Assembly (NCBI RefSeq): GCF_014696715.1
Contig: NZ_JACJQO010000004.1
Location: 1-64,000, forward strand
Direction: 5' to 3'
Length of the DNA stretch: 64,000 nucleotides
DNA from: Pseudanabaena sp. FACHB-2040
GTDB lineage: Bacteria > Cyanobacteriota > Cyanobacteriia > Phormidesmidales > Phormidesmidaceae
The notes below the pieces were generated by a model. It saw only the letters and a list, made by a program, of their open reading frames with translations. It did not search any database and was not told the DNA's origin. The position numbers and the translations under genes are program-made. Position 1 is the stretch's first letter. Each line of letters begins with the position of its first letter. Of the stretch, positions 1 to 64,000 are shown piece after piece.

Positions 1-48
1 ATGTCCGTATTTGATGATTTGAGGAGATTGGCACTTAGGACAGTTCAT
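1..48 (-). CDS. IS1-like transposase, N-terminal fragment cut by window edge
   Basis: Reading the minus strand from an ATG at 48 gives 16 residues, MNCPKCQSPQIIKYGH, before the window ends. The CPKC pair followed by a short basic/aromatic segment is how the zinc-ribbon N-terminus of IS1-family (InsA-like) transposases begins. Only the first zinc half-motif is visible, so the family call is an inference. The IS end should lie within about 50-100 bases upstream of the ATG (positions 49-110), but no terminal repeat can be proved without the other end. Confidence 0.6.
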   Translation of the reverse strand, partial: MNCPKCQSPQIIKYGH

Positions 49-96
49 CAATTTGGCTGCAATGCTTGATGCTCCTAGCATATCAACTCGCCATTA

Positions 97-417
97 CTAT
101 TCATTACTACCCAATGGTAAAGGACCGGCAGGTATGTGCCAAAGACAATGATTTCCGTCAGCAAGTTCACTGACCTTGTCGACTGCCTTCCATCTCTGCC
201 GATAACCGTTGTCTGGCAAGTCGTGAAACGAAAAGCTCGACCCTTCAGGAAACTTTTCTCTGATACTATTGATCGCCATGGTCAAGCGGTCGTGGTATGC
301 CTCTTGAACGGATCGTTGACCGTCGGCGACAATGATCGCAATCTCGGGATCTGCATTAAGTTGCTCCAGAAGAAGAGCGACATCTTCGTCGTCAATAAAA
401 CACGAAAGGGCTGGCAT
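97..417 (-). CDS. Hypothetical protein, 106 aa
   Basis: No family recognised. The protein has a normal amino-acid mix, an acidic N-terminal helix (residues 8-26, rich in D/E/L), a short hydrophobic strand (AIIVADG) and a C-terminus rich in Trp, His and Pro. It has no signal peptide or membrane segment. It lies just outside the IS1-like transposase start and about 33 bases downstream of another short reading frame on the same strand, so it may be part of a small accessory unit. AGAG bases sit just ahead of the ATG at 417 as a weak ribosome binding site. It looks like a real gene on codon use; its function is unknown. Confidence 0.55.
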   Translation of the reverse strand: MPALSCFIDDEDVALLLEQLNADPEIAIIVADGQRSVQEAYHDRLTMAINSIREKFPEGSSFSFHDLPDNGYRQRWKAVDKVSELADGNHCLWHIPAGPLPLGSNE

Positions 418-760
418 CTGCTCTACTTTCTTGTCGTTGAACGGTTCAGATCAGCGGTGGAAAGTAACCTCGAACTCAGTACCGTTGATTTTCGATTGCT
501 TGCCTGCATTCGAAGTATATGCGATCGCACTTTCAAGTTCTGCCTTTCTCCAATACCGAAAAACACTTAGAGGCACAGCCGAGCCTCTAGGATAGGCAAA
601 ACACAATTGTGTAAGTTTGGTTGAGGCTCTGGGAAACCCAGCAGTAAGTCTGATAGGCTGCGTTCGCAGAGCGTAACGCATCAAGTTCTAGTATAAGTCT
701 GCATTAGCGCCAGCATAACGTAGACTACCAGTGCTGCTAGGCTGCAAATATGTCTTGAAA
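418..760. other. Intergenic stretch with hairpin and a possible gene remnant
   Basis: This stretch holds a hairpin at 566-591 (nine-pair stem including one G.U, 8-base loop) and GAACGCAGCC/GGCTGCGTTC-type repeat sequence near 655-680. On the minus strand a reading frame ending at 451 finishes with a plausible protein-like tail (about 30 residues, ending EVTFHR) but has no convincing start codon. It is either a degraded gene or the end of a gene broken by the repeat. There is no RNA gene. Confidence 0.4.
566..591. repeat. Hairpin, 9-bp stem
   Basis: CTTAGAGGC (566-574) pairs with GCCTCTAGG (583-591), with one G.U pair and an 8-base loop. There is no T-run on either side, so it is not a clear terminator. 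It sits inside the repeat-rich gap next to the IS1-like end. Confidence 0.45.
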
Positions 761-1432
761 TCAGCGCTCAACGTTCTGCCGCGTCGAATCATCCCTCCAA
801 AGCAAGTAAGAGTAAATTATTAAAAACAGGCTGATACCAACAGACCCACCTAGAGCCAGCATCAAAAATATCTGACTTGCATTTGTCAGCGCTGCCAAGA
901 TGCAGCTAATCCCTAAACCAAACAATAGCCGTCCCCCTAATCTATTTGTTTTGTTCCAGGAGTGCTCACTGCTAAGCGTCCAAGGCGTGCGAACCCCAAA
1001 GAAGAAGTTGCTGCGAACTTTTCCTAAATAATTGCCAATGATGGTAAAAAGAACACCGACACCAGCAGAAACGATCGTAACCACATCTACTTGCCAACCT
1101 AGTGCTTGGAGAATCATTGCAGCTTGAAGCACTAGAAGTAACACAGTGACTGCTAACCAGGTGATGGAATAGGCTTTTTTAGAACGAATTAGATTGTGGG
1201 CACGAGGGTCAATGCGTGGGATGACCGCAAACAGCATGGTCAAAACGGCTGCAATCAGGGGAATCAACAATAATCCTTCAAACTTACCGCCGTAACGGTC
1301 GGGGGTGCCATCAAGTCCATAGTGGACTGGCATGGAATAGCCCTCCGGAATCACTGTCCATGCCCATCCTGATAACAACAGCATTCCCAACACAATTAGG
1401 CTACTAATGGCGAAAGCATTTCTATTATTCAT
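761..1432 (-). CDS. SdpI family membrane protein
   Basis: A 223-aa integral membrane protein with about six hydrophobic helices. Residues 15-55 match the DUF1648 type (periplasmic stretch with MPVHYGLDG and DRYGG), and residues about 110-215 match the SdpI domain, including the FGVRTPWTL and HSWNKTNR motifs. In Bacillus, SdpI gives immunity to the SdpC killing toxin and tethers the repressor SdpR at the membrane; cyanobacterial homologues are uncharacterised. It is the second gene of an operon: its start overlaps the end of the ArsR-type repressor by 8 bases, the same gene order as sdpRI. No SdpC-like toxin is visible nearby, so an immunity role is unproven. Confidence 0.88.
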   Translation of the reverse strand: MNNRNAFAISSLIVLGMLLLSGWAWTVIPEGYSMPVHYGLDGTPDRYGGKFEGLLLIPLIAAVLTMLFAVIPRIDPRAHNLIRSKKAYSITWLAVTVLLLVLQAAMILQALGWQVDVVTIVSAGVGVLFTIIGNYLGKVRSNFFFGVRTPWTLSSEHSWNKTNRLGGRLLFGLGISCILAALTNASQIFLMLALGGSVGISLFLIIYSYLLWRDDSTRQNVER

Positions 1433-1724
1433 TGGTAATCTCTGTTGAATGGGAAGTTTGAGGCATTGGAAGATTAAATGTACTCATCAAAGACAAAAGG
1501 GCTTCTTCAAGTACGGAAATGTTGAGGTGGTAAATAATGGTTGTCCCAACTTTGTCGGCTTGGATTAAGTCTGCGGCTTTGAGAATGGCAAAGTGGCCTG
1601 ACAACGTAGGTTTCGCAAGATCAAAATATGCCGCAATTTCACCGGCACTCAAATCACGATCGCGTAGAAGTTCTAAGATCCTACGGCGAGTAGGGTCGGC
1701 TAGCGCTTTGTACACAGAGTTCAT
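1425..1724 (-). CDS. ArsR/SdpR family transcriptional repressor
   Basis: A 99-aa winged-helix regulator. The N-terminus (MNSVYKALADPTRRRILELL) is a textbook ArsR/SdpR start, and the recognition helix region reads LAKPTLSGHFAILKAADLI. No metal-binding CxC pair is present, so it belongs to the metal-independent SdpR-like group rather than ArsR/SmtB. I chose ATG 1724; an upstream in-frame start at 1760 would add 12 unconserved residues and run through the likely operator. It overlaps and is co-transcribed with the SdpI-like gene. Autorepression through the inverted repeat just upstream is likely but inferred. Confidence 0.88.
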   Translation of the reverse strand: MNSVYKALADPTRRRILELLRDRDLSAGEIAAYFDLAKPTLSGHFAILKAADLIQADKVGTTIIYHLNISVLEEALLSLMSTFNLPMPQTSHSTEITNE

Positions 1725-1730
1725 ATTTGC

Positions 1731-1752
1731 TATTTTGCTAAATACCAAAATA
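1731..1752. promoter_or_regulatory. Inverted repeat, candidate SdpR-type operator
   Basis: TATTTTG (1731-1737) and CAAAATA (1746-1752) form a perfect 7-bp inverted repeat with an 8-base spacer. It ends 7 bases upstream of the repressor start at 1724. Size, AT-rich arms and position fit an ArsR/SdpR dimer site for autoregulation. Confidence 0.5.
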
Positions 1753-1839
1753 AATGTCAAGATCAGTTTTTAATGTGGCTATGGCCCTGGTAGCACACGG
1801 GCAGAGCAGGGTGACTTAAGGCTAACTTCTTATTGAAGG

Positions 1840-1888
1840 GAAACTTTCCACCTAATGCCCCACAGAGGAAGATTAGGTGGAAAGTTTC
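1840..1888. repeat. Perfect 17-bp inverted repeat (hairpin)
   Basis: GAAACTTTCCACCTAAT at 1840-1856 is repeated in perfect inverted orientation at 1872-1888, separated by a 15-base loop. Arms this long without mismatch are rare by chance. No T-run follows in either direction, so a simple rho-independent terminator is unlikely. A structured RNA, a miniature mobile element or a protein site are possible. Confidence 0.6.
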
Positions 1889-2257
1889 TGTAGAGTATTC
1901 TGCTGATGTGAGGATTGCTAAAAACTTTCAAACTCTCTTTAGCGTGCTTAGTGTTCAAGGTGCGATCGCACCTCCCCACCCCACCCCACCACCCCACAAA
2001 AAAGCGGGCCTCGCTAAGACACCCACTTCCTGATGTATCAGTTTTTACTTGAAATTGAGGATCAAATCGGCTAGGATTTTTCCCTATAGCTGTGTGAGAG
2101 CAGCTTGTCTTCCCCCGAAAACTTGGTCTGCGGCACTGGCAAATGCTACCAACATCAACCAGCGCCTAACCCGTTGACAGACAACCCCTGTCTCAGGGCT
2201 TTGCCTATTTTAGGTCGCTCTGTTAATTCAGTAATGTCAAGGGCTGCCATTTTTTCG

Positions 2258-2290
2258 GGGATTCCTACCCATTGATTTCAAAGGAATCCC
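2258..2290 (+). promoter_or_regulatory. Hairpin masking the Shine-Dalgarno of the next gene
   Basis: GGGATTCCT (2258-2266) pairs perfectly with AGGAATCCC (2282-2290), with a further G.U pair outside. The right arm contains the AAGGA ribosome binding site (2281-2285) for the ATG at 2295. When folded, the site would be hidden, which suggests translational control by RNA structure. The pairing is seen directly; regulation is inferred. Confidence 0.5.
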
Positions 2291-2294
2291 TGGA

Positions 2295-2573
2295 ATGCTT
2301 CAAATTCAATACTTCCTGCCGACTCCTCTAGGAGAGTTGGCACAGCCTCCTGCGTCTGTAAACGTTACAGTTCAGCCGAGGCGCAGACGGTTGCGGCTAT
2401 ATTTGGTCGGCTCCGAAGCTGATACCCGCAGCGCCATCGATAGCCTGCACATCTTGGGTTATGCCGAGCGCTTTGAGTGGAGCCGAGTCATCGCCATTCC
2501 CGAAAACGGTTTGCTGATTCGCCCCGACCCCGACGACGTGCTGCGCTATCTGCAACGCTATCGTTCGCCCTGA
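2295..2573 (+). CDS. Hypothetical protein, 92 aa
   Basis: No family recognised. The protein has a short hydrophobic N-terminus, a basic run (RRRRLRLYLVG, residues 29-39) that probably forms a strand, and an alternating helix/strand pattern to a C-terminal helix ending LRYLQRYRSP. It has no signal peptide, membrane segment or cysteine motif. An AAGGA site lies 9 bases before the ATG but is buried in a hairpin. The gene stands alone, followed by a GC-rich hairpin. It is likely a cyanobacteria-specific small soluble protein. Confidence 0.65.
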   Translation: MLQIQYFLPTPLGELAQPPASVNVTVQPRRRRLRLYLVGSEADTRSAIDSLHILGYAERFEWSRVIAIPENGLLIRPDPDDVLRYLQRYRSP

Positions 2574-2585
2574 CCTTCCCATTAG

Positions 2586-2618
2586 AGAAACCGGGTTCCT
2601 TCAAGAAACCCGGTTTCT
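2586..2618. terminator. 12-bp hairpin between convergent genes
   Basis: AGAAACCGGGTT (2586-2597) pairs perfectly with AACCCGGTTTCT (2607-2618) around a 9-base loop, 12 bases after the stop of the 92-aa gene. The core AGAAACCGGGTT is a common dispersed cyanobacterial palindrome, so this may be an interspersed repeat acting as a transcription stop for both flanking genes. There is no strong T-run. Confidence 0.5.
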
Positions 2619-2679
2619 AGGGCCTTTGCAATGTTGGGTTTTCGCTTCGCTTAACCCTACCTACACAACGAGAGAAAAC

Positions 2680-3678
2680 CTACCGCACAAACTGCGGCAT
2701 TACCTCAGCTGCCGTAAAGACACCATGCTGCCCCCGACGCTGTAGCTGCACACCCGCCTTGAGGTAGCCAAAAGCAGGGCCACAGACATTCGCCGCCATG
2801 CTAGTCTCATCGCCCAAGGTAAAGGTGTGCGTTGAGATCTTGCCTTCAAAGGTGCGTCCAGTCACCTGTACATTCGTGCTGAGCGGCTTTTTGGGGTTGC
2901 GAGTATCAACAATACCGCCCACCGTCACCTGATCTCGCGAGCAAATCCCGGCCAGCTCCAACATCAGATCGTCGGCGTGCTCCATGTTTTCCAAGTGCAG
3001 CAGGCCGTTGGTCTGGTCTAACAGGGCCTCAACTTCGGCGTCGCTCATCTGCTGCGCTGTCGGCACATTGTACCCTGGCATGTGAGCGATATCTTCGCGA
3101 ATGGTAGCCCGATACGCCTCCCAGTTAGCAATGCCCACGCCAAAGGTGACTTTGACCTGATGGATCTCGGCGTAGCTCTGAGCCGCCAATGCAGCCGCTG
3201 CCGTCAGCAGTCCGGGCGTGGCCCCACAGCCAGTCATGTAAGTGATTCCGGCTTTGCGCAGGTCATCGCCCAGGGTCAGCATTTGCTCCATAGCGCTGGT
3301 GCGCTTTAGGGCATCTACCAGCACACCTTGCCAGCCAGAGCGAATGAACTGCTCCACCACAGAGGCCATAAAGGTATTGGGCAGGTTGGGCAGCGCTAAG
3401 AAATAGCCCTCGACCCCAGCCGCCGACTCAATCAATTCCTGAATGCTCTGCTGGCTCAAGGTGCCGCCGGGCTCTGCATAGCCGACCGACCCCTGCTCCT
3501 GGTAAGCGCGAACGCAGGCTTTGCGGTCAATGCCCGCTGGCGCGTACAGATATCCCTGCTTGTCAGCCACCGCCACCAGCGTCATCTCCTGCTTGGGTGC
3601 CAGTACTTGGGCTGCCGCCTGCCCCAAACCACCAAATCCTAAAACCCCAACGCGAATGGGAGTCCCCTGTGAATGCAT
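2680..3678 (-). CDS. Saccharopine dehydrogenase-like NAD(P) oxidoreductase
   Basis: A 332-aa Rossmann-fold protein. The dinucleotide-binding motif [13 protein letters not shown] lies near residues 9-21, and an ADK-type acidic end of strand 2 follows. The rest ([36 protein letters not shown]) matches cyanobacterial proteins annotated as saccharopine-dehydrogenase-like; the true substrate is not known. ATG 3678 (MHSQGTP) is preferred over 3693 because the Rossmann strand starts soon after it. Its start lies 53 bases beyond the end of the upstream quinone-oxidoreductase-like gene on the same strand, so the two may be co-transcribed. It is probably cytosolic. Confidence 0.8.
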
Positions 3679-3731
3679 GGGTCTTCGCCTCAAAACTGAA
3701 CAAAGTTTATTATCGGGTGTTCTTCCCCCGC

Positions 3732-4730
3732 TTAAGCCATAACTAAAACAACCTTGCCCATGATGCTGCCTGCTTCGAGCTGACGATGGGCTTCAGCAGC
3801 CTGCTCTAGGGGGTAGGTCTGCCCGACATGAATCTTTAACTTGCCGACCTCAAAACAGCGGGCCCCTTGCTTCAAGATTCTGGCCTGCTGCTGACGAGCT
3901 TCGATCAAGTTTTGCAGCAGGGGGGTCAGCATCAGCTCATAGCTAATCCGCAGATTGTGGCTGCGGGCCGTTTTCCAATCGGTTTCTGCGGTGGTCGCAT
4001 GCAGCGTTACCACATCGCCGTAGAGCCGCACGGCTGAAAAAGTTTTAGAGAGGATTGGCTCTCCGATCGTATCAAAGGCGGCATCGATACCCCGGTTGCC
4101 GGTCAGATGCAGCACTGCCTCGACAAAGTCGATGCGGGGATAGTAAATGCAGTGATCGGCTCCCAGCAGGCCGACAAAGTGGGCTTTTTCCTCAGAACTG
4201 ATGGTGGTGCAGACCTCTGAACCGCGCATTTTGGCTAGCTGAATCGCCATGTGGCCGACACCGCCCGCCCCACCGTGAATTAAAATTTGCTGCCCCATTG
4301 CCAGCCGCACCCGCTCATACAGAGCTTCCCAGGCCGTAATAAGCACCAGCGGTACTGCTGCTGCTTCAGTGAAGCTGAGGGAGCGGGGCTTGAGCGCCAC
4401 ACAGCGCTCATCGACTAGCGTGTATTCAGCGTATGTGCCTGGCCGATCGCCTAGGCCACCATTGCAAAAGTAGACCTCGTCTCCCACGCTGAAGTGTCTG
4501 ACTTCTGAGCCAACCGCCTCTACCACTCCCGCGCCATCTAGGCCCAAAATGGCAGGCAGACTGTCGGGGTAGTACGGGCCGCGCTGGCGGATTTTGATAT
4601 CGATGGAATTGACGCTGGCCGCTTTCAGTCGCACCAGCAGATCGCTAGGATGCTGAATTTGAGGCTGGGGCAACTGCTGCACCTGAAGCACTTCCGGTGA
4701 TCCGGTAGCCGTCATCACGACTGCTTTCAT
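3732..4730 (-). CDS. Zinc-independent MDR-family alcohol dehydrogenase/quinone oxidoreductase
   Basis: A 332-aa medium-chain dehydrogenase/reductase. The N-terminal GroES-like domain has [11 protein letters not shown] and the [15 protein letters not shown] signature (about residues 64-78). The cofactor domain has [16 protein letters not shown] (about 150-165), the NADPH-binding signature of the QOR branch. The cysteines that bind structural zinc in classical ADHs are absent. The expected reaction is NADPH-dependent reduction of quinones or enones; the substrate cannot be told. It is the first gene of a probable two-gene unit with the saccharopine-dehydrogenase-like gene. Confidence 0.85.
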
Positions 4731-5015
4731 GCAGCGACTTTCTCCTGTTTATTTTGTCTTGGTTGAGTGACGTTTTTGACTGACGGGTGCTGGATAAATG
4801 GGTGGGCGGTGACTACTCTCCGCTTGAAGCTAGCGCTATTTCGGCGGCATTTCCCAGTGTTATGAACTGTCACACCCTGGATGTCGGCCTCTGTAGCAAG
4901 GCTTACCATGAGGGTGTCTGGTAAAACAGTTTAACCGCTGAAACGCCTGGAATTTGAGTTCTCCACAATGTCAGTCCGCGTTGCCAGATCATTCCGATAG
5001 AGATATCCTCCTACC

Positions 5016-5735
5016 ATGTTACGCAAGTTTGCTTACTCGTCCCTGTTACTTGTTCTGTTAGTTTCGGCTGCCTGTGGTGGGACAAAAGCGCCGAGGGTAA
5101 CTGATTCCTCTGCTTTAGAGGCTGCCCCAGCTTTAGAGGCTGCCCCAACCAAGAGCATGACGGCTCTGGCTAACGAAGCTGCTCTGCAGGATACAGTGGT
5201 GGTGCCTGGCGAGCGGGTAGGGCCGATTAGGCCAACGACGAGCCGAGCTGAGCTAGCAGAGCTATTTGGAGAAGAGCAGCTCAGAGATGAGGAGATCAAC
5301 GTCGGAGAGGGTTTCACAGAGCCGGGAACGGTGGTTGATCTAGGCGAAGATAGGCGCTTGACCGTAGTCTGGACGGATGATAGCCGCTCCAAACCGCTAA
5401 TGGCAAAGGATTTTGGATCTGACTGGAAGACTCCAGAGGGACTGGGACTGGGCACCTCTATGGCAGAACTTAAGCAAGAGCTGGGAGACTTTGAACTCTT
5501 TGGCTTTGGCTGGGATTATGGCGGCAGCATTGTGCTGGAAAACACTGCCCTAGATGAGTATCATGGCGATCTTTTCTTGCGGGTTCGTCCGTCACAAGCG
5601 ACGATTGAACAGCACCGCGAAGCCTATGAGGCTGTTGTTGGAGATGCGGTTTTTGAGTCTACCGATCCGCACATGGAGCCGCTGGAGCCGGTTGTGTATG
5701 ATATGACCGTCTATCTCAATCCTCTGGGCAGTTAA
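5016..5735 (+). CDS. Lipoprotein of unknown function
   Basis: A 239-aa protein with a lipoprotein signal: MLRKFAYSS, a hydrophobic core, then lipobox VSAAC with Cys at about residue 20. A perfect tandem duplication of 18 bases at 5112-5147 yields the repeated ALEAAP linker behind it. The mature part is soluble, acidic and of no recognised family; two similar segments (VGPIRPTTSRAELAELFG and the later GLGLGTSMAELKQELGDF) suggest an internal repeat of a small domain. It is followed 11 bases later by the GST gene, so the two are likely co-transcribed. The location is the cell membrane or outer membrane inner face. Confidence 0.75.
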   Translation: MLRKFAYSSLLLVLLVSAACGGTKAPRVTDSSALEAAPALEAAPTKSMTALANEAALQDTVVVPGERVGPIRPTTSRAELAELFGEEQLRDEEINVGEGFTEPGTVVDLGEDRRLTVVWTDDSRSKPLMAKDFGSDWKTPEGLGLGTSMAELKQELGDFELFGFGWDYGGSIVLENTALDEYHGDLFLRVRPSQATIEQHREAYEAVVGDAVFESTDPHMEPLEPVVYDMTVYLNPLGS

Positions 5736-5746
5736 GAGTTGAGCCT

Positions 5747-6751
5747 ATGACCGAACCTAAACGCACTGCATCTTTACCTCCTGGCCTAATAGTTCGTTCG
5801 GGCAAGTTTGTCTGGACCACGCTCTGGCACACGATGATGTCTCGAATTGCCCCGCGCAGCAAAGGTGGGGAATATATTCGACCTGCCAGCGAGTTTCGAG
5901 ATTGGGTCGGGGAAGAGCCTTACCCAGCCTCTTCCCAGCGCTACCGGCTGATTGTCGGTCTGGGCTGTCCGTGGGCTCACCGGACGCTGGTGGTGCGGGC
6001 CTTGAAGGGGCTGGAGGGAACTGTTCCTACGGTGCAGGTTGCGCCCTCAGCAGATGAAGGGCTCTGGGTATTTAATCAGCCCTTTGAGGAGTGCCGCACC
6101 TTACCGGAGCTGTACCAGCTGTCAAAGCTGGGCTACCGGGGTCGCGCTACGGTGCCAGTTCTGTGGGACATGGTGACCCACTCGATTGTTAACAACGAGA
6201 GCGCTGACATTATTGTTAATTTGAACTCGGCTTTTAATGACCTGGCGACTCGGCCTGATTTGGATCTTTATCCTCAAGCGCTAAAAGCCGAAATTGATCG
6301 GTGGAATGACAGGATCTACCCAGCAATTAACAACGGGGTTTACCGCTGCGGCTTTGCTCAGTCTCAGGCCGCCTATGACGAGGCGTGTGAGGCGCTGTTT
6401 GCTGCCCTAGATGAAATTGATGAGGCGCTGGCCCGCCGCCGATACCTCTGTGGTGACAGGGTGACGCTAGCTGATGTACGGCTCTTTACTACGCTTTTTC
6501 GCTTTGATGCGGTCTATTACGGGCTGTTTAAGTGCAACCGCCGCCGAATTCAGGACTATCCCAACCTAGGGCCTTATTTGCGAGACCTGTATCAGCTGCC
6601 GGGGGTAGCCAGCACCTGCGACTTGGAGGCGGTTAAGCGAGACTACTACGGCAATCTCTTTCCGCTCAATCCGGGCGGCATTATTCCCAATGGGCCGGAT
6701 ATAGCTTATCTGCAAAGTCCTCACCAGCGGGAAACTGTGAGCGTGGGATAG
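5747..6751 (+). CDS. Glutathione S-transferase, glutathionyl-hydroquinone reductase type
   Basis: A 334-aa Xi-class/omega-like GST. The catalytic motif GCPWAHRT holds Cys74, the residue that forms the mixed disulfide with glutathione; VPVLWD follows as the cis-proline strand of the thioredoxin fold, then NNESADII. The C-terminal all-helical domain (about 170-315) contains LADVRLFTTLFRFD. The family (YqjG/ECM4) reduces glutathionyl-hydroquinones back to hydroquinones. The length matches the family. An 11-base gap from the lipoprotein gene suggests an operon. A HIP1-centred 20-bp palindrome follows the stop directly. Confidence 0.87.
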   Translation: MTEPKRTASLPPGLIVRSGKFVWTTLWHTMMSRIAPRSKGGEYIRPASEFRDWVGEEPYPASSQRYRLIVGLGCPWAHRTLVVRALKGLEGTVPTVQVAPSADEGLWVFNQPFEECRTLPELYQLSKLGYRGRATVPVLWDMVTHSIVNNESADIIVNLNSAFNDLATRPDLDLYPQALKAEIDRWNDRIYPAINNGVYRCGFAQSQAAYDEACEALFAALDEIDEALARRRYLCGDRVTLADVRLFTTLFRFDAVYYGLFKCNRRRIQDYPNLGPYLRDLYQLPGVASTCDLEAVKRDYYGNLFPLNPGGIIPNGPDIAYLQSPHQRETVSVG

Positions 6752-6754
6752 GGT

Positions 6755-6774
6755 TTGGGTGCGATCGCACCCAA
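6755..6774. repeat. Perfect 20-bp palindrome centred on HIP1
   Basis: TTGGGTGCGATCGCACCCAA is fully self-complementary and begins four bases after the GST stop codon. The core GCGATCGC is the cyanobacterial HIP1 octamer. It could form a hairpin in mRNA but has almost no loop. Confidence 0.6.
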
Positions 6775-6977
6775 CACCGCGCGCTCATACTCCCTAATCT
6801 AGAATTTCACTACAGGCCCGCTTGCCCCATGTCCCACTACTGCTTCTGACCTTTGGATTAGCAACATAAGGCTTAGCGTTGCGCTTTGCTAATTCCATTA
6901 AGTAATGGTAAGTAATGGTTGCTGTTGTTTATGCAGCTTGATGGTCAGCTCAAGGTCATGCATTGCCAGAAGTGATC

Positions 6978-7682
6978 TCAACCTCCCAAAAACATTTCAG
7001 CAATTTGAGGATTGCTGAGCAGGTTGGGGCCAGTGTCTTCGTAGCGGTTGGTGCCCATTGCTAGTACGTAACCCCGATCCGCCATCCGCAGGGCAGGTTT
7101 GGCGTTTTGCTCCACCATTAAAATGCTGACCCCTATTTTGTTGATGTCGTCGATGATGGCAAAGATCTGTTCGACGTAGAGCGGCGAGAGGCCAGCGGTA
7201 GGCTCATCTAGCAGCAGCAGCTTGGGATCGACCATCAGAGCGCGGCCCATTGCGACCATCTGGCGCTGACCGCCGGAGAGCGTACCTGCAGGCTGGCTGC
7301 GCTTTTCTTTTAGCGGGGGAAAGAGGTCGTAGATCTTGGCAATCTGATGGCGAAAGTCGTCTCTGCGAACAAATGCGCCCATCTCCAGGTTTTCCTGCAC
7401 AGACAAGGTGGGGAAGACGTTTTGGGTCTGCGGCACATAGCAAATACCGGCTCGCACCAGTTTGTCACTCCGCAGATTGACAATGGACTGGTCGTTGAAA
7501 AGAATGCTGCCCTGGCGAACAATGGCGAGGCCAAAAAGGGACTTGAGTACGGTTGACTTGCCTGCCCCATTAGGGCCGACGATGACGACCATCTCCCCTG
7601 GCTCAACGCTTAGGTTGATGCCCTTGAGAATATCGACTTCACGGTAGCCGCTGTGGAGGTCGCGGATATCGAGTAATGGCAT
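6978..7682 (-). CDS. Branched-chain/neutral amino-acid ABC transporter ATPase (LivF/NatE type)
   Basis: A 234-aa ABC ATPase. Walker A GPNGAGKST (about residues 37-45), signature LSGGQRQ (about 137-143), Walker B LLLLDEP, and the typical LivF tail LSNPQIAEMFLGG. LivF-type subunits pair with a LivG subunit to power uptake of hydrophobic amino acids across the cytoplasmic membrane; in cyanobacteria the equivalent is NatE of the N-I neutral amino-acid permease. A LivG-type gene lies upstream on the same strand 136 bases away and a binding protein is divergent from it. No permease genes are in the window, so substrate specificity (amino acids, possibly urea-like) cannot be settled. Confidence 0.88.
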   Translation of the reverse strand: MPLLDIRDLHSGYREVDILKGINLSVEPGEMVVIVGPNGAGKSTVLKSLFGLAIVRQGSILFNDQSIVNLRSDKLVRAGICYVPQTQNVFPTLSVQENLEMGAFVRRDDFRHQIAKIYDLFPPLKEKRSQPAGTLSGGQRQMVAMGRALMVDPKLLLLDEPTAGLSPLYVEQIFAIIDDINKIGVSILMVEQNAKPALRMADRGYVLAMGTNRYEDTGPNLLSNPQIAEMFLGG

Positions 7683-7818
7683 GGTATTTAAAGGTGGGGG
7701 TCAGGAGCAAGGGGCATGAGCGGTAGCGCAGCGCATCAAATTCCCAGTATAGGATGAGGGGGTACGACGACTATCTCAGACTCCATGCAAGGCCTTTTGG
7801 GGTTTTAAGTAGGGAGCT

Positions 7819-8574
7819 TTAAACGTTGCCTAGATAAGCTGCCTGCACTTCGACGTTTTGCCGCACGGTGGCCATGGTGCCTTCGGCCAAGACTTTGCCT
7901 TGGGCCATGACGACAATGCGATCGCACAGACGCTCCATCAGCTCTAGGTCATGGTCAATAATGCAAAAGGTGCAGCCGCGCTCTTGGTTTAGCCGCTCAA
8001 TGATATCTGACAGCTCTCGCAGCAAAGTTTTGTTGACCCCAGCCCCCGGCTCATCTAACAAAATGATTTCGGGATCGATCATCAGCGTGCGGCCTAGCTC
8101 CAGCAGTTTTTTTTGTCCGCCTGAGAGCCCTTGGGCCAGGTCGTTGCGCAAGTGAGTCAGGTTTAAATAGTCTAAAACCTCGTCTGCTTTGCGACGAATA
8201 TTGTCTTCTTCGGCTAACACTTTGCGCCAGCGCAGCCAGGAAGCAATCAGGTTTTCACCTAACTGTTGAGGCGGCACGATCATTAGATTTTCGAGCACAG
8301 TCATGCGGCCAAACTCGCGGGGAATTTGAAAGGTTCGCACCACTCCTAGCTTAAACAGCTGATGGGGCTGCAGGCCAGTGACATCTTGATCTTTGAGGGT
8401 AATGCGGCCAGCGGTCGGCTTGATAAAGCCAGCAATTATGTTGAAGAGGGTGGTTTTGCCAGCCCCATTGGGACCGATCAGGCCAGTGATTTTGGCCGAT
8501 TCGACTTGAAAAGAGCAGCCGTCAACGGCGCGAACCCCAGCGAATTGTTTGGAAACGTTGTCGATGGTTAGCAA
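7819..8574 (-). CDS. Branched-chain/neutral amino-acid ABC transporter ATPase (LivG/NatA type)
   Basis: A 251-aa ABC ATPase. Walker A GPNGAGKTT (about residues 34-42), the LivG-specific VVRTFQIPREFGRMTVLENLM region, signature LSGGQKK, Walker B IILLDEPGAGV, and the C-terminal LAEGTMATVRQNVEVQAAYLG segment characteristic of LivG. It forms a heterodimer with the LivF-type ATPase just downstream. It is divergent from the substrate-binding protein gene; the 151-base gap presumably holds both promoters. Confidence 0.88.
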   Translation of the reverse strand: MLTIDNVSKQFAGVRAVDGCSFQVESAKITGLIGPNGAGKTTLFNIIAGFIKPTAGRITLKDQDVTGLQPHQLFKLGVVRTFQIPREFGRMTVLENLMIVPPQQLGENLIASWLRWRKVLAEEDNIRRKADEVLDYLNLTHLRNDLAQGLSGGQKKLLELGRTLMIDPEIILLDEPGAGVNKTLLRELSDIIERLNQERGCTFCIIDHDLELMERLCDRIVVMAQGKVLAEGTMATVRQNVEVQAAYLGNV

Positions 8575-8725
8575 TTGTTTAAGGCGGTAACTTATGCGCT
8601 AGTGTGGATCGGCTACTATTATCAACGCTGTATCAATCAAGCAGCAACTTTTAAGATTAAGACTATCAGTCTAATGTGCTCGCAATACACCCCATCGTCA
8701 AAGTTGAAATAGGAGGGAGAATGCA

Positions 8726-10042
8726 ATGGCTGGTTCTTCACATAAGTCAATATTACAAACGTCAACACTGCGGCTTTGCCAGTTAGGTTTTACCGCATTT
8801 GTCACTGCGACTCTGGTTGCCTGTGGAGGCGGCCAATCTACGACAGGTGGCGAAACTGCTGCTGGAGAGGCGACTTCAACTGAGGCTGCTAGCGGAGAAG
8901 CGATTGAAATTGGGGCGCTGATGCCGCTAACCGGCGACCTACAGGCCTATGGCGAAAGCGCCATGAACGGCATCAACCTAGCCATTGAGGAAATTAATGC
9001 CGCCGGAGGCGTGCTAGGTCGGCCTATCAAGCTGGCCATTGGGGATACCCAAACGGCCCCTCAGCCCAGTATTGATGCCGCGCAAAAGCTGGTTTCGATC
9101 TCTGGGGTGCAGGCGGTGGTCGGCCCCATGTCGAGCGGTGAAGCAATTCCTGTGGCCGAGAGCGTCACCAGCAAAAACAATGTGCTGCAGATTTCTAACT
9201 CCGCTACCTCACCCGTACTGACAGACGTTAACGACAACGACTTCTCTTTCCGCACAGTGCCTTCTGATGCGTTTCAGGGGGTGGCGCTAGCCGAGGTCGT
9301 GCAGCAAAAGGGCATGGAAAACCTAGCCATTATCTACATCAACAATGACTACGGCCAGGGCCTAGCCGAGAGTTTTCAGGAAGCGTTTGAGGCGGCGGGC
9401 GGCGAGATTAGCGGCTCGGTGCCCTATGAACAGGGGCAGTCGTCTTATCGGGGCGAACTGCAGCAGCTGGCGCGGGGCGGTGCTGAGGCACTGGTCCTGA
9501 TTGGCTACCCCGAAAACGGCATCACCATCTTGAAGCAGTCTCTGGAGGAAAACTTCTTTGATCGCTTTGTCTTTACCGACGGCATGAAAGCCCCTGAGGT
9601 GATTAGCGCCATTGGTGCTGACTTCCTCAATGGCTCGGTGGGCACTGCGCCCCAGGCCCTGACGGAAAGCGATGCCTATCAGAGCTTTGTCAAGAGCTAT
9701 GAAGCCCAGTATGGCGAAATTCCGCCTAAGCCCTACATCGATACGGCCTATGATGCGGTCATGCTGATCGCCCTGGCGATGGAAAAAGCAGGCACCACTG
9801 ATGGTACGGCTGTGCGAGACGCGCTGCGGGAAGTGGCCAACGCACCGGGTACGGAGGTTCGACCGGGAGAGTGGGCCAAGGCTGTTGAAGCGATTAAAAA
9901 TGGTGAGACCGTTGACTATGTTGGCGCTTCGGGTTCCCTCGACTTCGACGACAACGGTGATGTGCCAGGCACCTTTGCCGAGTGGGCCATCGAAAACGGT
10001 GAAATCGTCACTGTCCGGGTGTTTGACCCAGCCAACAAGTAG
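8726..10042 (+). CDS. Amino-acid ABC transporter substrate-binding lipoprotein (LivK/NatB type)
   Basis: A 438-aa periplasmic binding protein of the type I (LivJ/LivK) fold. The N-terminus is a lipoprotein signal with lipobox LVAC at about residue 33, followed by a Gly/Thr/Ala/Glu-rich linker. The ligand domain opens with EIGALMPLTGDLQAYG and contains NAAGGVLGRPI, GPMSSGEAIPVAE and YIDTAYDAVML. An AGGAGGGAG ribosome binding site (about 8711-8719) precedes ATG 8726. It is divergent from the LivG/LivF-type ATPase genes. It is expected to capture neutral or branched amino acids for them. Confidence 0.88.
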   Translation: MAGSSHKSILQTSTLRLCQLGFTAFVTATLVACGGGQSTTGGETAAGEATSTEAASGEAIEIGALMPLTGDLQAYGESAMNGINLAIEEINAAGGVLGRPIKLAIGDTQTAPQPSIDAAQKLVSISGVQAVVGPMSSGEAIPVAESVTSKNNVLQISNSATSPVLTDVNDNDFSFRTVPSDAFQGVALAEVVQQKGMENLAIIYINNDYGQGLAESFQEAFEAAGGEISGSVPYEQGQSSYRGELQQLARGGAEALVLIGYPENGITILKQSLEENFFDRFVFTDGMKAPEVISAIGADFLNGSVGTAPQALTESDAYQSFVKSYEAQYGEIPPKPYIDTAYDAVMLIALAMEKAGTTDGTAVRDALREVANAPGTEVRPGEWAKAVEAIKNGETVDYVGASGSLDFDDNGDVPGTFAEWAIENGEIVTVRVFDPANK

Positions 10043-10061
10043 GAACCGACTGAGTTAAAGA

Positions 10062-10097
10062 CCTTCTAGAGATGCCATTAAGGGTATCTCTAGGAGG
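10062..10097. terminator. Hairpin between convergent binding-protein and uvsE genes
   Basis: CCTTCTAGAGAT (10062-10073) pairs with ATCTCTAGGAGG (10086-10097), 12 pairs with one G.U, around a 12-base loop. It overlaps the stop of uvsE and lies 20 bases after the binding-protein stop. No T-run is present, so termination is inferred from position only. Confidence 0.45.
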
Positions 10098-11037
10098 CAA
10101 CAGAAATGATGTCGGGCAGCCATTCCTGGCGAAGTTTTGCGATCGCATCCTCCTTCCCCTTGGCCTCGACCTCAATCCAGGGCATCTGCCGAAACGCCTC
10201 GGGCATCGTCCAGATCAGGTCACTGTGGCGCGGGTCACGTAGAGTTTCGCGCCCGTTTGAGATGTGAACTAGCTGCCAGGTGGGATCAGGCCAGGTGGTT
10301 TGAGCCGCTGCGACCATTTCAGCCACGCTGGGATCGTCATAGCTCTCAAGCTGCTCATGAACCAGATGGTGATGGGCATCAAACACCATCGCCACTTGGG
10401 CGGCTCTACAAATATCAAAGATTTCAGCAGCGCTGTAGGTATGCTCGTCGTTTTCTAGCGTGAGCCGAGAGCGAATGGTCTCGGGCAGCGCTTGAATGTT
10501 CTGTACTAGGCGCTCGGCCCGATCGCCTTTGCCGCCATGAATATTCATCACTGTCCAAGACGACTGGGGTAGCCCCATCAGGTCAAACTGATAGGCCAGG
10601 GCCGAGAGCACCAGGATGCTGTTCTCGATCACGGTTGGGTTGTCAGAGTTGAGCACGACAAACTGCTCTGGGTGCAGCACCAGCCGCAGACCCAATTCCT
10701 CTGCTCGCTGACCTACCTGCCCTAGCGGCTCTACTAGCTCCTCTAAAACGGCCCGACCTACCGCCATATCGGCAAAGGGAAAGAGGCCAGAGGGCAGCCG
10801 ATAAAGCCGAATACCCTGCTCCTGGCAAAACGTTAGGGCCAGATGCAGCCGCCGCAGGTTTTCGGCATAGAGCGATCGCAACGCCTCGGTCTGTTCTGCT
10901 GGGCTCATCAGCAGTAGCCGCTTGCGCGTGAGCGTCTTGTAGCGAACTGCTTGCGAGGTGGTAATGCAGACCAGACCTAGCTCTGGAGTCAGCGCCTGGG
11001 TGGCCGAAGAGGTTTGCAGCAGGCTAGGAGCAGGCAT
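10090..11037 (-). CDS. uvsE: UV damage endonuclease UvsE
   Basis: A 315-aa TIM-barrel endonuclease. Family motifs are RLPSGLFPFAD, LHPEQFVVLNSDNP, MNIHGGKGDR, LENDEHTYS and VFDAHHHL; the His/Glu/Asp residues in them bind the metal cluster. UVDE enzymes nick DNA 5' to cyclobutane dimers, 6-4 photoproducts and abasic sites, starting repair that does not need photolyase. The length fits bacterial members (about 300 aa). It stands alone; two small unknown genes lie upstream on the same strand. Sunlight exposure of a phototroph makes the role sensible. Confidence 0.93.
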   Translation of the reverse strand: MPAPSLLQTSSATQALTPELGLVCITTSQAVRYKTLTRKRLLLMSPAEQTEALRSLYAENLRRLHLALTFCQEQGIRLYRLPSGLFPFADMAVGRAVLEELVEPLGQVGQRAEELGLRLVLHPEQFVVLNSDNPTVIENSILVLSALAYQFDLMGLPQSSWTVMNIHGGKGDRAERLVQNIQALPETIRSRLTLENDEHTYSAAEIFDICRAAQVAMVFDAHHHLVHEQLESYDDPSVAEMVAAAQTTWPDPTWQLVHISNGRETLRDPRHSDLIWTMPEAFRQMPWIEVEAKGKEDAIAKLRQEWLPDIISVAS

Positions 11038-11166
11038 AGGGCAGTAGTTTACAAAGGCTACTACTAGTCTGACAAACCTAAGAGCCTGCTGAAATCGATG
11101 TTCGGGGGGATTCTACGGCTCCAAAAGTCGTAGCTGCCGCCTGTGTGCCGAACACTACTAATCAGG

Positions 11167-11406
11167 CTACAGCCTCAGGGCTGACCTTACATTTGGCCTG
11201 AGATCGCTTACCGAAACGCCTACTAGCCGACAACCTTTTCTGTTTTCACAGACAGCGATGCCTCGAATGCGATCTAGGGCTACCAGCGTCAGCACCTGGC
11301 TGCCGTAGTCAGCCTGTAGTTGCTGCACCAACCCAATGTAATAAACCCGATCCCCTACCTGGAGCAATGCTGCTGACGGGTCAGCGGCAAGGGCAGATCT
11401 AGCCAT
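11167..11406 (-). CDS. Hypothetical protein, 79 aa
   Basis: No family recognised. The protein looks like a small beta-rich domain: LQVGDRVYYIGLVQQL, then LTLVALDRIRGIAVCENRKG, resembling an SH3/KOW-like barrel that might bind nucleic acid or protein, but this is only a fold impression. Its start overlaps the end of the preceding gene by 8 bases, so the pair is translated together. There is no signal peptide. Confidence 0.6.
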   Translation of the reverse strand: MARSALAADPSAALLQVGDRVYYIGLVQQLQADYGSQVLTLVALDRIRGIAVCENRKGCRLVGVSVSDLRPNVRSALRL

Positions 11407-11719
11407 AGTAATAGCCCTGGTAGGTCGGGTCGCTCACGGCATTCACACACTGGGCTAAAGAGTTTTCAAGGGCGACTCGCTCGGCCGGGCTGAGCAGCAG
11501 CAGCTGCAGTCTGCCGTTGATGAAGTGCCGCAGGGCAAGCTGCACGCTTTCCAAATCGGCCCTCAGTCTAGCGGCTTTGAGTGCCTGTTCATGGGTGAGG
11601 TAGGTGCGCTCGTCGCTGACGACAAAGTTCTGCCCTGGATGTTGGCACCGAAATGAGTAGCCTGCCTGCCCTCGAACCAGTTCGATCAGCCATCCGTTGT
11701 ACGGCTCTGCATGACTCAT
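11399..11719 (-). CDS. Hypothetical protein, 106 aa
   Basis: No named family recognised. The N-terminal half (YNGWLIELVRGQAGYSFRC) looks like a compact strand-rich domain seen in small cyanobacterial proteins; the C-terminal half is helical (EQALKAARLRADLESVQLAL) and ends in a Tyr-rich tail. I chose ATG 11719 (MSHAEPYN), which has AGG about 8 bases upstream, over an ATG at 11749. It overlaps the following 79-aa gene by 8 bases, indicating a two-gene operon upstream of uvsE. Confidence 0.6.
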   Translation of the reverse strand: MSHAEPYNGWLIELVRGQAGYSFRCQHPGQNFVVSDERTYLTHEQALKAARLRADLESVQLALRHFINGRLQLLLLSPAERVALENSLAQCVNAVSDPTYQGYYYG

Positions 11720-11877
11720 TTCGTGACCTACTTGACTATCTTGCAACAAAGGACTATCCCTAAAACCCCTGTGCCAGGCTCTATCAAAAGATAGGTTTTA
11801 GGGCCTTAACCCTGAGGATAAGACACCCCTCTGCAGCAACAGTGCAAAAGAGGTGCAGATTTTGTGCAGATGCCGTC

Positions 11878-12582
11878 CTATTTGAGGCGGTAGCCTAACC
11901 CATGCACCGTTTCAATGAAGTCATCGGCAGCGCCTAGGGCCTTGAGCTTATGGCGCAGCCCTCGCATATGGGAGGTGACGGTTTCTTCGGCTGGGGTATC
12001 GCCTACGGGCCAAAGCTTCTCAATGATGCCAGAGCGGCTGAGAATGCGTCTGCCGCTGGCGACTAGCAGCTCTAGCAGGGCATACTCTTTGGGGGTAAGG
12101 GTTAGCGGGCAATCGGCGTAGCTAGCTTCGTGGGTGCTGGGGTTGAGCTGCAGCTGACCCCAGCTTAGGCTGAGAGCGCTGTTTGCACTGCCGCGCCGCA
12201 GCAAGGCCCGCACCCGCGCCATCAGTTCTTCTAAATCAAAGGGTTTTGTCACATAGTCATCGGCCCCGGCGTCAAGTCCTAAAATTTTATCTGCCACGGT
12301 GTCTCGGGCAGTCAGCATGAGAACCGGCACGGCTCCCTGGTCGTGCTTGGGATCGGGCTTGGGGCCAGATATTTCTGCGGCTCGCAGCTGCTGACAGAGC
12401 TGAATGCCGTTCAGCTTGGGCAAGGTTACATCTAATACGATTAGGTCGTAGCGGATGGCATCGATCAAATCCCAAGCTGCCCGGCCATCGCGGGCTACGT
12501 CCACAACGTACTGCCGCCGGGTCAGCGCTTCGGTCAACACCTCTGAGAGCTGAACATCATCTTCGACAATCAAAATCCGCAT
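11878..12582 (-). CDS. OmpR-family DNA-binding response regulator
   Basis: A 234-aa regulator. The receiver domain (about residues 1-130) has the DD pair in IVEDDVQL, the phosphoacceptor Asp in LIVLDVTLP, and Lys in YVTKPFDL; it carries an extra 10-15 residue acidic/Pro insertion (GPKPDPKHD) before the fourth strand. The C-terminal winged helix (about 140-234) has LTPKEYALLELL and ETVHGLGYRLK. ATG 12582 starts directly at MRILIVED; a start at 12657 would add unrelated residues. It is divergent from the sensor kinase with only 29 bases between starts. Confidence 0.88.
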   Translation of the reverse strand: MRILIVEDDVQLSEVLTEALTRRQYVVDVARDGRAAWDLIDAIRYDLIVLDVTLPKLNGIQLCQQLRAAEISGPKPDPKHDQGAVPVLMLTARDTVADKILGLDAGADDYVTKPFDLEELMARVRALLRRGSANSALSLSWGQLQLNPSTHEASYADCPLTLTPKEYALLELLVASGRRILSRSGIIEKLWPVGDTPAEETVTSHMRGLRHKLKALGAADDFIETVHGLGYRLK

Positions 12583-12611
12583 GGTCTTTGGCTGAGGTGT
12601 ATTTGGAGCAA

Positions 12612-14009
12612 ATGTCTGTAGCGCACGAAGGGAACTGGGGAGAAAAAGCGATCGCAACTAGCTTCGGCCTGATCCTGCTGCTGCTAGGGTGGGTAAGCTC
12701 AATTTCTTCTAAAAATACAACAGAGCTGGTAGACAGTACGGTTAGGGTGCAGCAGACCTATGAGATTTTGGTCAACCTGACTGATTTCTTTGCCGCGATG
12801 AACGTTGCCGAGTCGGGTCGCCGGGGCTACATCTTTACCGGCAAAGACGTTGAGCTAGAGCGCCATAGGCAGGCTATTCGCAGCCTACAGTCTGAGCTAA
12901 ATCAGCTGCAGCTGCAGTTGCAGCCTGAGCCATTGCAGCTGCAGCGACTGCAGCGGCTAGAGAGCCTAACCCAAGAGCGTTTAATCCTGTTTCAGCAGTC
13001 GATTGATCTCTACCAGCAGGAGCGCTCGGCTACCCCGGCTCAAAACGCTTTGACCGACCGTAGTGTGCAGGTAAGAGGTCGTATCCAGGTCGTTTTAGCC
13101 GAAATCCAGAATGAAGAGAAGCAACATCTCAATGCCTCTCTAGCAGAATCCAAGAAGACCATTGAGCAGCGGTTCGTGTTGGAGCAGGCGGGCACTGCCC
13201 TGATCTTTGTTTTCTTTGGTGTGACTGTTTTTAGCCTCTATCAGGAGCGGCTGCGCCGTCAGCGGCTGCAAACCCTGGAACAGACTCTGGCTCAGGAGCG
13301 GGAGCTAAGCGAACTCAAGCTGCGCCTGTTTTCGATGGTTTCCCACGAGTTTCGCACTCCTTTGAGCGTGATTTTGGCTTCTTCCCAACTGCTGGGAGAA
13401 ATTCTAGAAACTCAGATTGAGCCGAGCTACCTCAAGAATCTTGACCGCATTCAATCATCGGCCAAGCTGATGAACCAGCTGCTGACCGACATTTTGACGC
13501 TGACTCGGGCCGAGGCTGGCAATCTTGAGTTCAAGCCAGAATGGCTAGATATCGAAGCCTTCTGTTTGAACTTACTAGAAGATATCCAGTCGGCTAATCT
13601 GACTCAGCACCCTTTGAAGTTTGTTAGCCAGGACTGCTGTGGGCGGGTGTACCTAGATGAAAAGCTACTGTATTGGGTGCTCAGCAACCTGCTGCTAAAT
13701 GCGATCAAATACTCGCCGCTCTATAGCCCGGTGCAGCTGACGTTGAGTTGCGATCGCAACGGCACCCGCTTTGAGGTTCGCGATTGGGGCATGGGCATTT
13801 TGGGAACCGATCAGGCCCAGATGTTTGACCCGTTTTACCGAGGTAAAAACGTTGAAGGGGTAACCGGGAGCGGGCTGGGTCTGGCCGTCGTGAAGGAGTG
13901 TCTAGAGCTGTTTGGCGGCACCATTAGCTGGACTAGCGATGTCGGCCAGGGCACCACGTTTTTTGTGCAGATTCCTCGGCTAGACTCCTTAAAGGGATCT
14001 TCCAGCTAA
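12612..14009 (+). CDS. Sensor histidine kinase with CHASE3-like input domain
   Basis: A 465-aa membrane kinase. An N-terminal membrane helix (about residues 12-30) and a second near 190-210 bracket a helical periplasmic CHASE3-type domain (NVAESGRRGYIFTG, then Gln/Leu-rich helices). A coiled coil leads to HisKA with phosphoacceptor His in SMVSHEFRTPLS, then HATPase_c with NLLLNAIKYSP, DWGMGI and GSGLGLAVVK. GGAG lies 5 bases before ATG 12612, favouring it over a TTG at 12588. It probably phosphorylates the divergent OmpR-type regulator. Its 3' end overlaps the convergent hybrid kinase gene by 21 bases. Confidence 0.88.
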   Translation: MSVAHEGNWGEKAIATSFGLILLLLGWVSSISSKNTTELVDSTVRVQQTYEILVNLTDFFAAMNVAESGRRGYIFTGKDVELERHRQAIRSLQSELNQLQLQLQPEPLQLQRLQRLESLTQERLILFQQSIDLYQQERSATPAQNALTDRSVQVRGRIQVVLAEIQNEEKQHLNASLAESKKTIEQRFVLEQAGTALIFVFFGVTVFSLYQERLRRQRLQTLEQTLAQERELSELKLRLFSMVSHEFRTPLSVILASSQLLGEILETQIEPSYLKNLDRIQSSAKLMNQLLTDILTLTRAEAGNLEFKPEWLDIEAFCLNLLEDIQSANLTQHPLKFVSQDCCGRVYLDEKLLYWVLSNLLLNAIKYSPLYSPVQLTLSCDRNGTRFEVRDWGMGILGTDQAQMFDPFYRGKNVEGVTGSGLGLAVVKECLELFGGTISWTSDVGQGTTFFVQIPRLDSLKGSSS

Positions 14010-17000
14010 GCGGGCCAGCACCGTGAGCAGCTGAATCGGCTCAATGGGCTTGGGCACGTGCACGTCAAAGCCAGACTCAAGGGCCTGAATGCGATCGCTC
14101 TCACGGGCGTAGGCTGTCAGCGCCACAGCAGGCACCCGGCCCCCCTGCTCTAGCGGCAAAGCTCGAACTTTCTGAATTAGGCTGTAGCCATCTTCACCGG
14201 GCATGCCAATGTCGCTCAAGAGCACATCCGGCTGCATCACCGACACCAAATGCAGGGCTTCTTGGGCCGAACTGGTTACCGTTACCCCAACGCCATACTG
14301 CTCCAAAAACACCTGCAAGAAATCTCTAGCGTCGGCCTCATCTTCTACCGCCAGGATCTTCAGCCCCTCTAGGCTGAAGGGAACTTCTCGCCGCGTTTGT
14401 CGAGGCACCGACAGCCTATTCCAGTCTTTAGGAGCGGCCTCGACGGAGACCAGCGGCAGCTGCACCGAAAACGTCGATCCCTGCCCTAGACCCTCACTGG
14501 TAACCGAGACCGACCCTCCATGCAGCTCAGCTAAATTCCTCACAATTGCCAGGCCCAGGCCCAAACCCCCCTGTCTTCTGGCAGTTGTGGCATCGGCCTG
14601 ACGAAAGCGCTCAAATACGTAGGGCAGAAAATCTGGGTCAATGCCTTGGCCAGTATCGCTGATTGTAATTTGGGCAAATTTTGCAGGCTGATTTAGCGAG
14701 CCAGAACCGGCCTTGTCAGTGGCTTGAGACGGTTCTCCACTAGCTGATGACCCAGGCCGCATGACCAAAGATAGCCCTACCTCAACTCGCCCATTTTCTG
14801 GGGTAAATTTCACTGCATTAGACAGCAGATTCCAGATGATTTGCTGCAGCCGGTCAGGGTCTGCCGAAATGCAGTCTGCCGCTGGGTCAAACTGGGCTGC
14901 AATTTGAATGGCTTTGCTGCTAGCGGCAGGGCCAATCGTGTCTAGAGCTGCTTCGATGATGGGGCTTAGACGGGTGGGGCGCAGATTAAGGCGAATGTGG
15001 CCCCGAATAATCCGCGAAATGTCGAGCAGATCTTCAATCAGCTGGGTTTGGGCTTGGGCATTGCGCTCAATGGAGCTGAGGGCTTTTTCAATCACGTCGG
15101 GGCTAAGCTGACGAGTTCGCAGCAAACGAGCCCACCCCAAAATGCCGTTGAGGGGCGATCGCAACTCATGGGAAACAATAGCTAAAAACTCATCCTTGGT
15201 GCGGCTAGCTCGCTCTAAGGCCAGTCGCGCTGCCCGCTCTCGCTCCAGCAGCTGAACCCGGTTCTCCATCGCCAGCTTTTGGTCGTGGATGTCGGTAGAG
15301 GAGCCAAACCACTTAATAACTTGGCCCACCTGGTTGAAGATGGGTAGGGCTTGTCCCAAGTGCCAGCGATAGGCTCCGTCGGCAGCCCGACGCAGGCGAT
15401 ATTCCATGTTAAATTCTGCTTCTTGCTGCAGAGACTGGTGCCAGGCAGTCAGGGTTCGTGGCTGGTCATCAGGATGAATGCAGTCAAGCCATCCATCTCC
15501 CTGCAGCTGCTCTAGGGATTTGCCGGTGTAGTCGTACCAGTGCTGGTTGAGGTACTCGTAATTGTTCTGTTGCGGCGAGTCGCCGGGTCGGATCACCCAA
15601 ACCAACTGCGGCAGGGTCTCTGCTAGGGTGCGGAACATTGACTCGCTGTGGCGCAGAGCTTCGGCCTGCTGCTTTTGCTGAGTTAGATCTAGCACGAAGC
15701 AGGCGTACTCATCTTCAGTTCCCGCCAGCAGCGTAAAGCCGATCAAAATCGGCACTCGGCTACCGTCTTTACGGATGTATTCCTTCTCAAAGGGGGCGCA
15801 AACGCCTCGGCGCTGCAGTTCTGCAGTGGCCTGTTCATCTAGATAGACGTACTCAGGAGGCGTGATGTCGTGCCAACTCAGCTGGGTGAGCTCGGATTGG
15901 CTGTAGCCGACCAGCTGAAGAAATGCCTGGTTGGCCTCTACAAACTGGCCCGTTGAGTTGGAGAAGACAATGCCAATGAGGTTGGAGGCTACGAGCTGAT
16001 GCGATCGCGCCTCGCTGCGGCGCAGGGCCGCTTCTGCCTGCTGACGCTCTGCCTCGCTGCGCTTGCGCTCGGTGACATCGAAGTTAACGCCGACCATCCG
16101 CAGGGGACGGCCCTGATCGTCGTAAAAGATTTTTGCTCGGGCATGGAGCCAGTGAATGCTGCCGTCTTTCCAGACCACGCGCCAGTCAGTAAAAAATTCA
16201 CCTGTGACCAGCGCTTGCTGAACGTCGGCTTCGGCTTGAGCTAGATCTTCGGGGTGGACACACTGCCGCCAGCTTTCGTAGGAGCCTGCAAACTCGCCTG
16301 GTTGAAGGCCGTATAGGGCTTCTAGCTGGGGCGACCAGATGTTGGTGTTGGCTTGAATATTCCACTCAAAGCTGCCAATGCCGGCCGCAGTTTCGGCTAA
16401 ATCGAGCCGCTCCTGCTTCTGGCGCAGCGCATTTTCTATCTGCTGTCGTTCGGTGACATCAAGAAAGGCCCCAATCACACCGCAAACCGCGCCGGTTTCG
16501 TTGAGTAGCGGCACCGCTCTGCCGTGGAGAAAGCAAACATCGCCATTCTCAAAGACAAATTCATAGTCGTCTTCCTCAGCCTGCCCGCTTCTGCCCACAC
16601 GCTGCATCAGCAGATCTGCAGGCGGGATCTCTTGCCCCTGGCGCTGAATAGTGAACTGAAAGGGATAGCTTTGATCCCTAGGGGTTGCCGTCATGGTCAA
16701 GCCTTCTGGGCGACGCATGATCTGGTGAGCAGTGCGGTTAGCGGTGACAGTATGGCACTGCGGATCGTGGGCAATCCAAACGCCTACAGGCACTGCCTCC
16801 ATAAAGGCTTCTAGCTCGTGGGCCTGGGCTTTGGCACGGGCCTCGCTCTGGCTCAGAATTTCTTGATGACGCTTTTGAGCCTCAATGTCGGTAATGGTGC
16901 CCACCCAGCCAGAAACGGCAGACCCGCTCTCTCGCAGGGGTAAACCTCGATTGATAAACCAGCGGTATGCGCCATCGTGACGGTGAAGGCGATGCTCGAT

Positions 17001-17492
17001 CTCAAAGGTGTCTCCAGCAGCTACGGCCTGGTTCCAACGTTGCAGCGTGCGATCGCGATCTTCCGGGTGGACAGCGTTGGAACCAGCTATTCCCATTGAC
17101 TCAGCCTGGCTTAAGCCGGTGTAGTCGTACCAGTACTGATTAAAATAGTTGACTGCGCCCGTTTCATCGGCTGCCCAGACAATCTGAGGCATGGCCTCCA
17201 TCAGGGTGCGAGAGCGATACTCACTTGCCTGCAGCTGCTGATTTGCGTCCATCAGCAGATCATTAAGGTAGAGTAGCTTTTGGTCGGGCTGGCGCTGAGC
17301 TCGCTCTGCCTTGACCTGCCCCTGTCTGGCTAAAAGAAAGGCCGCAACGCTCGCCAGAATGACTCCCAGCGGCGTGAGCCAGGGAAATGCTGCCGGTTGG
17401 ACCCAATGAATCAGAACCAGGGTGTGGGCTAGAAAGAGTAGCAGTAGGCCGCCTAGCAGCGTTGGAGAGGGGTTGCGGGCCATAAGGTGCAT
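13989..17492 (-). CDS. Multi-PAS hybrid sensor histidine kinase/response regulator
   Basis: A 1167-aa protein. Two membrane helices lie in residues about 12-60. Five PAS/PAC units follow (openings include AMPQIVWAADETG, AVPVGVWIAHD, AAGIGSFEWN, LIGIVFSNSTG and TLPQLVWVIRPG), then HisKA with IVSHELRSPLNG, HATPase_c with LLSNAVKFTPENG and GLGLGLAIVRNLAELHGG, and a C-terminal receiver with VEDEADARD and phosphoacceptor Asp in LLSDIGMPGEDGY. The first and fifth PAS units share the YWYDYTGLS/HWYDYTGKS motif, pointing to duplication. The ligand or signal is unknown, and no separate output domain is present. ATG 17483 (third codon on) is an alternative start. Confidence 0.9.
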   Translation of the reverse strand: MHLMARNPSPTLLGGLLLLFLAHTLVLIHWVQPAAFPWLTPLGVILASVAAFLLARQGQVKAERAQRQPDQKLLYLNDLLMDANQQLQASEYRSRTLMEAMPQIVWAADETGAVNYFNQYWYDYTGLSQAESMGIAGSNAVHPEDRDRTLQRWNQAVAAGDTFEIEHRLHRHDGAYRWFINRGLPLRESGSAVSGWVGTITDIEAQKRHQEILSQSEARAKAQAHELEAFMEAVPVGVWIAHDPQCHTVTANRTAHQIMRRPEGLTMTATPRDQSYPFQFTIQRQGQEIPPADLLMQRVGRSGQAEEDDYEFVFENGDVCFLHGRAVPLLNETGAVCGVIGAFLDVTERQQIENALRQKQERLDLAETAAGIGSFEWNIQANTNIWSPQLEALYGLQPGEFAGSYESWRQCVHPEDLAQAEADVQQALVTGEFFTDWRVVWKDGSIHWLHARAKIFYDDQGRPLRMVGVNFDVTERKRSEAERQQAEAALRRSEARSHQLVASNLIGIVFSNSTGQFVEANQAFLQLVGYSQSELTQLSWHDITPPEYVYLDEQATAELQRRGVCAPFEKEYIRKDGSRVPILIGFTLLAGTEDEYACFVLDLTQQKQQAEALRHSESMFRTLAETLPQLVWVIRPGDSPQQNNYEYLNQHWYDYTGKSLEQLQGDGWLDCIHPDDQPRTLTAWHQSLQQEAEFNMEYRLRRAADGAYRWHLGQALPIFNQVGQVIKWFGSSTDIHDQKLAMENRVQLLERERAARLALERASRTKDEFLAIVSHELRSPLNGILGWARLLRTRQLSPDVIEKALSSIERNAQAQTQLIEDLLDISRIIRGHIRLNLRPTRLSPIIEAALDTIGPAASSKAIQIAAQFDPAADCISADPDRLQQIIWNLLSNAVKFTPENGRVEVGLSLVMRPGSSASGEPSQATDKAGSGSLNQPAKFAQITISDTGQGIDPDFLPYVFERFRQADATTARRQGGLGLGLAIVRNLAELHGGSVSVTSEGLGQGSTFSVQLPLVSVEAAPKDWNRLSVPRQTRREVPFSLEGLKILAVEDEADARDFLQVFLEQYGVGVTVTSSAQEALHLVSVMQPDVLLSDIGMPGEDGYSLIQKVRALPLEQGGRVPAVALTAYARESDRIQALESGFDVHVPKPIEPIQLLTVLARLAGRSL

Positions 17493-17742
17493 GGAAGCAA
17501 CGCAGTAGGTTTAACTAGCAATCTTGGCCAAAAACCGGGGCATACCGGATTATCCAGTCCCGATGCTAACCGAATTAGAAGGAAGACTGCTTCCAACTTA
17601 ACCGATGTATATCCTCCCTCTAACAGAATAAGGTGTCTACCTTAAGAAAGAGGTTTGCCGCCAACATCCGTTGCAAATGGGCGCTTAATTCTAGCCAGTA
17701 TACCCACTCTGGCTAAGCTATACCCTTGCTTCAGCTAGGACT

Positions 17743-19221
17743 TCAAAATTGGCGGGACCACTCCTTGGGCCAGCGCTCGACCACAACTTTGGTTTGGGTG
17801 AAGAACTCGATAGCGTGGTGGCCCTGCCCGTGGAGATCGCCAAAAAAGCTTTCTTTCCAGCCGCTAAATGGAAAGAAGGCCATTGGAGCTGCCACCCCAA
17901 TGTTGATCCCGATGTTGCCAGCTTCGGCCTCGTAGCGAAACTTACGGGCTGCTGCGCCGCTGTTGGTAAACAGGCAGGCCATATTGCCCCAAGGGCTGCG
18001 GTTGACTAGTGCGATCGCATCGTCAATCGTCTCGACATGCATCAGCCCCAGCACTGGGCCAAAGATCTCGGTGCGGGCAATTTCGCCCTCTGGCGGCACG
18101 TCTTGCAGCAGAGTCGGCCGCACGAAGTTGCCCTTTTCTAACCCAGGAATCGTGGGGCTGCGGCCATCTACCAGCACGGTTGCCCCTTCCTCCACACCCT
18201 GCTGGATCAGCGCCTCAATTCGCTCTCGGCTGGCAGCAGTAATCACCGGCCCCATCTGCACTCCGGTATCGAGGCCATTGCCGACTATGCGACTGGCAGC
18301 GGTATTTGCGATCGCGTCTGTAAACGGCTCCTTGGCCTCTCCCACCGTCACCGCCAGCGATGCCGCTAGGCAACGCTGCCCAGCACAGCCAAAGGCACTG
18401 TCGGCAGCAATACGGGTTGTCATCTCCATATCGGCATCGGGCAGCACGATAATCGGATTTTTGGCCCCACCCTGACACTGCACTCGCTTGCCGTGGGCCG
18501 CCGCCTGGCTGTAGATGTAGCGAGCCACCGGAGACGACCCAACAAAGCTAATCGCCCGGATCACTGGGTGCTGCAAAATGGCGTCTACCGCCTCCTTTGC
18601 CCCATTGACCAAGTTGACTACCCCCGGCGGAAACCCCGCCTGATCGATCAGCTCAAAGATCTTCTGCATGGTCAGGGGCACCTTTTCCGACGGCTTGACA
18701 AGGTAGGTGTTGCCGCAGGCCAGGGCGTAGGGCATAAACCAAAACGGAATCATCGCCGGAAAGTTAAAGGGCGCAATCACCGCCGCCACCCCCAGCGGCT
18801 GGCGAATCATAAATTCATCAATGCCTCGAGCAATATCCTCCGACACCGTTCCCTGCATCAGAATTGGAATGCCGCAGGCCACCTCCACGTTTTCAATCGC
18901 CCGCTGCAGCTCCCCCCGCGACTCCGCCAGAGTCTTGCCACACTCCTGGGTCACTAGCTGGGCCAGAGCCTCCTGGTTAGCCTCTAGCAGGCCCTTGAGT
19001 TTAAAGAGATACTGCACCCGCTCCATAGGCGGCACTCGCCGCCACTCCCGGTAAGCGCTGGCAGCTGCTTGGGCCGCCTGATCGACCTCGGCCACTGGCG
19101 ACAGCGGCACCGTCGCCAAAACATCTGCTGTCGCCGGATTGTCAACAGGAATCTGCTCCTGGGCGCTGGAGAGGCACCACTGACCGTTGATGTAGTTTTT
19201 TAGAAGACTGCTTTGACCCAT
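17743..19221 (-). CDS. mmsA: Methylmalonate-semialdehyde dehydrogenase (CoA-acylating)
   Basis: A 492-aa aldehyde dehydrogenase. Features are [28 protein letters not shown], typical of the MMSDH branch, [12 protein letters not shown], the glycine-rich NAD loop, and the catalytic Cys in [10 protein letters not shown]. The usual general-base Glu of non-acylating ALDHs is replaced (QCQGGAKNP), as expected for CoA-dependent MMSDH. It converts methylmalonate or malonate semialdehyde plus CoA to propionyl- or acetyl-CoA in valine, beta-alanine or inositol breakdown. None of the pathway partners are next to it, so its metabolic context here is open. Confidence 0.9.
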
Positions 19222-19416
19222 GCCAAGACCTGTGCTGCTGTCTTCTAGTGAACCACACCTAGAGGAGTCCCCGCGTCTCTATGGCTAACCCAGCCTTCTG
19301 CAAACTAGACCACAGGCAATTTCCGCGGGCCAGACTAAAATGCCACACTAGAATGACAGAAGCCCTGTGCTCGGCTGGATCTCCTAACCTCACCCACGCT
19401 TTCAGCAGGTTTTTTG

Positions 19417-20304
19417 ATGGCAACTCGCAAAGACACCCTGTTTGAACAGTTTCTGGCTCCTATCTTCAGCCGCTTGCTAGATCGGGAAGCCTTGCTGCGC
19501 TACCGCAACAGTATCGACTGGCAGGCGGCTACAGCCGCACTGCAAAACCCTCAGGTGGCCTACCCTAACTATTACCAGACAGCTCATTTTCACGGTATTG
19601 AGGGTGGCTACTTAACCCCTGATGCCGCAGTTACCTACGACCCCATCACCCAGCACGTGTTGCCTCCGGGAGAAAACTGGGTGCGGGAGCACGCAGTAAA
19701 GACCCTACAGGGCACGCCCCGGCGAATCCTCGATCTGGGCTGCGGCACCGGCTCTACCACGCTGATGCTGAAGCAGACCTTTCCCACCTCTGAGGTGATT
19801 GGGCTAGATCTCTCGCCCCACATGCTGGTTGTGGCCCAAGATAAGGCACAACAGGCCGGACTGGCTGTTCAGTTTATCCACGGTAACGCAATGGAGACGG
19901 GCCTTCCCCCCGCCTCATTTGATGTGGTGACAGCCTCGCTGCTGTTCCATGAAACGCCCACGGAAGTTGCCTGCACGATCTTAAAAGAGGCTTTTCGCCT
20001 GCTCACGGCGGGGGGACAAGTCATGATTTTAGATGGCAACCAGCACACGCTGCGGCGGGCCGACTGGCTCACTAATATCTTTGAGGAGCCGTATATTCAG
20101 GACTATGCCCGAGGCAGCGTTGATGCCTGGATGGGGGCTGCTGGTTTTGAGGCGGTGCAGACCGAAGATTTTTGGTGGCTACATCAGATTAGCCGAGCCC
20201 AGAAGCCGCTACCGGCCGGGATCAGTGTGGTTAGTCAGTCTGGGGTCGAGGCCACCTGGAACGATGGTTTCAGCGCCGGATCGTCTGCGCCCATGCCTGC
20301 CTGA
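19417..20304 (+). CDS. Class I SAM-dependent methyltransferase
   Basis: A 295-aa protein. An N-terminal helical segment of about 100 residues precedes the Rossmann methyltransferase core: motif I ILDLGCGTGSTT (about residues 106-117), EVIGLDLSPHM, and a DVVTASLLFHETP post-motif typical of the UbiE/COQ5-like group. ATG 19417 is taken; a TTG three bases earlier is also possible. It is divergent from mmsA. The methyl acceptor is unknown. A repeat-type hairpin follows (20345-20418). Confidence 0.8.
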   Translation: MATRKDTLFEQFLAPIFSRLLDREALLRYRNSIDWQAATAALQNPQVAYPNYYQTAHFHGIEGGYLTPDAAVTYDPITQHVLPPGENWVREHAVKTLQGTPRRILDLGCGTGSTTLMLKQTFPTSEVIGLDLSPHMLVVAQDKAQQAGLAVQFIHGNAMETGLPPASFDVVTASLLFHETPTEVACTILKEAFRLLTAGGQVMILDGNQHTLRRADWLTNIFEEPYIQDYARGSVDAWMGAAGFEAVQTEDFWWLHQISRAQKPLPAGISVVSQSGVEATWNDGFSAGSSAPMPA

Positions 20305-20344
20305 TGGGGCCTGTTAAGCTGACACAGCTCGAAAAGAGCCTCAC

Positions 20345-20418
20345 GTAGGTTGGGTTGAGCCTGCGAAACCCGACATTAGACGGGCTGTTGGGTCACGCTG
20401 CGCTTGACGCCAACCTAC
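20345..20418. repeat. Dispersed palindromic repeat
   Basis: GTAGGTTGG (20345-20353) and CCAACCTAC (20410-20418) are inverted ends of a 74-base element. A 27-base core near its right end (20388-20414, TTGGGTCACGCTGCGC...) recurs with one change at about 60505-60531. It is a small interspersed repeat, not a gene. Confidence 0.55.
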
Positions 20419-20561
20419 TGCCAAGTTTGGGTTGGCTGCTGACTGCTGTAAAAACCTGGAGACTAGCGATCCCTTTTTCCCCGCGCTCATTATACTTTGG
20501 ACACTCAGGGGCTTCTGTCTTGATAAGTCCTGATGTGTTGAGGAGTGGTAAGGGGAGTGCG

Positions 20562-21713
20562 ATGACAAGGAATACCTTGAAGCAAGCGAACAAACTAAAG
20601 GCTGTGCGGGGACAGGCGGCTTGGTCAATTTCGGCGCGATGGCTGCTCTCGTTAAGTGGTCTTTTGGGTCTGCTAAGTTGGGGACTGCTGGCGGCTGCTA
20701 AGGCCGTTGAGCCGAGCGCCAGCCCTACCTCTACAGCGGCAACTTCGCTATTGGCCCAAGTCTCTGCGGTGGATGCGCCATCTTCTGTACCCCCAAGCGA
20801 GGCCCCCATCCTGCCCAATCCGGCAGCTGACTACCGGGTGCCTGCGCTCCAGCCCGACTTCACAGGTAGCCTTTGGATCGGCTCCTGGCAGGGGCTTTCT
20901 CGCATTAACCCGGAAACTGGGCAGGTGCAGGCGCGGGTCAACGTTCCCAGCCGCACTATTGGGTCGCTGGCCCAAGACCGAGTAGGCCGCATCTGGCTCG
21001 GCACCTATGAAGGGCTGGTGCGAGTCGATCCGCGCACTAACGAAATTACGGCTCAAAACTTCCGACTGCCCTCGCGTCGGGTGCTGTCGCTGCTGATTGA
21101 CACGCGTGGCTTTCTCTGGGCTGGAACTGATGAGGGGTTAGCCATGATTAGCCCCGATCGCGGTCTGCTGATGACTACCGTGAGGGATCTGCCCGGCGTC
21201 AGCGCCAACGCTCTGGCCTTAGACAACCGAGGCTTCCTTTGGGTCGGCACCCTCAATGGCCTGGTAGAAGTCGATACGGCCAGTGGCTTCCCCCGCCGCC
21301 AGATCACGGGGCTACCGGGTCAAACCGTGCAAACTCTAGCTGTAGATGACCAGGGCCTGCTCTGGGCTGGTACCCCCAATGCCCTGCTGGTGGTTGATCC
21401 TGCTACTGGGCAGCTGCTGCGCTCAGTGACAGTGATGCGCGATCGCAACGTCCTCTCTGTCGCCTTCGACCGCTCCAGCAGCGTTTGGGTTGGCACCAGC
21501 AGCGGCCTATTCAGGCTTAACCCTCTCACTGGCGCAGTACTGGGCCAAGTGCCCAACCTCCCCTCAGGCCGAGTCTTGGCTGTGGCCCCCAATGTGGGCA
21601 ACAAAGTCTGGGTTGGCACCAGCGAAGGACTGGCCTGGGTCAGCCTGACTACAGGGGCAGCGACACCCCATTTTGGGTTTGTCAGTCCAACGGTGTTGGA
21701 CGTGAGGCGGTAG
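20562..21713 (+). CDS. Secreted or membrane-anchored seven-bladed beta-propeller protein
   Basis: A 383-aa protein. A basic N-terminus and hydrophobic helix (about residues 24-45) form a signal or anchor, then a low-complexity Ser/Pro/Ala linker. From about residue 100 there are seven repeats of roughly 40 residues with the core W-[ILV]-G-[ST]-x-x-G-L and xxDPxTG (e.g. [34 protein letters not shown]), the two-component-regulator/Vgb-like propeller signature. No kinase or DNA-binding domain is attached. ATG 20562 has AGGGGAG 5-8 bases upstream and is preferred over a start at 20355, which would read through a repeat. The ligand is unknown. Confidence 0.8.
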
Positions 21714-21766
21714 GAGCATCCCCTTGCTTTGCTATGCTGGCAACCATACCCCTATTTCGAGGGAAA

Positions 21767-22543
21767 ATGGCTGTCGGCGTTCACCAGTTTAGGCAGTGGA
21801 AACGGGAGGGTCGCCCGGTTGCGGTTTTGACGGCCTGGGACTACATTTCGGCGCAGATTGCTGACCAGGCTGGGGCTGATGTGGTGCTGGTAGGAGACTC
21901 GCTAGCAATGGTGGCCTTGGGCTATGAGACGACCCTACCCCTGACCCTGGAGGAGATGCTGTACCATGCGCGGGCGGTGCGGCGCGGCGTCAAGCGGGCG
22001 CTGGTGGTCGTAGATCTGCCGTTCTTGAGCTACCAAATTAGTGTTGAAGATGCCTTGCGTTCGGCGGGGCGGGCGCTGCAAGAGGCTGGTGCTCAAGCGG
22101 TGAAGCTGGAGGGGGGGCACCCGGCGCTGCTGGAGACAGTTGAGCGTTTGGTGCAGTGCGGTATGCCAGTGATGGGCCATGTGGGTCTAACGCCGCAGTC
22201 GGTTAACCAATTCGGCGGCTTTCGCCAGCAGGGCAAGTCGCCTGAGGAGGCAGAGCGGATTTTTGCAGAAGCGATCGCACTTGAAAAGGCGGGCGCATTT
22301 TCGATAGTGCTGGAGCATATTCCGGCGGCGCTGGCTCAGAGGATCACTGAGGCGATTGGTATCCCCACGATCGGCATTGGTGCTGGGGCCGCCTGCGATG
22401 GGCAGGTGCTGGTCACGACCGATGTCTTGGGGCTCTCTACTTGGCAGCCGCCCTTTGCTCGGGTCTACACCAACCTGCGGGAACAGGCCATAGCCGCGGC
22501 TCGGCAGTTCTGTGAGGATGTGCAACAGCGGCAGTTCCCCTAG
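21767..22543 (+). CDS. panB: 3-methyl-2-oxobutanoate hydroxymethyltransferase
   Basis: A 258-aa TIM-barrel enzyme catalysing the first step of pantothenate (CoA) synthesis: ketoisovalerate plus methylene-THF gives ketopantoate. Signatures are [23 protein letters not shown] with the metal Asp, [34 protein letters not shown] and [21 protein letters not shown] 21767 gives an N-terminus that aligns with E. coli PanB; an ATG at 21734 would add 11 residues. The propeller gene ends 53 bases upstream. No panC or panD lies nearby. Confidence 0.93.
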
Positions 22544-23875
<1,332 letters not shown>

Positions 23876-23892
23876 CCCAGGGCAAGTTAGCA

Positions 23893-23982
23893 CCCGTAGG
23901 ATGGGCAAAGGGCGCTAGCCCGTGCCCATCTTTCGCAGGCATATGCATGGATGGGCACGCTTTGCTTTGCCCATCCTACGGG
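23893..23982. repeat. 90-bp nested palindromic element (MITE-like)
   Basis: The outer arms are perfect 18-bp inverted repeats: CCCGTAGGATGGGCAAAG (23893-23910) and its complement (23965-23982). An inner pair, CGTGCCCATC (23921-23930) and GATGGGCACG (23950-23959), makes a second stem. It has the form of a dispersed cyanobacterial palindromic element and sits between the convergent ends of ahcY and the TIGR03643-type gene, where it may also stop transcription. Confidence 0.65.
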
Positions 23983-23985
23983 GCT

Positions 23986-24240
23986 CTACCCTTTTTGGTT
24001 TTGCGAGCGGAATCGGCCTTCGACAAAGCCTCGCCGCTGCCGATGTTTTGTTTTGCGATCGCTAACCCGCTTGCGCCACAGACGAAAGCTTGAAGGCTTC
24101 ATTTCCCGACGCATTAAGGCAATCACGTCCTTCTCCTGAAGGCCGAACTGCAGCTCAATCGCTTCAAAGGGCGTGCGGTCCTCCCAGGCCATTTCAATAA
24201 CGCGATTGACGGTTTCTAGATCTAAGTTGGGCTGCTTCAT
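23986..24240 (-). CDS. TIGR03643 family protein
   Basis: An 84-aa basic protein. The core VIEMAWEDRTPFEAIELQFGL followed by DVIALMRREMKPSSFRLWRKRV is the TIGR03643 signature, a small helix-turn-helix-like family of unknown function widespread in cyanobacteria and proteobacteria. The C-terminus is very basic (KTKHRQRRGFVEGRFRSQNQKG), which suggests nucleic-acid binding. It stands alone. Confidence 0.85.
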   Translation of the reverse strand: MKQPNLDLETVNRVIEMAWEDRTPFEAIELQFGLQEKDVIALMRREMKPSSFRLWRKRVSDRKTKHRQRRGFVEGRFRSQNQKG

Positions 24241-24303
24241 GTTTTGTGGCCGACGTGAATGAAAACAGTGAAATGAAAATGGTGAGACGTCCTATGCTGG
24301 GCT

Positions 24304-25272
24304 ATGGGGCAATCCCACAGCAGCATCTCGGTAATCGCTATGACTTTCTTTACGGCTGACGCCACCCTGGAGCAAACCCTCAAGTCCGTTCTAGAACAAA
24401 CCTGGACAGCGTTTCCAGCCCTGGCTCAGAATCAAGTTGCGATCACCTGGATTGTTTACGATTCTCCCTACATCGTAAATACAGGCGGTGCGCTTAGCCC
24501 AGAGGCCTTTTGGCAGAACCAACCGCGTGGAGCTAGTTATCGGGGCGTGGAGCGAATCTATCCGGCCAGTGTCGTTAAGCTGTTTTATTTAATAGCGGTA
24601 CATGAGTGGCTAGAGCAGGGCATGATCTCACCATCGAGCGAGCTAGAGCGAGCCACTCGGGACATGATTGTAGACTCTAGCAACGACGCGACGGGTTTAG
24701 TCGTCGATATTTTGACCGGCACGACCAGTGGGCCAGAGCTGCCGACAGGCCCTTTCCAAACCTGGCAGCAGCAGCGCAACATCGTCAATCGCTACTTTCA
24801 AGCGCTGCAGTGGCCGGAACTGGCGACTGTCAATATCAACCAAAAGACTTGGTGCGACGGCCCCTACGGCCGGGAGCGAGATTTTTTGGGCGCACTGTAC
24901 GAAAACCGCAATATGCTGACGACCAATGCTGTAGCCCGGCTGCTGCACAGCATTGTGGGCGGCGTGTCGGTGACGGCGGTGCGATCGCAAGCCATGATGG
25001 CCCTTATGCAGCGCAGCCTGCTCCCAGAAGATTTAGCTGCTGATCCCGAAAATCAAGTCAAGGGCTTTTTGGGAGAAGGTTTGCCTCAGGCTGCAAAGCT
25101 CTGGTCAAAGGCTGGGTTAACCAGTCAGGTACGCCACGATGCTGCCTACATCGAAATTCCAAACGTAAAACCCTACCTCTTGATTGTCTTTACTGAAGGC
25201 AAAGCCCACAGCAATAACGAAGCTATTCTGCCATTTATCTCTCAAACTGTCTGTCAGGCAATGATGCTTTAA
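24304..25272 (+). CDS. Class A beta-lactamase-like serine hydrolase
   Basis: A 322-aa protein of the penicillin-binding/beta-lactamase fold. The SxxK motif is in YPASVVKLFYL (Ser89, Lys92), the SxN-type motif in DSSNDAT (about 124-130), and a KAG in place of KTG near the C-terminus (WSKAGLTS). There is no obvious signal peptide, so it may be cytosolic; true beta-lactamases are exported. It could be an esterase or a peptidase-type homologue; drug resistance should not be assumed. ATG 24340 is an alternative start. Confidence 0.75.
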   Translation: MGQSHSSISVIAMTFFTADATLEQTLKSVLEQTWTAFPALAQNQVAITWIVYDSPYIVNTGGALSPEAFWQNQPRGASYRGVERIYPASVVKLFYLIAVHEWLEQGMISPSSELERATRDMIVDSSNDATGLVVDILTGTTSGPELPTGPFQTWQQQRNIVNRYFQALQWPELATVNINQKTWCDGPYGRERDFLGALYENRNMLTTNAVARLLHSIVGGVSVTAVRSQAMMALMQRSLLPEDLAADPENQVKGFLGEGLPQAAKLWSKAGLTSQVRHDAAYIEIPNVKPYLLIVFTEGKAHSNNEAILPFISQTVCQAMML

Positions 25273-25623
25273 CGCTATCCAAGCTGCTATTGATGCCTAG
25301 GCCACAATGCCGATGTTGATGAGCAAGAAAAATCGCTTAAATCTGCCCTAAGTTCAATTGCGGGATTATAAGCTCAGCAATAAACTCAGCTTAAATTCTT
25401 GAAAATCGTTGAAAACTGACCATCTAGGCCAAATTGCTGTCTAGCATTCGAACAGGGGTGGTAGAATCTCAAGCAATTTCATAAATCAGTCAAGAAAGCA
25501 CTATTTATGTCTTTCCCGATCTCCTTCGAGACGGTAGCATCAAGACACAAGCTGCTGCTTGAATACAGTTGGTGTTCCACGTAAAAGTAGACACAATTTG
25601 AAATGTGAGGAGTGAACATAGAC
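25273..25623. other. 351-bp AT-rich intergenic/leader region
   Basis: No gene is seen. The stretch is AT-rich compared with the surroundings and presumably holds the promoter and a long leader for the outer-membrane-like protein gene at 25624. A short CAAGctgctgCTTG palindrome lies near 25549-25562. No riboswitch class was recognised. Confidence 0.4.
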
Positions 25624-26487
25624 ATGACACTTATTAAGCGTGTCTCTCTATTGATGGGTTTGGCCGTTGCTGCAACCATCGGTGTTGGCCTGCCTGCTTT
25701 TGCTGATATTACTGAAGCTCAAGACATTAACGCTGTCCTTGAGTCTGAATCTGAAATCATCAACATTGCCTTTGATACCGAACTAGACCTGCCTGTTGCC
25801 GGCAGCCAGGCAGAAACCGTTGCTTCAGACTCTGAGGAGGTTGCGGTTGAGGAAACTGAAGAGGCTCCTCTAGCCTCTGAGGCTGAAGCCGATGAAGACA
25901 TCGCAGAGAGCATTGAGGCAGTTGATGATGCAGCCTCTGCAGAAACTTCTGCTGACTTGCTAGCAGAACCGGAAGCGGCTGTGCCTGCCTCTATCACTGA
26001 GGTTCTAGAGTCTGCTTCTGTAGAAATGGCTTCCGACTCAGACAGTGAGTGGATTGCTCAAGCGACTGCTCCTACTTTCCAGGGAGTTTCCGGATCTTAT
26101 TTAGGAGTAGGCGGCAACCTGGGCATTGGCGACAACAGCCCACTCAGTGACTTTGGCTTTGCTGTGATCAGCAAGTTCTCCTTCGGCCCCCGCTTCTCGG
26201 TGCGGCCTTCAGCCATCATTGCTGAGAGCGGCGTGTCTTTCTCCATTCCTGTCACCTACAACTTCAATACCACTGAGGTTGGTGGAGTTGGCTTCCAGCC
26301 CTATCTTGGTGTCGGGGCCGATATTCCCACTAATGGCAGCGTGGCGCTCTTACTAGATGCGGGTGTCGATGTTCCCATCTCTCCTCAATTCACGCTCAAT
26401 GCGACCTCTCTCTTTCGAGTGACCAGCGGTTTTGGTATGGGCATTATCGTGGGGGTTGGCTACAACTTCCCCGGCCTATTTGACTAG
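25624..26487 (+). CDS. Outer-membrane beta-barrel-like protein with acidic N-terminal region
   Basis: A 287-aa exported protein. The signal peptide spans residues 1-27, with probable cleavage after AFA. Residues about 28-145 are extraordinarily rich in Glu, Asp, Ala and Ser and low in Lys/Arg, probably disordered. The C-terminal half (about 150-287) has alternating hydrophobic strands (YLGVGGNLGIG, FRVTSGFGMGIIVGVGYNF) and ends in an aromatic residue run typical of small barrels (OmpA/OmpW-like). GAGGAG lies 11 bases upstream of ATG 25624; a GTG at 25612 overlaps that site and is less likely. A strong terminator follows. The exact family is not recognised. Confidence 0.7.
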   Translation: MTLIKRVSLLMGLAVAATIGVGLPAFADITEAQDINAVLESESEIINIAFDTELDLPVAGSQAETVASDSEEVAVEETEEAPLASEAEADEDIAESIEAVDDAASAETSADLLAEPEAAVPASITEVLESASVEMASDSDSEWIAQATAPTFQGVSGSYLGVGGNLGIGDNSPLSDFGFAVISKFSFGPRFSVRPSAIIAESGVSFSIPVTYNFNTTEVGGVGFQPYLGVGADIPTNGSVALLLDAGVDVPISPQFTLNATSLFRVTSGFGMGIIVGVGYNFPGLFD

Positions 26488-26517
26488 GTTCTAGACGTTA
26501 AGCCTGACACCTTAATG

Positions 26518-26550
26518 AAGAGGAGCCTGTATAGGCTCCTCTTTGTTTTT
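26518..26550 (+). terminator. Rho-independent terminator
   Basis: AAGAGGAGCCT (26518-26528) pairs with AGGCTCCTCTT (26533-26543) around a 4-base loop, followed by TGTTTTT. It lies 30 bases after the stop of the outer-membrane-like gene. Confidence 0.85.
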
Positions 26551-26585
26551 GGGCACGCTGATCTGGCCGATCAGGGTCTACTACT

Positions 26586-28037
26586 GTGCAGTTATCACCG
26601 CCTATTGCTTGGGAGCAGGTGCTCAGCGAGTTTCAACGGATTTGGGGCTATTCTGGCTTTCGTTCGCCCCAAGATGACATTGTCAAAGCCCTGCTAGAGC
26701 AGCGAGACACGCTGGTGATCATGCCAACCGGTGGCGGCAAGTCAATTTGCTTTCAGCTACCGGCCCTGCTGCAGTCGGGCCTGACGCTAGTGGTTTCTCC
26801 TTTAGTTGCGCTAATGGAGAACCAGGTCGAGGAACTGCGCCAGCACGATCTGCCTGCTGCTACGCTGCACAGTCAAATGCTGCCGCATCTACGACGCAAC
26901 GTCCTCAAGCGGATTGAACATCAGACCCTCCGACTGCTGTACCTATCGCCAGAAACGCTGTTGAGCCCACCTGTTTGGGATCGCATCAGCCAGCCGCAAA
27001 TTCGCATCAATGGTCTGATTCTGGATGAAGCGCATTGCTTAGTGCAATGGGGTGAAACGTTTCGGCCTGCTTACCGCCGCCTAGGGGCAGTGCGACCTGC
27101 TTTGCTAGCTAACCGCCCTGTCGGAACCTCTCTGCCCATTGCCGCCTTTACGGCCACCGCTGACCCTGTAGCGCAAAAGATTCTCAGAGACGTCCTCCAG
27201 CTGCAGGCTCCAACTGTAGTAAGGCTCAACCCCCATCGAGCAAATCTGCATCTGTCGGTGCGGGTGGCGCTGACGGTGCGCGATCGCAAACTCACCCTTA
27301 AGCGCTACCTGCAAACCCACCCTAATCAACCTGGTCTGGTCTATGTGCGAACCCGCAAAGACAGCGAAGAGCTAGCCGATTGGCTGAGACAGGTGGGCTT
27401 TCGCGTTGCCCCCTACCATGCTGGACTGGGGCCAACTGAGCGACGGCAAATCGAGGCTGATTGGACAGCAGATCGGCTTCAATTTGTGGTTTGTACGAGC
27501 GCTTTCGGGGTTGGGATCAACAAACCGAACACGCGCTGGGTCATCCATTACCAGGCTCCCTGCCTGATTACAGAATATGTGCAGGAGGTGGGTCGGGCTG
27601 GAAGGGACGGCAAACCTGCTGAGGCACTGACTCTGGTGAGTGAGCCAACGGGCTGGCTCGATGGCAGCGATCGACAGCGCGCCCAATTCTTTGAGACCCA
27701 GACCCAGACCCTACAGCAAAAAGCGCAGCAGCTCATTGGCAAGATTCCCAAAGAGGGCGATGTGCGAGAGGTGAGCCAGCAGTTTAAGGAGGGTGCGATC
27801 GCACTCTCCTGGCTGCACAGCAGTGGTCAACTGCAGTGGCAAGACCCCTTTCACTATCGGCTGAATCCTACAGGGAGTGCTAAATCCCTGCCTCAACAGG
27901 CGGCTGCCCAGCAGATGCACCAGTTTCTTCACAGCCGTAGCTGTCGCTGGAAATCCCTGCTCGACCAATTTGGCTTTCGCACTGAGGCCCAGAAGATGGG
28001 GAAATGCGGCCATTGTGACAACTGCCGCCGTTCCTAA
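26586..28037 (+). CDS. recQ: ATP-dependent DNA helicase RecQ, short form
   Basis: A 483-aa superfamily 2 helicase. Motif I MPTGGGKS (about residues 46-53), motif II LDEAHCL, FTATADP, motif V/VI region CTSAFGVGINKPN and QEVGRAGRDG. The zinc-binding subdomain is complete (four Cys in RSCRW...KCGHCDNC) but the protein ends there, without the winged-helix RQC and HRDC domains of E. coli RecQ. Such short forms are usual in cyanobacteria. It unwinds 3'-to-5' in recombination and fork repair. The start codon is GTG. Confidence 0.9.
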   Translation: MQLSPPIAWEQVLSEFQRIWGYSGFRSPQDDIVKALLEQRDTLVIMPTGGGKSICFQLPALLQSGLTLVVSPLVALMENQVEELRQHDLPAATLHSQMLPHLRRNVLKRIEHQTLRLLYLSPETLLSPPVWDRISQPQIRINGLILDEAHCLVQWGETFRPAYRRLGAVRPALLANRPVGTSLPIAAFTATADPVAQKILRDVLQLQAPTVVRLNPHRANLHLSVRVALTVRDRKLTLKRYLQTHPNQPGLVYVRTRKDSEELADWLRQVGFRVAPYHAGLGPTERRQIEADWTADRLQFVVCTSAFGVGINKPNTRWVIHYQAPCLITEYVQEVGRAGRDGKPAEALTLVSEPTGWLDGSDRQRAQFFETQTQTLQQKAQQLIGKIPKEGDVREVSQQFKEGAIALSWLHSSGQLQWQDPFHYRLNPTGSAKSLPQQAAAQQMHQFLHSRSCRWKSLLDQFGFRTEAQKMGKCGHCDNCRRS

Positions 28038-28117
28038 AAGTAGTTCCTCGGCTCAGAAGCGCCTTTAACCTCGCTGTAATCCTAGGGACGAGCAGCTTCC
28101 TAGTGTTGCCTCGACTT

Positions 28118-28148
28118 GATTGACACCACATACAGGGGTGTGTCAATC
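28118..28148 (+). promoter_or_regulatory. Inverted repeat upstream of nrdJ
   Basis: GATTGACAC (28118-28126) pairs perfectly with GTGTCAATC (28140-28148); the right arm ends 45 bases before the nrdJ start. Overlapping alternative pairs ACACC/GGTGT exist within it. It might be an operator (NrdR-like sites also contain ACAC/GTGT, but the spacing does not match well) or a leader hairpin. No B12 riboswitch consensus was found, although the enzyme uses cobalamin. Confidence 0.45.
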
Positions 28149-28193
28149 TGTTGGTGTTTTTCTCTTCACTTTGGAACCCTGAGGGTATGTGAA

Positions 28194-30617
28194 ATGGTTC
28201 AGGAACTCCCCCGTGCCCAGCAGAAGACTTTTCCCGATAGCGCACCTGCAGCCTATCCGGTGTTTTACCGTACCTACAGCCGCCGGGGTGAAGTGACCGA
28301 GGGGGAGCGGGAGACCTGGGAACAGGTGTGCGATCGCACTCTAGCGGGCCTGAGCGAGCTAGGCAACCTCACTGAAGCCGAGCAGCAGCTGATCCGCCGC
28401 ATGCAGCATGAGCTAAAAGCTCTGCCTTCGGGGCGCTGGCTGTGGGTCGGCGGCACCGCTTGGAGCAAACAGCCCGAAAACTTCTCAGGAGCCTACAACT
28501 GCACCAGCACCAACGTCACCGACTGGCGCGCCTTTGGCCTGATGATGGATCTGGCCATGATGGGCTGCGGCACCGGAGCGGTACTAGAGCCCAAGTACAT
28601 CAGTCAGCTGCCTACGATCCGCAATTCCCTAAAGGTATCGCTGCAGGGCGGGCTCGGCGAAACGCCAGCAGGCCAGCGCAAGGAAATCACTAAGATCAGC
28701 GTTGACGGTAACCAGGTTTTGATTCGCGTTGGCGACAGCCGCCAGGGCTGGGTACAGTCTTACCAGGGGCTGCTGGAGCTGTGCAGCGATGAGCGATTTA
28801 CCGGAGAAGTCGAAGTCACCGTTGATCTCAGTGACGTGCGCCCCGCTGGAGAAAAGCTAAAAGGCTTTGGCGGCATGGCCAACCCCATCCGCCTGCCGGG
28901 GCTTTACGAGCGCTGCGCCAACATTCTCAACAAAGCCGTAGGCCGCCAGCTCAACTCCGTCGAGTGCTGCCTGCTAATTGACGAAGCTGCCGCCTGCGTT
29001 GTGGCCGGAAACATTCGTCGCTGCCTGCCTGAAGATGCCTTGGTGCACACTACTCACGGATTGGTTCCGATCAAAGATGTTCAGATTGGAGATTGGGTAC
29101 AGACGCCTATTGGATTCCGTCGAGTGGTCAACAAGTTTGATCAGGGTATCCAAGATGTGTACGAGATTGAGACCAACGCCACGCTGCCCAGAGCCACGCT
29201 GAATCACCGTATGGCAGTGCTGGCCGATGCGAAAGGACAAATTGCTTGGAAGCGCGTCGGCGAGCTGGCAGTGGGTGATCGCCTGCTGCACAGCACCCAG
29301 GTTCTTCCTGGAACGATCACCACGCTACCTGCTGACTTTACAGCAGAGCGGCCTGACCAAAGCCGCACCGCTAAAGGCTTGACCATCCCTGCCTTGACTG
29401 CCGATGTGGCTTGGTTAATTGGCTACACTCACGGAGACGGGTATGTCGCTCTAGGACGCAACAAGCACGGCAAGCCCTATGGCCGCGTCGAGTGGGCGAT
29501 GAACAGTATGGATACTGCTGTAACTGCTCGACTACAGCAGCAGCTAGACCGAGTGTTGGCTCTGTTTGGCTTGACTGCAACCCACGGTACGGTGAATGGA
29601 GAGAACACAGCTAAATCAGTGTGTTCCTCGATTAGGCTAGCTGAGTATTTCTACCGCCACATCAAACAGCCGAGCCAGCCTCTGACAGTACCTTCTTTTA
29701 TTCTGCAAGGCTCAGTAGAGGTTCGGGCAGCATATCTGGCGGGACTGGTGGATAGCGATGGTGCGGTGAACAACAGGCCGCCTCATCTGGTAACGACTGT
29801 CTATCCCACCTTTGCTCGGCAGGTCAGTGCGGTACTCTCCAGCCTAGGAGTTGCTGGAAGACTCCTGCTAGTGCGCCCTCAAATAGAGACCTGGCGGGTT
29901 AAATACAACGTCACTCTGCCTGCTCTCAAGGGCCAGTACAACAGCCTGATTGCTCCTTACTCGGTAAAAGGAGAGCTGCGCCAAGGGCTGAAGATGCGCG
30001 GCTTTACCGTGCCCGGCACCCTCATGCGCGAGGTCTACGCCTACAGCGAAATGCGGGAAATGGGCTTCGAGGGTTCGCGTCAGGTAGATGCCAACTACGA
30101 GCGCTACCGGGCCGAATCAGACATTAACCTAGATATTCCAGTCACCTTTAAGGGAACTGGCAGCTATAACTGTATCCAGACTTACGACATAGAGGTAGAC
30201 GAAGCTCACTGCTTCTACTGTGATGGGTACCTAACCCATAACAGTGCAGGCATGCGTCAGTTCGATAGCAATGATGAACTGGCGGCCTCGGCTAAGGACA
30301 ACCTTTGGCAGCAGGACGAAAGTGGCAACTGGCGAATCGACCCCGAGCGTGATGTGCTGCGGATGGCCAACCACACCCGTGTCGTCCATCAAAAGCTCTC
30401 CCTAGAGGAAGTTACCGATGCAGTTCGGAAACAATTTTATTCCGGTGAAGGAGCGGTGCAGTGGGCCGGTGAAGCCATTGCCCGTTCTAATGCAGATTTG
30501 CTCAACAGTCGTGAGAAAAAGGAGGTGTTTTTAAGGCTGTACCGTGAGTCCGAAGAAAAAGCTAGAGCCTATCTTAAAGAGCTTCTGATTGAGCAAAACA
30601 ATTCTTCTGGCTCCTAA
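28194..30617 (+). CDS. nrdJ: Class II ribonucleotide reductase NrdJ, N-terminal part, with in-frame intein
   Basis: An 807-aa precursor: N-extein 276 aa, intein 407 aa, C-extein 124 aa. Extein motifs match adenosylcobalamin-dependent ribonucleoside-triphosphate reductase: YNCTSTNV (Cys103, probable partner of the active-site disulfide), MMGCGTG, NSVECCLLIDEAAACVVAGNIRR, then SAGMRQFDS after the intein. ATG 28194 has GAGGG about 10 bases upstream. The frame closes with TAA at 30615-30617 after LLIEQNNSSGS, before the catalytic NPCGE motif, so this product alone cannot be active. The rest of the enzyme is encoded from 30655 in another frame. It is either a naturally split enzyme or a decayed gene. 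Confidence 0.88.
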   Translation: MVQELPRAQQKTFPDSAPAAYPVFYRTYSRRGEVTEGERETWEQVCDRTLAGLSELGNLTEAEQQLIRRMQHELKALPSGRWLWVGGTAWSKQPENFSGAYNCTSTNVTDWRAFGLMMDLAMMGCGTGAVLEPKYISQLPTIRNSLKVSLQGGLGETPAGQRKEITKISVDGNQVLIRVGDSRQGWVQSYQGLLELCSDERFTGEVEVTVDLSDVRPAGEKLKGFGGMANPIRLPGLYERCANILNKAVGRQLNSVECCLLIDEAAACVVAGNIRRCLPEDALVHTTHGLVPIKDVQIGDWVQTPIGFRRVVNKFDQGIQDVYEIETNATLPRATLNHRMAVLADAKGQIAWKRVGELAVGDRLLHSTQVLPGTITTLPADFTAERPDQSRTAKGLTIPALTADVAWLIGYTHGDGYVALGRNKHGKPYGRVEWAMNSMDTAVTARLQQQLDRVLALFGLTATHGTVNGENTAKSVCSSIRLAEYFYRHIKQPSQPLTVPSFILQGSVEVRAAYLAGLVDSDGAVNNRPPHLVTTVYPTFARQVSAVLSSLGVAGRLLLVRPQIETWRVKYNVTLPALKGQYNSLIAPYSVKGELRQGLKMRGFTVPGTLMREVYAYSEMREMGFEGSRQVDANYERYRAESDINLDIPVTFKGTGSYNCIQTYDIEVDEAHCFYCDGYLTHNSAGMRQFDSNDELAASAKDNLWQQDESGNWRIDPERDVLRMANHTRVVHQKLSLEEVTDAVRKQFYSGEGAVQWAGEAIARSNADLLNSREKKEVFLRLYRESEEKARAYLKELLIEQNNSSGS
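29022..30242 (+). other. Intein with LAGLIDADG homing endonuclease domain
   Basis: A 407-aa intein between Arg276 and Ser of the host sequence (NIRR / SAGM). It starts with Cys in block A CLPEDALVHT; block B is ATLNHRMAV with the His; LAGLIDADG helices are WLIGYTHGDGYV and YLAGLVDSDGAV, both with their acidic residue; block F is YDIEVDEAHCFYCDG; block G ends YLTHN followed by Ser (+1). All splicing residues (Cys1, block B His, penultimate His, last Asn, Ser+1) are present, so protein splicing and endonuclease activity both look intact. RNR genes are a known favoured intein site. Confidence 0.92.
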
Positions 30618-30654
30618 GTTTAGGATTTAAGCGAGATTGAATGGGAGATGGTTA
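30618..30654 (+). promoter_or_regulatory. nrdJ: Spacer with ribosome binding site between the two nrdJ halves
   Basis: The 37 bases between the TAA of the first half and ATG 30655 contain GGGAG (30643-30647), 7 bases from that ATG, an ideal Shine-Dalgarno. All three frames are closed across 30615-30660 (TAA 30615, TAG 30621, TAA 30628 and others), so the two halves cannot be joined by a single frameshift. A TCCTAAgtTTAGGA near-palindrome spans the stop. Confidence 0.6.
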
Positions 30655-30729
30655 ATGGCAATTAGCATGGAAAGCATTGAACTAGAACTAGATAGGAGGA
30701 TGTCCCGCTACGGACTCAATCCGTGTGGT
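30655..30729 (+). CDS. nrdJ: NrdJ C-terminal part, 5' exon
   Basis: Twenty-five codons opening with MAISMESIELEL and ending RYGLNPCG, the first part of the NrdJ catalytic motif NPCGE whose Cys carries the thiyl radical. The reading frame differs from the intein-containing half. The exon ends with the GGT codon at 30729, exactly at the predicted group I 5' splice site, and joins GAA at 31911 to restore NPCG-EILGSDF. The spliced product from here would be 381 aa. The start is supported by GGGAG 7 bases upstream. If the gene is decayed rather than split, this is simply exon sequence. Confidence 0.75.
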
Positions 30730-31910
30730 GAGTGATTTTGCCTCACGTAAAAAACTCGGCAAAAACGGGGAAGGCTGAGACGCTAATCCCGTGGTAACTA
30801 GGAGAAGTAATATTCCCTAGCACCGTACAGAGTAGAGGATGAAACTTTAACTTGAAATGAGCCAATAGGTTCAAATATTTTAGTTAAAGAATATAACTCC
30901 TCCATGAGTGCCGAGCTATTAATGAATGGAAGAACCTACTGCGGCCATTACAAGGGGCATTATCTCAAGTCTACTTTGGAGTATATTTACGCTCGTTACC
31001 TCGATCATGTAGGAATCACCTGGGAATATGAAGTTCAAACTTTTGTGCTATCTACCGGCGGTTCTTACAAGCCCGACTTCCGTTTGAGCAATGGCTCTTA
31101 TGTTGAGATAAAGGGTGGCTTTAACTACGACACTGATTTGCCTCGCATTAGAACCTTTGAAGCAGACTATGGAACCAGCGTAAAGATTATTCAAGAGAAG
31201 GAACTGAGAAAGCTAATTCGTTCGACGCCATTCGTGTTTGAGCACCTCAAGCAGGAATGGAAGCAGACAGCCAACGGTCTTGGAATGGACACGTCAGGAG
31301 AAAACAATCCCCGATATGGGGTTGCTCAATCGGAGATAACCCGTTCCAAAATTGCCGAAAAGGCTAAAGCACGGCTGCAAGATCCTGAATATCGAAAGCG
31401 ATGGGAGGAGGCTAGGAGCAGAAGTGAAAAGGTGCAGCAACAGACCGAACGTCTGAAGCAATACAACCTCCAACGCTACAGGCAGGTCTTTGTGATCTGT
31501 CAATACTGTGGCCAAGAGTTTGAGGCTCTCTATCGCAAGAGTAACCCGCCTCAATATTGTTCTCGAAAGTGTTCTGTCAGCTTTGTTCGCGGAAAAACTT
31601 CTCCCAAATCCTCTGAAGGTATTCAAGAATTGGCTCTAGCATTTGCTAGAGCAAACTCTGAAGATATTATTTCCTGTAAGCTAAACGCCATTAAACCTGT
31701 CCTCAAACCTTTTTATGAGGAGGTTTACAGGCAATACGGTATTCAAGACGAACGAACGCTCAGCAAAGCCCTCTTAGGTGTCCAAGCTAGTCGCAAAGAG
31801 ATACTCTATTACTTCCGCTCACTGGTAGAAAATGTACTCGGAACTACAGGGAATTGAACCTGTAGAGCTAGAGGATAAAGAGCCTCTAGGGTAACAAAAA
31901 AAAATAACTG
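30730..31910 (+). mobile_element. Group I intron in nrdJ with internal endonuclease gene
   Basis: 1181 nt. P1: exon CGTGTGGT (30722-30729) pairs with intron GCCTCACG (30740-30747), one U.U mismatch, with the obligatory U.G pair at the splice site. P10: intron GATTTT (30734-30739) pairs with the 3' exon GAAATT (31911-31916). Core: P4 ACGGG/CCCGT (30765-30769, 30788-30792); P6 GGT..ACC with CTAGG/CCTAG; P7 GAGT (30830-30833)/ACTC (30896-30899); P8 CTTTAACT/AGTTAAAG (30845-30852, 30882-30889). The last nucleotide is G (31910). A P9-type hairpin CTAGAGG/CCTCTAG lies at 31868-31889. P3 was not convincingly placed. Excision joins exon codons in frame. Confidence 0.88.
30904..31857 (+). CDS. PD-(D/E)XK homing endonuclease of the group I intron
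   Basis: A 317-aa protein inside the intron, starting four bases after the P7 strand. Catalytic motif: Glu26 in LKSTLEYIYARYL, then Pro57-Asp58 (YKPDF) and Glu68-x-Lys70 (VEIKG), the PD-(D/E)XK nuclease core seen in intron endonucleases such as I-SspI of Synechocystis. A SGENNPRYG-type segment followed by a basic helix resembles NUMOD3 DNA-binding modules. A zinc finger (CQYC ... YCSRKC, about residues 199-224) and a C-terminal helical domain follow. It is likely to cut intronless nrdJ at the catalytic-site codons and drive intron homing. It looks intact; no clear ribosome binding site. Confidence 0.85.
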   Translation: MSAELLMNGRTYCGHYKGHYLKSTLEYIYARYLDHVGITWEYEVQTFVLSTGGSYKPDFRLSNGSYVEIKGGFNYDTDLPRIRTFEADYGTSVKIIQEKELRKLIRSTPFVFEHLKQEWKQTANGLGMDTSGENNPRYGVAQSEITRSKIAEKAKARLQDPEYRKRWEEARSRSEKVQQQTERLKQYNLQRYRQVFVICQYCGQEFEALYRKSNPPQYCSRKCSVSFVRGKTSPKSSEGIQELALAFARANSEDIISCKLNAIKPVLKPFYEEVYRQYGIQDERTLSKALLGVQASRKEILYYFRSLVENVLGTTGN

Positions 31911-32981
31911 GAAATTCTTGGCTCCGACTTTCACTGTAATTTAGCTGAGGTTCATCTCAACCAAATTGATCCTTCTAATGAGCAAGAGCAGGAGGACGCT
32001 TTCACAGCTGGTGCTCTCTCGGTTGCAGGATTGCTGAACCACCAGTTCAACGAACCACGCTATCAGCAATCTCGGCTGGAAGACCCAATTGTTGGGGTGT
32101 CTTTCACTGGACTGTTCGACTTCTTTGTCCATGCCTTTGGAGTAGATTGGCTGAACTGGTGGGAAACGGGTCGGCCCGACACCATGCAGGGGCTTCAGTT
32201 CAAGCAGAAGGAGCGGGAGTATCTGACCCGCTGGCGCGAGACTGTGCATCGGGTGGTGTGGGACTATTGCGATCGCAACGGCCTCAAGCGCCCCAACCGC
32301 TGCACCACCGTTCAGCCTGCGGGTACTAAGTCGCTGCTCAGTGGGGCTAGCCCTGGCTGGCACCCGCCCAAGGCTCAGCGCTTTATCCGCCGCATTACCT
32401 TCCGCAAGAATGATCCGGTGGCGCTGGCCTGCATTGACTATGGCTATGCGGTAGTGCCCTCACAATCTGACAAAGACGAAACCGGCAACCTGCTGAGCGA
32501 TCCCTTTGATCCGCGCTGCACCGAGTGGCTGGTGGAGTTGCCTGTAGAGGTGTCTTGGGCCAACCTGCCGGGAGCCGATGCGATCGCAATCGAAAAGTTC
32601 TCGGCCCTAGCCCAGTTCGACTTCTATATGCAGGTGCAGAAGCACTACACTACCCACAACACCTCAGCCACCATCGAGCTGCGGGAGCCGGAGATCGAAG
32701 CGCTGAGCCAGCGTATCTACGATGCCATCCAAAACGATGAGGGCTATATCTCGGCGGCACTGCTGGCTCGGTTTGACGACCTGCAAACCTTCCCGCGTCT
32801 GCCCTTTGAGCCAATCGATAAGGCAACCTATGCGGCCCTAGTTGCCCAAGTGGAACAGCGGCGGCGCACCGCAGAATTCCATACGGCCTTGGCTCGTTAT
32901 GATGCTGGGGAACTGATGGAGGCAGGCCCAGCAGGCTGTGACTCAGACAAGTGTATGCTGCCCGAGAAAAAACCAGAATAA
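31911..32981 (+). CDS. nrdJ: NrdJ C-terminal part, 3' exon
   Basis: 356 codons continuing NPCG with EILGSDFHCNLAEVHL. Conserved blocks are AFTAGALSVAGLLNHQF, PIVGVSFTGLFDFF, CTTVQPAGTKSLLSGASPGWHPP and NTSATIEL. The C-terminus carries the redox pair CDSDKC that re-reduces the active site. The exon has no start of its own; it begins in the middle of the catalytic loop and needs intron removal. Together with 28194-30617 (less the intein) and 30655-30729 it makes about 780 residues, close to the single-chain NrdJ length of roughly 740-780. The enzyme makes deoxyribonucleotides using adenosylcobalamin. Confidence 0.9.
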   Translation, partial: EILGSDFHCNLAEVHLNQIDPSNEQEQEDAFTAGALSVAGLLNHQFNEPRYQQSRLEDPIVGVSFTGLFDFFVHAFGVDWLNWWETGRPDTMQGLQFKQKEREYLTRWRETVHRVVWDYCDRNGLKRPNRCTTVQPAGTKSLLSGASPGWHPPKAQRFIRRITFRKNDPVALACIDYGYAVVPSQSDKDETGNLLSDPFDPRCTEWLVELPVEVSWANLPGADAIAIEKFSALAQFDFYMQVQKHYTTHNTSATIELREPEIEALSQRIYDAIQNDEGYISAALLARFDDLQTFPRLPFEPIDKATYAALVAQVEQRRRTAEFHTALARYDAGELMEAGPAGCDSDKCMLPEKKPE

Positions 32982-32991
32982 AGCCTCAAAG

Positions 32992-33027
32992 GTAAGGTGC
33001 GTTGCACTTAGCCGCAATGCACCTTAC
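32992..33027. repeat. Palindromic repeat after nrdJ
   Basis: GTAAGGTGC (32992-33000) and GCACCTTAC (33019-33027) are perfect inverted arms, with a further TTGC/GCAA pair inside. It lies just after the nrdJ stop. A second hairpin follows at 33058-33085. Both belong to the GGTGCG...CGCACC type of dispersed cyanobacterial repeat. Confidence 0.6.
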
Positions 33028-33057
33028 TGCTAAAAAGGCTGTTTTGATGCCGGGATC

Positions 33058-33085
33058 GGTGCGCCACGCGTTGCGATGGCGCACC
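33058..33085. repeat. Second GC-rich palindromic repeat
   Basis: GGTGCGCCA (33058-33066) pairs perfectly with TGGCGCACC (33077-33085) around a 10-base loop. It is not followed by a T-run. Confidence 0.55.
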
Positions 33086-33182
33086 CTACTCAATCGGCAG
33101 GACCTACCTGCAACCAACGCAAAACGTCACTTTCATTTCGCGCTAGGATTGTCAACAAAGGCTTGGGTTGAGGAGGTACACT

Positions 33183-33398
33183 ATGTTTCTAGATGAATTG
33201 ACTCCGGTAGTGCAAGAGATCATTGGCCATCCGGCTGCCTTTTTTGGCGGCTTTGTTTCTGGTGTGCTGCGGCTAAACCTGGCTGATGATCCAGTCAAAA
33301 CCTGGCTGGAGCAGCAGGGCGGTGTGTCGGCAACGACGACTCCCCAAAATACCCATCACCAGAATGGCGGCGGGCCTCAGACTATTTCAATTGAGTAA
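33183..33398 (+). CDS. Small conserved-looking protein, 71 aa
   Basis: No family recognised. The N-terminal 45 residues look folded (MFLDELTPVVQEIIGHPAAF, FVSGVLRLNLADDPVKTWLEQQ), with an amphipathic or membrane-touching helix at about 20-36. The last 25 residues are a disordered Thr/Asn/His/Gly tail. GAGGAGG (about 33169-33175) sits 7-8 bases before ATG 33183, a very strong ribosome binding site, which favours this start over an earlier ATG. It stands alone, convergent with a TPR gene. Confidence 0.7.
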   Translation: MFLDELTPVVQEIIGHPAAFFGGFVSGVLRLNLADDPVKTWLEQQGGVSATTTPQNTHHQNGGGPQTISIE

Positions 33399-33413
33399 CG
33401 TTTGAGGGACAGC

Positions 33414-34133
33414 TTAGCTGAGGGGCAGCAGGTCGCTCAGCCAACCCTGTACCCGCTCCTGCAGCCGCGCCGTTGCCGCTGACTCGGTGCGGCTCAGGAG
33501 TGACAGGGCACGATTGTAGTCTGCGATCGCACAGTTCCAGTCTCCCAGCAGATGATAGGTGCGGCCTCGCTCCACATAAATGTGCTCAGCGAGCTGCTGA
33601 AACAGCATGGCTTCTTCAAAGGTTTCCAGAGCACTGTTGTACTGCTCTAGATCTCTTAGAGTAATTCCCAGGTTAATGCGAGCTCGCACGTTGAATGGGT
33701 TCAGGTCGATGGCGCGCTCATAGTCGGCAATCGCCTTGGACCAACGCTCTAAGGCAGCGTAGCAGTTGCCCCGGTTGTTGTAGGCTTGGGCCATGTTGGG
33801 GTCTAGACTGATAGCGCGATCGCAGTCTGCCAAGCCCATCTCTGCCCGACCACTCCACAGGTAAACCATCCCTCGGTTGCTGTAGTGAGTTGCGGAGGGA
33901 CTGCGGGCGATTAAGTAATTGAGAATTACTAACGCCCGAGCAAACCGGCGGTGCTGAGCAGCAGATAGAGCAGCCTGGCTGAGAGTTTCGTCCGAAAAGG
34001 CATGACATCCCCATGAGGGAATCAGCCGAGGCTCTAGGACATCAGGTTGGCTTGTACGACCCCCTGCGCTTCGACTAGGTGAGCTAGAAACTTCTAATTT
34101 TGATGCTTGAGGGGGTTTCCCATAGACATCCAT
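33414..34133 (-). CDS. Tetratricopeptide repeat protein
   Basis: A 239-aa protein. The first 45 residues are low complexity (Ser/Pro/Arg), probably disordered. From about residue 50 there are four to five TPR units, e.g. THYSNRGMVYLWSGRAEMGLADCDRAISLDPN and AQAYNNRGNCYAALERWSKAIADYERAIDLNP (only part of each is typical wording), each with the W/G/Y/A/P consensus. It is a protein-protein scaffold of unknown partner. There is no signal peptide. Confidence 0.82.
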   Translation of the reverse strand: MDVYGKPPQASKLEVSSSPSRSAGGRTSQPDVLEPRLIPSWGCHAFSDETLSQAALSAAQHRRFARALVILNYLIARSPSATHYSNRGMVYLWSGRAEMGLADCDRAISLDPNMAQAYNNRGNCYAALERWSKAIADYERAIDLNPFNVRARINLGITLRDLEQYNSALETFEEAMLFQQLAEHIYVERGRTYHLLGDWNCAIADYNRALSLLSRTESAATARLQERVQGWLSDLLPLS

Positions 34134-34616
34134 GATGGCTCCTTACTCTGAGGTCCGCTGTATCCGTTAGTTTGCCAGCTAACCTTCGTGTGAGGAAGGT
34201 TAGTGTGTGTCAGTTATTTAGTTGTCTAGGTCCGGGTATTCACCCGTAAAGATATCCTGCCATTGAACCTTCATGAGCTAAACCGGGAAAGGACTGAGTT
34301 TAGAGCTCCCTCTACTGGGGGATGCCGGCTAAAAGGGCAGACTCTGCGTGTTTCTGCGGGGATTAATGTTGAACTAAGTAAAGCAAACAGCAAACTTCAC
34401 CTTGAATAGAGATATTTCTTTATTCTTTGTGACAGATTTCAGCAGTGGTTCTAGCGAGACAAGATAAGACGCTACAATTCGACTTGGGTATCAGTTTTAT
34501 CGATGTTTGAATCTAATTAACTGACCCCTACAAACAAAAAACATCAGGCAAAAGGTAGAACGCCCTCTGGGCTGAACCGCCCCTGATCAACTCCCTGCAT
34601 AGCCTGAATAGATTTT
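34134..34616. other. 483-bp intergenic region with hairpin
   Basis: No gene is found in any frame. CTAACCTTC (34179-34187) and GAAGGTTAG (34195-34203) form a perfect 9-bp stem with a 7-base loop near the upstream side of the TPR gene. The remainder becomes AT-rich towards 34616 and is presumably the promoter and long leader of the 154-aa gene. No tRNA or known riboswitch signature was recognised. Confidence 0.45.
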
Positions 34617-35081
34617 ATGAGCCCGGCAACTGTCATTTCCAACGCCCCTGACCTATCCACCGACGACTACACCGTTATCGGAATGTCTACTTGTTTTCTT
34701 CGAGAAGAGGGAGAGGTCAAAGAAGTTACGGTAGCAGAACCCGTGCCTTCAGCCTATTTAGAAGCCGTGTTTAAGGGCGTGCCCACTTCCTACAAGAGCC
34801 TACATGGCGTTACCCTAGGGGAGATTTTGCCCGACGGCAAGCCAACTTTGCTCAAAGACGCGCCTACCGATGCCCAACTTTGCACCGACTTCACAAGCCG
34901 AGTGATTGCTGCGACTCGCACCTACAAGTCGCGCCCTGTTGCGAAGGAACTGCTGCCCCTAGGGACAACTCGCACCGACCTGAATTATTCAACTGCTAAG
35001 AAACGGGTACTCAATGCTGAGCACAAGGTGTCTGCAGAAGACAACGTGAAGCAGCACGAACATACCCATAAGGTTTTGTAA
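34617..35081 (+). CDS. Conserved-looking hypothetical protein, 154 aa
   Basis: No named family. The sequence is soluble and fairly polar. Segments such as DDYTVIGMSTCFLREEGEV, PSAYLEAVFKGVPTSYKSL and AATRTYKSRPVAKELLPLG look conserved in style; the C-terminus is charged with His repeats (KQHEHTHKVL). There is a single Cys near residue 26 and another near 88. It has an isolated position with a long upstream region and a very strong terminator, suggesting a separately controlled, highly expressed gene. No Shine-Dalgarno is evident before ATG 34617. Confidence 0.7.
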   Translation: MSPATVISNAPDLSTDDYTVIGMSTCFLREEGEVKEVTVAEPVPSAYLEAVFKGVPTSYKSLHGVTLGEILPDGKPTLLKDAPTDAQLCTDFTSRVIAATRTYKSRPVAKELLPLGTTRTDLNYSTAKKRVLNAEHKVSAEDNVKQHEHTHKVL

Positions 35082-35103
35082 TGGTTTCTCCGTAAGGTTA
35101 CTT

Positions 35104-35146
35104 GAGGGTTCTTCTACTTAGCTAGAAGAACCCTCTTTCTATTTCT
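35104..35146 (+). terminator. Rho-independent terminator
   Basis: GAGGGTTCTTCTA (35104-35116) pairs perfectly with TAGAAGAACCCTC (35123-35135), 13 pairs around a 6-base loop, followed by TTTCTATTTCT. It lies 22 bases after the stop of the 154-aa gene. Confidence 0.85.
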
Positions 35147-35186
35147 TTTCATAAAGGTCTACGTGAGAGAAACAGCCGAGAAGAGA

Positions 35187-35217
35187 CGAGGGGGATGCTG
35201 TAGTTAGCATCCCCCTC
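35187..35217. repeat. Strong 13-bp GC-rich hairpin
   Basis: CGAGGGGGATGCT (35187-35199) pairs perfectly with AGCATCCCCCTCG (35205-35217) around a 5-6 base loop, between the terminator above and the end of psbK. It is probably a terminator for minus-strand psbK/tgt transcription or part of a small RNA; no long T-run is present on either strand. Confidence 0.55.
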
Positions 35218-35296
35218 GCTTTAATGGGGTTTTGATTTAGTTTTGCTAATTGAATCGAGCATTCACGCAATGCCGAAACAAAACTTGACAAAAGCC

Positions 35297-35434
35297 TTAT
35301 CTGAATCCGACAGATGCCTGCCAAACAAAGGCAAGCAGCAGGAAGAACAGAGGAATGATCGGCAGCACGTCTACCAGGGGATCAAAAATAGCGTAGGCCT
35401 CGGGCAGCTTTGCCAGCAGCAGGGCAGCGTCCAT
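35297..35434 (-). CDS. psbK: Photosystem II reaction centre protein K
   Basis: A 45-aa protein. From ATG 35434 it reads [18 protein letters not shown], then [18 protein letters not shown] and VWQASVGFR: the PsbK sequence with its conserved KLPEAY, PLVDVLP and FVWQA parts and one transmembrane helix. The first residues are normally removed to give mature PsbK, a small subunit next to CP43 in photosystem II. GGAG lies 5-6 bases before ATG 35434 (an in-frame ATG at 35446 overlaps that site). It lies 39 bases downstream of tgt on the same strand, an arrangement known in cyanobacteria. Confidence 0.95.
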
Positions 35435-35473
35435 AGAAATCTCCATCTCTCAAACACAGGCTTAAGAATTGCA

Positions 35474-36622
35474 TTACATCGTAACATGCTCGGGAGGCAC
35501 CTCTGACGTAAGCGGTGCAGGCTTTAGCCATTCTGCAAACTCGGTGGTGAAGCGGTCAGCCAAGATCGCCTCTCGAATGCGTTGGGTAAAGCGGATCAGC
35601 TCTGTAATGTTGTGAATCGACAGCAGGGTGTAGGCCAAAATTTCCTTGGCATGGAGCAGGTGGCAGAGGTAGGCCCGGCTAAAGTGCTGACAGGTGTAGC
35701 AGGGGCAGGTGTCGTCTAAGGGGGTATGGTCGCGCCGGAACCGAGCATTTTTAAGATTCCAGCGGTCGCCCTGCACTAGGGCACTGCCATGCCGAGCTAG
35801 GCGTGTGGGAATAACGCAGTCAAATAGATCTACGCCCGCCGCAATAGACTGGGCCATTTCTCGGTAGGTGCCCACCCCCATCAGGTAGCGGGGCTTGTGC
35901 TCTGGCAGGCAGGGCGTAGTAGCCGCCACGATTCGAGCAATCAGTTCGGGGGGTTCGCCAACGCTGACGCCGCCAATTGCGTATCCGGGCAGATCCAGCT
36001 CTGCTAGGGCTGTAGCCGCCTCTTGCCGCAAATCGGGGTAGACACCGCCCTGCACGATACCAAACAGGGCCTGGTCGGGCCGCTGGTGGGCTTCAATGCA
36101 GCGCTTTAGCCAGCGGTAGGTGCGCTCAGTGGAGGCAATGATGGCATCGCGCTCTGCCGGGTAGGGCGGGCACTCGTCAAAGGCCATGATTACATCTGCG
36201 CCCAGGTGGTTTTGGATCTCGATGGATTTTTCGGGGGAGAGGTGGATCATGCTGCCATCGCGGGGGGACTTGAAGGTGACGCCCGCCTCGGTGATGGTGC
36301 GAATCTGGCTCAGGCTAAATACCTGGAAGCCACCAGAGTCGGTCAGCATGGGGCCATGCCAGCCCATGAAGCGATGTACGCCGCCTGCCTCAGCAATGAG
36401 ATCTTCACCCGGCTGCAGGTGCAGGTGATAGGTATTGGCCAGCACCATTTCGGCCCCGGTGCCCTGGAGCTGGTCGGGGGTGACAGTTTTGACATTAGCC
36501 AGTGTGCCCACTGGCATAAACCGAGGCGTGTGGACAGGGCCGTGGGGAGTCTGAAACACGCCAGCTCTGGCCTGTGTGTGGCTACACCGGGCCTTGCAAT
36601 CGAACGAAAACGCCTGCGCCAA
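35474..36622 (-). CDS. tgt: tRNA-guanine transglycosylase
   Basis: A 382-aa TIM-barrel enzyme that swaps guanine-34 of GUN-anticodon tRNAs for a queuosine precursor. Motifs: [14 protein letters not shown] with the catalytic Asp, [49 protein letters not shown] with the second Asp, and the zinc site CPCYTC...LCHLLHAKE. Length and motifs match bacterial TGT. It is co-oriented with psbK just downstream, so the two may be co-transcribed. Confidence 0.95.
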
Positions 36623-36725
36623 TCTTCAACTACCTGTGCGATCGCATCTGCAAAGCACCGCCACCTCAGCGGCCGATGCTCCGTTCTCCACAATACGACA
36701 TTTTTAATGGGGTGTAGGGACGCGG

Positions 36726-37283
36726 CTAGTTCTTCGGGCTGTGGGCAATGGTCGTGCTGGGTAGAACTGTTGCCCCCTCGCCTAACGCCCGCTGCATCAG
36801 CACAACGTCAAGCCACCGCCCGGCCTTAAACCCCACTCCCTTTAACACCCCAACATAGTGAAACCCCAGCGCTTGATGTAGGGCGATAGAGGGCTGGTTG
36901 CAGCTATCGCCAATGACAGCAACCATCTGCCGAAAGCCCAGCTCAGCTGATTCTTCTAGCAAGGTCGTCAGCAGCAGTTTGCCCAACCCGCAGCCTTGAA
37001 AGCCCGGCTTCACGTAGACCGAATCTTCCACTGCGTAGCAGTAGCCAGCGCGGCTGCGGTAGGGGCCTACGTAGGCATAGCCTGCGATCTCGCTGTCCCG
37101 CTCAACCACGACGTAAGGATAGCGCCGTTGGGCAAATACCAGGGCCTTCATGCGCTGGGCCATTTCGGCTTCGCTAGGCGCTTCCCACTCAAAGGAGGCC
37201 AGCCCATGGCGAACATGGTGAGCATAGATAGCTGTAATGGCTGAAATATCCTGCAGTGTAGCCGGACGGACGACATCACCCAT
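36726..37283 (-). CDS. GNAT N-acetyltransferase, phosphinothricin acetyltransferase-like
   Basis: A 185-aa GNAT-fold enzyme. RPATLQDISAITAIYAHHV is the usual PAT/BAR-family start; FEWEAPSEAEM, VGPYRSRAGY, EDSVYVKPGFQGCGLGKLLL (acetyl-CoA P-loop) and HQALGFHYVGVLKGVGFKAGRWLDVVLMQ follow. Family members acetylate phosphinothricin, methionine sulfone or related amino acids; the natural substrate here is unknown. It is upstream of tgt on the same strand with a 103-base gap. Confidence 0.85.
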   Translation of the reverse strand: MGDVVRPATLQDISAITAIYAHHVRHGLASFEWEAPSEAEMAQRMKALVFAQRRYPYVVVERDSEIAGYAYVGPYRSRAGYCYAVEDSVYVKPGFQGCGLGKLLLTTLLEESAELGFRQMVAVIGDSCNQPSIALHQALGFHYVGVLKGVGFKAGRWLDVVLMQRALGEGATVLPSTTIAHSPKN

Positions 37284-37338
37284 ACCCTCAAACTCTCTTA
37301 AAAACCCCTAGGGAAACCTGATTGTAGGGCCAGGTATT

Positions 37339-37800
37339 TTAAGAATCTGTAAGGGATGTGGCTTGCTCAATGAACTGCTGCCAAATCGAGTTGGGCTGCC
37401 AAATTCGGTGCAGGTCTTGACGGGCCTGGGCTTCGTCTAGCTCTAGCCGCAGGCAGCGGTAGAGATAGACAAAGACCGAAACCCGCATGTTAGCAGCACA
37501 GTGGACAAACACCTTTTTGTCCTGGTTGGCCTCCATGACCGCAAAGAAGCGATGCAGGTCGGCCAAGGTGGGCTCTTCCCAAATAACGGGAATGGGTACG
37601 TACTGCATTCCCAGCGACTCGACCAGCGCGGGCTCCTGGGGCAGAGCATTGTCAGAGGTGAGCAGAGCCAGGTTCACAACGACCTGATAGCCTGCCTGAC
37701 GAATTGCCTCAAACTGCTCTGCTGTGGGTTGGCCAGCGGTGGCGATCGCATCTGAAATCGGCAAAAAGTGGTAGATCGACGCGAGGGGCTCAGTAGACAC
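37339..37800 (-). CDS. Protein tyrosine phosphatase-like protein
   Basis: A 153-aa dual-specificity-phosphatase-like fold. The active-site loop VFVHCAANMRVS has the Cys and the Arg five residues on (C-x5-R). The N-terminus (FLPISDAIATAGQPTAEQFEAIRQAGYQVVVNL) matches the family of small phosphatases related to DUF442/beta-lactamase-hydrolase-like proteins; Asp/Glu before the loop (EEPTLADLH) may supply the general acid. GTG 37800 has AAGGA 11 bases upstream; a TTG at 37824 would overlap the previous gene. The substrate is unknown. It is co-transcribed with the TPR gene in front, whose stop is 5 bases away. Confidence 0.75.
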   Translation of the reverse strand: MSTEPLASIYHFLPISDAIATAGQPTAEQFEAIRQAGYQVVVNLALLTSDNALPQEPALVESLGMQYVPIPVIWEEPTLADLHRFFAVMEANQDKKVFVHCAANMRVSVFVYLYRCLRLELDEAQARQDLHRIWQPNSIWQQFIEQATSLTDS

Positions 37801-37805
37801 GGCGG

Positions 37806-38972
37806 CTAATTTCCTTCGCCCCAAAAGGACAGGAGCGCGCGGGCGCGTTCGGCTCCTTCTGAGTTGTCCTGCTGCTGGTAGAGGGAGACTGACGTTCTCA
37901 CATTGGAGATAGCCTGGGCCTGTAGCCCCTGCCCCCAGAGCGCTAGCCCTAGGTTGTAGTGGGCCCCGGGATCATTGGGCACGGCTTCTATGAGACGACG
38001 GTAGGACAAGACGGCCTGAATATAGTTTCGCCGTTCTAGCAGGAGTTTGCCTAGCAGCGCGTGGGCTGGCACCAGGTCGGACTGTAGCCGCACTGCCCGT
38101 AGCAGGTAGTCAAAGGCGTCATCTTCATTGCCCTGCTGGTAGAGCAGCTCGCCGACTCGGTACTGGACTTCGGCATTTTCGGGCATTAAAGAACTGGCCT
38201 GGCGCAGGTTTGCTAAAGAGGCTGTCGGGTTGTTTTGAGCCCGGTAGATGTTGGCCAGCCCCAGATAAACGTTGCCGCGCTTGGGGTCAATCCGCTGGGC
38301 CTGCTGGTAGTTGCGTAGGGCTTCGGTATAGTTTTCCTGGTCTAGGTAGAGGGTGCCGATGGCCTCGTAAACTCTGGCGTTGCCAGGGGCTACTCGAGCC
38401 AGTTCCTGGTAAGTCGTGAGGGCTGCCTCGTAGTCGCTCCGCAGGACTTGAATGCCGCCGATGCCGAGGTAGGCATTGGCCTCTCGCGGAGCCACAGCCA
38501 AAATAGCGCGGTAGGCTTCGATAGCCTCGTCAAAGCGTTCGGCGCTATAGAGGCTGTGGGCCATGCCGTAGCGAAAGGGCAGGTTGTTGGGCTCTAGTGC
38601 GATCGCAGCTCGGTAGGCATCAACAGCGGCAGTGTAGTTCCGCTGCTGAATTTGCAGGTAGCCAATACCGGAAAACAGGCGGGCATTGCTGCGGTCGATT
38701 TGGGTGGCCTGCTGGTATAGCGAAATCGCCCCTGCGTAGTCTTTGGCGTTGACCTTATCCTCGGCCTGCCGTAGGAGTTCATCAACCTGATCTTGCTGGG
38801 CGCTGCTGAGGGTGGACTGAGCTAAGAGCGAACCTTCCCAAGGCAGGTCTAGCTGAGTATCTGTCAGGGCTGGCAGGGTGGCTGAGGTCAACCGGGCACT
38901 CGCGGGCTGGGATAGGCTAGCCAAAAGGCCCAGAGCAGCTAGGGCAGAAACAACGGAAAGCTGAGTTCTCAC
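37806..38972 (-). CDS. Exported tetratricopeptide repeat protein
   Basis: A 388-aa protein with a clear signal peptide (MRTQLSVVSALAALGLLAS..., cleavage about after PASA at residue 26), then at least eight TPR units from about residue 58 to 360 (RLFSGIGYLQIQQRNY, AYLGIGGIQVLRSDY, VYLGLANIYRAQNN, AHYNLGLALWGQG). It is probably a periplasmic scaffold. It leads a two-gene unit with the phosphatase-like gene, which starts 5 bases after its stop. Confidence 0.83.
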   Translation of the reverse strand: MRTQLSVVSALAALGLLASLSQPASARLTSATLPALTDTQLDLPWEGSLLAQSTLSSAQQDQVDELLRQAEDKVNAKDYAGAISLYQQATQIDRSNARLFSGIGYLQIQQRNYTAAVDAYRAAIALEPNNLPFRYGMAHSLYSAERFDEAIEAYRAILAVAPREANAYLGIGGIQVLRSDYEAALTTYQELARVAPGNARVYEAIGTLYLDQENYTEALRNYQQAQRIDPKRGNVYLGLANIYRAQNNPTASLANLRQASSLMPENAEVQYRVGELLYQQGNEDDAFDYLLRAVRLQSDLVPAHALLGKLLLERRNYIQAVLSYRRLIEAVPNDPGAHYNLGLALWGQGLQAQAISNVRTSVSLYQQQDNSEGAERARALLSFWGEGN

Positions 38973-39098
38973 AGGGAATTCTCCTACGGCAGGAAACAGC
39001 GGCAGATGAACAGCTTCAGTCGGCCAATGTTACGTTTTGTGTGATTCAACCCCTGATTGTACCAACATACATCGCCCTCTTGAGGGTATCGGGACTGC

Positions 39099-39728
39099 TT
39101 AGATCCGCTCAAATACGACAGAGAGATTATTAGCAGGCATGGCGATCACCTCTTTAAGGATGAGCTGTTGGTCTATGGCAGCGGCAGCAACATCCTCCAG
39201 GTGACGCAGGCCCCAATCAGGATTTTGCGATCGCAGTCGTTGGTCAAACGCCTCGTTGCTGGGAGCGGTGGGTTGGCCCTGCCGCCGGAAGGGGCCGTAG
39301 AGATACAGTACCCCGCCCGGTGACAGAATTCGACCGGCCCCGGCCATCAGGCCCAGGCAGCTTTGCCAAGCCGAAATATGAATCATGTTGACGTTGACGA
39401 TGGCGGTAATGTCGGGCACGAGCGGCTGAACGCTATCGGGCCAGGTTGGATCGGCGGCATCTAGATTGAGGGGGGGCAGCAGGTTGTCGGCGGGGCAATG
39501 GGCGATCCATGCCTGAATGCTCTCGCGAGCAAAGGGGCTAGGATCGCTGGGCAGCCAACGGCGGGGCTGCAAGCGGGGAGCGCAGTAAACGGCGTGTTGG
39601 CCGCTGCCGCTAGCGATTTCCAGCACGCATCCAGTAGGCGGCAGCACTCGCTTCAAAACCGTTAGGATGGGTTCTCGATTGCGCTCTGCCGCCGGAGCAT
39701 ATTGCCGCAGATCCGGGTCGTCCTTCAT
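39099..39728 (-). CDS. DUF938 family SAM methyltransferase-like protein
   Basis: A 209-aa protein. It begins YAPAAERNREPILTVL, the DUF938 signature, and has motif I VLEIASGSGQHAVY, then WLPSDPSP, NVNMIHISAW and LYGPFRRQGQ, all typical of this methyltransferase-like family of unknown substrate. Its start codon lies only 14 bases from the divergent glycosyltransferase start, so promoters must overlap the coding regions. Confidence 0.87.
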   Translation of the reverse strand: MKDDPDLRQYAPAAERNREPILTVLKRVLPPTGCVLEIASGSGQHAVYCAPRLQPRRWLPSDPSPFARESIQAWIAHCPADNLLPPLNLDAADPTWPDSVQPLVPDITAIVNVNMIHISAWQSCLGLMAGAGRILSPGGVLYLYGPFRRQGQPTAPSNEAFDQRLRSQNPDWGLRHLEDVAAAAIDQQLILKEVIAMPANNLSVVFERI

Positions 39729-39742
39729 GATGGCCTTGATTT

Positions 39743-41167
39743 TTGTCCTCTCGGTATTGTCTCGCGTCTGGGATCGCCGTGCCGCTGCGCTTACCTCAAG
39801 TTGCCTCCACCAACTTTCTTAAAGCAGGACTGATTGCCCTGTTCCTAGTGGGCTTGGGGCTGCGGCTGTGGGGTCTGGGCCGGTTCAATACCCTTGCTTT
39901 TGACGAGACTTACTATGTCCGCTTTGCCGTGGACTACCTGCAGCAGCGGCCCTTTTTTGATGCCCACCCACCGTTAGGCAAGTACCTGATCGCCCTCGGC
40001 ATTGCCCTGGTCAACCCGCTAGCTGGGTATCTAGATTTAACTGGTAACACGTTGACTGGCGTTTGGCTTAGCCCCTGGAGCTACCGCTGGATGACCGCCC
40101 TGGCTGGAGCCTGCCTGCCGCCGTTAGCCGCAGCCCTGGCCTACTTACTGGCGTCTGGCTACCCGCAGCGGCATCGCCTGATCTTTGGCGCTTTGGCGGG
40201 GGGGCTGATGCTGATGGAGGGGCTGTCGCTGGTGGAGTCTCGCTTTGGGCTGATCAACCTGTTTTGGGTGGGGCTGGGGCTAGGGGGGCAGGTTTGCCTG
40301 CTGGCAGCGGGGTCAATGAATCGTCCAGGGTATGCGTACACGGCAGCGGGCGTGGCTTTTGGGGGTGCGATCGCAGTCAAGTGGAACGGCGCGGGCTTCC
40401 TCCTGGGCCTGTATCTGCTGTGGGGTTTGGGCCGCTGGTGGGCTAGCCGTTTTGAGAAATTCTCTGGTCAAAACCCGGTGCCTTTGGCCCTGCGGCGGCT
40501 TCGCCTGTCGCAGCTGCTGGTCTACTGCTGTGGGGTGCCCCTATTCACCTACGGGCTGATCTGGCTGCCCCACCTGCACCTGACCGGCACCTCACTGATC
40601 GAAATCCATCGCCTGCTTTGGCAGGCCCATCAGTCTATGGGGGACGCCGTTCACCCCTACTGTTCTGCTTGGTATACCTGGCCTTTGCTGCTGCGTCCGG
40701 TGGCCTATTTCTACCGCACTGTGCCGCTTGGCTCCGCTGAACCTGCCGTTTACTCAGTGCAAGGTCTGGGAAATCCGGTGCTCTGGTGGCTTTCGACAGC
40801 GGCTATGGTGGCGCTGGCGGGGCAAGTCTTTAGCCAAGGGCGGCGGGGCCTGCGCCCGGGGATGGGGCCAGATCCGATAGCGGTATTTTTGCTGGTCAAC
40901 TATGGGGCTAACTGGCTGCCCTGGGCAATGGTGCAGCGGTGCACTTTTCTCTATCACTACCTGGGGTCGCTGGTCTTTAGTGGAGTTGCGATCGCATACC
41001 TACTAGCGGGCTGGCTGACTCACCCCCGCCCAGATTTTCGCCGCTTGGCCTGGGGGCTGCTGCTGCTGATTGGGGCGGCTTTTATCTTCTGGCTGCCGGT
41101 TTACCTGGGGCTGCCGCTGTCGCCTGAGGCGCTGCGCTGGCGCTGGTGGCTCAGGCTCTGGATTTAA
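39743..41167 (+). CDS. Protein-mannosyltransferase-like glycosyltransferase (GT39)
   Basis: A 474-aa polytopic membrane protein with about ten hydrophobic helices. The first periplasmic loop has AFDETYYVRFAVDY with the catalytic Asp-Glu, and FFDAHPPLGKYLIALG, the HPPLGK motif of dolichyl-phosphate-mannose:protein mannosyltransferases (PMT). A conserved WNGAG and LLRPVAYFY follow. It is expected to move a sugar from a polyprenyl phosphate carrier to protein or lipid outside the membrane. The start is uncertain: TTG 39743 or GTG 39779. Confidence 0.85.
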   Translation: MSSRYCLASGIAVPLRLPQVASTNFLKAGLIALFLVGLGLRLWGLGRFNTLAFDETYYVRFAVDYLQQRPFFDAHPPLGKYLIALGIALVNPLAGYLDLTGNTLTGVWLSPWSYRWMTALAGACLPPLAAALAYLLASGYPQRHRLIFGALAGGLMLMEGLSLVESRFGLINLFWVGLGLGGQVCLLAAGSMNRPGYAYTAAGVAFGGAIAVKWNGAGFLLGLYLLWGLGRWWASRFEKFSGQNPVPLALRRLRLSQLLVYCCGVPLFTYGLIWLPHLHLTGTSLIEIHRLLWQAHQSMGDAVHPYCSAWYTWPLLLRPVAYFYRTVPLGSAEPAVYSVQGLGNPVLWWLSTAAMVALAGQVFSQGRRGLRPGMGPDPIAVFLLVNYGANWLPWAMVQRCTFLYHYLGSLVFSGVAIAYLLAGWLTHPRPDFRRLAWGLLLLIGAAFIFWLPVYLGLPLSPEALRWRWWLRLWI

Positions 41168-41171
41168 CGCA

Positions 41172-41804
41172 CTAAATACGGGTGAAGATGGCTCGGTAGA
41201 CGGGCTGGCCTTTTTCCAAGGTGACCCTCTCCCGATCAGTTTGGGCGGGGAACGGGCTGGTGGGCAGCCAGTCACTAGCGGTGCGGTCAAAGGCAGTGTG
41301 TTCAGAGAAGCGCTCTACCATGTCTTCGGCGACCTCTTGCACGTCTGACTGCAGCACGACCTGACCGTGAGCAGGGAGGGAGGTTGCGATCGCATTCACC
41401 AGTTCAGGCTGCACCACGCGCCGCTTTTGGTGACGCTTCTTGAACCAGGGATCGGGAAATTGAATGCTGACGCGCTGCAGCGAGGGCATTGGGAAACTCT
41501 CGATCAGCCCCTGAAGCGATGTATTGACGTTGCAAAAGAGAAAGTGCAGGTTAGTCAGCCCCGCCTCGTCTCGCCGCCTCAGCGCCTGATCGACCAGCGG
41601 TTCGCGAATCTCCAGGCCCAAAAAGTTCCAGTCTGGCTGCAGCGCCGCCATCTGCGTCACAAAGATTCCCTTGCCGCAGCCGATATCGATGTGGAGAGGC
41701 TGCTCAGGACGGGCAAATACCTTTGCCCAGTCCGGCGGCGTGGTCTTCTGCTGGTACTTGTCGCTGAGGGGATTGACGTGTTGACGAACGCGGACAACGG
41801 CCAA
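41172..41804 (-). CDS. trmB: tRNA (guanine-46-N7)-methyltransferase
   Basis: A 210-aa enzyme. Motif I is HIDIGCGKGIFV; next are NFLGLEIREPLVDQAL, FLFCNVNTSL, the TrmB signature SIQFPDPWFKKRHQKRRVV, and a C-terminal ERERVTLEKGQPVYRAIF. It methylates G46 in the tRNA variable loop. The start is TTG 41804 with AGGAG 7 bases upstream. It is convergent with the GT39 gene, 4 bases between stops. Confidence 0.93.
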   Translation of the reverse strand: MAVVRVRQHVNPLSDKYQQKTTPPDWAKVFARPEQPLHIDIGCGKGIFVTQMAALQPDWNFLGLEIREPLVDQALRRRDEAGLTNLHFLFCNVNTSLQGLIESFPMPSLQRVSIQFPDPWFKKRHQKRRVVQPELVNAIATSLPAHGQVVLQSDVQEVAEDMVERFSEHTAFDRTASDWLPTSPFPAQTDRERVTLEKGQPVYRAIFTRI

Positions 41805-42001
41805 GGGGATCTCCTTTAGTCAGGGGTGCTTTTGGAACGCTCGGTGCGGCGATGGGGTGGTTTGGGATGGCAGGCGGGTGTGTGGCTTTTTAAGGTGTGC
41901 CCACTATCTAGAGCCGTTTCAGCAGGGTGGGTGTCGAAGGCGGTGGCAAGAGAGTAGGCTGGTAAGGACTTCTTAGCCCCTTTAAACCTGCGGTTTGTCT
42001 C

Positions 42002-43108
42002 ATGGGATTGCGCTTTCGCTTCGCTGTTATCAGTGATCCGCATATTGCTTTGCCCGAAACCATTTGGGATTCGCCCAATCGGTTTCACCTGGTGGAGGTG
42101 AGCCTTCCGGCGCTAGAGCAAATTTTGGATCATTTGGTGACGCTGGATCTAGACTTTTTGCTGCTGCCGGGGGACTTGACCCAGCACGGCGAACGAACCA
42201 ATCACCAGTGGCTGGCCCAGCGGCTGCAAAAATTGCCTTTTCCAGTCTACGTGGTGCCGGGCAATCATGATGTCATTGCGCGAGACGGTGCAGATCCGGC
42301 CATTGGCTTTGAAGAATTTCCCGAGATTTACCAGGCCTTTGGTTACCGTGACGGCAAGACGCCTTACTACCACACAGAAATTTTGCCCGGTCTGCAGCTT
42401 ATTGGGCTTAACTCCAACAGCTTCGATGTAGCGGGAAACCTGCTGCCGATGGGCTATTTAGATGAGGCTCAGCTGACCTGGCTAGATGAGGTGCTGCCCA
42501 CACTGCAGAGCGATTTGGTGTTGGTGATGCTGCACCATAACGTGCTAGAGCACCTGCCAGGACAGTCTCAAAGTCCCTTAGGGCAGCGCTATATGCTGCA
42601 AAACGCGGCGGCGCTAATCCAACGACTAGAAAAGGCGGGAGTACAGCTGCTCTTTACCGGGCATTTGCACGTTCAGGATGTGGCCCGCCAAGGCAGTTTG
42701 TGCGAAGTTCTGACGGGTTCGCTGGTGAGCTACCCTCACCCTTTTCGGGTGTTGGCGGTAGAACAGGACGATGATGGCAAGCTCAAAATAGAGATTCAGT
42801 CTCAACATTTAGCATCGGTGCCGGGGTGGCCCGATCTGCAGGGATTTTCGCGCGAGTGGATGTGCGATCGCGCTACCCCTTTCATGGTGAAATTTCTTAC
42901 TAGCCCGCCCGTAAACTTATCTATGGCAGAAGCGGAAGCCATTGCCCCCGGTCTCAGGCACTTCTGGGCCACCATCGCCGCTGGCGATGCACAGTTTGAC
43001 TTTTCTCACCTGCCGCTTCCTACTCAGCGCCTGCTGCAAGCTTTTAATGCAACCGACGCTGAGGGTAAGCCTCAGCAAATTGATAATAGTGCCGTATTGG
43101 TGCTGTAG
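42002..43108 (+). CDS. Metallophosphoesterase, CpdA/Icc-like
   Basis: A 368-aa calcineurin-like phosphoesterase. All metal motifs are visible: ISDPHI (D-x-H), LLPGDLTQHGE (GD), VPGNHDV (GNHD), MLHHNVLE, and FTGHLHVQD (GHxH). The domain spans about residues 4-240; the remaining 130 residues are an unclassified C-terminal extension. The closest characterised relatives split 3',5'-cyclic AMP; the substrate is unproven. ATG 42002 is used. It is divergent from trmB. Confidence 0.88.
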   Translation: MGLRFRFAVISDPHIALPETIWDSPNRFHLVEVSLPALEQILDHLVTLDLDFLLLPGDLTQHGERTNHQWLAQRLQKLPFPVYVVPGNHDVIARDGADPAIGFEEFPEIYQAFGYRDGKTPYYHTEILPGLQLIGLNSNSFDVAGNLLPMGYLDEAQLTWLDEVLPTLQSDLVLVMLHHNVLEHLPGQSQSPLGQRYMLQNAAALIQRLEKAGVQLLFTGHLHVQDVARQGSLCEVLTGSLVSYPHPFRVLAVEQDDDGKLKIEIQSQHLASVPGWPDLQGFSREWMCDRATPFMVKFLTSPPVNLSMAEAEAIAPGLRHFWATIAAGDAQFDFSHLPLPTQRLLQAFNATDAEGKPQQIDNSAVLVL

Positions 43109-43131
43109 GGGATGGGAGAAGACGCGGAGAG

Positions 43132-43179
43132 GTGGGGAAGGGGTGGGGAAGGGGTGGGGAAGGTGGGGAAGGGGTGGGC
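43132..43179 (+). repeat. G-rich direct repeat, quadruplex-prone
   Basis: About five tandem copies of GGTGGGGAAGG/GGGGAAGGGG-type units with at least six runs of four G, directly after the phosphoesterase stop. On the plus strand the run order meets the usual G-quadruplex pattern (four or more G3+ tracts with short spacers). It could act as a transcript end or stall site. Confidence 0.7.
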
Positions 43180-43261
43180 GATAGGGCCGAGGTATTAGTT
43201 GGAGTATTCGGTGTTTAGATGTAGAGCGCCAAAATCTCCCCCATCCCCCCTACCTTCCTCA

Positions 43262-43301
43262 CCTCCTCAACCTCCTCCACGCCTCCTCAACCTCCTCCAC
43301 G
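43262..43301. repeat. Tandem 20-bp CT-rich repeat
   Basis: The unit CCTCCTCAACCTCCTCCACG occurs twice exactly (43262-43281, 43282-43301) inside a longer pyrimidine-only stretch (about 43227-43318) next to the end of the DUF2267 gene. It mirrors the purine-rich repeat 80 bases away. Confidence 0.75.
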
Positions 43302-43318
43302 CCTCCCCCTCTCCTACC

Positions 43319-44194
43319 CTAAGCGTTCTCCCACAGCTCCCGAACAGTGCCCTGCGGCATCCACTCGGCTAACTCCTGGATGCGCTCCTGGGAAAGCTCA
43401 TCCTTAGTGGCTGAAAAGACTGCCGTGACAACTTTTTTCGCATTGGAGGTAGGAGGCACGCTGGCTTCAGTGTCTACCCGCTTTAGGAACAGGTCAGAGC
43501 CGATGCCTGTCCAGCCTGGGCCTCGCAGCGGCGGACGAATCCGGCTAAGGAAGCTGACGATGGGGTTGGTGTCGTGCCAGAGGTCGGCTACTTCCATCCT
43601 CAGTGCTTTTTCATCGGTGTCTAGCGCTTCAGTGTGAAGCTCTGACTCTACTCGGTCAGCCTCTTCGGTGGTCATCACGTCGCGCATGACTCGGAAGACG
43701 ACCTCAGCGATATCACGTGCATCGTAGGGGTCGGGGATGCTGCCTTTGACCATGACTTTCTCTAGGAAAGGCATGTGCTCGTCGGGCAGCGGCACTTGAG
43801 GACCCTGCTTGAGGTCCTGGGGTGGGTTGGCCTCCATTTCCTGCAGCATGCGCTCACCCTTTTCGGTCAGCTCTGCTTTTTGAAAAGTAATCAGGTGGGG
43901 CAGCGGCCCATCAGATGCGCCAAAAGTATTGGCAATGCGGAGATCAAACTCCTTGGGATTGGCCGTATCGGGTACATCTTCCTGGTTGCCGTAAGCGTTG
44001 CCGCTAAATTCGGCGTTGATGTACTGCTTTTGGTTCAGGTAGTCCAGATGCCCCAGTAGATCGACTGGAGTTAGGTTAATACCTGCAAAGTCTGTCTGAG
44101 TGAAATTGACTGGATCAGGGCCGGGAGCGCGATCGCAATCATGAACCTTTTTCAAAATGATATAAACCACATCATCCCGAATCGGAATTGGCAT
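43319..44194 (-). CDS. DUF2267 domain protein
   Basis: A 291-aa protein. Residues 1-135 look like a winged-helix-type domain (DDVVYIILKKVHDCD, VDLLGHLDYLNQKQYI, AELTEKGERMLQEM) that may bind DNA. Residues about 150-291 fit DUF2267 (VVFRVMRDVMTTEEADRVESEL, then FLKRVDTEA and the C-terminal ELAEWMPQGTVRELW). Its job is unknown. A 96-aa gene lies upstream on the same strand with a 78-base gap; both may belong to one transcript. Confidence 0.72.
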   Translation of the reverse strand: MPIPIRDDVVYIILKKVHDCDRAPGPDPVNFTQTDFAGINLTPVDLLGHLDYLNQKQYINAEFSGNAYGNQEDVPDTANPKEFDLRIANTFGASDGPLPHLITFQKAELTEKGERMLQEMEANPPQDLKQGPQVPLPDEHMPFLEKVMVKGSIPDPYDARDIAEVVFRVMRDVMTTEEADRVESELHTEALDTDEKALRMEVADLWHDTNPIVSFLSRIRPPLRGPGWTGIGSDLFLKRVDTEASVPPTSNAKKVVTAVFSATKDELSQERIQELAEWMPQGTVRELWENA

Positions 44195-44272
44195 AGTTTA
44201 CTCCTATAGATGAACTGAAAAAATTAGCTAAGAAAAGATGTCAACGGGATGAAAAGACGCCTTTATTTCTGG

Positions 44273-44563
44273 TTATTCCTCGACATACATCGGCGGTTCA
44301 ACCGCGAAGTTGTCAATCTTGCCAGACTCGTCAATTACAAAGCCGTGGCTGGTCGGCAGCGTGCCTTCTTCCTGCTTTTCGTATTCCTCAAGCTGATGCT
44401 CATTCAGCCCAACGTCCACATTGGAAGGAATCTCTGCTTCGGGGTCGTTGACCATAGGATTTTGCGCCATTTGCACGGCCCACTGGCTCCCTGAAGCGCC
44501 TTTCCCAGGCTCAGCCTCATTGGGATCTCCTGGCTGATCCTGGCGGCCTTGATCGTTATCCAT
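44273..44563 (-). CDS. Hypothetical acidic protein, 96 aa
   Basis: No family recognised. Residues 1-25 are polar and Asp/Gly/Gln-rich, the middle has AVQMAQNPMVNDPEAEIP, and the C-terminus has HGFVIDESGKIDNFAVEPPMYVEE. It is highly acidic, without membrane segments, and probably partly disordered. It lies upstream of the DUF2267 gene on the same strand. Confidence 0.6.
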   Translation of the reverse strand: MDNDQGRQDQPGDPNEAEPGKGASGSQWAVQMAQNPMVNDPEAEIPSNVDVGLNEHQLEEYEKQEEGTLPTSHGFVIDESGKIDNFAVEPPMYVEE

Positions 44564-44873
44564 AATGCTTTCCTCTTTATCGACGGCAAACCGACCAACA
44601 ACCTCATCGGCTGTGCCGGATTGCTAGCAAGGTACCGTCATTTCTGTTAGCTCGAGTACTATCTCGGGTAACAGTCTTGTGCTTAAAAACTTATCTCTTA
44701 AGTTAGGGAGCCCCTATAGTTTGCGGGTTTGGAAAAAGACAAAAGAGAGAAAAGAGGCAGAAGCTTCCCCATCTCCTTCACCTTCCCTATCCTCCCCGCT
44801 CCCCGTGGCTCCCCTGCTCCCTCGTCCCCATCATCCGTTAAATTGCATAAGGGACACTTCGCGGAAAACCATC
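44564..44873. other. 310-bp intergenic region before dapB
   Basis: No gene. An open frame from 44679 in frame with dapB has Ser/Pro/Leu low complexity caused by a CT-rich tract (about 44768-44830) and is not taken as coding. The region lies between divergent genes and should carry both promoters. Confidence 0.45.
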
Positions 44874-45698
44874 ATGACAACGCAAACGCAAATTCCAGTG
44901 GTCGTTAATGGAGCCTGTGGCAAGATGGGGCGCGAGGTTGTCAAAGCCGTCTCTAAGGCCGAGGACCTGATCTTGGTGGGGGCGGTTGACAAGAATCCGA
45001 CGGTGCAGGGAGAAGACATTGGCGAAGTGATTGGCTGCGGCCCGCTGGAGGTGCCGGTGCTGAGCGATCTGGAAGCGACGCTAGTGATGGCCCAAAGCCA
45101 GGGGCTAGCGGTCATGGTGGACTTTACTCACCCCGATACGGTGTATGAAGCGGTGCGCTCTGCGATCGCATATGGCGTGCGTCCTGTTGTCGGCACTACG
45201 GGCCTGAGCAACCAGCAAATTCGGGAACTGGCCGAGTTTGCCGACAAAGCCAGCACAGGCTGTTTGATCATTCCTAACTTTTCAATTGGTGTGGTGCTGA
45301 TGCAGCAGGCGGCCCTACAGGCAGCCCAATATTTCGACCACGTAGAAATTATCGAGCTGCACCACAACCAAAAAGCCGATGCTCCTAGCGGTACCGCTGT
45401 GCAGACAGCGCAAATGCTCACAGAACTGGGCAAGCCCTACAACGTTTCTCAGGTCAATGAAACCGAGTCAATGCCGGGAGCGCGGGGCAGTGTCACCGAA
45501 GACGGCATCCGCATCCACAGCGTGCGGCTGCCGGGGCTGATCGCGCATCAGGAGGTCATTTTTGGCGCATCGGGGCAGATCTATACCTTGCGCCATGATA
45601 CGAGCGATCGCGCTTCCTTCATGCCGGGGGTGCTGCTCTGCATTCGTCGGGTCATGCCTCTGAAATCCTTAATCTACGGGATGGACAAGATTCTGTGA
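44874..45698 (+). CDS. dapB: 4-hydroxy-tetrahydrodipicolinate reductase
   Basis: A 274-aa enzyme of the diaminopimelate/lysine pathway, reducing HTPA with NAD(P)H. Cofactor motif [13 protein letters not shown] (about residues 9-21), VDFTHPD, GTTGLS, catalytic loop [16 protein letters not shown] with His and Lys, and the C-terminal [18 protein letters not shown] 44874 starts just before the first strand as usual; earlier in-frame sequence is low complexity. It needs no partner, and no other dap genes are near. Confidence 0.94.
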
Positions 45699-45896
45699 TG
45701 CGCGTTGGGTTGAGGTTACGCCTGTAGGGGCGCGTTTCGCAAAGCGACGGGGAACGCGGAGCAGACTAGCGCGTCTAAGGGATTTGCGATCGCATCTCTA
45801 TGCCTGAGCATGGCCGCAGCAGGCGACCCGTACATTTAGATAGATGGTTCACGCCTAAATAATTGCCAGAATGAACCCAGTCCATCGACTGACAGC

Positions 45897-48800
45897 ATGA
45901 ACGAGGCAGCATTTCAAACCCTTTGGGGCGTTTTGGGCGGCATCTTAACCCTTAATCCAGATGCGTTTAGCGCCCTTCGGAGCCTTCCAGACGTCAATGT
46001 TGACACCGCCAGCCTAACCATCGTGCTGCTTGCAGGGCTATCCCAGGAGCTGGCCCAGGCGATTATTCTGTTTGTCAATCGGGTTCAGCCGCTGCGCTTT
46101 GTCGTTAGCCTGCTGCTGGGAGCGGTTCTATTTGTCTTTGGCTACATCTTTTGGGGGCTGAGTGTTTGGGCCGTGGGGCTGGTGTTTCTTTCGCCAGCAA
46201 TTCCGCTGCAGACAGTGGCCGATGTTCTGGCCTTTAGCTACTTGCCCCTGGTGTTTAGCTTTTTTGGGGCCATGCCCTACCTGGGAGTGCCGATTTTGCG
46301 ACTGCTGGCGGTATGGAACCTGCTGGCAATGGTCGTTGGGTTTTCGGTGCTGGCCGATTTGTCGGCGCGGGTCGCTTTTGGCCACGTGCTGGGGGGATGG
46401 GTAGTGCTGATCACGCTGCAGCAGACGGTAGGCCAGCCCGTGGCCAACCTGGGGAAGTGGCTCTTTAACAAAGCCGCTGGAGTGAAGATCGTGCGCGATC
46501 AAGAAGCGGTCAAAGAGCTGATCTATGGGGCTTTCCCCGAGCTGGAGCAGGCACCTCAGGCAGGTGCCTTGACGCAGGGGGCGGGAGCAGGCAGCGATTT
46601 ATCTCTGGAACTGGGGCAGGGGGCCAATGCGCTTGAAGGCCCGGTAATGCGAGAGTCAAAGGCCAGCGCGGGACCATCGTACCCCCCGGCTCTAGATCCA
46701 GCCGTCTACGGCCCAGAGACTCATCCCCCAACCGATCTCGCCCCCCGTCCTAAACATCGCCGGGTAGATCGCAGACTGGTTCAGCGGCTGCTGCAGCTGT
46801 TGGGGCTGGCCTTGCTGGCGCTGTTGATTGTGGTGTCTCTAGACCCGCTACGCAACGTTTTAGACAACTGGTACAGCCAGTCAGATCCGCTGCTGGCTTT
46901 TGTCTTTGACCTGTTTTGGATCAGTCTGGTAGCCCTGGCATTTGGAGCCTTGCTGGCCCCAATTGAGGCGCTGGGCTGGTGGGCAGGGTGGTACGGCGAC
47001 GACATCCAAACCACTGAACCCAGCGACGTCAGCCTTCCCGATGAGCCCGACTCTGCCTGCAACCGCTACATCGTGTATCTAGACGGTATCGGCCAGACAG
47101 ATCAAGACTATCAGCCTGCTGTAGCTCACTTTCTAGAAGAGTTAGAAAACAGCCTACCGCAGGATATGCAGCTGATTAAAGGGCTGATGTCTTACTCAGT
47201 GCTCAACCGGGCCTTGACCCAAGATCGGCCTCTGGCCTTTTTCTGGCGGCTAGCCGATCAGTTCAAGGATTGGCGGCTTGGAGGCTGGCTGCTGTCTCTT
47301 CTGATCAACGTGCGGAACGTCCTGGTCGTGAGCGTTTCGGCAGACCTGCGCTATGGCCCTATTTTTAACCGGGGGATTGCCCAGCAAATCTACACTACGC
47401 TGCTGGAGGAGGGCTACCCAGTGCAGGGCGGCATCCCCATTACGTTGATTGGCTACAGCGGCGGCGGGCAGATTGCAATGGGCGTGCTGCCGTTTCTCAA
47501 GCGAGCTTTGAGAATTCCGATTGAAGTGGTCTCTTTGGGGGGCGTGATTAGCGGCAACGTTAGGGCCTTAGAGGTGGAGCAACTCTATCACCTGGTGGGC
47601 AAAAAGGATGTTGTGGAGCGGCTAGGGCCGATTTTCTTTCCCCGCCGCTGGCCGATTTCTAAGCTCTCCTACTGGAACCGGGCCAAGGAAAAGGGCCGCA
47701 TCAGCTTTATCAGCCTAGGGCCGGTGGGCCATCAGATTCCAGGCGGCATCATGGACCCCGATGCTTACCTAGACGATGGCCGCAGCAACCTGCAGCAAAC
47801 CCTGGATCTCACCCTGGATATTCTCAATGGCGACATGCGAAAACTGCTGGAGGCTCGCCGCCTGAATTTGGAAGACCCAGGCACCTACTACTTTTACCAG
47901 GCCGCTGCCTTTAACCAAATCTCTAACTACCCGCTACACCAAACTGTTGACTCAACCCTCTACCGTCCGATTGGGGAGTGGGTAGGCCGACTGATCTTGC
48001 CTGCACGGGAAAAGCGACGCAAGTTAGGTGGGGTGCTGTTTGAGATTCATCAAGCCCCGCTCGACTTTGCCCACTATGTTGGTCAAGTTGTGCCGCTGCG
48101 CTGGGCCCACAGTCCGGGGGTGAAGGATCGGCTGCGGCGAGTGATACGAGACATCCATTTCAGTGCCGAGACGGAGTATTCCTACCGTCAGGGGTTGATC
48201 CACCCGATTCGTCTGAACCATTGGCGCATGGTCGATCCGCTGGAATCGCTGGCTGGAGCCCGTCCGCTCAATGACATGGTGGTTAAGCTGTCTGGCTCGG
48301 TGCAGGTGTGGGAGCAGCGGCTTGGGGAAAACGAGCCGACTGAGATGGGTGCGATCGCACTTCACATCAGCCAAGACCCCGTTCAGGTCAGTGGTCGCTT
48401 CTACGCTCTGGTGAAGTTTGTGGGGCCGGTCAACAACTCTCTGGAAGATTATCGGGTTGTTCACTACAGCCGCAAGACCCAAGACTTTACTGGGCCGGAA
48501 GACGTGGTTTGCCTGCCGGAGGTCGTGCCCGACCTCAACGACACCCGAGCTGCCGTCAATCAGGAGATTGAGCACTCCCCCGCCAATCCGCAGGGCTGGT
48601 ATATCTATGGGGCCAAAGACACCAGCGGCCGATTTGTCGTGCAGTCGTTGCTGCCCCGCTCCCTGCTGCGGCTCCAGCCAGACCAGTTCATTACCGATGC
48701 TAGAGATGGGTACCACTTTATTCGGCAAGATGCGTGGCACGATTTAGTCAAGCAAAAAGGGACCACTCGCTCGGTGCTGATCAGCCCTCATCACACTACC

Positions 48801-49670
48801 CCAGAGGCTGCTCTGGCTGACTGGCGGGAAGGTGACCAGGCGCTGCTAGTTCACGTCTATGGCGGCATTGGCGGTAACAAGAGAGAGCCCGCTGCCAAAG
48901 GCCCGGTCTACTTCGGCCACTTTGCCTACGGCATGGCTACGGTGGTGCGAGAGCCTTTGGCCGACGAGCTGATATTTGACATTGTCTACCGCCAGGTCTA
49001 CACCCACAACGCCTTCGGTATTGTGGCGGGCAGGCTGCACTGGTCGCGCTATATGGGCGATCGTCAGTGGGGCTTTTTGGGCACCCGCCCCGTCTCCGAT
49101 ATATTGATCAAGCTGCCCGCCTACACCCAACCCTTTGATTTCGATGGCCACAGGCGCTGTGCCCTAACCGGGCTGATCAACCAGCTCGATGTTATGACTG
49201 CGCGCTACCGCACAGGCGACGGCACGGGCGGCACCTTCATCGGCCCGGCCAACAACTGCGCCCAAGACTCCAACCAGGCGCTCTATGCCAGCGTCAAGCG
49301 GCTAGAGGAGGCAATTAACCGAGACCAGGCTTATTTCCGACAGTGGGCCGATGAGCACCCAGAGCAGGCCCAGCGCTTTGCTCAACTGCTCAAGCTGCGC
49401 CGATCTATTCAGCGGCAGCTGCTGCCTTTTGGCAGTGCTCGGGCCGACTGGGAGACAAGCGATCGCACCTTGGGCAGCAACATCGAGGACTTTCCTCTCA
49501 AATCCTTGGGCCGAGGACTGGTGAGCTGGCGCACTATGCTGCCCCGTAAAGCCAGCGACACCGTGACTAAAGTCTTTCTCGACCACGGGGCCACTCTTTG
49601 GGTGCTACGCACAAATCAAGTTGGCGGCTATGATCCCGATATTGAGCCCATTTCCCCCCTTACCCTGTAG
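45897..49670 (+). CDS. Large membrane protein with alpha/beta-hydrolase-like domain
   Basis: A 1257-aa protein. Residues 40-185 form about five membrane helices resembling a Yip1-type domain; 195-295 are a Gly/Ala/Pro-rich linker; two more helices lie at about 295-365. Residues about 380-640 look like an alpha/beta hydrolase: IVYLDGIGQTDQDYQPAV, then the nucleophile elbow LIGYSGGGQIAMGVLPF (G-x-S-x-G type). The last 600 residues are a soluble domain of unknown type with many Trp/Tyr/His strands. No named family is recognised. The gene for a methylglyoxal-synthase/lipid-kinase fusion starts 2 bases after its stop, so a lipid-related role is suspected. Confidence 0.78.
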   Translation: MNEAAFQTLWGVLGGILTLNPDAFSALRSLPDVNVDTASLTIVLLAGLSQELAQAIILFVNRVQPLRFVVSLLLGAVLFVFGYIFWGLSVWAVGLVFLSPAIPLQTVADVLAFSYLPLVFSFFGAMPYLGVPILRLLAVWNLLAMVVGFSVLADLSARVAFGHVLGGWVVLITLQQTVGQPVANLGKWLFNKAAGVKIVRDQEAVKELIYGAFPELEQAPQAGALTQGAGAGSDLSLELGQGANALEGPVMRESKASAGPSYPPALDPAVYGPETHPPTDLAPRPKHRRVDRRLVQRLLQLLGLALLALLIVVSLDPLRNVLDNWYSQSDPLLAFVFDLFWISLVALAFGALLAPIEALGWWAGWYGDDIQTTEPSDVSLPDEPDSACNRYIVYLDGIGQTDQDYQPAVAHFLEELENSLPQDMQLIKGLMSYSVLNRALTQDRPLAFFWRLADQFKDWRLGGWLLSLLINVRNVLVVSVSADLRYGPIFNRGIAQQIYTTLLEEGYPVQGGIPITLIGYSGGGQIAMGVLPFLKRALRIPIEVVSLGGVISGNVRALEVEQLYHLVGKKDVVERLGPIFFPRRWPISKLSYWNRAKEKGRISFISLGPVGHQIPGGIMDPDAYLDDGRSNLQQTLDLTLDILNGDMRKLLEARRLNLEDPGTYYFYQAAAFNQISNYPLHQTVDSTLYRPIGEWVGRLILPAREKRRKLGGVLFEIHQAPLDFAHYVGQVVPLRWAHSPGVKDRLRRVIRDIHFSAETEYSYRQGLIHPIRLNHWRMVDPLESLAGARPLNDMVVKLSGSVQVWEQRLGENEPTEMGAIALHISQDPVQVSGRFYALVKFVGPVNNSLEDYRVVHYSRKTQDFTGPEDVVCLPEVVPDLNDTRAAVNQEIEHSPANPQGWYIYGAKDTSGRFVVQSLLPRSLLRLQPDQFITDARDGYHFIRQDAWHDLVKQKGTTRSVLISPHHTTPEAALADWREGDQALLVHVYGGIGGNKREPAAKGPVYFGHFAYGMATVVREPLADELIFDIVYRQVYTHNAFGIVAGRLHWSRYMGDRQWGFLGTRPVSDILIKLPAYTQPFDFDGHRRCALTGLINQLDVMTARYRTGDGTGGTFIGPANNCAQDSNQALYASVKRLEEAINRDQAYFRQWADEHPEQAQRFAQLLKLRRSIQRQLLPFGSARADWETSDRTLGSNIEDFPLKSLGRGLVSWRTMLPRKASDTVTKVFLDHGATLWVLRTNQVGGYDPDIEPISPLTL

Positions 49671-49672
49671 CC

Positions 49673-50947
49673 ATGCCCATTGATATTGCCCTGCTCGCTC
49701 ATAACGGCAAAAAAGACGACATGGTGGCCCTAGTAGATCACTATCGGGCCATTCTTTCGCGCTATCGGTTGGTGGCTACTCAAACCACAGGCCAGCGCAT
49801 CATCGAGGGTACCGGCATGGACGTTACCTGCCTAGCTCCCGGAGCCTTGGGCGGCGATGCTCAAATTGCTGCCCGCATTGTCGAAGGCCAAATTGGGGCA
49901 GTCATTTTTCTAATCGACCCACTTTACGCCCAGTCTCACGAACCCTACGTCCAGACCATCCTGCGAGTCTGCGAACTGCACAATGTACCCTTAGCAACGA
50001 ACCTAGCCACCGCTTCGGCAGTGATCACCCAGTTTGGCAAATTCCGGGTGGGTCACCTGATCTATAACCCCGTTTCTGGGCAGGGCAACCCCGACAGCGA
50101 CTTAGCCCTGATTCGCCGCCTGTTAGAACCTCAAGTGCAGCTCAACGTAGTCTGCACCAAGGCCGGGGTTGACCCAGCAGCTCAGGCCAAAGCAGCCCTA
50201 GAAGTCGGCACAGATCTCGTTATTGCCTCTGGGGGCGATGGCACCGTCTCTGCCGTGGCTGGAGCCGTGATGGGCACTGACATTCCTCTGGGCGTAATCG
50301 CCAGAGGTACTGCCAATGCCTTTGCCACGGCCCTGGGTATTCCCACTGATATCCAGGGAGCCTGCGAGACAATTTTGGCGGGCACTACTCTTGAGGTAGA
50401 TGGAGCGCGCTGCAATGACCAGCCTATGATTTTGCTGACTGGCATTGGGTTTGAGGCCGGGTTTGTAGAGCGGGCTAACCGAGATTTGAAAAATCGGCTG
50501 GGGCCGCTGGCCTACCTGCTGGCTGGGGTGCAGCAGTTTAACGAAACTGAGATCTTTCAGGCCACTATTCAGATCGATGGCAAAGAAACCGAGGTGCAGC
50601 CAGGAGCCATCACCATTGCCAATGCGGCCCCGCCCACCTCAGTTTTGGCTCAGGGATTTGGCCACGTTGTGTTTGATGACGGTTTGCTAGATGTCACTAT
50701 CGCTACTAGCCAGACTCGGCTTCAGAGCTTCAACGCGCTGACCAGCCTGTTTGCCTCTGCCCTAGTCAACTCGCCCACTAACCGAGAAGACATCATCTGC
50801 CTGAGAACGGCCAAAATCAAAGTCACCACCGATCCACCCCAAAAAGTAGCCGTGGATGGAGAAATTGTTGGAACTACCCCGATCGAGGTGGAGTGTCTGC
50901 CCAAAGCGTTAACCGTGTTTGCGCCCCTGTCTGCAATGACGTCTTAA
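49673..50947 (+). CDS. Fusion of methylglyoxal synthase-like and diacylglycerol kinase-like domains
   Basis: A 424-aa protein. Residues 1-120 match methylglyoxal synthase: ALLAHNGKKDDMVALVDHY, TTGQRIIE, PGALGGDAQI with the catalytic Asp, VIFLIDPLYAQSHEPYVQTILRVC with the substrate-binding His, and VPLATNLATA. Residues about 130-424 match the YegS/DgkB lipid kinase fold: LIYNPVSGQGN, IASGGDGTVSAVAGAVMG (GGDGT nucleotide loop), RGTANAFATALG, ILLTGIGFEAG, and AVDGEIV near the end. It could make methylglyoxal from dihydroxyacetone phosphate and phosphorylate a lipid or sphingoid base, or the first domain may only sense a triose phosphate. Translation is coupled to the 1257-aa gene. Confidence 0.86.
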   Translation: MPIDIALLAHNGKKDDMVALVDHYRAILSRYRLVATQTTGQRIIEGTGMDVTCLAPGALGGDAQIAARIVEGQIGAVIFLIDPLYAQSHEPYVQTILRVCELHNVPLATNLATASAVITQFGKFRVGHLIYNPVSGQGNPDSDLALIRRLLEPQVQLNVVCTKAGVDPAAQAKAALEVGTDLVIASGGDGTVSAVAGAVMGTDIPLGVIARGTANAFATALGIPTDIQGACETILAGTTLEVDGARCNDQPMILLTGIGFEAGFVERANRDLKNRLGPLAYLLAGVQQFNETEIFQATIQIDGKETEVQPGAITIANAAPPTSVLAQGFGHVVFDDGLLDVTIATSQTRLQSFNALTSLFASALVNSPTNREDIICLRTAKIKVTTDPPQKVAVDGEIVGTTPIEVECLPKALTVFAPLSAMTS

Positions 50948-51140
50948 GTTCTCGGCATCTATCTAGCTGTGACTGGCCCTACCCTCTGCCCTAAAGGGGC
51001 GCTAATAGTGCACTATAGGGGCGGATAGCGATTGCCACAAAGCCTGCGGCAACCGCCTCAGCAGCCTACTCAGACTGTAGGTTGAGCCGTTCAGCCCAGT
51101 CCTGAGCTTGCTGAGCCGCTGTGTATGGGGAGATTGGTTT

Positions 51141-51908
51141 TTGGAGCAGCTTTCACGCTATGGCGACGAAATTCAACAAAATCTGGATACCTGGCGCAAA
51201 AAACCGGCGCTCCAACAGGTCTATAGGGGGTTTCACCAGCAGATTGCCCGGCGGCTGGCCCAGCTACCCAGTGGTTACAATGTTGAGCTGGGGTCGGGTA
51301 TTGGCAATATTCAGGCGGTTATTCCTGACTGCATTCGCACCGATCTCTTTCCCAATCCGTGGATTGATCAGGTCGAAAATGCCTATCAGCTCTCCTTTGC
51401 CGATGACGCTGTGGCTAACCTGATTCTATTTGATGTCTTTCACCACCTCAGGTACCCCGGTTCGGCCCTGCAGGAGTTTTACCGAGTGCTGGCCGATTCG
51501 GGTCGCCTCCTCCTGTTTGAACCCTGTCTCAGCTTGCTGGGTCTGTTTGTCTATGGGCCTCTGCATTCTGGACCGCTGGGCCTCAGTCAGGCTATCACTT
51601 GGTTTGCCGGGGCTGGCTGGTTTCCCGCCGATATTGACTACTACGCTGCCCAGGGCAATGCCTCCCGCATTTTTTTGCGAAACCCATCGCCGCAGCTGCT
51701 GTCAGGCTGGTCGGTGGTGGAAGTGAAGCGGCTATCGGCCATTTCCTATATGGCGACAGGCGGCTATTCCAAGCCTCAACTTTATCCGCTCTTTGCTTTG
51801 CCGCTGATGCGGGCCATTGATGCTGTGTGTGATTGGCTGCCCTGGCTGTTTGCTACCCGGCTGCTGGTGGTTCTGGAGAAAAAGCCAGCTGCAAAACCTG
51901 GCAGTTGA
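51141..51908 (+). CDS. SAM-dependent methyltransferase
   Basis: A 255-aa class I methyltransferase. Motif I is VELGSGIGNIQAV, followed by TDLFPNPWIDQVENA, LILFDVFHHLRYPGSALQEFYRVL (typical Methyltransf_11) and LLLFEPCLSLLG. No ATG suits the start; TTG 51141 has GGGGAG 8 bases upstream, and TTG 51108 would add 11 residues. The C-terminal 60 residues contain a hydrophobic stretch (LPLMRAIDAVCDWLPWLFA). It is just upstream of a GT39-type glycosyltransferase, so it may act on a glycolipid or surface polymer. Confidence 0.78.
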   Translation: MEQLSRYGDEIQQNLDTWRKKPALQQVYRGFHQQIARRLAQLPSGYNVELGSGIGNIQAVIPDCIRTDLFPNPWIDQVENAYQLSFADDAVANLILFDVFHHLRYPGSALQEFYRVLADSGRLLLFEPCLSLLGLFVYGPLHSGPLGLSQAITWFAGAGWFPADIDYYAAQGNASRIFLRNPSPQLLSGWSVVEVKRLSAISYMATGGYSKPQLYPLFALPLMRAIDAVCDWLPWLFATRLLVVLEKKPAAKPGS

Positions 51909-51962
51909 ACGGTGCATTGGGCCTGCTTTTTAGTTTTCTAGCGTGTGAAGGGAGCCTGACGA

Positions 51963-53624
51963 TTGCTGATTTTTGATTGGCTGCTGCGCTATCGAATTGG
52001 GGCCTTTCTGGTGCTGTGGGCTGGGGTTTTGCTGCTGCTGCACAGTTCCCAGCAGAGCTATTTGGCCCACGATGAGGGCTACTATGCCCAGCAGGCCCGC
52101 TGGATTTTAGAGAACAATGACTGGCTGACGGTGGGTTGGTGGGGCGATATATACTACGATCGCACCTTAGCCGTTCAGTGGTTAATTGCGCTTAGCTTTA
52201 AGCTGTTTGGCTTTAGTGAGTGGGCAGCTCGTTTGCCCAGTATGCTGGCCTGTTTGGGGGCGGTGCTGCTGACTTGGCGCATTGGCCTGCACTTTTCGCG
52301 CAAGCAGATTGGCGGCTGGGGGGCCGCAATTTTGGTGGTCATTCCGGTGTGGATGCAGGCCAGCTACCTGGCGGTGCAGGACATTGTTTTGGTCTGCATT
52401 GAGCTGGTAGGCATTTGGGCTTTGCTTGAGGCGGAGCAGCGCCGGTTCTCGGGGCGCTTTGGGCTGGGGCTGCTGGCAGGCATCACGGTGGGTCTGGGCT
52501 TTTTGGTCAAGACATTTATGATTGTGCTGCCGGTGGTGGCGCTGCTGCCTTATCTGGTGCTGGAGCAGCCGCGCCATCGCCATCTAAGCAATCGGGGGCT
52601 TTATCTGGGGCTGCTGCTGGGTTTTCTGCCTACCGGTGTGTGGCTGGGTCTGAGCATCAATCGCTATGGCCTGCTGCCGGTGGAGCAGCTGTTTGGCAAG
52701 CTGCTGGCCCTGTCTGAAAATGTCTATCAAATCTACACCACACCTCTGTTTTATTTCTGGAATATTCCGGCTAACAGCTTTCCTTGGGCCTTTTTTGCGA
52801 TCGCAGGTTTTCTTCTCACTTGGCGCACTCCTGGCCTTAGCCGTAAGTCGCTTTGGCTGGGCTACCCGCTGCTGCTATTCATCCTGCTGACGGTGTTTAG
52901 AACGCGCACCTGGTATTACCCGCTGCAGATCCATCCCTTTATGGCCCTGCTAGCGGCCTTTGCTCTAAATAGCCTGACCCAACGCTACCTCTCAGATCGC
53001 CCCTACCGGCGACGGCTGGCAACGCTGCTGAGCTGGCTGGTGGGCATTGTGGCGATTCTGCTGCTGTCGGCTGGGCTGACGGCGCTGCTGGCCCCGCTGC
53101 CAGAGCTAGTGCCGCTGCGAACCTACGGCTGGATTGGTCTAGCAGCCGGACTGGGCTGGCTGGTGCCCTTTGGGGTAATGCTGCGCGATCGCAGCCAGCC
53201 CTGGATCAGTTCGCAGGGCGAGCTGTGGCGGTTAGGCTGGCTGCTGGGGCCGTGGCTAGCCATTGCCGCGCTCTTTCTCACCGGGCTTTGGGGCAACTAT
53301 GCGCCCGATATCAAAACTGCTGTCGAGTCGCCGCCGCTGCAGCCCGTTTTGGCCCAGCAAACGGTTCACTTCGTTCGCCCCGACGCCAACGCTGAATGGG
53401 TGCTGCTAACCGCCTATACGCCTAACCTGGGGGAAAATCTAGACGACCTCAGCGCCCTTACGCCGGGAGACTATGCCTGGGTGCAGATTGATCAAGCACC
53501 GCCCGAACCCGCGCAGTACCTTGTCATCGGCCAAATCAGAGACTGGCAGCTGGTTCAAGCTCAAGACTCAGTTGACCCGGTGCCTGCTCCCAGCCAGCCG
53601 CCAGTGAACGAAGCGCCAAGTTGA
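51963..53624 (+). CDS. ArnT/PMT-like membrane glycosyltransferase (GT39/GT83)
   Basis: A 553-aa polytopic protein with about 11-12 membrane helices. The first periplasmic loop has AHDEGYYAQQARWILENN with the catalytic Asp-Glu pair, GWWGDIYYDRTLAVQW in place of the HPPL-type motif, and RLPSMLACLGAVLLTWRIG. The C-terminal 120 residues form a soluble tail with a Pro-rich end. It transfers an activated sugar from a polyprenyl carrier onto a lipid or protein; the acceptor is unknown. The start is TTG 51963 with GGGAG about 12 bases upstream. It follows the methyltransferase gene by 54 bases, a probable operon. Confidence 0.83.
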   Translation: MLIFDWLLRYRIGAFLVLWAGVLLLLHSSQQSYLAHDEGYYAQQARWILENNDWLTVGWWGDIYYDRTLAVQWLIALSFKLFGFSEWAARLPSMLACLGAVLLTWRIGLHFSRKQIGGWGAAILVVIPVWMQASYLAVQDIVLVCIELVGIWALLEAEQRRFSGRFGLGLLAGITVGLGFLVKTFMIVLPVVALLPYLVLEQPRHRHLSNRGLYLGLLLGFLPTGVWLGLSINRYGLLPVEQLFGKLLALSENVYQIYTTPLFYFWNIPANSFPWAFFAIAGFLLTWRTPGLSRKSLWLGYPLLLFILLTVFRTRTWYYPLQIHPFMALLAAFALNSLTQRYLSDRPYRRRLATLLSWLVGIVAILLLSAGLTALLAPLPELVPLRTYGWIGLAAGLGWLVPFGVMLRDRSQPWISSQGELWRLGWLLGPWLAIAALFLTGLWGNYAPDIKTAVESPPLQPVLAQQTVHFVRPDANAEWVLLTAYTPNLGENLDDLSALTPGDYAWVQIDQAPPEPAQYLVIGQIRDWQLVQAQDSVDPVPAPSQPPVNEAPS

Positions 53625-53750
53625 ATAAACAACTTCTTTCTTCAACCCTGCTTCTAAACCCGTCCTTGGCAGGTTGTGCCGTCGACGAGCTTCAGAGAGG
53701 CTTTTACCAGCACTGCGTGAAGTGTCGCAGCCTGATTGTGAGGTAAGCCA

Positions 53751-55142
53751 ATGGCACTGGTTTTAGAACAGATCAACGTTGAAGGACTGGCTCAACTGTC
53801 GTACATCGTGGGAGATGATAAAGCTGGGGTAGCCGCCATCATCGATCCGCGCCGAGATGTTGATGTATACCTACAGCGAGCCAGAGAGCTAGGCGTAAAA
53901 CTAATAGCCAGTGTAGAGACGCACATCCACGCTGATTTTGTCTCGGGTGCCCATGAACTCAAAGCCCGCATGGGCGTTCCTATCTACGGCGGCAAAACGG
54001 AAGACTATCAGTTTGATCTGCACCCGCTTGAAGAGGGGGATACGCTCAAGCTTGGCAGCGTTACCCTCTGCGCTCTGCATACGCCAGGGCATACGCCCGA
54101 ACATATTTCTCTGCTGATCTACGACTCAAAACAGGGCCAAGAGCCGTTTGCGCTGTTTACCGGCGACACGCTGTTTAACCTAGATGTCGGTCGGCCTGAC
54201 TTGCTAGGGGGCGGCACTGAGCACCGGCTGGCGGCACAGCTTTATCACACGCTGTTTGACAAGATAGTGCCCTTGGGCGATCGCATCGAGATCTACCCCT
54301 GTCATGGAGCCGGGTCTTCCTGCGGCAAATCTATTGGCGATCGCAGACAAAGCACAATTGGCAACGAGCGAATTTTCAATCCTGCTTTGCAAGAACGCTC
54401 TGAAGCTGAGTTTGTGGAATGGCTGATGAGCGACATGCCAGAACCGCCTCGGCACTACGCCCGGCTCAAACAGGTAAATGCGAAAGGTGCCCCAATCTTG
54501 GGCTGCCCTCCTACCCTGCCGCCGCTGATGCCCAGCGAATTTCAGCAGAAGATGCAGGATGGCAACACTGTAGTTATTGATGCTCGCTCGATTTTGGCCT
54601 TTGGTGGAGGCCACATTCCGGGTGCCCTCAATATTGCTTTGCGTCCAGAGTTTCCCAGCTGGGTTGGTTGGATGATCGACCCAGCGCAGTCGCTCTTAAT
54701 CGTGGTAGAAAGCAAACGGGATGTGAAGCTGATTACAGAGCAGCTTTTCCGCATTGGCTACGACAACCTAGCCGGCTATCTGCACGATGGCATGACCAGC
54801 TGGCAGAACGCTGGGCGGCCCCTAGAGCAGTTGGGCGAGTGGACCGCACAAGACTTAAACCAGCACAAAGACGACCCAACGGTAACAGTGTTAGATGTTC
54901 GAGGTGACGATGAGTATGAAAAGGGATTTGTCCCAGGAGCCAAGCATATTTTTGTGGCCCATTTAGAAGAACACCTTGATCAACTCGATCGCAACCAAAC
55001 AATTGCGGCCTACTGCGGCAGCGGCTATCGCGCCTCTATTGCAGCCAGCCTCCTGAAAAAGCATGGCTTTGAGCAGGTAGTTAATGTGCCTGGCTCCTGG
55101 ATTGCCTGGAAAAATGCGGACTTGCCAATTGAAAAGCCATAA
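53751..55142 (+). CDS. MBL-fold persulfide dioxygenase-like protein with two rhodanese domains
   Basis: A 463-aa protein. Residues 1-250 form a metallo-beta-lactamase fold close to ETHE1/CstB: ETHIHADFVSG (His58, His60, Asp62), HTPGHTPEH, FTGDTLF, YPCHGAGSSCG. Residues about 268-355 form a rhodanese domain whose active loop has no Cys (VVESKRDV), so it is inactive. Residues about 370-460 form a second rhodanese with catalytic Cys in AAYCGSGYRAS. It probably oxidises persulfides to sulfite/thiosulfate in sulfide detoxification, with the last domain moving sulfane sulfur. GAGGTAA lies 6 bases before ATG 53751. Confidence 0.88.
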   Translation: MALVLEQINVEGLAQLSYIVGDDKAGVAAIIDPRRDVDVYLQRARELGVKLIASVETHIHADFVSGAHELKARMGVPIYGGKTEDYQFDLHPLEEGDTLKLGSVTLCALHTPGHTPEHISLLIYDSKQGQEPFALFTGDTLFNLDVGRPDLLGGGTEHRLAAQLYHTLFDKIVPLGDRIEIYPCHGAGSSCGKSIGDRRQSTIGNERIFNPALQERSEAEFVEWLMSDMPEPPRHYARLKQVNAKGAPILGCPPTLPPLMPSEFQQKMQDGNTVVIDARSILAFGGGHIPGALNIALRPEFPSWVGWMIDPAQSLLIVVESKRDVKLITEQLFRIGYDNLAGYLHDGMTSWQNAGRPLEQLGEWTAQDLNQHKDDPTVTVLDVRGDDEYEKGFVPGAKHIFVAHLEEHLDQLDRNQTIAAYCGSGYRASIAASLLKKHGFEQVVNVPGSWIAWKNADLPIEKP

Positions 55143-55291
55143 GCCCAAAATTGGGTAGGTTAACTTTGTTTTAATCTCTCACCTGAGAGGCTGACTTATT
55201 CTCAAGGTATTGAAGCCTGTAGAAATCATTTTTCTCAGGTCATTTCTGTGCCTTGAAAACTTCTGTCTCTAGCTCCATTACCTACAACCTC

Positions 55292-55948
55292 ATGAGCAAC
55301 GCACCTATTACGCCCGAGCAACTGCTACAGCAGCTTAACTGGCGCTACGCCACTAAAAAGTTTGACCCCACCCGCCTCATCCCCGACGACGTCTGGAATG
55401 CGCTGGAGCAAAGCCTGGTGCTGTCGCCCTCTTCCTTTGGTCTACAGCCCTGGAAGTTTTTTGTCGTTAAAAATCCCGACATCCGCAAGCAGCTCGTGGA
55501 GCATTCTTGGGGTCAACCTCAGGTGATTGACGCATCTCACCTAGTGGTGTTTGCCATCAAAAAAGATGTCGATGCCGCCTATATTGATCGCTACATGGAG
55601 CGCACAGCAGAGGTCCGCCAGACCTCAGTGGAGAGCCTACAGGGCTTTTCTAACGTTATTAAAGGCTTTATGGAGAAGCCGCCCTTCCCACTGGACATCA
55701 ATGCCTGGTCAACCCGACAGGTCTATATTGCAATGGGTGTGTATATGACCAGTGCTGCGCTGCTGGGTGTCGATACCTGCCCAATGGAGGGCATTGTGCC
55801 CGCTAAGTACGATGAAGTGCTGGGTCTGGCTGAGCAGGGCTATGCAACGGTTGCAGCTTGCCCAGCAGGTTACCGGGCTGAGGGTGATAACCACGCTACC
55901 CTGGCCAAGGTGCGGTTTAAGACCGAAGATATGATTCAGTACATTTAA
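55292..55948 (+). CDS. Nitroreductase-family NAD(P)H-dependent oxidoreductase
   Basis: A 218-aa FMN enzyme. RYATKKFDPTRLIPDD carries the R/K phosphate grip of the FMN-binding N-terminus; SPSSFGLQPWKFFVV is the family core; the C-terminal VAACPAGYRAEGDNH.. region with K/R (FKTEDMIQYI) completes the flavin site. Related enzymes (NfsB/YfkO-type) reduce quinones and nitroaromatics. ATG 55292 (MSNAPIT) is used; a TTG at 55253 is the alternative. It stands alone. Confidence 0.87.
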   Translation: MSNAPITPEQLLQQLNWRYATKKFDPTRLIPDDVWNALEQSLVLSPSSFGLQPWKFFVVKNPDIRKQLVEHSWGQPQVIDASHLVVFAIKKDVDAAYIDRYMERTAEVRQTSVESLQGFSNVIKGFMEKPPFPLDINAWSTRQVYIAMGVYMTSAALLGVDTCPMEGIVPAKYDEVLGLAEQGYATVAACPAGYRAEGDNHATLAKVRFKTEDMIQYI

Positions 55949-56044
55949 TATTGAGTCTCTTTTAGGTTGCACTAGACTCTGCTTTGGGTGCAAACCTCTG
56001 CACTCCTACCAAGCACTCTGTTTTGCACAGACGGCTCATATTAA

Positions 56045-56099
56045 ACGGGCATAAACCCGTGAAGGCAGAGAGATGGCCCTAGTGTCACCCCTCTGCCTT
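56045..56099. terminator. Two hairpins between convergent genes
   Basis: ACGGG (56045-56049) pairs with CCCGT (56056-56060), and AAGGCAGAG (56062-56070) pairs perfectly with CTCTGCCTT (56091-56099). Read on the minus strand the first is followed by TTTAATA, a fair terminator for the ParA/ParB-like pair. It also ends plus-strand transcription from the nitroreductase. Confidence 0.55.
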
Positions 56100-56108
56100 A
56101 CTACCTTG

Positions 56109-56819
56109 CTAAGCCTGAGCTAACGCTTTGACCAGATCGTCTTTTTTCATTTTGCTGATGCCGGTGATGCCTCGCGTCTTAGCCATCTTTTTCAGGTCGG
56201 TTACGGTCAGGGCCTTGAGAACAACAGCATCACCAGCATCCTTAGCATTCTTAGTAGCATGGGTTGCTTCGGGCATGGGCTGGGGAGTCAGGTAGAAAAC
56301 CTGCTTGAGGGCTTCTAATTTGGCTTTGGTGATGCCACACTTGAGCTTGACAACAGAGTCAAAGTTTTTCCAATGCTGCCGGGGAGCTTCATCAATGCGG
56401 TTGGTCGCAACAGCGAGTTTGACGGCCTTGAGCGGACTACCCGGTTGGCTGATCAGGTATTCCAAAGCTGCCATGATTTCTTCTCGCGTAGCTTTGGAGA
56501 GGTTGATTTTGGGTGTTTTTTCCCCCGCCAGCACTTGGGTCACTTCGAGAGTGTCGGCACTGTCGTCTGCAACAATGCACCAGACTCGTTCTAGCCCCGC
56601 TTCTTCAGCCACGGCATAGATAAACGAGTTGCCAATCACCTGATAGCTATCTTCGCCGGTTTCTTTGACAATCAAAGGAACCCAGTTACGGCCACCTTTT
56701 TGGTTGAGTAGATGGGCTGAGGCTTTCACCAAAAACTCAGAAACCTTGATACTCTCTCCGGGCTCAATTTCATCTAGATATAAATGCATCAAGTTACCGA
56801 TATCACTGAGGCTGCTCAT
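56109..56819 (-). CDS. ParB-like protein with C-terminal Rho-N/SAP-like helical domain
   Basis: A 236-aa protein. Residues about 12-85 resemble a ParB/sulfiredoxin-type domain (YLDEIEPGESIKVSEFLVKASAHLL, WVPLIVKETGEDSYQVIGNSFIYAVAEEAGLERVWCIV as the fold order, quoted in part), which in other proteins binds DNA clamps or nucleotides; the classical GxxR motif is not seen. Residues about 195-236 (LTVTDLKKMAKTRGITGISKMKKDDLVKALAQA in outline) form a Rho-N/SAP-like two-helix nucleic-acid-binding motif. Its ATG overlaps the stop of the ParA-fusion gene by 4 bases, so the two are strictly coupled. The function is inferred only. Confidence 0.72.
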   Translation of the reverse strand: MSSLSDIGNLMHLYLDEIEPGESIKVSEFLVKASAHLLNQKGGRNWVPLIVKETGEDSYQVIGNSFIYAVAEEAGLERVWCIVADDSADTLEVTQVLAGEKTPKINLSKATREEIMAALEYLISQPGSPLKAVKLAVATNRIDEAPRQHWKNFDSVVKLKCGITKAKLEALKQVFYLTPQPMPEATHATKNAKDAGDAVVLKALTVTDLKKMAKTRGITGISKMKKDDLVKALAQA

Positions 56820-58156
56820 TGTAGAAAGTACTCCTTAGCCAAGTTTTTATAGTATTCGTGGGCTGATCGGTCTCGATACACTGCAGGGACACGGGCGAAA
56901 GCAGAACTGGCTATATTAGCGTAACTAGGTACTTCGAGAATAGACAGGTCTTCTCTAGCTTTGGTATGGCGCGGGTAGAAGTAGGGCAGTAGGTTGATCT
57001 TTTCCTTCTTCCCAGCTTTGATGATACTGTTGATTTCCTTTCTAGCTACGGCTATCTGAGGGTTGGTGGTCTTTTCTCCATTAAAGAAAATTGGCAAGGG
57101 TATGGGGCTGCCGTCGTTTTTCTCCTGCTGCACTTCGGGAATGAATTTCTTGATTGCGATCGCAGCATTCTCCAATGAGAACAAGTTATTGTGTTTGGTA
57201 GGAATCAATACAACGTCCGCTGCATAAACAGCCAACTGACTAAATATTCGCCAGTTGGGAGGAGCATCAATCAGAATATAATCATATTCCTGGCGAGAAG
57301 GCTCTAGTTTACGGTGCAGCGTGCTTCTTTTGAAGATATTGCGTAGTTTCTCTTCAGGCTCATCTGCCAACTTCTTATCTGCGGGAACAATATCAAATCT
57401 TAGTTCTCTATTTACCTTTTTTAATGGAAAAGGATATGTCTGAATGGCTTTCTTGAGTTCTACCGATTTATCAGTTAATGCTTTGTAAACTGTATCTTCG
57501 GTGAGTGTTAACCCCAGGGAGTTGGTTAAGTCCTGTTGATTGGGATCGAAGTCGATAATTAAAACTTTTTTGCCCAAAGCAGTCAGAATGCCTGCCAAAT
57601 TTACAGTAGTGGTGGTTTTGCCTACACCACCCTTGTTGTTATAGACTGCAACTGTTAAGGCTTTGTTCGGCTTTTCAATCTTTCTGCGAATTAAGCTGAC
57701 AATATCATCAATATTATCTTCGTTTAAGGGAAGGCATTGAGTGGCCGGAAAAATCACCTTGCCGTGCTTTCTAAAAAGTTGAATATGGCAGGAATTCGTA
57801 ATGATTCCCCATTGGGACATTTTGCAGTTGGAGCCAAGCAAATATTGCTTTAGCTGATTGACTGTTCTCTGATATTGCGCCGCATCAGTAGATAAATTTA
57901 CTTCCCTGCCTTTTAGCTCAAGCAAAAGATAGGGATTTGTTTTTGTGTGTAAAAAAACATCGTCCCCAATAGTTTTTCTGGCAGCTTGGTCTACAGCTTT
58001 CCCGCCACCAGTAGGATATTGAGGATGAATTTCTCCGGATTGAAATCCCAAGGCTTGTAATAGTTGATTTGCAAAAAAATCATTAACAGTAGCCTCTGTT
58101 GCATTATCCGGAAGGTTTCTCAGGGCAGCTTTCAAGCTGAGTGATGATGTGCTCAT
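56816..58156 (-). CDS. PD-(D/E)XK nuclease-like domain fused to ParA ATPase
   Basis: A 446-aa protein. Residues 1-160 resemble the HsdR N-terminal nuclease fold: LGFQSGEIHPQYPTGGGKAVD (Asp56), LLLELKGR (Glu80-x-Lys82) and QYQRTVNQLKQYLLG (Gln95-type motif). Residues 166-446 form a ParA/MinD-like ATPase: deviant Walker A NKGGVGKTTTTVN (Lys175, Lys180), IIDFDPNQQ, and ILIDAPPNW. ParA proteins form ATP-dependent dimers on DNA for partition of plasmids or cargo; fusion to a nuclease-like module is unusual. It is the first gene of a two-gene operon with the ParB-like protein. AT content is higher than in the neighbours, hinting at transfer. Confidence 0.83.
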   Translation of the reverse strand: MSTSSLSLKAALRNLPDNATEATVNDFFANQLLQALGFQSGEIHPQYPTGGGKAVDQAARKTIGDDVFLHTKTNPYLLLELKGREVNLSTDAAQYQRTVNQLKQYLLGSNCKMSQWGIITNSCHIQLFRKHGKVIFPATQCLPLNEDNIDDIVSLIRRKIEKPNKALTVAVYNNKGGVGKTTTTVNLAGILTALGKKVLIIDFDPNQQDLTNSLGLTLTEDTVYKALTDKSVELKKAIQTYPFPLKKVNRELRFDIVPADKKLADEPEEKLRNIFKRSTLHRKLEPSRQEYDYILIDAPPNWRIFSQLAVYAADVVLIPTKHNNLFSLENAAIAIKKFIPEVQQEKNDGSPIPLPIFFNGEKTTNPQIAVARKEINSIIKAGKKEKINLLPYFYPRHTKAREDLSILEVPSYANIASSAFARVPAVYRDRSAHEYYKNLAKEYFLQ

Positions 58157-58261
58157 AATGTGAGGAAGCTTTCAGCAGTGGCCCTTTCCAGTGTGCCCAA
58201 TGGCTAATGTTGATTCTTACTTCCATAAATCTTTTTTAGGAAAATCACAGAGACTTCACGA

Positions 58262-58283
58262 CTCGTTTGCAATCGTAAACGAG
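58262..58283. promoter_or_regulatory. Inverted repeat upstream of the ParA-fusion gene
   Basis: CTCGTTT (58262-58268) and AAACGAG (58277-58283) are perfect 7-bp arms with an 8-base spacer, about 105 bases upstream of the ParA-fusion start. It is a candidate partition-type site or operator for the ParA/ParB-like pair. Confidence 0.4.
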
Positions 58284-58340
58284 CAATCTCACTCTTCTTT
58301 CCCTACGATTCTGAACTCATTTCGCCATTGACGCCTGTAG

Positions 58341-58356
58341 GCAAACCTAGGTTTGC
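58341..58356 (+). promoter_or_regulatory. 16-bp perfect palindrome upstream of prohibitin gene
   Basis: GCAAACCTAGGTTTGC is fully self-complementary and ends 44 bases before the prohibitin ATG at 58401. Position suits a repressor or activator site; the binding factor is unknown. Confidence 0.45.
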
Positions 58357-58400
58357 GCTAGAGTCAGATGGCGTAGAACGGTAAAATGCAGGAAATCTAG

Positions 58401-59216
58401 ATGAAAGATCAGCCAAACTGGCAAACCCTTGTGCTGGTGGGCCTGGTGTCGCTTTTAGCGGTTGTCGGCCTCAATTCCTTTGTAATTATCAATCCTGGTG
58501 AGGCCGGCGTCCTCAGCATTTTGGGTAAAGCACAGGATGGGGCGTTGCTGGAGGGGGTACACTTCAAACCTCCCCTGGTTGCCAAAGTCGATGTTTACGA
58601 TGTGACGGTGCAAAAATTTGAGGTGCCCGCCCAGAGTTCTACTAAGGACTTGCAGCAGCTCTCGGCTAGCTTTGCCATCAACTTCCGCCTCGACCCGATT
58701 GAAGTGGTGACTATTCGCCGCACCCAAGGCACACTGCAAAACATTGTGTCTAAAATCATCGCCCCTCAAACCCAGGAATCTTTTAAGGTTGCAGCCGCCC
58801 GCCGCACCGTTGAAGAAGCGATTACCAAGCGGGATGAACTCAAGCAAGATTTTGACGACGCCCTAGGGCAGCGGCTTGATAAGTACGGCATTATCGTCTT
58901 AGATACTAGCGTGGTCGATCTCAACTTCTCGACCGAGTTTTCTAAGGCTGTCGAAGAAAAGCAAATCGCTGAGCAGCGCGCCCAAAGAGCTGTTTACATT
59001 GCGCGAGAAGCTGAGCAAGAAGCCGAAGCCACGATTAACCGAGCCAAAGGACAAGCCGAAGCCCAGCGTCTGTTGCGCGAAACTCTAACGTCTGAACTGT
59101 TGCAGAAACAGGCCATTGAAAAATGGGACGGCAAGTTTCCCCAAGTGCTGGGCGGCGACGGAGCAGTTCCCTTTATCAACCTAGATCCACAAGACCTGCA
59201 AACCAATCGGCGCTAG
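58401..59216 (+). CDS. Prohibitin family protein (SPFH/band 7)
   Basis: A 271-aa protein. One N-terminal membrane helix (about residues 10-30) is followed by the band-7 domain (INPGEAGVLSILGK, GVHFKPPLVAKVDVYDV, ASFAINFRLDP) to about residue 180, then a charged coiled coil (KQIAEQRAQRAVYIAREAEQEAEA) and a short tail. Prohibitins assemble into ring scaffolds in the membrane and protect membrane proteins; the cyanobacterial members are homologous to the mitochondrial ones. It is monocistronic, with a terminator at 59347. Confidence 0.9.
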   Translation: MKDQPNWQTLVLVGLVSLLAVVGLNSFVIINPGEAGVLSILGKAQDGALLEGVHFKPPLVAKVDVYDVTVQKFEVPAQSSTKDLQQLSASFAINFRLDPIEVVTIRRTQGTLQNIVSKIIAPQTQESFKVAAARRTVEEAITKRDELKQDFDDALGQRLDKYGIIVLDTSVVDLNFSTEFSKAVEEKQIAEQRAQRAVYIAREAEQEAEATINRAKGQAEAQRLLRETLTSELLQKQAIEKWDGKFPQVLGGDGAVPFINLDPQDLQTNRR

Positions 59217-59262
59217 TCATGAAGACGGATCTTCTAGCAACTAGTTAAACAACAGGGAAAAA

Positions 59263-59278
59263 GCCCCCCCCGAAGGGG
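59263..59278 (-). terminator. Minus-strand terminator for map
   Basis: On the minus strand CCCC-TTCG-GGGG forms a tight UUCG-capped hairpin followed by GGGGCTTTTT (positions 59278 down to 59258). It lies about 90 bases past the map stop. Its AAAAAGCCCC on the plus strand also mirrors the GGGGCTTTTT of the plus terminator. Confidence 0.55.
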
Positions 59279-59346
59279 TGCCCAAACGGTGGGAGGGTCA
59301 AGTGCAGTATTAGCAGCCCCTCATGTCTCTCAAGAACCCACCCATT

Positions 59347-59371
59347 GCCCCTCTCAGGAGGGGCTTTTTTT
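59347..59371 (+). terminator. Rho-independent terminator of the prohibitin gene
   Basis: GCCCCTC (59347-59353) pairs with GAGGGGC (59358-59364) around TCAG, followed by seven T. The T-run overlaps the stop codon of the convergent map gene by two bases. Confidence 0.85.
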
Positions 59372-60191
59372 ATAGTTGGGTCAAAATTTCGACCCCGTCT
59401 TGAGTAACGGCAACCGTATGCTCAAACTGGGCCGAGAGCTTTTTATCTTTAGTGAGAACCGTCCAGCGGTCAGCCAAAACTTTGATTTTGTAGGTGCCTT
59501 CATTCAGCATCGGCTCAACCGTAAATACCATTCCCGGTCGCAGCTTTAGGCCGGTGCCGCGCTTGCCGTAGTGCGGAATTTGCGGCTCTGTGTGGAATTG
59601 TCTGCCCACGCCATGCCCCACCATGTCGCGCACCACAGAGAACCCATTGGCTTCGGCATATTCCTGAATCGCCGCACCAATATCGCCAACTCTGGCTCCT
59701 GGCTTAATTTCGGCAATGCCTCGCATCATCGCTTCGTGAGTCACCTCGACCAGCTTTCGAGCCAGCGGAGACGGGTTGCCTACCAAAAATGTTCTCGATG
59801 TGTCGCCGTGGTAGCCGTCGAGAATGGGCGTGACATCGATGTTGATGATGTCGCCATCTTTGAGAATGTGCTTAGGACTGGGGATGCCGTGGCACACCAC
59901 CTCATTCGCGCTAGTGCAAATTGAGCCCTTAAACGGCGGATGCCCCGATGGTGCATAGCCCAGCGGCGCGCTGATAGCTCCGTGGGCTGCTGTCCAGTGG
60001 GCGGCCTCGTCATTGAGTTCCTGAGTGCTCACACCGGGTTGAACCATTGGCTCTAGGTGATCGAGTAGCTGAGCGGCCAAATGTCCGGCGCGACGCATTT
60101 TTTCGAGTTCTCTAGAGGAGAGCAAGACAATGCCCGCAGGTGCGGCGGTTGGGGGGTTGACAGCGTTTGTTAGCAAGGTCTGGTAGTTCAC
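59370..60191 (-). CDS. map: Methionine aminopeptidase, type I
   Basis: A 273-aa metalloprotease that removes N-terminal Met from new proteins. Metal ligands are visible in NIDVTPILDGYHGDTSRTF (two Asp), GHGVGRQFHTEPQIPHY (His), MVFTVEPML (Glu) and SAQFEHTVAV (Glu). GTG 60191 is chosen, with AAGGA about 10 bases upstream; starts further out (to 60308) would add 39 residues of poor character. A second map gene elsewhere would be normal for a cyanobacterium. Confidence 0.92.
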   Translation of the reverse strand: MNYQTLLTNAVNPPTAAPAGIVLLSSRELEKMRRAGHLAAQLLDHLEPMVQPGVSTQELNDEAAHWTAAHGAISAPLGYAPSGHPPFKGSICTSANEVVCHGIPSPKHILKDGDIINIDVTPILDGYHGDTSRTFLVGNPSPLARKLVEVTHEAMMRGIAEIKPGARVGDIGAAIQEYAEANGFSVVRDMVGHGVGRQFHTEPQIPHYGKRGTGLKLRPGMVFTVEPMLNEGTYKIKVLADRWTVLTKDKKLSAQFEHTVAVTQDGVEILTQL

Positions 60192-60309
60192 AGCAAGATC
60201 CTTATGAAGCCTTATGCTAGGCCATGCTAGCACAGCATAGGCTAGCAAAACACAGGCTATGCTGTTACTTGTATCCTGGGGAAACAGAGCACCGGGAGTA
60301 GAGGCCAAA

Positions 60310-60495
60310 ATGGGCGGAAAAACCGATTTAGATAGAGTGGTGGCCTATGTTCCGGCTGAGCACAAGAAGGAACTAGAGCAGTGGGCCGAGGCGGAAGAGC
60401 GATCGATCTCGTGGCTGGTCGCAAAGCTGATCGACAAGGCTCTGCAAGAACGGCAGCAACAGGTCGACTCTCCAAAGGTGGTTAATTTGCGCTAG
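60310..60495 (+). CDS. Ribbon-helix-helix (CopG-like) protein
   Basis: A 61-aa protein: MGGKTDLDRVVAYVPAEHKKELEQWAEAEERSIS (shown in outline), where VVAYVP is the DNA-contacting strand and the two following helices end in LVAKLIDKALQE. It fits a small RHH DNA-binding protein such as an antitoxin or copy-number repressor. No toxin gene follows. It is divergent from map; ACAGCATAG/CTATGCTGT inverted repeats at about 60231-60264 between the two genes could be its operator. Confidence 0.72.
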   Translation: MGGKTDLDRVVAYVPAEHKKELEQWAEAEERSISWLVAKLIDKALQERQQQVDSPKVVNLR

Positions 60496-60840
60496 GGGTT
60501 GGTGTTGGGTCGCGCTGCGCTTGACGCCAACTTGGGGAGTTCAACTTTAGGGCTGGCTGCGTTCCGCAGCTTGCTTTTTTTGAAGACGGTTGAACTTCTG
60601 ATCTCGTTCTGATACCTTTAACAATCAGGCTGAGCAATCAGCCGTCTCGTAGAACTTAAGGCTCTGCGGGGAAAAGAGAGGATGGCACCCTCCCTAATCC
60701 CCTAACCTTCTCAACTTAATCACGGTAAGTCGATGGGCTAGAGCCATTTTAGGATCTAGTCTCTCCCTTTGCCTAAGCTAGCTTGAGAGACTGGGTCTTG
60801 AGTTCTACTTTCCTCAACTACAACGGAAGGTAGAACAACC
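60496..60840. other. 345-bp intergenic region with repeat copy and hairpin
   Basis: No gene. It contains a copy of the dispersed core TTGGGTCGCGCTGCGC... (about 60505-60531), matching 20388-20414 with one change, and AGTCTCTC (60758-60765) pairing with GAGAGACT (60785-60792). The latter stem lies about 50 bases before the next gene. Confidence 0.45.
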
Positions 60841-61080
60841 ATGTGTGAAGAAAATAAATTTGAACTGCTTCAGTCCATCCCGCTTTCGCCTAACCAGGCG
60901 ATGCTGAGGCACATTCTGCTGGGCGACTACGGTGCGATTGTTAAAACTATCCAAGCTCTGGCCGTCTTTAACTACGCAGAACCTAAGCACTGGTCCCAAA
61001 TCATCCCCACTGGCAGGAGCGGCGAATACCTCTCCATCCTGACCAAACGCGAGGTGGCTGAGGCGGATTCAGAAGGCTAG
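60841..61080 (+). CDS. Hypothetical protein, 79 aa
   Basis: No family recognised. A soluble helical protein with a mixed charge pattern: LLQSIPLSPNQAMLRHILLGDYGAIVKTIQAL in outline, then LAVFNYAEPKHWSQIIPTGRSGEYLSILTKRE. GGAAGG lies about 10 bases upstream of ATG 60841. It stands alone. Confidence 0.62.
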   Translation: MCEENKFELLQSIPLSPNQAMLRHILLGDYGAIVKTIQALAVFNYAEPKHWSQIIPTGRSGEYLSILTKREVAEADSEG

Positions 61081-61101
61081 ATTTCTTTTCTGCAAGACCT
61101 T

Positions 61102-61137
61102 GTAGGGTACGTTGTTGCAAAGCGCGACGTACCTTAC
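61102..61137. repeat. Palindromic repeat
   Basis: GTAGGGTACGT (61102-61112) and ACGTACCTTAC (61127-61137) are inverted arms with one mismatch, of the same style as the repeats after nrdJ. Confidence 0.5.
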
Positions 61138-61204
61138 GAGGGAGACTTGTCTTTGCAGAGTTAAACTTAGCCAATGGCCCTGTTATTTGTACCGAAAAGT
61201 CACC

Positions 61205-61315
61205 ATGACTGCTCAAACCACGTTCCGCTACGTCAACCGGAACCCAGACATTTTGCAAGGGGAGCTAATCATTACAGGTACCCGCACAACCGTTCATGTA
61301 ATTGTTGAACTGTAA
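61205..61315 (+). pseudogene. Truncated DUF433 antitoxin-like gene
   Basis: Thirty-six codons: YVNRNPDILQGELIITGTRTTVHVIVEL matches in outline the N-terminal half of DUF433 proteins (x-R-N-P-x-I-x-G-x-P-x-I-x-G-T-R), which form antitoxins of type II modules. TAA interrupts right after VEL, where the family continues for 30-40 residues of a winged helix. The next gene begins inside its end. It is probably a dead remnant; no DUF5615-type toxin follows. Confidence 0.6.
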
Positions 61316-61946
61316 GCGAACGATTTATATTGATCGCTGGCAACAGCTTTGGCAGAATCTACAAGCTCCGAGAGTGCCTAGTGAAGCGCTAGAGCAGCTG
61401 CTCCAAGCCTATTCATCCCCAGACCGCTTTTACCACACACTCACCCACCTCCAAGACTGCCTCTCCAAGTTCGACGCAGCAAAGTCTCTCGCCCGCTGCC
61501 CTGAGCAAGTCGAACTCGCGGTCTGGTTCCACGACGCAATCTATGATCCTAAAAGAACCGACAACGAGCAAAAAAGTGCTGAGTGGGCCAGTTCGGTTAT
61601 CCATCAATCTGGCCTCAGCAGCGACATCGCCGAAAGCGTCTCTCAGCTCATACTCGCTACCCGCCACAACAGCGAAGTCAGCGATAGGGATGCTCAGCTA
61701 CTGGTTGACATAGACCTTTCTATTTTGGGTAGCCAAGCTGATTTCTGGCAGTACGAGGAAAACATCAGAACAGAATATGCTTGGGTTCCTGTAGATCTGT
61801 TCAGGCAAAAGCGAGTTGAGATTCTGCGTGGGTTTTTAGAGCGGCAGCCGCTTTATTACCTTGATGCCTTTAGAGAGCAGTTTGAGGTGCAGGCGCGGGT
61901 GAACTTGAGAGATGCGATCGCAAAACTAGAAGATCACCAGAAATAG
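61302..61946 (+). CDS. HD-superfamily hydrolase
   Basis: A 214-aa protein. HD motifs: His in RFYHTLTHLQDCL, His-Asp in VWFHDAIYDPKR, His in ILATRHN and Asp in VDIDLSILG, the family pattern of predicted metal-dependent HD phosphohydrolases (often labelled NMDAR-like by error in databases). The substrate is unknown. It starts with TTG 61302, overlapping the DUF433 remnant by 14 bases; no Shine-Dalgarno is visible, so the start is uncertain. Confidence 0.8.
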   Translation: MLNCKRTIYIDRWQQLWQNLQAPRVPSEALEQLLQAYSSPDRFYHTLTHLQDCLSKFDAAKSLARCPEQVELAVWFHDAIYDPKRTDNEQKSAEWASSVIHQSGLSSDIAESVSQLILATRHNSEVSDRDAQLLVDIDLSILGSQADFWQYEENIRTEYAWVPVDLFRQKRVEILRGFLERQPLYYLDAFREQFEVQARVNLRDAIAKLEDHQK

Positions 61947-62269
61947 AGCTGCAGTAACTAAGTTCAACATAGTTAGTTAACAAAGTATCTGTCTAAAGGA
62001 ATAGCTTATTGAAACAAGTAGAGCTGGGAGAAAGCCACTGTATTCTGTTTGTAAGTCAGTCATTGTTGTATTAATAAGTACCCAGTAGTAAATTGAAAGT
62101 GCGATAGTTAAACCCAGATTTTATGCTTCAAAATATGAAAATTTAAGAGGTTCTGCAGCGAATAGTTTGTATCCCGTTAAGCTAAGAAATACTACATCCT
62201 CTTATCAAATAATCAGCAAGCTTCTGTTTCCTTTCAAACTACTCTTGGAGGATAAAAGAACACAAAAAA
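61947..62269. other. 323-bp AT-rich intergenic region
   Basis: No gene or known RNA seen. Markedly AT-rich against the background. It presumably contains the promoter of the GMC oxidoreductase, with TTGGAGG about 20 bases before the ATG at 62270. Confidence 0.4.
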
Positions 62270-63811
62270 ATGGCTGGAACCTCCTATGACATTATTATCA
62301 TTGGTACAGGAGCCGGAGGCGGTACGTTGGCTCACCGACTTGCTTCCAGCGGCAAAAAAATACTGCTTTTGGAGCGAGGGCGCTTCTTGCCAGTAGAAAT
62401 GGCAAATCGAGACGCCGTTCAAGTTTTTCAAAGAGACCGCTACCGAACTTCAGAAGTATGGTTCGATAGAGACGACGAACCCCTTCACCCCAGCACGAGC
62501 TATTACGTTGGTGGCAATACCAAAGTCTACGGGGGAGCTCTGTTTCGGCTGCGAGAGCAAGATTTTGACACAGTTCACCATGACGGCGGCCTCTCTCCAG
62601 AATGGCCCTTGAAATATCAAGACTTGGAGCCCTACTACACCGAGGCAGAAAATCTCTACCAGGTTCATGGACAGCAAGGGCTAGATCCGACTGAGCCAGT
62701 GCGGAGCAAGCCCTATCCTTTTTCGCCGATTGTCCACGAACCTCGCATCCAAGAGATTCATGACGGCTTAAAAGGGCAAGGCTTACAGCCCTTTCCTGTA
62801 CCCTTAGCAATTAAGCTGCATGAAGGCGATCGCTGCCTTAGCCAATGTGTTCGGTGCAGTACCTGCGACGGCTTTCCCTGCATGATCTATGGCAAATCAG
62901 ATGCAGATATAAACTGTATTCGTCCAGCGCTGGGCCGCAACAGACTAACGTTAATTACCGAAGCAAAGGTAACTTGTCTACACACCAGTCCATCCGGGCG
63001 AGAGGTTATTGGGGTTGAGACACAAGTTGGCGACCAGCATCGGGTATTCTCAGCAGGCATCGTTGTTGTGGCTTGCGGTGCGGTTAATTCAGCCGCGCTT
63101 TTGCTGCGTTCAGCCAACGATCTGCACCCCAACGGGCTAGCCAACAGTTCTGACCAGGTTGGGCGCAACTTCATGAAGCATCAGAATGGAGTGGTCATGA
63201 GCGTCGGCTGGAAGATAAACCCAACCGTTTTTCAAAAGACGGTGGCAATTAACGATTTCTACTGGGGTGAACCGGGCTTCGATTACCCGATGGGGCATGT
63301 GCAGCTTCTAGGCAAAATTAACAAAGACATGCTTTCTTCAGAAGCACCTAAGTTTTTACCAGGTTTCTTGCTAGAAAAAGTTGCCCATCATTCTGTTGAC
63401 TGGTTAGCCATAGCCGAAGATCTACCCGATCCTCAAAATCGAGTACGTCTTAAGGAGAATCAGATCGTTCTAGACTACCGTCCCAATAACACTAGAGCCT
63501 TTGATCGCCTGATCAAGCGGTGGATTGCTGTCTTGAAGTCGATTGATCGCAGAGACATTGCCTTTCCCTGTTCCCTTTACTTCTCCAAACGCGATCCTCT
63601 ACAGCGAGTAGCCCATCAGGTTGGAACCTGTCGATTTGGCATTGACCCTCAAACCTCTGTTCTAGACATTAACTGCCGCACCCACGACGTTGACAATCTT
63701 TACGTTGTAGATGGCAGTTTCTTTCCCTCCAGTGCAGCCATCAATCCGGCACTGACCATCATGGCAAACGCTCTCCGCGTTGGGGACCACTTGTTAGAGC
63801 GTTTGAAGTAG
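62270..63811 (+). CDS. GMC-family FAD oxidoreductase
   Basis: A 513-aa flavoenzyme. FAD-binding IIIGTGAGGGTLAHRLASSG (residues 11-30), LLLERG, YYVGGNTKVYGGALFR (the GMC signature loop), VVACGAVNSAALLLRS and the C-terminal LYVVDGSFFPSSAAINPALTIMANALRVGDHL in outline. The conserved His of the active site is in AHQVGTCRFG. Family members oxidise alcohols, sugars or sterols; the substrate is unknown. A Cys cluster (CLSQCVRCSTCDGFPC, about 187-202) also occurs in related bacterial enzymes and may bind an iron-sulfur or zinc site. Confidence 0.87.
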   Translation: MAGTSYDIIIIGTGAGGGTLAHRLASSGKKILLLERGRFLPVEMANRDAVQVFQRDRYRTSEVWFDRDDEPLHPSTSYYVGGNTKVYGGALFRLREQDFDTVHHDGGLSPEWPLKYQDLEPYYTEAENLYQVHGQQGLDPTEPVRSKPYPFSPIVHEPRIQEIHDGLKGQGLQPFPVPLAIKLHEGDRCLSQCVRCSTCDGFPCMIYGKSDADINCIRPALGRNRLTLITEAKVTCLHTSPSGREVIGVETQVGDQHRVFSAGIVVVACGAVNSAALLLRSANDLHPNGLANSSDQVGRNFMKHQNGVVMSVGWKINPTVFQKTVAINDFYWGEPGFDYPMGHVQLLGKINKDMLSSEAPKFLPGFLLEKVAHHSVDWLAIAEDLPDPQNRVRLKENQIVLDYRPNNTRAFDRLIKRWIAVLKSIDRRDIAFPCSLYFSKRDPLQRVAHQVGTCRFGIDPQTSVLDINCRTHDVDNLYVVDGSFFPSSAAINPALTIMANALRVGDHLLERLK

Positions 63812-63828
63812 CCAGTAACTGTAATAAA

Positions 63829-63894
63829 GATCCCCTTAATCCTCCTTATTAAGTAGAACTTTTCGCTCCCTTTTAAGGGGGATTAGGGGGAATC
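63829..63894. repeat. Imperfect inverted repeat (MITE-like)
   Basis: GATCCCCTTAATCC (from 63829) and GGATTAGGGGGAATC (to 63894) are imperfect inverted ends around a 35-40 base centre, 18 bases after the GMC oxidoreductase stop. It resembles the common dispersed cyanobacterial element with AGGGGGATTAGGGGG and may serve as a terminator. Confidence 0.5.
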
Positions 63895-63926
63895 TAGGTT
63901 GGCTCTGCTACTTCTCAAACGGCCTC

Positions 63927-64000
63927 TTACACTGCTTTATCAAATTCTAAAGCGAGTTGGCCTGTTGGTTTTCTGATGGATCGCGGTTGAGGTCTGAGCT
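63927..64000 (-). CDS. Possible C-terminal end of a gene cut by the window edge
   Basis: On the minus strand 24 codons run in from the right edge, ending RKPTGQLALEFDKAV and TAA at 63927-63929. The tail has protein-like composition, but it is too short to identify. It is convergent with the GMC oxidoreductase. Confidence 0.35.
   Translation of the reverse strand, partial: LRPQPRSIRKPTGQLALEFDKAV

Follow-up and report, generated by a model that had tools for sequence, protein, structure and literature searches.

A class II ribonucleotide reductase gene cut ahead of its catalytic cysteine in cyanobacteria, and the apparent spread of the cut beside a mobile intron

The class II ribonucleotide reductase (RNR) of Pseudomonas and other Proteobacteria is made from two genes, encoding NrdJa (734 aa) and NrdJb (229 aa), both of which are required (PMC4520616, PMC5704485, PMC9669993). 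This split has been stated to be the only one in a non-viral organism (PMC4520616). In phage Aeh1, an RNR catalytic subunit of class I is divided at a functionally critical site into nrdA-a and nrdA-b by the homing endonuclease mobE, whose gene is inserted at the break (PMC2988022, PMC3653736). In Thermus phage phiYS40, nrdJ-a and nrdJ-b follow one another as reading frames, with a short gap between them (PMC3653736). Among cyanobacteria, Nostoc punctiforme is reported to have a group I intron in its B12-RNR gene (Meng et al. 2007, cited in PMC12702839); a two-chain enzyme is not described in that work as it is cited there. For Nostoc living as lichen symbionts, one unexplained sentence of PMC5987646 speaks of 'split ribonucleotide reductase enzymes'. 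Apart from it, a literature search gave no description of the cyanobacterial split reported here.

The nrdJ locus was analysed in a stretch of 64,000 nt from Pseudanabaena sp. FACHB-2040 (the window). It consists of the following features (a slash marks an insertion point).

28194-30617, + strand: N-terminal half (N-half) of NrdJ, closed by a stop of its own; 807 aa as translated and 400 aa once the intein is spliced out; tail KARAYLKELLIEQNNSSGS followed by the stop
29022-30242, + strand: intein with a LAGLIDADG endonuclease domain, within the N-half; 407 aa; NIRR/C...HN/SAGM; Pfam PF14528, PF05204
30618-30654, + strand: gap of 37 nt separating both coding units; GGGAG at 30643-30647
30655-30729, + strand: exon 1 of the C-terminal half (C-half), 25 codons, MAISMESIELELDRRMSRYGLNPCG; the catalytic Cys (in NPCGE) is encoded here; every split gene conserves this exon
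30730-31910, + strand: group-I-like intron of 1181 nt, directly 3' of NPCG, interrupting the C-half
30904-31857, + strand: intron-encoded endonuclease, T7-endonuclease-I-like PD-(D/E)XK type; 317 aa
31911-32981, + strand: C-half exon 2, 356 codons and stop; encodes what remains of the catalytic barrel, and CDSDKC, the redox Cys pair at the C-terminus

The N-half frame is open from 28194 to the TAA at 30615-30617. Its exteins (28194-29021 and 30243-30614, 276 + 124 aa) are separated by the intein, the borders of which were set from the extein alignment, and its tail KARAYLKELLIEQNNSSGS with the stop is common to other split genes. The +1 frame is closed by a stop at 30628-30630, and frame 0 by those at 30615 and 30621. 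The coordinates given in the preliminary description, from 28194 through the TAA to the ATG at 30655 and the end at 32981, were correct. GGGAG lies exactly 7 nt upstream of that ATG, and a Shine-Dalgarno-like purine run occupies the equivalent relative position in most linked splits. Exon 2 reads from EILGSDFHC to the stop at 32979-32981 and is 86% identical to that of the split relative G040. With the intron removed, the C-half has 381 residues. The exteins thus sum to 781 aa (400 + 381), compared with ~767-775 aa in fused cyanobacterial NrdJ, which bears out the earlier view that almost nothing is missing at the split.

The cut lies in a variable stretch just 5' of the finger loop, inside the catalytic barrel, and the catalytic Cys is 24 residues into the C-half. 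An AlphaFold model of a fused homologue was poor (pLDDT 58); it hints at a break between helices 383-390 and 396-404. Around this site, ~50 residues are absent from the fused NrdJ of many family f1 relatives of the window's organism (e.g., L043, L096-L101), so the segment is dispensable in some lineages. It may be noted that this variable stretch is also frameshifted, close to a run of G, in the nrdJ of G053 (L034, ~3840-4000); the gene lacks the shared split junction, and the frameshift is either an independent break or a sequencing error.

The locus resembles NrdJa/NrdJb in that a class II RNR is made of two chains from two genes. However, in Proteobacteria the complete catalytic barrel, with the active site, belongs to NrdJa, NrdJb being the C-terminal Cys-rich domain only, whereas the cyanobacterial enzyme is of the monomeric type and is cut inside the barrel, before the catalytic Cys. 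It is hence not an NrdJa/NrdJb pair as defined in PMC4520616, and the preliminary description was right both in placing a real split just ahead of the catalytic loop and in setting it apart from the Pseudomonas case. With Aeh1 it shares an RNR catalytic subunit in two genes, a functionally critical site and a link to a homing endonuclease. Unlike Aeh1, no endonuclease gene is found at the break, where there are only the 37 nt of the gap; the endonuclease is in the downstream intron, ~113 nt away, and the gene is a cellular class II one, split in 23 genomes. The likeness to phiYS40, a phage case, is one of gene layout (nrdJ in consecutive frames with a short gap).

The enzyme was placed by Pfam and PDB searches as a monomeric class II NrdJ of the Lactobacillus leichmannii type. 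The RTPR of L. leichmannii (1L1L) was the sole PDB match (E 1e-29), with similar stretches in both halves, and the PF21995 insertion domain was detected in the N-half. The catalytic motif, the partner Cys and the C-terminal Cys pair are all present, GAYNCTS being in the N-half and NPCGE, FHCNL and CDSDKC in the C-half. RNR chemistry needs the active-site Cys residues together. As they are divided over two chains, neither chain is expected to work alone, and as the catalytic Cys is only 24 residues into the C-half, the chains would have to assemble.

The window's genome gave no match to any of the RNR families of class I (large or small subunit) or class III. PF02867 was also without a match to this NrdJ type, and NrdJ was therefore counted by a separate genome search, which found one N-half and no second NrdJ. 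Hence, neither the nrdAB nor the second nrdJ for which the preliminary description had left room was detected. Each split genome likewise gave one N-half match, and no intact nrdJ was found alongside the split. For pairs of split genes, dN/dS was 0.02-0.10 in the N-half segments and 0.01-0.06 in the C-half segments, the same as for fused pairs; both halves are under strong purifying selection. We infer that the two chains form a working adenosylcobalamin-dependent class II RNR of the monomeric type, in which they would associate non-covalently into one active site. To cut the catalytic barrel of a sole RNR beside the radical Cys is a severe change, and since many cyanobacteria tolerate it, one can test directly how two chains assemble the active site of an RNR.

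First 77 relatives and next 390 genomes from the class were searched, after which came C-half searches and a scan of named genomes. Six cyanobacterial families were found to have this split, in at least 23 genomes, as listed below.

Window's family (3 genomes): G000, G040, G041
Pseudanabaena-type (4 genomes): G213, G242, G266, G172
Family f25 (2 genomes): G084, G097
Chamaesiphon (3 genomes): L118, L120, L121
Family f16, genus g29 (7 genomes): G061, G079, G092, G105, G125, G136, G145 (for G145 the C-half alone was found)
Further genomes: G096, G200, G328, G340

In the 390-genome draw, a split N-half was present in 19 of the 321 genomes with a match by our own reading of the matches, that is, roughly 6% of the sampled cyanobacterial nrdJ genes are split. 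The N-half ends in ...AKxYLRxLL[IL]x... before its stop, and the C-half starts with M...[IL]ELELEHRMSRYGLNPCG. Since genomes that were sequenced independently share the position of both the stop and the separate ATG, the pattern is due neither to chance nor to sequence error. Across the linked splits the gap between the halves ranges from -20 to +210 nt, the C-half start is usually preceded by a Shine-Dalgarno-like site, and the N-terminal extensions of the C-half differ. In g29 the halves are unlinked. They are ~84 kb apart in G061 and ~0.7 Mb apart on the single-contig chromosomes of G079 and, if the contig is circular, of G105; in others of the genus they are on different contigs. The nrdJ of G115, from the sister genus of g29, is fused. 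The g29 C-halves L089, L090, L092, L093 and L094 carry an intein at NP/C, just 5' of the catalytic Cys and near the intron site of the other splits, so that different selfish elements crowd one catalytic motif.

The intron has features of a group I intron: a 5' exon ending in U, a P1 in which the exon sequence GUGUGGU pairs with GCCUCAC, with a U.G at the splice site, and a terminal G. Its helices covary, 27 of the 51 consensus pairs showing double-sided changes among related introns. Rfam gave no match for the intron; for RF00028 there was none at E<=1 in the window or in L033. The endonuclease matched Pfam PF05367 weakly and PDB 1m0d/1fzr at E 3e-4 to 1e-3; related proteins are encoded by the introns of other splits and by that of the viral contig L198. 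An intron directly follows NPCG in all 16 linked splits examined, compared with ~20 of ~72 fused genes in one scan (Fisher 5e-8), and in Pseudanabaena alone in 4/4 splits vs 1 of ~30 fused genes (p 1e-4); in these comparisons the species are phylogenetically non-independent, and the numbers for fused genes come from inspection by eye. No intron is present in the g29 splits, the unlinked ones. Intron relationships and the split do not correspond exactly, for G084 and G097 share the junction and carry different intron types, and the intron is also found in fused genes; hence, intron turnover must have occurred.

When trees were made from the N-terminal 276 and the C-terminal 356 residues, the split genes fell within their own families, interleaved with fused ones, and a single split clade was rejected for this rest of the gene (delta lnL 1258). 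In the tree of the junction (~53 aa), all splits formed one clade, and a grouping by families was rejected (delta lnL 105, AU p=6e-41). These trees indicate a single origin of the junction, and the earlier suggestion of an independent split in the window's organism has to be given up. G213 is 96% identical to the fused G208 in the N-terminal segment and 98% in the C-terminal segment, vs 24% in the tail; for G084 and the fused G070 the values are 99%, 98% and 43%. Compared with the nearest fused gene in Pseudanabaena and Chamaesiphon, nucleotide identity is ~90% outside, and ~45-75% inside, a region from -150 to +20-50 nt of the intron site. No such drop was seen upstream of the intron site in a fused-fused control. 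In the recipients, a donor-like exon tract flanks the intron, as in co-conversion. These patterns point firmly to a local exchange around the intron site, the profile of identity having the shape expected where gene conversion has acted at a homing site. Intron homing is known to co-convert the flanking exon sequence (PMC2988022, PMC3984707). As the junction differs sharply from that of fused relatives and is part of a short imported tract around an intron still present, it is not the scar of a lost intron or intein that had been proposed.

The viral contig L198 (IMG/VR, 146.5 kb) has at 1930-5460 a fused nrdJ with an intron of the window's type, in which a T7-endonuclease-I-like ORF is 42% identical to the window's endonuclease. 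Its junction is the most similar one, close to those of the splits, and in a FastTree of the junction the splits fell among the viral sequences, with weak support over ~53 residues. In a set of 80 viral loci, none had a split nrdJ. A scan of viral contigs with the endonuclease protein gave no match, although L198 encodes a relative, and the phage collection searched with the endonuclease gave one marginal match. A viral nrdJ like that of L198 is a possible vehicle for the intron and its flanks.

We consider it probable that the enzyme is a two-chain RNR, and that a single fission has spread by intron-linked co-conversion into several families. The N-half, with its intein removed, and the C-half, with its intron spliced, would be translated separately and then associate. 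The fission of nrdJ would have arisen once. Several cyanobacterial families would then have received the junction in their own nrdJ within a gene-conversion tract of ~200 nt centred on NPCG/E, most likely because the group-I-like intron at that site carried it along when homing. Between species, the cut appears to have travelled as a short DNA piece beside a mobile intron. Homing may have been the driver, and phages carrying nrdJ with this intron are candidate carriers. The chances seem even that this amounts to an infectious gene fission, in which a homing intron, possibly delivered with a phage nrdJ, brings a stop, a ribosome site and a start in its co-converted exon flank, so that in every host it enters an essential enzyme of one chain becomes one of two chains. 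It would be a natural case of gene fission, a change of protein architecture, moved horizontally as a short DNA tract, and would connect selfish introns with the origin of multi-subunit enzymes.

The split may be real, functional and of single origin, and yet have spread by ordinary homologous recombination or by selection for the junction, the intron being a bystander that favours the same conserved site. The different intron types of close split relatives, the introns common at this site in fused genes and the intron-less g29 splits speak for this account; we regard it as doubtful, given the intron in 16/16 linked splits, the contrast being strongest within one genus, and the centring of the divergent tract on the intron site. 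Several independent fissions, with junctions converging under similar constraints on a free C-terminus and a new N-terminus, would suit the scatter of the splits over families and the varying gaps and C-half extensions. They are improbable, however, in view of the derived residues shared across the tail and exon 1, the strong rejection of family-wise origins and the sharp tract boundary at the nucleotide level.

Readings in which a single chain or no enzyme is made fare worse still. Ribosome bypassing has a precedent in T4 gene 60, and the matching TCC codons noticed earlier are present at 30612 and 30703. Their proposed role did not hold: the conserved IELELDRRM segment would be lost by bypassing, the ATG of the C-half has a Shine-Dalgarno-like site ahead of it, and the unlinked g29 halves and variable gaps rule out bypassing, frameshifting and a short hidden intron, so that a programmed single chain is very improbable. 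A decaying pseudogene or an assembly error, which the broken frame alone would suggest, is the least credible reading of all. Decay, which the preliminary description kept as a lesser option, is contradicted by the low dN/dS of the split pairs and by the genome, in which no other RNR was found. Misassembly, kept likewise, is countered by the unlinked halves and by the same structure in many assemblies, some of them single-contig chromosomes.

Two minor observations concern the introns at NPCG/E. The intron of L161 (3197-3457), at the same site, matched RF00028 with 75 bits, and RF00028-type introns are also present there in the fused nrdJ of G190 (L113) and in L181, the exon codons being altered to CCTTGCGGT; two intron lineages therefore use one site. 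In the window's intron (30730-30736) and nearly all homologous introns, an in-frame stop occurs only a few codons past the 5' splice site; ribosomes would thereby be kept from entering the intron core.
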